Of a stretch of 12,143 nt of DNA, positions 1 through 12,143 are shown piece after piece (positions within the stretch are counted from its first letter, which is position 1; each line of letters opens with the position of its first letter). Under the pieces are notes generated by a model. That model made no database searches and had not been told where the DNA came from. It worked only from the letters and a program-made list of their open reading frames with translations. Position numbers and translations under genes: made by a program. Source of the DNA: Acidobacteriota bacterium (GTDB taxonomy: Bacteria; Acidobacteriota; Terriglobia; Terriglobales; Acidobacteriaceae). Where the stretch lies: the NCBI GenBank assembly GCA_021841795.1, contig JAKCDN010000044.1:1-12143 (forward strand), written 5' to 3'.

Positions 1-122
1 GGCGATACACCCTCGTGCGTATCCCTCGATTCGAGCCGCTTGTCTGCGGCATCGGCATCGGGATCACCCCTGCGGAACCTTTCCATCGGGTCGCTCGCTG
101 CGGAACTGGAGCCGTCCTGCAT
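1..122 (-). CDS. 5' end of an unidentified minus-strand gene, running off the window
   Basis: An open frame starts at an ATG (complement of 120-122) and runs 40 codons without a stop to the window edge. It is hydrophilic and charged: after a Ser/Ala-rich start it reads DPMERFRRGDPDADAAD and then more charged residues. The phrase ERFRRGDPDA resembles the start of ECF sigma factor region 2, but the residues after it do not continue in the usual F-x-x-L-Y way, so I do not assign a family. The start is supported by a purine-rich leader (GGAAAG and AAGTGGG on the minus strand just before the ATG) and by a promoter-like element ending about 25 bases upstream. A second in-frame ATG lies at 84-86. 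Of the other two minus-strand frames here, one is closed by a stop and the other is open but has no supported start. It is divergent from the glycoside hydrolase gene. That it is a gene is inference; its function is unknown. Confidence 0.45.
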   Translation of the reverse strand, partial: MQDGSSSAASDPMERFRRGDPDADAADKRLESRDTHEGVS

Positions 123-146
123 CCCACTTCACTTTCCAAATAGCCT

Positions 147-173
147 TACGGGGGCATGGGCTAAAAGGTTACA
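147..173 (-). promoter_or_regulatory. ECF sigma-type promoter for the minus-strand gene at 1-122
   Basis: Read on the minus strand, TGTAACC (complement of 167-173) is followed after exactly 16 bases by CGTA (complement of 147-150). Known ECF promoters have this layout, for example TGAAAC-N16-CGTA for Bacillus SigW and GTAACC-N16-CGAA for Caulobacter SigF. The predicted transcript start is near 140, giving a leader of about 17-20 bases to the ATG at 122. The geometry is seen in the sequence; use by an ECF factor is inferred. Confidence 0.4.
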
Positions 174-318
174 GGCTCCTGCGGCGGATTGGCGCCCCCG
201 CGCGCGGTGCGTCGCGCCCTGTCTTGCCGCCGGCGCAGCGGCCGGAAGCGCGGCTGAACGCCGCCGGTCTCCGGGCGTGAAATGCCTATATAAAGCGATT
301 TGCTTCGACGGTTTCCGG

Positions 319-347
319 TTGACATCATGGCGAACGGGCAATTAAAG
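319..347 (+). promoter_or_regulatory. Candidate sigma70 promoter of the glycoside hydrolase gene
   Basis: A perfect -35 box TTGACA (319-324) is followed by a 17-base spacer and a weak -10 box TTAAAG (342-347, three of six matches to TATAAT). Transcription would start near 354, leaving a leader of about 60 bases. An A+T-rich TATATAAA at 287-294 lies upstream but has no matching -35. The rest of 123-415 shows no gene I can support. Confidence 0.4.
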
Positions 348-358
348 TGAGGGCCGCT

Positions 359-382
359 GCGGTAACAAAATAATGGTTCCGC
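359..382 (+). promoter_or_regulatory. Imperfect inverted repeat in the glycoside hydrolase leader
   Basis: GCGGTAAC (359-366) faces GTTCCGC (376-382) across an A+T-rich centre. The arms pair over 7 bp if one T is bulged. It lies just after the expected transcript start, so it could be an operator for a sugar-responsive repressor or a small RNA hairpin. Nothing identifies a specific regulator. Confidence 0.2.
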
Positions 383-415
383 TCTGGGTGCGCCGCGGCA
401 CGGGAGACGACGAAG

Positions 416-3079
416 ATGTTGGCAATGCGAATGGTGGCGGGAACGTTGCTGGGACTCGGTTTGGCAGGCGCGGCCTGGGCGCAGGATGGCGGAAAGCCGG
501 CCTATCTGAATCCCAATCTGCCTGCGGAACAGCGCGCGGCGGATCTGGTGAAGCGCATGACGATCGAGGAGAAGGCCAGCCAGCTTGTGAACCAGGCGCG
601 CGCAATTCCGCGCCTTGGCGTTCCGGCTTACGACTGGTGGAGTGAGGCGCTGCATGGCGTGGCGGTCAACGGGACCACGGAGTTTCCTGAGCCGATCGGT
701 CTGGCGGCCACCTTTGACGCCAACGGCATTCATGAGATGGCAATCGATATCGGCACCGAGGCGCGCGTCGTCCACGCCCAGTCATTGGACGCGCACGGCG
801 GTAGCGCGATCTTCCACGGACTCGACTTCTGGGCGCCGAACGTCAATATCTTTCGCGATCCGCGCTGGGGGCGCGGACAGGAGACCTACGGCGAAGATCC
901 GTTCCTGACCGCGCGCATGGGTGTCGCCTACGTCACCGGAATGCAGGGCGACGATCCGCGCTACTACCGCGTAATCGCCACGCCCAAGCACTTCGATGTG
1001 CACTCCGGTCCGGAGCCGACGCGCCACTTTGCCGATGTTGACGTCAGCAGGCACGACGAGCTCGACACCTATCTGCCGGCATTTCGCGCCGCCGTCACCG
1101 AAGCAAAGGCCGATTCGGTCATGTGCGCTTATAACGCCATCAACGGGCAGCCGGCCTGCGCCAATGAGTTCCTGCTCGAAGATCAACTGCGCGGCAAGTG
1201 GGGATTTCAGGGCTATGTCGTCTCCGATTGCGGCGCGGTGCGCGATATCTTCACCGGTCACCATTACGCGCCGTCCCAGGCCCAGGCATCCGCGATCAGC
1301 CTTGAGCGCGGCATGGACAACGAGTGCATCGATTTCCGCGCCACGGTCACGGACGATCACGATTACAAGCCTTACCTCGACGCCGTCAACGAGGGCTATC
1401 TCAAGGAGACGACAATCGATACCGCGCTGGTGCGGCTGTTTACGGCGCGCATCCGGCTGGGGCTCTTCGATCCTCCGCAGATGGTTCCGTATTCCAGGAT
1501 CGACGCCGGCCAGTTGAACAGCCCCGCGCACCGCGCGCTGGCCCTCACGCTGGCGAATGAGTCCATGGTGCTCTTGAAGAACGACGGCACGCTGCCGCTG
1601 AAAACCAGCGGAACCAGCGTTCTTGTCGTGGGCCCGCTGGCGGAGCAGACCCGCGTCCTCCTCGGCAACTACAACGGGATTCCCACGCATACGGTTTCAA
1701 TTCTGGAGGGAATCAGGCAGGAGTTTGCCGCGGACAAGGTGAACTTCGTCCCAGGCACAGGCTTCCTCAGCAAGCACACGGAGCCGGTGCCCGCTGCGTT
1801 GCTCACCACCGGCGGACGGCCCGGCGCAAAGGCGACCTATCTCAAGCAGGACATCGTGAGCTTTTCGAATCAGGAGTCGGGCGCAACCTCCGCGCTGGTA
1901 TCGCGCATCGAGCCGGGCATCGACATTGCCGCTCAGCCGCTGCCCGTTGAAGCCGCCCAGGCCGATCCGCTCACCGTGCACTGGGAGACCACGCTCACCC
2001 CCACCCAGACCGGCGATTACAACCTGGGCGTAGAGACCGATGGATTCTTCCGCGTCTTTCTTGACGGCAAGCTGGTGACGATAGCTAACTATCCCCACGG
2101 CGTCGAGACGCTGACGGGCAAGGTGCATCTTGAAGCCGCCAGGCCATACAAGCTGGAGGTGGAGTACCAGCGCACAGCGAAGGCGGCGCCGCACCTCCAA
2201 CTGGTCTGGGGCCGAATCGATCGTAGCGTTGACCCCGCGGCGCTGGCCGCGGCGCAACATGCCGACGTGATTGTTGCCGTGGTCGGGATCACCAGCGAAC
2301 TTGAAGGCGAGGAGATGAAGGTGAACGAGCCCGGCTTCCAGGGCGGCGACCGCACCAGCCTCGATCTGCCGGAACCCGAGGAGAAGCTTCTTGAGGCGCT
2401 CGCCGGCACAGGCAAGCCTTTGGTGGTTGTGTTGACCAACGGCAGCGCCCTGGCGGTGAACTGGGCCAATGCGCACGCCAGCGCGATTCTCGATGCCTGG
2501 TACCCCGGCGAAGAAGGCGGAACCGCCGTAGCGCAGACACTCGCAGGCAAAAACAACCCCGCCGGACGTCTTCCCGTGACCTTCTACAAGGACGTGAGCC
2601 AGTTGCCGAACTTCGAGGATTACTCGATGCAGGGGCGCACGTACCGCTACTTTACGGGCACGCCGCTCTATCCCTTCGGCTACGGGCTGAGCTACACCAA
2701 GTTCGCGTACAGCAAGCTCACGCTGCCCGCGGCGCCGGTTGAAGCGGGCCAGCCGGTGGTTGTCGAAGCTACCGTAACCAACACGGGTTCCCGCCCCGGC
2801 GATGAGGTCGCGCAGCTCTACCTCAACTTTCCTGCCGTGCCCGGCGCGCCGTTGCGCGCGCTGCGGGGATTCGAGCGCATCCATCTGGAGCCCGGCGCGT
2901 CGCAGAAAGTCCGGTTCGAGCTTAAACCGCGCGACCTCAGTATGGTCACCGAAGCGGGCGAGCCGATTGTCGCCGATGGCGGCTATACCGTGACCGTCGG
3001 CGGCGGGCAGCCGGCCACCGGCGCGCCAGTTGTTGCCGGTCAATTTACCGTTCACGGCACGCTCAAGCTGCCGGAGTAA
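416..3079 (+). CDS. Secreted family 3 glycoside hydrolase (beta-xylosidase/beta-glucosidase type) with inserted PA14 domain
   Basis: This enzyme of 887 residues probably releases terminal sugars from plant-type oligosaccharides outside the cytoplasm. A signal peptide (residues 1-22, cleavage after AWA) precedes the GH3 N-terminal domain (about 35-355). That domain contains DWWSEALHGVA (73-83), TPKHF (189-193), VMCAYNAINGQPACAN (235-250) and VVSDCGAV, whose D271 is the expected nucleophile. The GH3 C-terminal domain (about 385-735) carries the acid/base region SELEGEEM (627-634) followed by GGDRTSLDLP. A PA14-like beta domain (about 505-600, with TGDYNLGVETDGFFRVFLDG) interrupts it. A fibronectin III-like domain (about 775-865) ends the protein. 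Known relatives with this layout hydrolyse beta-xylosides, arabinosides or beta-glucosides, and PA14 often shapes the active-site entrance. The motif set (SEALHG, NGQPACAN, SDCGAV) leans towards the xylosidase/arabinosidase group, but the substrate cannot be fixed. GGAG nine bases before the ATG supports the start. A terminator follows, so the gene is probably transcribed alone. Confidence 0.93.
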   Translation: MLAMRMVAGTLLGLGLAGAAWAQDGGKPAYLNPNLPAEQRAADLVKRMTIEEKASQLVNQARAIPRLGVPAYDWWSEALHGVAVNGTTEFPEPIGLAATFDANGIHEMAIDIGTEARVVHAQSLDAHGGSAIFHGLDFWAPNVNIFRDPRWGRGQETYGEDPFLTARMGVAYVTGMQGDDPRYYRVIATPKHFDVHSGPEPTRHFADVDVSRHDELDTYLPAFRAAVTEAKADSVMCAYNAINGQPACANEFLLEDQLRGKWGFQGYVVSDCGAVRDIFTGHHYAPSQAQASAISLERGMDNECIDFRATVTDDHDYKPYLDAVNEGYLKETTIDTALVRLFTARIRLGLFDPPQMVPYSRIDAGQLNSPAHRALALTLANESMVLLKNDGTLPLKTSGTSVLVVGPLAEQTRVLLGNYNGIPTHTVSILEGIRQEFAADKVNFVPGTGFLSKHTEPVPAALLTTGGRPGAKATYLKQDIVSFSNQESGATSALVSRIEPGIDIAAQPLPVEAAQADPLTVHWETTLTPTQTGDYNLGVETDGFFRVFLDGKLVTIANYPHGVETLTGKVHLEAARPYKLEVEYQRTAKAAPHLQLVWGRIDRSVDPAALAAAQHADVIVAVVGITSELEGEEMKVNEPGFQGGDRTSLDLPEPEEKLLEALAGTGKPLVVVLTNGSALAVNWANAHASAILDAWYPGEEGGTAVAQTLAGKNNPAGRLPVTFYKDVSQLPNFEDYSMQGRTYRYFTGTPLYPFGYGLSYTKFAYSKLTLPAAPVEAGQPVVVEATVTNTGSRPGDEVAQLYLNFPAVPGAPLRALRGFERIHLEPGASQKVRFELKPRDLSMVTEAGEPIVADGGYTVTVGGGQPATGAPVVAGQFTVHGTLKLPE

Positions 3080-3100
3080 GTATTTTTTCGAGAGGAAGAT

Positions 3101-3131
3101 GGGGCGTTTCAGCGGCGCGAAACGCCCCTTT
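3101..3131 (+). terminator. Intrinsic terminator after the glycoside hydrolase gene
   Basis: A perfect 10-bp stem, GGGGCGTTTC (3101-3110) with GAAACGCCCC (3119-3128), encloses an 8-base loop and is followed by TTTCC. The U-tract is short (three T), so it may be leaky. It lies 22 bases after the stop codon. A second partial copy of the right arm, GAAACGCCC, occurs at 3161-3169 and could pair with the same left arm. Confidence 0.75.
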
Positions 3132-3222
3132 CCGCAAAGCCTGTCAAGCCCTTCCGGCAAGAAACGCCCATTCCGTCGCAGGAGGGGAGATTGACGAGGC
3201 TAAGTCAATATAAATGAGCAAT

Positions 3223-3262
3223 TTTCATCTTTTGTTCATGTCTGTTAAACCTCCCGTTCACG
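3223..3262 (+). promoter_or_regulatory. Putative Pho box (four 11-bp-phased heptamers) upstream of pit
   Basis: Four heptamers start exactly 11 bases apart: TTTCATC (3223), GTTCATG (3234), TTAAACC (3245) and GTTCACG (3256). PhoB/PhoP-family regulators bind direct repeats with this 11-base period; the E. coli unit is CTGTCAT, the Streptomyces unit GTTCACC, and the Bacillus unit TTAACA-like. Its place in front of a phosphate transporter gene fits phosphate-dependent control. Whether it activates or represses is unknown; in some bacteria PhoB represses pit. An A+T-rich TATAAA lies just upstream at 3209-3214, without a properly spaced -35. The assignment is inference from pattern and position. 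Confidence 0.42.
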
Positions 3263-3524
3263 GGCAGAACGGCCGCAATCTTCCACATTCTTCCGCGTGT
3301 CGGGTTTAAACTTGTCTGTAACCCGGTTCCTAATCCCTCATGACTGGGTAAACAATCGTGACCGACTGCGATTGTTGAGGTTTTATGGACGCCATATTCT
3401 CCGGCTCGTCTGCTTTCCGCCAAAATCCATCCTTATTTTCCGTGGAAGTTTCTGCTGTTGCTCAAGTTCCATCGCGGAGGCCCAGGCGGCTCCGGAATTT
3501 CTCCGGCCGCATTGGTGATCTCTG
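3263..3524 (+). other. Long untranslated leader of pit with two hairpins
   Basis: I find no convincing gene here; a 73-codon frame at 3297-3518 has no recognisable content. Two hairpins are visible: CGGGTT (3301-3306) with AACCCG (3320-3325), and an 8-bp perfect stem AACAATCG (3351-3358) with CGATTGTT (3369-3376), followed after GAGG by TTTT (3381-3384). The second looks attenuator-like but has a low-GC stem. Just before the pit start, GGTGATC (3514-3520) matches the extended Shine-Dalgarno complement of 16S rRNA. I recognise no known riboswitch class. Confidence 0.3.
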
Positions 3525-5141
3525 ATGGCCGATCTAGCAACGGCAGTTCATGCCATTCCCGCGTCGACGTCACTCGCCGATCGCAAGCTATCCAGCCGCT
3601 CGCGCCGGGCGGGTGTTGGGATCTTTGTGCTGGCTCTGGCCGCCGGCGTGTCCTATATCGGCGTCCACCTCGCCAAAGACCTGAACCGCGTCACCGTGAA
3701 CGGGATCTGGCCCTATCTCCTGCTCGGACTGGCTCTTACCATCGCCCTTGGCTTCGAGTTCGTCAATGGCTTTCACGACACCGCCAACGCCGTGGCCACC
3801 GTGATCTACACCAACTCCCTGCCGCCGCACTTTGCCGTGGTGTGGTCGGGATTCTGTAACCTGGCCGGAGTTCTGCTGTCGTCTGGCACCGTGGCGTTTG
3901 CCGTCATCGCGCTGCTGCCGGTGGAACTGATCCTCAAGGTGAGCTCCGGCACCGGCTTCGCCATGGTCTTTGCACTTCTCATCGCGGCGATTTTGTGGAA
4001 CTTAGGTACATGGTGGTTCGGCCTGCCCGCATCCAGCTCGCACACCATGGTCGGTTCCATCATCGGCGTGGGCCTGGCAAGCCAGTTGTTGAACGCGCAC
4101 GGAAGAACGTCGGGGCTGGATTGGAGCCAGGTCGTCAAGGTGCTTGAGGCTCTGCTGGTGTCGCCGGTGCTGGGTTTTGCGCTGGCCGCCATCCTGCTCC
4201 TCGTGTCCAAGCGACTGATCCGGATTCCCGTGCTTTATGAGGCGCCTAAAGGCAACGAGCCGCCGCCATGGCCGATTCGCCTTCTCATGGTGGGCACGTG
4301 CACCGGTGTCAGTTACTTCCACGGATCCAACGACGGGCAGAAGGGAATGGGGCTCATCATGCTCATCCTTATCGGCACCGTCCCTACGGCCTATGCGCTC
4401 AATCACAACGCCAGCGCGGCCGAGGTCCAGAGTTTCATCGCGGCTTCCGCGCAGGCAGGCCGGATTCTGGAGCGGCATGTGCAACCGGGCACGCCCGATC
4501 CCGATGCCCGCACCGAAATCACCAACTACATCCAGACCCGGAAACTTCAGCCCACAACACTCCTCGCGCTCAGCCAGCTCGTCGACGAACTGAACCGCGA
4601 GGTCTCTTCTTACAAGACGCTGCAATCCATTCCTGCCCAGGCGCAGACCAACATGCGCAACGACATGTACCTGGCAGGCCGGGCGCTGCGCGTCATGAAT
4701 CCCGCCCACGATCCTGCCTTCACACCCGCTGAAGGCAAGGCGCTGAATGACTATCAGGGCAAACTCGACAAGGCGACAAAGTTCATCCCCGACTGGGTGA
4801 AGGTGGCCGTTGCGCTGGCGCTGGGTCTGGGCACCATGGTGGGCTGGAAGCGAATCGTGGTCACTGTCGGCGAGAGAATCGGCAAAGAGAATATGACCTA
4901 TGCGCAGGGCGCCAGCGCCGGACTCGTCACCATGGCGACCATCTTTGCCGCGGACGCCTGGAGCCTGCCCGTCTCCACCACCCATATTCTCAGTTCCGGA
5001 GTGGCCGGCACCATGGCCGCCAACGGCAGCGGCCTGCGCCTGTCCACGGTGCGCAACATCGCCGCAGGCTGGGTCTTTACCCTGCCCGCGGCAGCCCTGC
5101 TCTCGGGCCTGCTTTACCTGCTGTTCCACGCGATCTTTTGA
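3525..5141 (+). CDS. pit: PitA-type inorganic phosphate transporter
   Basis: This inner-membrane carrier of the PHO4/Pit family (538 residues; E. coli PitA is about 500) takes up phosphate, usually as a metal-phosphate complex driven by the proton gradient. The duplicated family motifs are present: NGFHDTANAVAT (81-92), GLPASSSHT (166-174), FHGSNDGQKGMG (265-276) and LPVSTTH (481-487). Hydrophobic segments lie around 31-50, 62-80, 104-132, 145-161, 175-188, 206-228, 276-290, 422-440, 462-477 and 510-536. A hydrophilic loop of about 130 residues (292-421) splits the two membrane halves, as in E. coli PitA. The 5' tail (1-29) is polar. The start follows GGTGATC with a 4-base gap. It is preceded by a putative Pho box and a long leader. 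It is followed by scpB after 119 bases, with no clear terminator between. Family is certain; regulation is inferred. Confidence 0.93.
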   Translation: MADLATAVHAIPASTSLADRKLSSRSRRAGVGIFVLALAAGVSYIGVHLAKDLNRVTVNGIWPYLLLGLALTIALGFEFVNGFHDTANAVATVIYTNSLPPHFAVVWSGFCNLAGVLLSSGTVAFAVIALLPVELILKVSSGTGFAMVFALLIAAILWNLGTWWFGLPASSSHTMVGSIIGVGLASQLLNAHGRTSGLDWSQVVKVLEALLVSPVLGFALAAILLLVSKRLIRIPVLYEAPKGNEPPPWPIRLLMVGTCTGVSYFHGSNDGQKGMGLIMLILIGTVPTAYALNHNASAAEVQSFIAASAQAGRILERHVQPGTPDPDARTEITNYIQTRKLQPTTLLALSQLVDELNREVSSYKTLQSIPAQAQTNMRNDMYLAGRALRVMNPAHDPAFTPAEGKALNDYQGKLDKATKFIPDWVKVAVALALGLGTMVGWKRIVVTVGERIGKENMTYAQGASAGLVTMATIFAADAWSLPVSTTHILSSGVAGTMAANGSGLRLSTVRNIAAGWVFTLPAAALLSGLLYLLFHAIF

Positions 5142-5260
5142 TCGGCAAGCTGCCGAGCTAACGGCGTCCCGCGAGGGCCGGACGCTGCGTGCGCGCATTT
5201 TTCGCTCAGCGCGCAAATACGGTCACATCCGGTACCATACAGAATGGTGCGGAACAAAGA
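5142..5260 (+). other. pit-scpB intergenic region with three small hairpins
   Basis: Directly after the pit stop is TCGGCA-AGC-TGCCGA (5142-5156), a tight 6-bp hairpin without a T-tract. Next is a 7-bp stem TGCGCGC (5190-5196) with GCGCGCA (5209-5215), whose 12-base loop holds five T. Then ACCAT-ACAGA-ATGGT (5234-5248) lies 12 bases before the scpB ATG. None is a standard intrinsic terminator. No convincing sigma70 promoter is visible, so scpB could be read from its own weak promoter or through from pit. Confidence 0.3.
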
Positions 5261-6259
5261 ATGAGTCTGAAAGCAAAGCTGGAAGCCGTAATTTACGCCG
5301 CCGAAGAGCCGGTGACTCTGGCGCAACTGGCCGGCGTGTTCGCCGACGAGGCCCTGGAGTTGAAGGCGGCGCAGGAAGCCGCGGCGCAAAAGGAATCCGA
5401 AGAGCCGGGCGCGGAGGATGCCGAAGTTGCGCCTCCGGCGCAGGAGCCGCTGCCTGAATTGGAATCGACGGCCGATGCGGCGGCGGAAGAGGCGGCTGCC
5501 GGTGAGGCCGTCGAGACCGGCGTTACGGAGGCGTCGGATGCGGCGCAGGAATCTGCCGGGCCCGATGCGGCGCAGGTTGAGGCCGAGGCCAAGCGCGCGG
5601 CCAGGCAGCGCGACCGCGAGGTGCGCGGAGTCATCAAAACGCTGCTCGACGAGCTGATCTCCGAGTATGCCGTGGATGCGCGCGGTGTGGAAGTGCGCGA
5701 GATTGCCGGCGGCTACCGTATGGCTACCAAGCCCGAGTGCCACGATGCCGTGCGCGCGTTCATCAAGGGACAGAAGCCGGCGCTTAAGCTTTCGCTGCCG
5801 GCCCTGGAGACGCTGGCCGTAATCGCCTACAAGCAGCCCATCACGGCGCCGGAGGTCAACGAGATTCGCGGCGTGGACTCGTCGGGAGTCTTCGGATCGC
5901 TGCTGGCTCGGAAACTGATCGCGACCGCGGGACGCAAGCCTGTGATCGGGCGGCCGATTCTCTACAAGACGACGCGCGAGTTCCTGCTTCGCTTTGGATT
6001 AAAGGACGTCTCCGAACTGCCGTCCATGGAAGAGTTTGAGAAGATGGCGGCCAGCGAACTGGAGGAATCGGAACTGGCAGGCGATGAGGCGCCGGCCGGC
6101 GAGTCCTTCCCTGAATTCAATCCGGATCCAGTTGTGGAAACAGAGACCGGTGACGCGGAGGGACAGAATGAAACCGCCGCGGAGCCAGAGCCCGAGCCCC
6201 CAGCCACGGCGGAACCTGGAGAATCGCCCGCGGAAGCTCCGAACAGTCGTATGCAGTAA
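5261..6259 (+). CDS. scpB: Segregation and condensation protein B, with long acidic insertion and tail
   Basis: ScpB is the winged-helix (kite) subunit of the SMC-ScpA-ScpB condensin that compacts and segregates the chromosome. The start MSLKAKLEAVIYAAEEPVTLAQLAGVF (1-27) is the usual first helix pair. The domain resumes at about 118 (VRGVIKTLLDELI) and runs through GYRMATKPE (151-159). The second winged helix has LSLPALETLAVIAYKQPIT (177-195), EIRGVDSSGV (201-210), GRP-LYKTTREFLLRFGL (230-247) and ELP (252-254). Between residues 28 and 117 sits an Ala/Glu-rich insertion, and residues 255-332 form an acidic Pro/Glu tail. The 332 residues compare with about 200 in Bacillus. I chose the ATG at 5261, because the longer upstream frame (from 5189) adds residues foreign to the family; the ribosome site is weak (GGA at 5251). 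rluB follows after 14 bases, a common pairing. scpA, often next door, is not in this window. Confidence 0.92.
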   Translation: MSLKAKLEAVIYAAEEPVTLAQLAGVFADEALELKAAQEAAAQKESEEPGAEDAEVAPPAQEPLPELESTADAAAEEAAAGEAVETGVTEASDAAQESAGPDAAQVEAEAKRAARQRDREVRGVIKTLLDELISEYAVDARGVEVREIAGGYRMATKPECHDAVRAFIKGQKPALKLSLPALETLAVIAYKQPITAPEVNEIRGVDSSGVFGSLLARKLIATAGRKPVIGRPILYKTTREFLLRFGLKDVSELPSMEEFEKMAASELEESELAGDEAPAGESFPEFNPDPVVETETGDAEGQNETAAEPEPEPPATAEPGESPAEAPNSRMQ

Positions 6260-6273
6260 GCGGAGGTTGCCAC

Positions 6274-8538
6274 ATGGCAGTGAAGAAAAAGACAGAGCCG
6301 GCTGCGAAGCCGTCTAAAAGAGTTCCGTTAACAGCGAAGACCGAGGCCGTCACGAAAAAGGCGGATGCCGCCGGCAAAAAAACTGCGGCCAAAGCAGAAA
6401 AGCCGAAAGCGGCAAAAAAAGCGTCCGCGAAGAAGAGCGCAGCCACGGCCAGGAAAGCACCCGCCAAATCCAAGGTCACCTCCGCAAAAGGCCAGAGGAA
6501 ATCCGTCAAGCGAAAGCCGGACGCTGAGTACCATATCGGCGATCCCGTTCTCGATCCCATCGGTGACGAGACCGACGGTGAGGGCCGGACTTCTTTCCTC
6601 GAAATCGAGGAGATTTCATCGGCGGAGACGGATGCATACAGCGGCGGATCGGCTCTTTTCGAGGCCGAATCAGACGACGAAACCGTAGTCGAGGAAATGG
6701 CGGAGGACGACACCCGGCTATTGGACGATTTGCTGCCGCCGGAAGAAGACGAGGCCGAGACGGATAAGGAATCTCGCCCTGCGCCCAACCCCGAGCGGCT
6801 GCAGAAGATTTTGTCGCAGGCAGGTATCGCCAGCCGCCGTCACGCTGAGGAGCTCATCGTTGCGGGCCGCGTGATGGTCAACGGAAAGGTGGTCACCGCG
6901 CTGGGCTCAAAGGCCGATCTTGCCCACGACCATATCCGCGTTGACGGCAAGCTGCTGCACGGCGCCGAGCGGCATCGCTACTTTATGCTCAACAAGCCGC
7001 GCGGCTACGTCACCACCATGAGCGATCCTGAGGGCCGTCCCACGGTGATGGGGTTTTTCTCCGGCGCGCGCGAGCGGGTCTATCCCGTCGGGCGGCTCGA
7101 CTTTCAGAGCGAAGGCCTCCTGCTTTTGACCAATGACGGCGAGCTGGCAAATCTCCTGACCAAAGCAGGATCAGGCGTGGAAAAGACCTACCTCGTCAAA
7201 GTCGCGGGCCAGCCCTCCCCCGAACAGTTGGAGCGCCTCCGCGACGGCGTTGCCATTGAGAAGGGCGCGCCCGGGTCGGAACGGGTGCGTACGGCTCCAG
7301 CGCGTGTCCAGCAGGTGCGCGAGGGCGAGAATCCCTGGTTCGAAGTGGTGCTGATCGAGGGCCGCAATCGCGAGCTCAGAAAGATGTTTGCCGCCATTGG
7401 ACACTTTGCGGAGAAGATTCGCCGCGTGGGCTACGGACCGCTCATGCTCGACGTGGAGCCGGGCAAGATGCGTGAGCTGACGGTGGAGGAAGTAGGCGCT
7501 CTCAGGCTGACGGCCGAGGGCCGTATGAAGCCGCGCCGCATCCGGGCCACACAGATGCTGCCCAAGGATGCGGGCATTGCGGCCGAGCAGCGCGCGGACA
7601 AGCGCGGCGGACGGGGCGGCAGAGGTTTTGTGCGGCGTGGCGATACAGACCGGCTTCCTCAGGCGCGGAAGGAGTTTCGCGGCCAGCGCCCGTTCGGGCG
7701 CGGTGAGTCGAGCTTCGCCGGGCGAGAGCACGAGGGAGTTGAGCCGCGTGGCGAGCAGACTGAGTTGCGCGGCGGCCGGCAGCAGGGCTTCGGCGGTGGA
7801 TGGCGGCGCGAGAAAGACGAGAGATCGCTCAACGGCAACTCCCGCGCACCGTTCAGGTCAGGCCGTCAGCGGCCCGATGTGGACCGCGAGGCAACCTCGG
7901 CCCAGCGCGGCGAATTCAAACCCCGCGGCGAATTCAAGCCTCGCGGAGAGTTCAAACCCCGCGGAGAGTTCAAGCCTCGCGGTGAATTCAAACCCCGCGG
8001 CGAGTTCAAGCCTCGCGGCGAATTCAAGCCTCGCGGCGAGTTCAAGCCTCGCGGTGAATTTAAACCCCGCGGTGAATTTAAACCTCGTGGAGAATTCAAG
8101 CCCCGCGGAGAATTCAAACCCCGTGGAGAATTCAAGCCTCGTGGTGAATTTAAACCTCGTGGAGAGTTCAAGCCTCGCGGCGAATTCAAGCCCCGTGGAG
8201 AATTCAAACCCCGTGGAGAATTCAAGCCTCGTGGTGAATTTAAACCTCGTGGAGAGTTCAAGCCTCGCGGCGAATTCAAGCCCCGTGGAGAATTCAAGCC
8301 CCGTGGAGAATTCAAACCCCGCGGCGAGTTCAAGCCTCGCGGTGAGTTCAACCCCCGCGGCGAATCTAAGCCTCGTGGCGATTTCGGCGGCAAGCCGCCG
8401 CAATCCGGGAGTGGGGGCAAACGGAACTTCGGCGGCAAGCCGGGAGGTTTCGGAAGATCGCGTGGCGCGGGCGGAGGTGGAGCGAAGCGCGGTTTTTCGC
8501 GGCCCGACGCGCGGCGCAGTGGGCGGAAGCGCGATTGA
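6274..8538 (+). CDS. rluB: 23S rRNA pseudouridine synthase (RluB/RsuA family) with giant repeat tail
   Basis: The enzyme converts a uridine of rRNA to pseudouridine (U2605 of 23S rRNA in E. coli RluB). The core occupies about 173-412 of 754 residues. An S4 RNA-binding domain (174-235, RLQKILSQAGIASRRHAEELI) is followed by FMLNKPRGYVTT (237-248), the catalytic motif GRLDFQSEGLLLLTNDG with D276, KTYLVKV (304-310), and EGRNRELRKMF (362-372). RluB of E. coli has about 290 residues. The rest is low complexity: residues 1-82 are Lys/Ala-rich like a histone H1 tail, 97-168 are acidic, 440-545 are Arg/Gly-rich, 546-701 are hexapeptide repeats, and 702-754 are Gly/Arg/Lys-rich. These segments probably stay unfolded and may bind RNA, but that is inference. 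GGAGG (6262-6266), 7 bases before the ATG, fixes the start. It is co-transcribed with scpB by spacing. Exact rRNA target (RluB, RluE/F or RsuA type) rests on the scpB linkage. Confidence 0.9.
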   Translation: MAVKKKTEPAAKPSKRVPLTAKTEAVTKKADAAGKKTAAKAEKPKAAKKASAKKSAATARKAPAKSKVTSAKGQRKSVKRKPDAEYHIGDPVLDPIGDETDGEGRTSFLEIEEISSAETDAYSGGSALFEAESDDETVVEEMAEDDTRLLDDLLPPEEDEAETDKESRPAPNPERLQKILSQAGIASRRHAEELIVAGRVMVNGKVVTALGSKADLAHDHIRVDGKLLHGAERHRYFMLNKPRGYVTTMSDPEGRPTVMGFFSGARERVYPVGRLDFQSEGLLLLTNDGELANLLTKAGSGVEKTYLVKVAGQPSPEQLERLRDGVAIEKGAPGSERVRTAPARVQQVREGENPWFEVVLIEGRNRELRKMFAAIGHFAEKIRRVGYGPLMLDVEPGKMRELTVEEVGALRLTAEGRMKPRRIRATQMLPKDAGIAAEQRADKRGGRGGRGFVRRGDTDRLPQARKEFRGQRPFGRGESSFAGREHEGVEPRGEQTELRGGRQQGFGGGWRREKDERSLNGNSRAPFRSGRQRPDVDREATSAQRGEFKPRGEFKPRGEFKPRGEFKPRGEFKPRGEFKPRGEFKPRGEFKPRGEFKPRGEFKPRGEFKPRGEFKPRGEFKPRGEFKPRGEFKPRGEFKPRGEFKPRGEFKPRGEFKPRGEFKPRGEFKPRGEFKPRGEFKPRGEFKPRGEFNPRGESKPRGDFGGKPPQSGSGGKRNFGGKPGGFGRSRGAGGGGAKRGFSRPDARRSGRKRD
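7909..8376 (+). repeat. 18-bp tandem repeat, 26 units, encoding GEFKPR
   Basis: Twenty-four consecutive 18-bp units (7909-8340) each encode exactly GEFKPR. Two degenerate units follow, GEFNPR (8341-8358) and GESKPR (8359-8376), and then GDFGGK. Every difference among the 24 units is at a third codon position: Gly GGC/GGA/GGT, Glu GAA/GAG, Phe TTC/TTT, Lys AAA/AAG, Pro CCC/CCT, Arg CGC/CGT. No GGG, CCG or CCA codon is used. Each unit adds a net charge of +1. Units 1-6 alternate AAA-CCC and AAG-CCT, suggesting an older 36-bp dimer step. Because the unit length divides by three and lacks stops in several frames, long false frames cross this region on both strands. Confidence 0.98.
8107..8286 (+). 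repeat. Perfect 90-bp tandem duplication within the hexapeptide array
   Basis: Units 12-16 (8107-8196) are identical base for base to units 17-21 (8197-8286), including all synonymous positions. Identity continues 11 bases further (8197-8207 equals 8287-8297) and stops exactly at the left edge, where 8106 is C and 8196 is T. This points to a recent five-unit duplication by slippage or unequal recombination. Confidence 0.97.
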
Positions 8539-8600
8539 GCGCGCGGCGATCGCCGTTCTTGTCCCAGAAGCGAGGGGCGCGAAGATTGCAGCATTTCCTG

Positions 8601-8606
8601 GAGAGG
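8601..8606 (+). promoter_or_regulatory. Ribosome binding site that sets the cupin start
   Basis: GAGAGG lies 6 bases before the ATG at 8613. The open frame begins earlier (8535, overlapping the rluB stop), but that upstream start has no ribosome site and would place the signal peptide internally. The start at 8613 is therefore preferred. Confidence 0.7.
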
Positions 8607-8612
8607 TTGTCG

Positions 8613-9044
8613 ATGACCGTACGTTCTCTGAGCGTGTGCCTCCTGGCATGCGCAGTTCATCTACCCGCGCAATCTGCCCCCGCCAATCCGCTCGCGCATT
8701 CGCAGGTCTTTGCGTTGAACGCAATGCGCGCAACCACGGCCCCCAACGGCGTTGTGGGCCGCAAGGTCTTCTCTGGAACGCTCGCTACCGGCGAGGCCGT
8801 TGCCGTGCACGAGACCACGCAGCCTGCTGGAGCACCGCCCAGCCCCATGCATCGTATCGGGCACTCTGAGGTCATCGTGGTGGTGGAGGGTACGATCGAA
8901 TTCGACCACGACGAAAAAGCGGAGCGCGCCGGCCAGGGCAGCGTAGTGTATGTCGCCAGCGGAACCCTGCACTTCATCAGGAACGTCGGCAGCGGTCCGG
9001 CAACATATGTTGTGGTGCAAGTCGGCGGCGATACCAGGCAATAA
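8613..9044 (+). CDS. Small exported single-domain cupin protein
   Basis: This is a 143-residue protein with an export signal (MTVR, then a hydrophobic run to about residue 18, then Pro/Ala; likely cleavage near residues 21-25). LLAC at 10-13 could instead be a lipobox, but the hydrophobic run before it is short. One cupin beta-barrel fills the rest. Motif 1 is degenerate: H80 and H84 in MHRIGHSE, then E86 and G93, whereas the classic form is HxH-x(3,4)-E-x6-G. Motif 2 fits well: G109-x5-A-x-G117-x2-H120-x3-N124, with Ala in place of the usual Pro. H80 and/or H84, E86 and H120 could still bind a metal. Cupins range from dioxygenases to sugar-binding proteins, so no reaction can be named. It lies 74 bases after rluB on the same strand and may be read with it. 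It is convergent with the diguanylate cyclase gene. No clear terminator is seen in 9045-9169. Confidence 0.8.
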   Translation: MTVRSLSVCLLACAVHLPAQSAPANPLAHSQVFALNAMRATTAPNGVVGRKVFSGTLATGEAVAVHETTQPAGAPPSPMHRIGHSEVIVVVEGTIEFDHDEKAERAGQGSVVYVASGTLHFIRNVGSGPATYVVVQVGGDTRQ

Positions 9045-9169
9045 TCGAGCCGCAAGGCTTCGCCCGCGCATCGCGCCGTCAAGTCTCTCCATGGATGGGT
9101 TCGGTTGCTTCTGCGCCGGGGCGCTCGATCCGCCACGCCGGCCGCGGGCGATCGGCCTCTGCCATCGCG

Positions 9170-10192
9170 TCAGCCGCCCAGCACTCTTCCCCGGCCGCTG
9201 CTCTTCACTTTGTACATGCGCACATCGGCGGTGCCGATAATGGCGTGCATCTGCAGGCCGTCATCCGGCGCGGACGCCAGGCCAATGCTCGCGCTCACCC
9301 GCAGCTTGAGGCCGCTCTGCAGGCAGAAGCAGGTTTCCATCAGTGCCTCGTGTACGCCGCTTACCCGCTCCAGCGCGGAGGCGGCATCGGTCTCCGGCAT
9401 CAGAATCACGAATTCGTCGCCCCCATAGCGGAAGCAGAGATCCTTTTTGCGGCTCAGCTCTTGCAGTCTCTGTCCGGTGAGAGACAGCAGCTCGCTCCCC
9501 ACAAGGTGGCCGTGCTCGTCGTTCACCAGCTTGAACCGGTCCAGATCCAGGAAGGCCAGGCTCAGCGGCGTCTTGCCCTTGCGGCAGCGCCTCAGCTGGG
9601 ACTCGATCGCGTCGTACAGATGGCGCACGTTGTAGAGCCCGGTGGTATCGTCGGTGATCGTCAACTGCTGAATGCGGGTAACGTCATTCGCGTTCTCGAT
9701 GGCGATGGCGGCATGATCGGCCAGAATGTGCAGAAATGCGATGGTGTAGTCCGACATTTCGGCGCGAGGATTAAGAATCTCGATTACGCCCTGGATGCCC
9801 TTGCGTCCGCGCAGCGGCAGCGCAATCGCAGAGCGAAACGCGCGCAATCCTCCTGCGCCGGAGTGCTGCAGCCTTGCATCGGGCTCCGATGGCGGCACAA
9901 TTACGCTCTCGCCGTGCTCCAGCACCCACCCCGCCAGCCCTTCGCCCATCTTTACGCGCAGGCCCTTCAGTGCGTCCTGCGCGTCTCCTGCGGCAATGGC
10001 GTAATACAACTCATTGCGCGAGTCGTCCAGCATCAGCAGCGTCCACAACTCCGCCTCAACCATGCGCTCCATGTGTTCCAGAATGGTGCGCAGAATCATG
10101 TCAAGATCGAAGCTCGCTGTGAGCGACCGCGTCAGCTGATGGAAGACAAGCAGATCGGCGAGCGGTATGCGCCCTTCCGTCTTGTGTGACAT
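9170..10192 (-). CDS. GAF-GGDEF diguanylate cyclase
   Basis: This predicted cytoplasmic enzyme makes cyclic di-GMP from two GTP. It has 340 residues and no membrane segment. A GAF sensor domain (about 24-168) includes GEGLAGWVLEHGE (83-95) and ALPLRGRKGIQGVIEI (124-139). The GGDEF domain (about 176-338) starts with DDTTGLYNVRHL (181-192), has FLDLDRFKLVNDEHGH (214-229), the intact active-site motif GGDEF (257-261), ASIGLA (301-306) and a YKVKSSGRGRV end (327-337). RKKD (248-251), exactly five residues before GGDEF, matches the RxxD inhibitory site, so the enzyme is probably both active and feedback-inhibited. The ligand of the GAF domain is not evident. The ATG at 10190-10192 has a modest AGGG seven bases upstream. 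moaA lies 119 bases upstream on the same strand, so the two may share a transcript. Confidence 0.92.
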   Translation of the reverse strand: MSHKTEGRIPLADLLVFHQLTRSLTASFDLDMILRTILEHMERMVEAELWTLLMLDDSRNELYYAIAAGDAQDALKGLRVKMGEGLAGWVLEHGESVIVPPSEPDARLQHSGAGGLRAFRSAIALPLRGRKGIQGVIEILNPRAEMSDYTIAFLHILADHAAIAIENANDVTRIQQLTITDDTTGLYNVRHLYDAIESQLRRCRKGKTPLSLAFLDLDRFKLVNDEHGHLVGSELLSLTGQRLQELSRKKDLCFRYGGDEFVILMPETDAASALERVSGVHEALMETCFCLQSGLKLRVSASIGLASAPDDGLQMHAIIGTADVRMYKVKSSGRGRVLGG

Positions 10193-10311
10193 GCCTTAGC
10201 CCTGGGGGAAATTCTCTCTTTCATCCTGTCTTGCAGGCAAGAGCGCGCACCCGATGCTTTCGCGTTGTGCTGTTCTTTCCCGCCTGTTCATGTTTCTTGC
10301 TTTGTCCCTGC

Positions 10312-11349
10312 TCAGCCGCCTATGTGCACCATGGAGCGCGACGGCTTGAGAAACCCCGGTTCGCCGATGTGATGCCGGGCTTCCTTGCCATTCACGGTAC
10401 GCACGATGTAAGCAGAAAGTTCCGTGTCGTCGGCTCCGCCCCGCAGCCTTCCATACAGGTCGTGCTCCACCTGTGAAAACAGGCAGGTCCGGATTTTGCC
10501 GTCGGAGGTGAGCCGCACGCGGCTGCAGGCGCCGCAAAACGCCTGGCTTACCGGCGCAATGATGCCGATCTCGCCGGCTCCGTCCGTGAACGTATAGCGT
10601 CGCGCGGTCTCGCCGGCTTCGCGCGGCGCCAGATCGACCAGCGGCATCGTCCGCCCGATCCGCTCCACGATTTCCTTCAGGGGCACAACCATCCCCGGCG
10701 ACCACAGACGCTCTTCTTCAAGAGGCATGAACTCGATGAATCGGACCACTACATCCTCTTCGCGCGCAAAGCGCACAAAGCCCTCGATCTGATCGTCGTT
10801 AAAGCCGCGCAGGAGCACGCAGTTAACCTTCAGCGGCGTAAGCCCCTGGGCTCGGGCCGCGCGAATGCCCTTCAGCACCTCATCAAAGCTGCCTGGAACC
10901 CGCGTAATCCGCTCGAAGGTGGCTGCATCCACCGCGTCCATGCTGACCGTTACCCGGTTCAGCCCGGCGTCTTTCAGCGCCCCGGCAAGGGACTCCAGCA
11001 GATGGCCGTTCGTCGTCAGGGCCAGATCCAGCCGCTTGCCCGCCGGAGTCCGTAGCTGCGCAAGCTCCTGCAGCAGTTCCACCACTCCCCGGCGCAGAAG
11101 CGGCTCCCCGCCCGTCAGCCGCACTTTGCTGATTCCCAGTGCCACAAAAAGCCGGATCAGGTGCAGGTATTCCTCGTTCTCCAGCTCCGGATACTGCGCG
11201 CCCGCCTTGCCCGTCCGGCAATATATGCACTTGTAGTTGCATCGATCCGTGATCGAAACACGAAGATCGTGTATCGTGCGCCCGTGGCTGTCGGTAAGCT
11301 GCGGGGAATGCGAAAGTCCGGACGAAGCAGGAGTGGTGGCGGCAGACAT
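10312..11349 (-). CDS. moaA: GTP 3',8-cyclase MoaA (molybdenum cofactor synthesis)
   Basis: MoaA is a radical SAM enzyme that starts molybdenum cofactor synthesis by cyclising GTP; MoaC completes the step to cPMP. The 345-residue protein is the usual size. The radical SAM cluster ligands are C37, C41 and C44 in TDRCNYKCIYC, and TGGEP (79-83) is the SAM-contact motif. The C-terminal 4Fe-4S site has C272, C275 and C289 in FCGACSRVRLTSDGK...C. The protein ends in the conserved Gly-Gly, which is needed for activity in studied MoaA proteins. After the cluster the sequence is YCRTGK, where many homologues have YCMP. The start is firm: GGAGG (complement of 11356-11360) lies 6 bases before the ATG. 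The gene is divergent from ubiE across about 150 bases. No other moa or moe gene is visible here, and I do not recognise a Moco riboswitch in the leader. Confidence 0.95.
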   Translation of the reverse strand: MSAATTPASSGLSHSPQLTDSHGRTIHDLRVSITDRCNYKCIYCRTGKAGAQYPELENEEYLHLIRLFVALGISKVRLTGGEPLLRRGVVELLQELAQLRTPAGKRLDLALTTNGHLLESLAGALKDAGLNRVTVSMDAVDAATFERITRVPGSFDEVLKGIRAARAQGLTPLKVNCVLLRGFNDDQIEGFVRFAREEDVVVRFIEFMPLEEERLWSPGMVVPLKEIVERIGRTMPLVDLAPREAGETARRYTFTDGAGEIGIIAPVSQAFCGACSRVRLTSDGKIRTCLFSQVEHDLYGRLRGGADDTELSAYIVRTVNGKEARHHIGEPGFLKPSRSMVHIGG

Positions 11350-11450
11350 CGGCTTCCTCCAGCGTATACCTTTCCGGATGGGAGCAGAAAGGTCAATATT
11401 GCGGCACCGACCGGTCCGGCCCAGACGATAGCATTAAGAGAGCTTGGGCC

Positions 11451-11460
11451 CGGTGCACCG
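11451..11460. promoter_or_regulatory. 10-bp perfect palindrome between moaA and ubiE
   Basis: CGGTGCACCG is a perfect palindrome lying between the divergent moaA and ubiE genes, 41 bases before the chosen ubiE start. An 8-bp palindrome GACCGGTC (11409-11416) lies nearby. Either could be an operator, but in DNA this GC-rich short palindromes also arise by chance. No clear sigma70 promoter for either gene could be fixed. Confidence 0.2.
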
Positions 11461-11501
11461 CCCGCGGCCAGATTGCAATGCCAATGAGGGAACCAGGAAC
11501 G

Positions 11502-12143
11502 ATGCCGGCGACGGGAGCCAGACCCACAGGTACTGCGGATGAAGCAGGCGCGGCGCAGGCCGTGCGTCAGATGTTCAACTCCATCGCGCCCCGCTATGAC
11601 CTGCTCAATCATGTGCTCTCGGCCAACATCGACCGGCTGTGGTGGCGCAGGGCGGCGCGGCAGTTTCGCGATGTCCTGGCCCGGCCCGATGCCGGCATCC
11701 TCGACATCTGCTGCGGCACCGGCGACCTTACCATGGCCCTGCTCAAGCTCCGTCCCGCCGGCGCCCGTCCCGTCCTTGCCGCCGACTTTGCCCGCGCCAT
11801 GCTGCTGCGCGGAGCGCTCAAGTTCGGTCGCCAGGCGCGCCAGTCTCCGGCATCCGGCAACGATGCGCCCTACGCCATCCCCATCGAGGCCGATGCGCTG
11901 CATCTCCCCCTGCGCGATGCCTCGCTGGACCTGATCGTGAGCGCCTTCGGTTTCCGCAACCTGGCCAATTACCAGGCCGGCCTCGGCGAGTTCCATCGGG
12001 CGCTCAAACCCGGCGGGCAGCTTGGCATTTTGGAGTTTAGTGAGCCCGGCGGCCTTATCGGCAAGGCCTATGCGCTCTACTTCCGGCGCGTTCTGCCGGC
12101 CATCGGGCGGCTTATCTGCGGCAGTGCCGGACCCTACAGCTAT
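11502..12143 (+). CDS. ubiE: Demethylmenaquinone/ubiquinone C-methyltransferase UbiE/MenG (3' end outside window)
   Basis: This SAM-dependent methyltransferase adds the ring methyl group in the last steps of menaquinone or ubiquinone synthesis. The visible 214 residues contain the family signatures: FNSIAPRYDLLNHVLSANID (25-44) with RLWWRR, the SAM-binding loop LDICCGTGDLT (67-77), acidic AADF (93-96), EADALHLPL (129-137), AFGFRNLANY (148-157) and RALKPGGQLGILEFSEP (166-182). It ends in GPYSY, where the family normally continues for about 30 residues, so only the C-terminus is missing. Three in-frame ATGs exist (11478, 11484, 11502). I prefer 11502 because GAGGG (11486-11490) and AGGA (11495-11498) precede it and nothing precedes the others. 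If this is an acidobacterium, which typically uses menaquinone, the role would be MenG. Confidence 0.93.
   Translation, partial: MPATGARPTGTADEAGAAQAVRQMFNSIAPRYDLLNHVLSANIDRLWWRRAARQFRDVLARPDAGILDICCGTGDLTMALLKLRPAGARPVLAADFARAMLLRGALKFGRQARQSPASGNDAPYAIPIEADALHLPLRDASLDLIVSAFGFRNLANYQAGLGEFHRALKPGGQLGILEFSEPGGLIGKAYALYFRRVLPAIGRLICGSAGPYSY

Follow-up and report, generated by a model that had tools for sequence, protein, structure and literature searches.

A GEFKPR hexapeptide array, apparently under selection as a peptide, in the predicted disordered tail of an acidobacterial RluB-type pseudouridine synthase

The closest known counterpart of the protein considered here is E. coli RluB, the pseudouridine synthase that modifies U2605 of 23S rRNA (PDB 4lab, 4lgt), with which it shares an S4 domain, a catalytic domain and a GRLD motif. 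E. coli RluB also has a C-terminal extension of about 40 residues; in extracts of the structural paper these last residues, 252-291, are described as predicted to be disordered, poorly conserved, and removed for crystallography (PMC3919597). In a stem-loop complex of RluF the corresponding segment is disordered and, in the same extracts, is said not to contribute to binding (PMC3919597), which argues against a role in recognition of the target stem-loop, and not against tethering to a larger particle. A second body of work concerns protein repeats, for which a paralogous, or "horizontal", mode of evolution has been described, with birth and death of units, homogenisation and dN/dS below 1 (Persi, Wolf and Koonin 2016; PMC5120217). 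Extracts of that paper place the repeat copies under strongly relaxed purifying plus positive selection (PMC5120217).

The window, by which we mean the whole stretch of DNA analysed, is an entire 12,143-bp contig of an Acidobacteriaceae draft genome that is 71% complete (genome G000). On the upstream side of its rluB gene are a glycoside hydrolase 3 gene, a phosphate permease gene and scpB (features of rluB are given in the table). The enzyme looks like an ordinary RluB/RsuA-type pseudouridine synthase: the S4 domain (PF01479, 48.0 bits against a cut-off of 22.8) is followed by PseudoU_synth_2 (PF00849, 72.8 bits against 26.8), and, as ranked by E value, the closest solved structure is E. coli RluB (4lab, 1e-38; RluB 9cl9, 4e-38), ahead of RluF (6e-31), RsuA (2e-28) and RluE (5e-22). 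The residues G273, R274, L275 and D276 are invariant in an alignment of eight proteins, and we take the aspartate D276 to be the catalytic one. Among the best 80 matches to RluB, the top named ones are from Acidobacteriaceae and other Acidobacteriota, mainly metagenome assemblies, with other phyla lower, in a search from which records very close to the window may be missing.

Features of rluB in the window (positions are those of the 12,143-bp contig)
Feature	Position	Strand	Basis
rluB gene, 754 aa	6274..8538	+	PF01479 S4, PF00849 PseudoU_synth_2, best PDB match 4lab
N-terminal extension, Lys/Ala-rich then acidic, predicted unstructured	6274..6789	+	pLDDT <50 at residues 1-170 except 154
S4 RNA-binding domain, residues 174-213	6793..6912	+	Pfam
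Pseudouridine synthase catalytic domain	6979..7395	+	Pfam
GRLD motif, residues 273-276	D276 at 7099-7101	+	alignment of 8 proteins
Basic C-terminal tail, residues 447-754, predicted unstructured	7612..8535	+	pLDDT <50 almost throughout; composition
24 exact consecutive GEFKPR units, 144 residues, 14 DNA types	7909..8340	+	sequence, TRF
Units 12-16, first copy of exact 90-bp duplication	8107..8196	+	
Units 17-21, second copy of exact 90-bp duplication	8197..8286	+	
Edge units GEFNPR (8341-8358) and GESKPR (8359-8376), imperfect, in register	8341..8376	+	
Gly/Lys/Arg-rich C-terminal end, alignable with G081	8377..8535	+	

It is at its two ends that this protein departs from E. coli RluB: the C-terminal extension is about 310 residues long and contains a perfect array, and there is a 170-residue N-terminal extension as well. 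An AlphaFold2 model built on an eight-sequence alignment has a mean pLDDT of 52; it is confident only over about residues 171-420, and even there the loop at 327-341 is weak. The N-terminus has a Lys/Ala/Pro-rich stretch, resembling histone-H1-like tails, before its acidic stretch, and similar extensions are present in several relatives in the genus. Is the C-terminal tail then an RGG/RG region? These regions are defined by at least three RG spaced no more than four residues apart. The tail has 37 RG, the array reading RG-EFKP-RG over and over, and by spacing it is of RG type; pLDDT is below 50 nearly throughout residues 447-754 (a prediction from eight sequences). It has in common with such regions the repeated RG, the aromatic and basic residues, the lack of a predicted fold and the attachment to an RNA enzyme; what sets it apart is a fixed period of six residues, each unit containing a proline and an acidic residue. 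The earlier description of the tail as somewhat like RGG is fair, as the array has RG every six residues.

The earlier note reported 24 identical GEFKPR units at 7909..8376. There are indeed 24 exact units, ending at 8340, and they make up 24 of the 26 units in the whole range; GDFGGK follows the second edge unit. The further statement that the units differ at third codon positions alone, without a residue change over 144 residues, holds for all differences among the 24, the mean pairwise difference per site being 0, 0 and 0.486 at codon positions 1, 2 and 3. Two other readings of the locus may be considered. One is that the repeat matters as DNA or RNA, or as a gene in another frame. Of the five other frames, three run open through the array (two on the antisense strand, and one with the repeat PRGLNS), since no stop arises from the unit in them. 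With variation confined to position 3 of the rluB codons, we reject both the DNA-element and the antisense-gene versions, and consider this reading hardly credible. The PRGLNS frame itself is 264 aa long, at 7866-8660 on the minus strand. The other reading is that the copy number is an assembly artefact. At 468 bp with its edge units, the array is longer than common short reads, and the assembly of a related genome, G025, breaks inside its array; here, the contig crosses the array with flanks of 7.9 kb and 3.8 kb, and the 14 DNA types among 24 units serve as landmarks, so that an artefact seems very improbable.

How did the units multiply? Tandem Repeats Finder (TRF) gives periods of 18, 36 and 90 bp. 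The earlier note had reasoned that simple recent expansion leaves identical DNA. This holds only in part, since block duplication also spreads silent variants, as the exact identity of units 12-16 with units 17-21 shows. The array codons are a subset of those of rluB, Pro being CCC or CCT only and Arg CGC or CGT only, with no CCG, CGG or GGG, even though elsewhere in the gene Pro is most often encoded by CCG. Such a founder-like subset points to few mutational events, and the array looks like a small founder set of units spread by block duplication.

Duplication and homogenisation are blind to the difference between silent and replacement changes, so silent-only variation needs either selection or luck. 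A minimum spanning tree joins the 24 units with 15 synonymous changes and not one that is non-synonymous, for which the binomial P lies between 3e-10 and 6e-9 over transition biases of 1 to 4; with all 26 units the counts are 18 and 2. One might object that the array is young, a founder block of silent variants having been amplified recently, so that selection would predate the expansion, with scant time afterwards for replacements to arise. The exact 90-bp duplication, the 36- and 90-bp periods, the founder-like codon subset and the near uniformity of the array in G025 all favour this. Nevertheless, even the lowest possible count, with 7 silent events and no replacement, would hardly be expected in the absence of selection: P runs from 1e-5 to 6e-4 for a silent fraction of mutations between 20% and 35%, and is 5e-4 if only transitions occur (a third silent). 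Under a milder background constraint the lowest count alone would not exclude a young expansion (about 0.02 at dN/dS 0.25 and 0.07 at 0.15), whereas the 15-event count would (about 2e-4 and 4e-3, respectively). We regard a young expansion as an improbable account of the array as a whole.

The constraint needed was gauged by simulations of mutation and block duplication matched to the observed silent diversity, success being 24 of 26 units with equal peptide. They started from a single founder unit, with 26 units fixed and no codon bias, and used chosen match windows for the silent summaries, mutation:duplication ratios of 0.3-4 and a transition bias of 2 or 4. Not one success occurred without constraint (0/2949 at dN/dS 1.0) or under mild constraint (0/2414 at 0.45, 0/2654 at 0.25). 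Under stronger constraint there were 31 in 2504 at 0.15, 82 in 2624 at 0.1, 404 in 2654 at 0.05 and 1359 in 2844 at 0.02. A separate simulation agrees at the observed diversity; with half the silent diversity it is less strict, giving 13/200 at dN/dS 0.25 for one mutation:duplication ratio. The simulations thus require a dN/dS of about 0.1 or less for this array, and purifying selection on the peptide within the G000 array is supported, subject to the model.

Constraint of this order can be set beside that on the rest of the protein. Of 21 close genus pairs, 18 gave an estimate for the tail, with dN/dS of 0.11-0.32, and core dN/dS is 0.013-0.097 in all 21; 13 of the 18 tail estimates have a tail dS above 1.5 and are uncertain, and the pairs overlap in their genomes, so that they are not independent. 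Tails are generally under constraint: where tail dS is below 0.8, in four pairs, tail dN/dS is 0.15, 0.32, 0.16 and 0.27. For the G000 tail itself the values are 0.21 against G081, 0.31 against G019 and 0.51 against G025, the last over 60 codons. The array appears to be held about as tightly as the enzyme core, and more tightly than tails usually are. In its unit duplication and its dN/dS below 1 it is like the repeats of Persi, Wolf and Koonin, as presented in the extracts of their paper (PMC5120217), and it is unlike them in having no replacements among 24 copies with an array pS of 0.73 and pN of 0. No paper on a GEFKPR array was found in the open-access literature, as judged by titles and the starts of abstracts.

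Does the exact hexapeptide persist among relatives? Across the genus, 80 loci had a match to the RluB core; 72 were read, and eight were left out for want of an anchor motif or because of truncation. GEFKPR was absent from these eight, four of which had a tail. The pairs L002/L032 and L143/L212 are duplicates, so that 70 + 4 = 74 genomes had an RluB tail at least partly read, several of them cut by contig ends, and in these GEFKPR units occur only in G000, G025 and G081. An RluB match was absent in four genus genomes, G082 (98% complete), G066, G076 and G030. In another, G072, the frame stops 39 residues past the core anchor, next to an ambiguous base (contig C31, L210), which is either a tail loss or an assembly fault.

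The two relatives with GEFKPR units tell different stories. In G025, core and tail are on two contigs, joined only in our interpretation, and there are 19 whole exact units before the contig ends inside the array; their spanning tree has 5 silent and 0 replacement changes. The breaks inside the array concern contigs C113 and C45 (L032, L031). Beyond the G025 tail lies, in opposite orientation, what by eye is an HflX-like GTPase gene, where G000 has a cupin gene. G081 heads the core matches, with 86% identity over 273 residues (core identity is put at 86-90%), and its position as sister to G000 is weakly supported (0.476). Its array keeps the same register over 14 units, most of them changed, to GEFRPR, SEFPPR, GESRAR, EDFKPR and RDFKPR among others, and its spanning tree has 29 silent and 28 replacement changes, with pN/pS of 0.446. 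Counting changes per unit in related tails, as the earlier note had proposed, gives a mixed answer: G025 agrees with selection on the peptide and G081 does not. The note had also held that a related strain having the tail with frequent residue changes would argue against such selection. G081 is such a relative; purifying selection on the peptide, supported within the G000 array by the spanning tree and the simulations, is therefore not a general rule.

Other lineages have other repeats. A tail query found matches with E up to 1e-3 in 11 of 80 genus genomes, G000 included, and in 59 of 398 family genomes. Were these further GEFKPR arrays? In 34 of the loci given for weak tail matches in genus and family, the exact unit was absent in all six frames, and the idea was rejected for them. 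In-frame arrays of at least three copies were found by TRF in 18 of 66 RluB tails and in none of the other 48, with units that differ by lineage; G100 has a different, 30-residue repeat containing FKPR, and G019 is similar by eye. Elsewhere in the Acidobacteriaceae, the frames at L193, L197 and L189 end in GERKPFGDRK-type repeats. Paralogous pN/pS ranges from 0.00 to 1.22 in the 17 arrays where it is defined. Ratios about equally low to that of G000 come from two small arrays, with two whole units in G035 (0.00) and four units in G102 (0.04), so that G000 stands out by its number of units and not by the ratio alone; a long array with its pS and pN is unusual, though not unique in kind. The extensions themselves are long in this genus compared with other families: in 24 genomes of the latter, the best RluB match lies in an open frame of 256-632 residues, at most 401 in 21 of them.

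What the tails of the genus have in common is their composition. In all 65 tails with more than 150 residues beyond the first 60, net charge per residue is 0.106-0.188 (median 0.143), there is no cysteine, and I, L, V and M make up at most 4.4%. This invites the explanation that the tail is a charge or solubility spacer, with bulk composition alone selected (about +0.14 net charge per residue, few aliphatics) and the hexapeptide neutral and merely tidied by duplication. The narrow charge across 65 tails of differing sequence fits, as does the nearly equal net charge of the tails with the exact array (G000, 0.141) and the decayed one (G081, 0.143). However, selection on composition alone should tolerate replacements such as E to D, K to R or Q and G to S, which G081 indeed has, and none of these is seen in the 24 units; the simulations at dN/dS 0.25, with no success, also weigh against it. 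We judge this explanation to be rather unlikely for the array. Since other tails in the genus do without the exact array, the hexapeptide is not needed for the role of the tail in the genus.

What might the peptide do? The array region alone was searched against 5.8 billion proteins, and the matches were classed as RNA-acting or not, a class that is our own assignment and that rests in part on what we take the Pfam accessions to mean. All 26 matches in the tail-only search are RNA-acting on this basis, 25 by Pfam domain and one by name: ten DEAD-box helicases, six pseudouridine synthases, three NOP5/NOP56 proteins, three THUMP/UPF0020 rRNA methyltransferases, two SpoU methyltransferases, one protein of RNase II/R type, and one Caprin-named protein, without a Pfam domain, from the nematode Rhabditophanes. 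A second tail search, giving shorter proteins, had 16 matches, 11 of them RNA-acting and eight new: three SpoU, DbpA-domain and RRM proteins, four 23S-rRNA-intervening-sequence four-helix proteins, and one without a domain. PF00588, PF03880, PF00076 and PF05635 were identified by name among the matches. Together the searches give 29 RNA-acting proteins of 34, a raw share, uncorrected for the general frequency of disordered Arg/Gly-rich tails on RNA-acting proteins.

Several points limit how these matches are to be read. The pseudouridine synthase match P0014 ends with exactly the G081 tail, and so is an orthologue and not an independent case. When the array region was reversed, 1197 candidates gave one match, against 2477 candidates in true order; this match, P0027, ends with exactly the RluB tail of G012 and is itself RNA-acting, so that the control shows dependence on residue order and says little about RNA association. 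In the units of the matches an acidic residue precedes the aromatic at 82% of 305 sites and K follows at 69% (33 proteins, one without a site); since the query chose the motif, only the nature of the matched proteins is informative. RNA binding by the tail is only indirectly supported, by the mostly RNA-acting nature of those proteins.

The related tails (P0001-P0026 and P0028-P0035) are of GDFKPR or GEFQPR type, with units that are mostly [G/R][D/E]F[K/Q/R]PR, and their bearers include DEAD-box helicases, NOP5/NOP56, rRNA methyltransferases and other RluB proteins. Their arrays vary in residues and spacing, and by eye none is exact over 24 units. P0028, P0030, P0031 and P0033, with EYKPRDG/GEFKPR tails, belong to PF05635, the four-helix-bundle 23S rRNA-intervening sequence protein, and there is a hint that this family may contact RNA. 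Perhaps, then, [G/R][D/E]F[K/Q/R]PR is a recurrent RNA-handling motif that has arisen many times, on helicases, rRNA modification enzymes, Nop5, ribonucleases and possibly PF05635 proteins, with the exact hexapeptide selected once arrayed; we hold this tentatively, as less probable than not. Another suggestion is a condensate scaffold, the alternation of aromatic, basic and acidic residues making RluB phase-separate with rRNA. Its regular F/R/K/E pattern, with RG every six residues, is suggestive, and DEAD-box helicases and a Caprin-named protein, kinds of protein known in condensates, are among the matches; against it, the regular array is missing from the other tails read, G025 excepted. Condensation by the tail is possible, and as the explanation of the array we find it distinctly doubtful.

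The reading we prefer, at a probability of roughly one half, is that the array is a lineage-specific hexapeptide expansion in a disordered basic RluB tail, selected as a peptide and serving to tether RNA. One hexapeptide would have expanded in tandem inside a long, disordered, positively charged C-terminal tail, its units multiplying by in-frame block duplication of the kind seen in the exact 90-bp repeat, while purifying selection held the peptide and wobble positions drifted. With an aromatic F, basic K and R and an RG step in each unit, the array could act as a multivalent RNA tether of low specificity, which may raise the local concentration of the enzyme on rRNA and keep it at 23S rRNA or pre-50S particles as its S4 and catalytic domains locate the target uridine. 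Genus-wide, selection would act mainly on length, charge and composition, so that other lineages would satisfy it with other repeats, the regular GEFKPR array being the current solution in the G000 lineage and G025. For the tail overall, the best reading is of a fast-evolving, putatively disordered and RNA-tethering extension.

Why should such a tail matter? It is easy to disregard the disordered tails that bacterial rRNA-modifying enzymes carry, as when that of E. coli RluB was removed for crystals, according to the extracts cited above (PMC3919597). A natural, perfectly periodic tail whose peptide is apparently selected is a clean object for asking what these tails do. If it is true that the unit recurs independently on unrelated RNA-acting proteins, it would provide a testable sequence rule for RNA tethering in prokaryotes.
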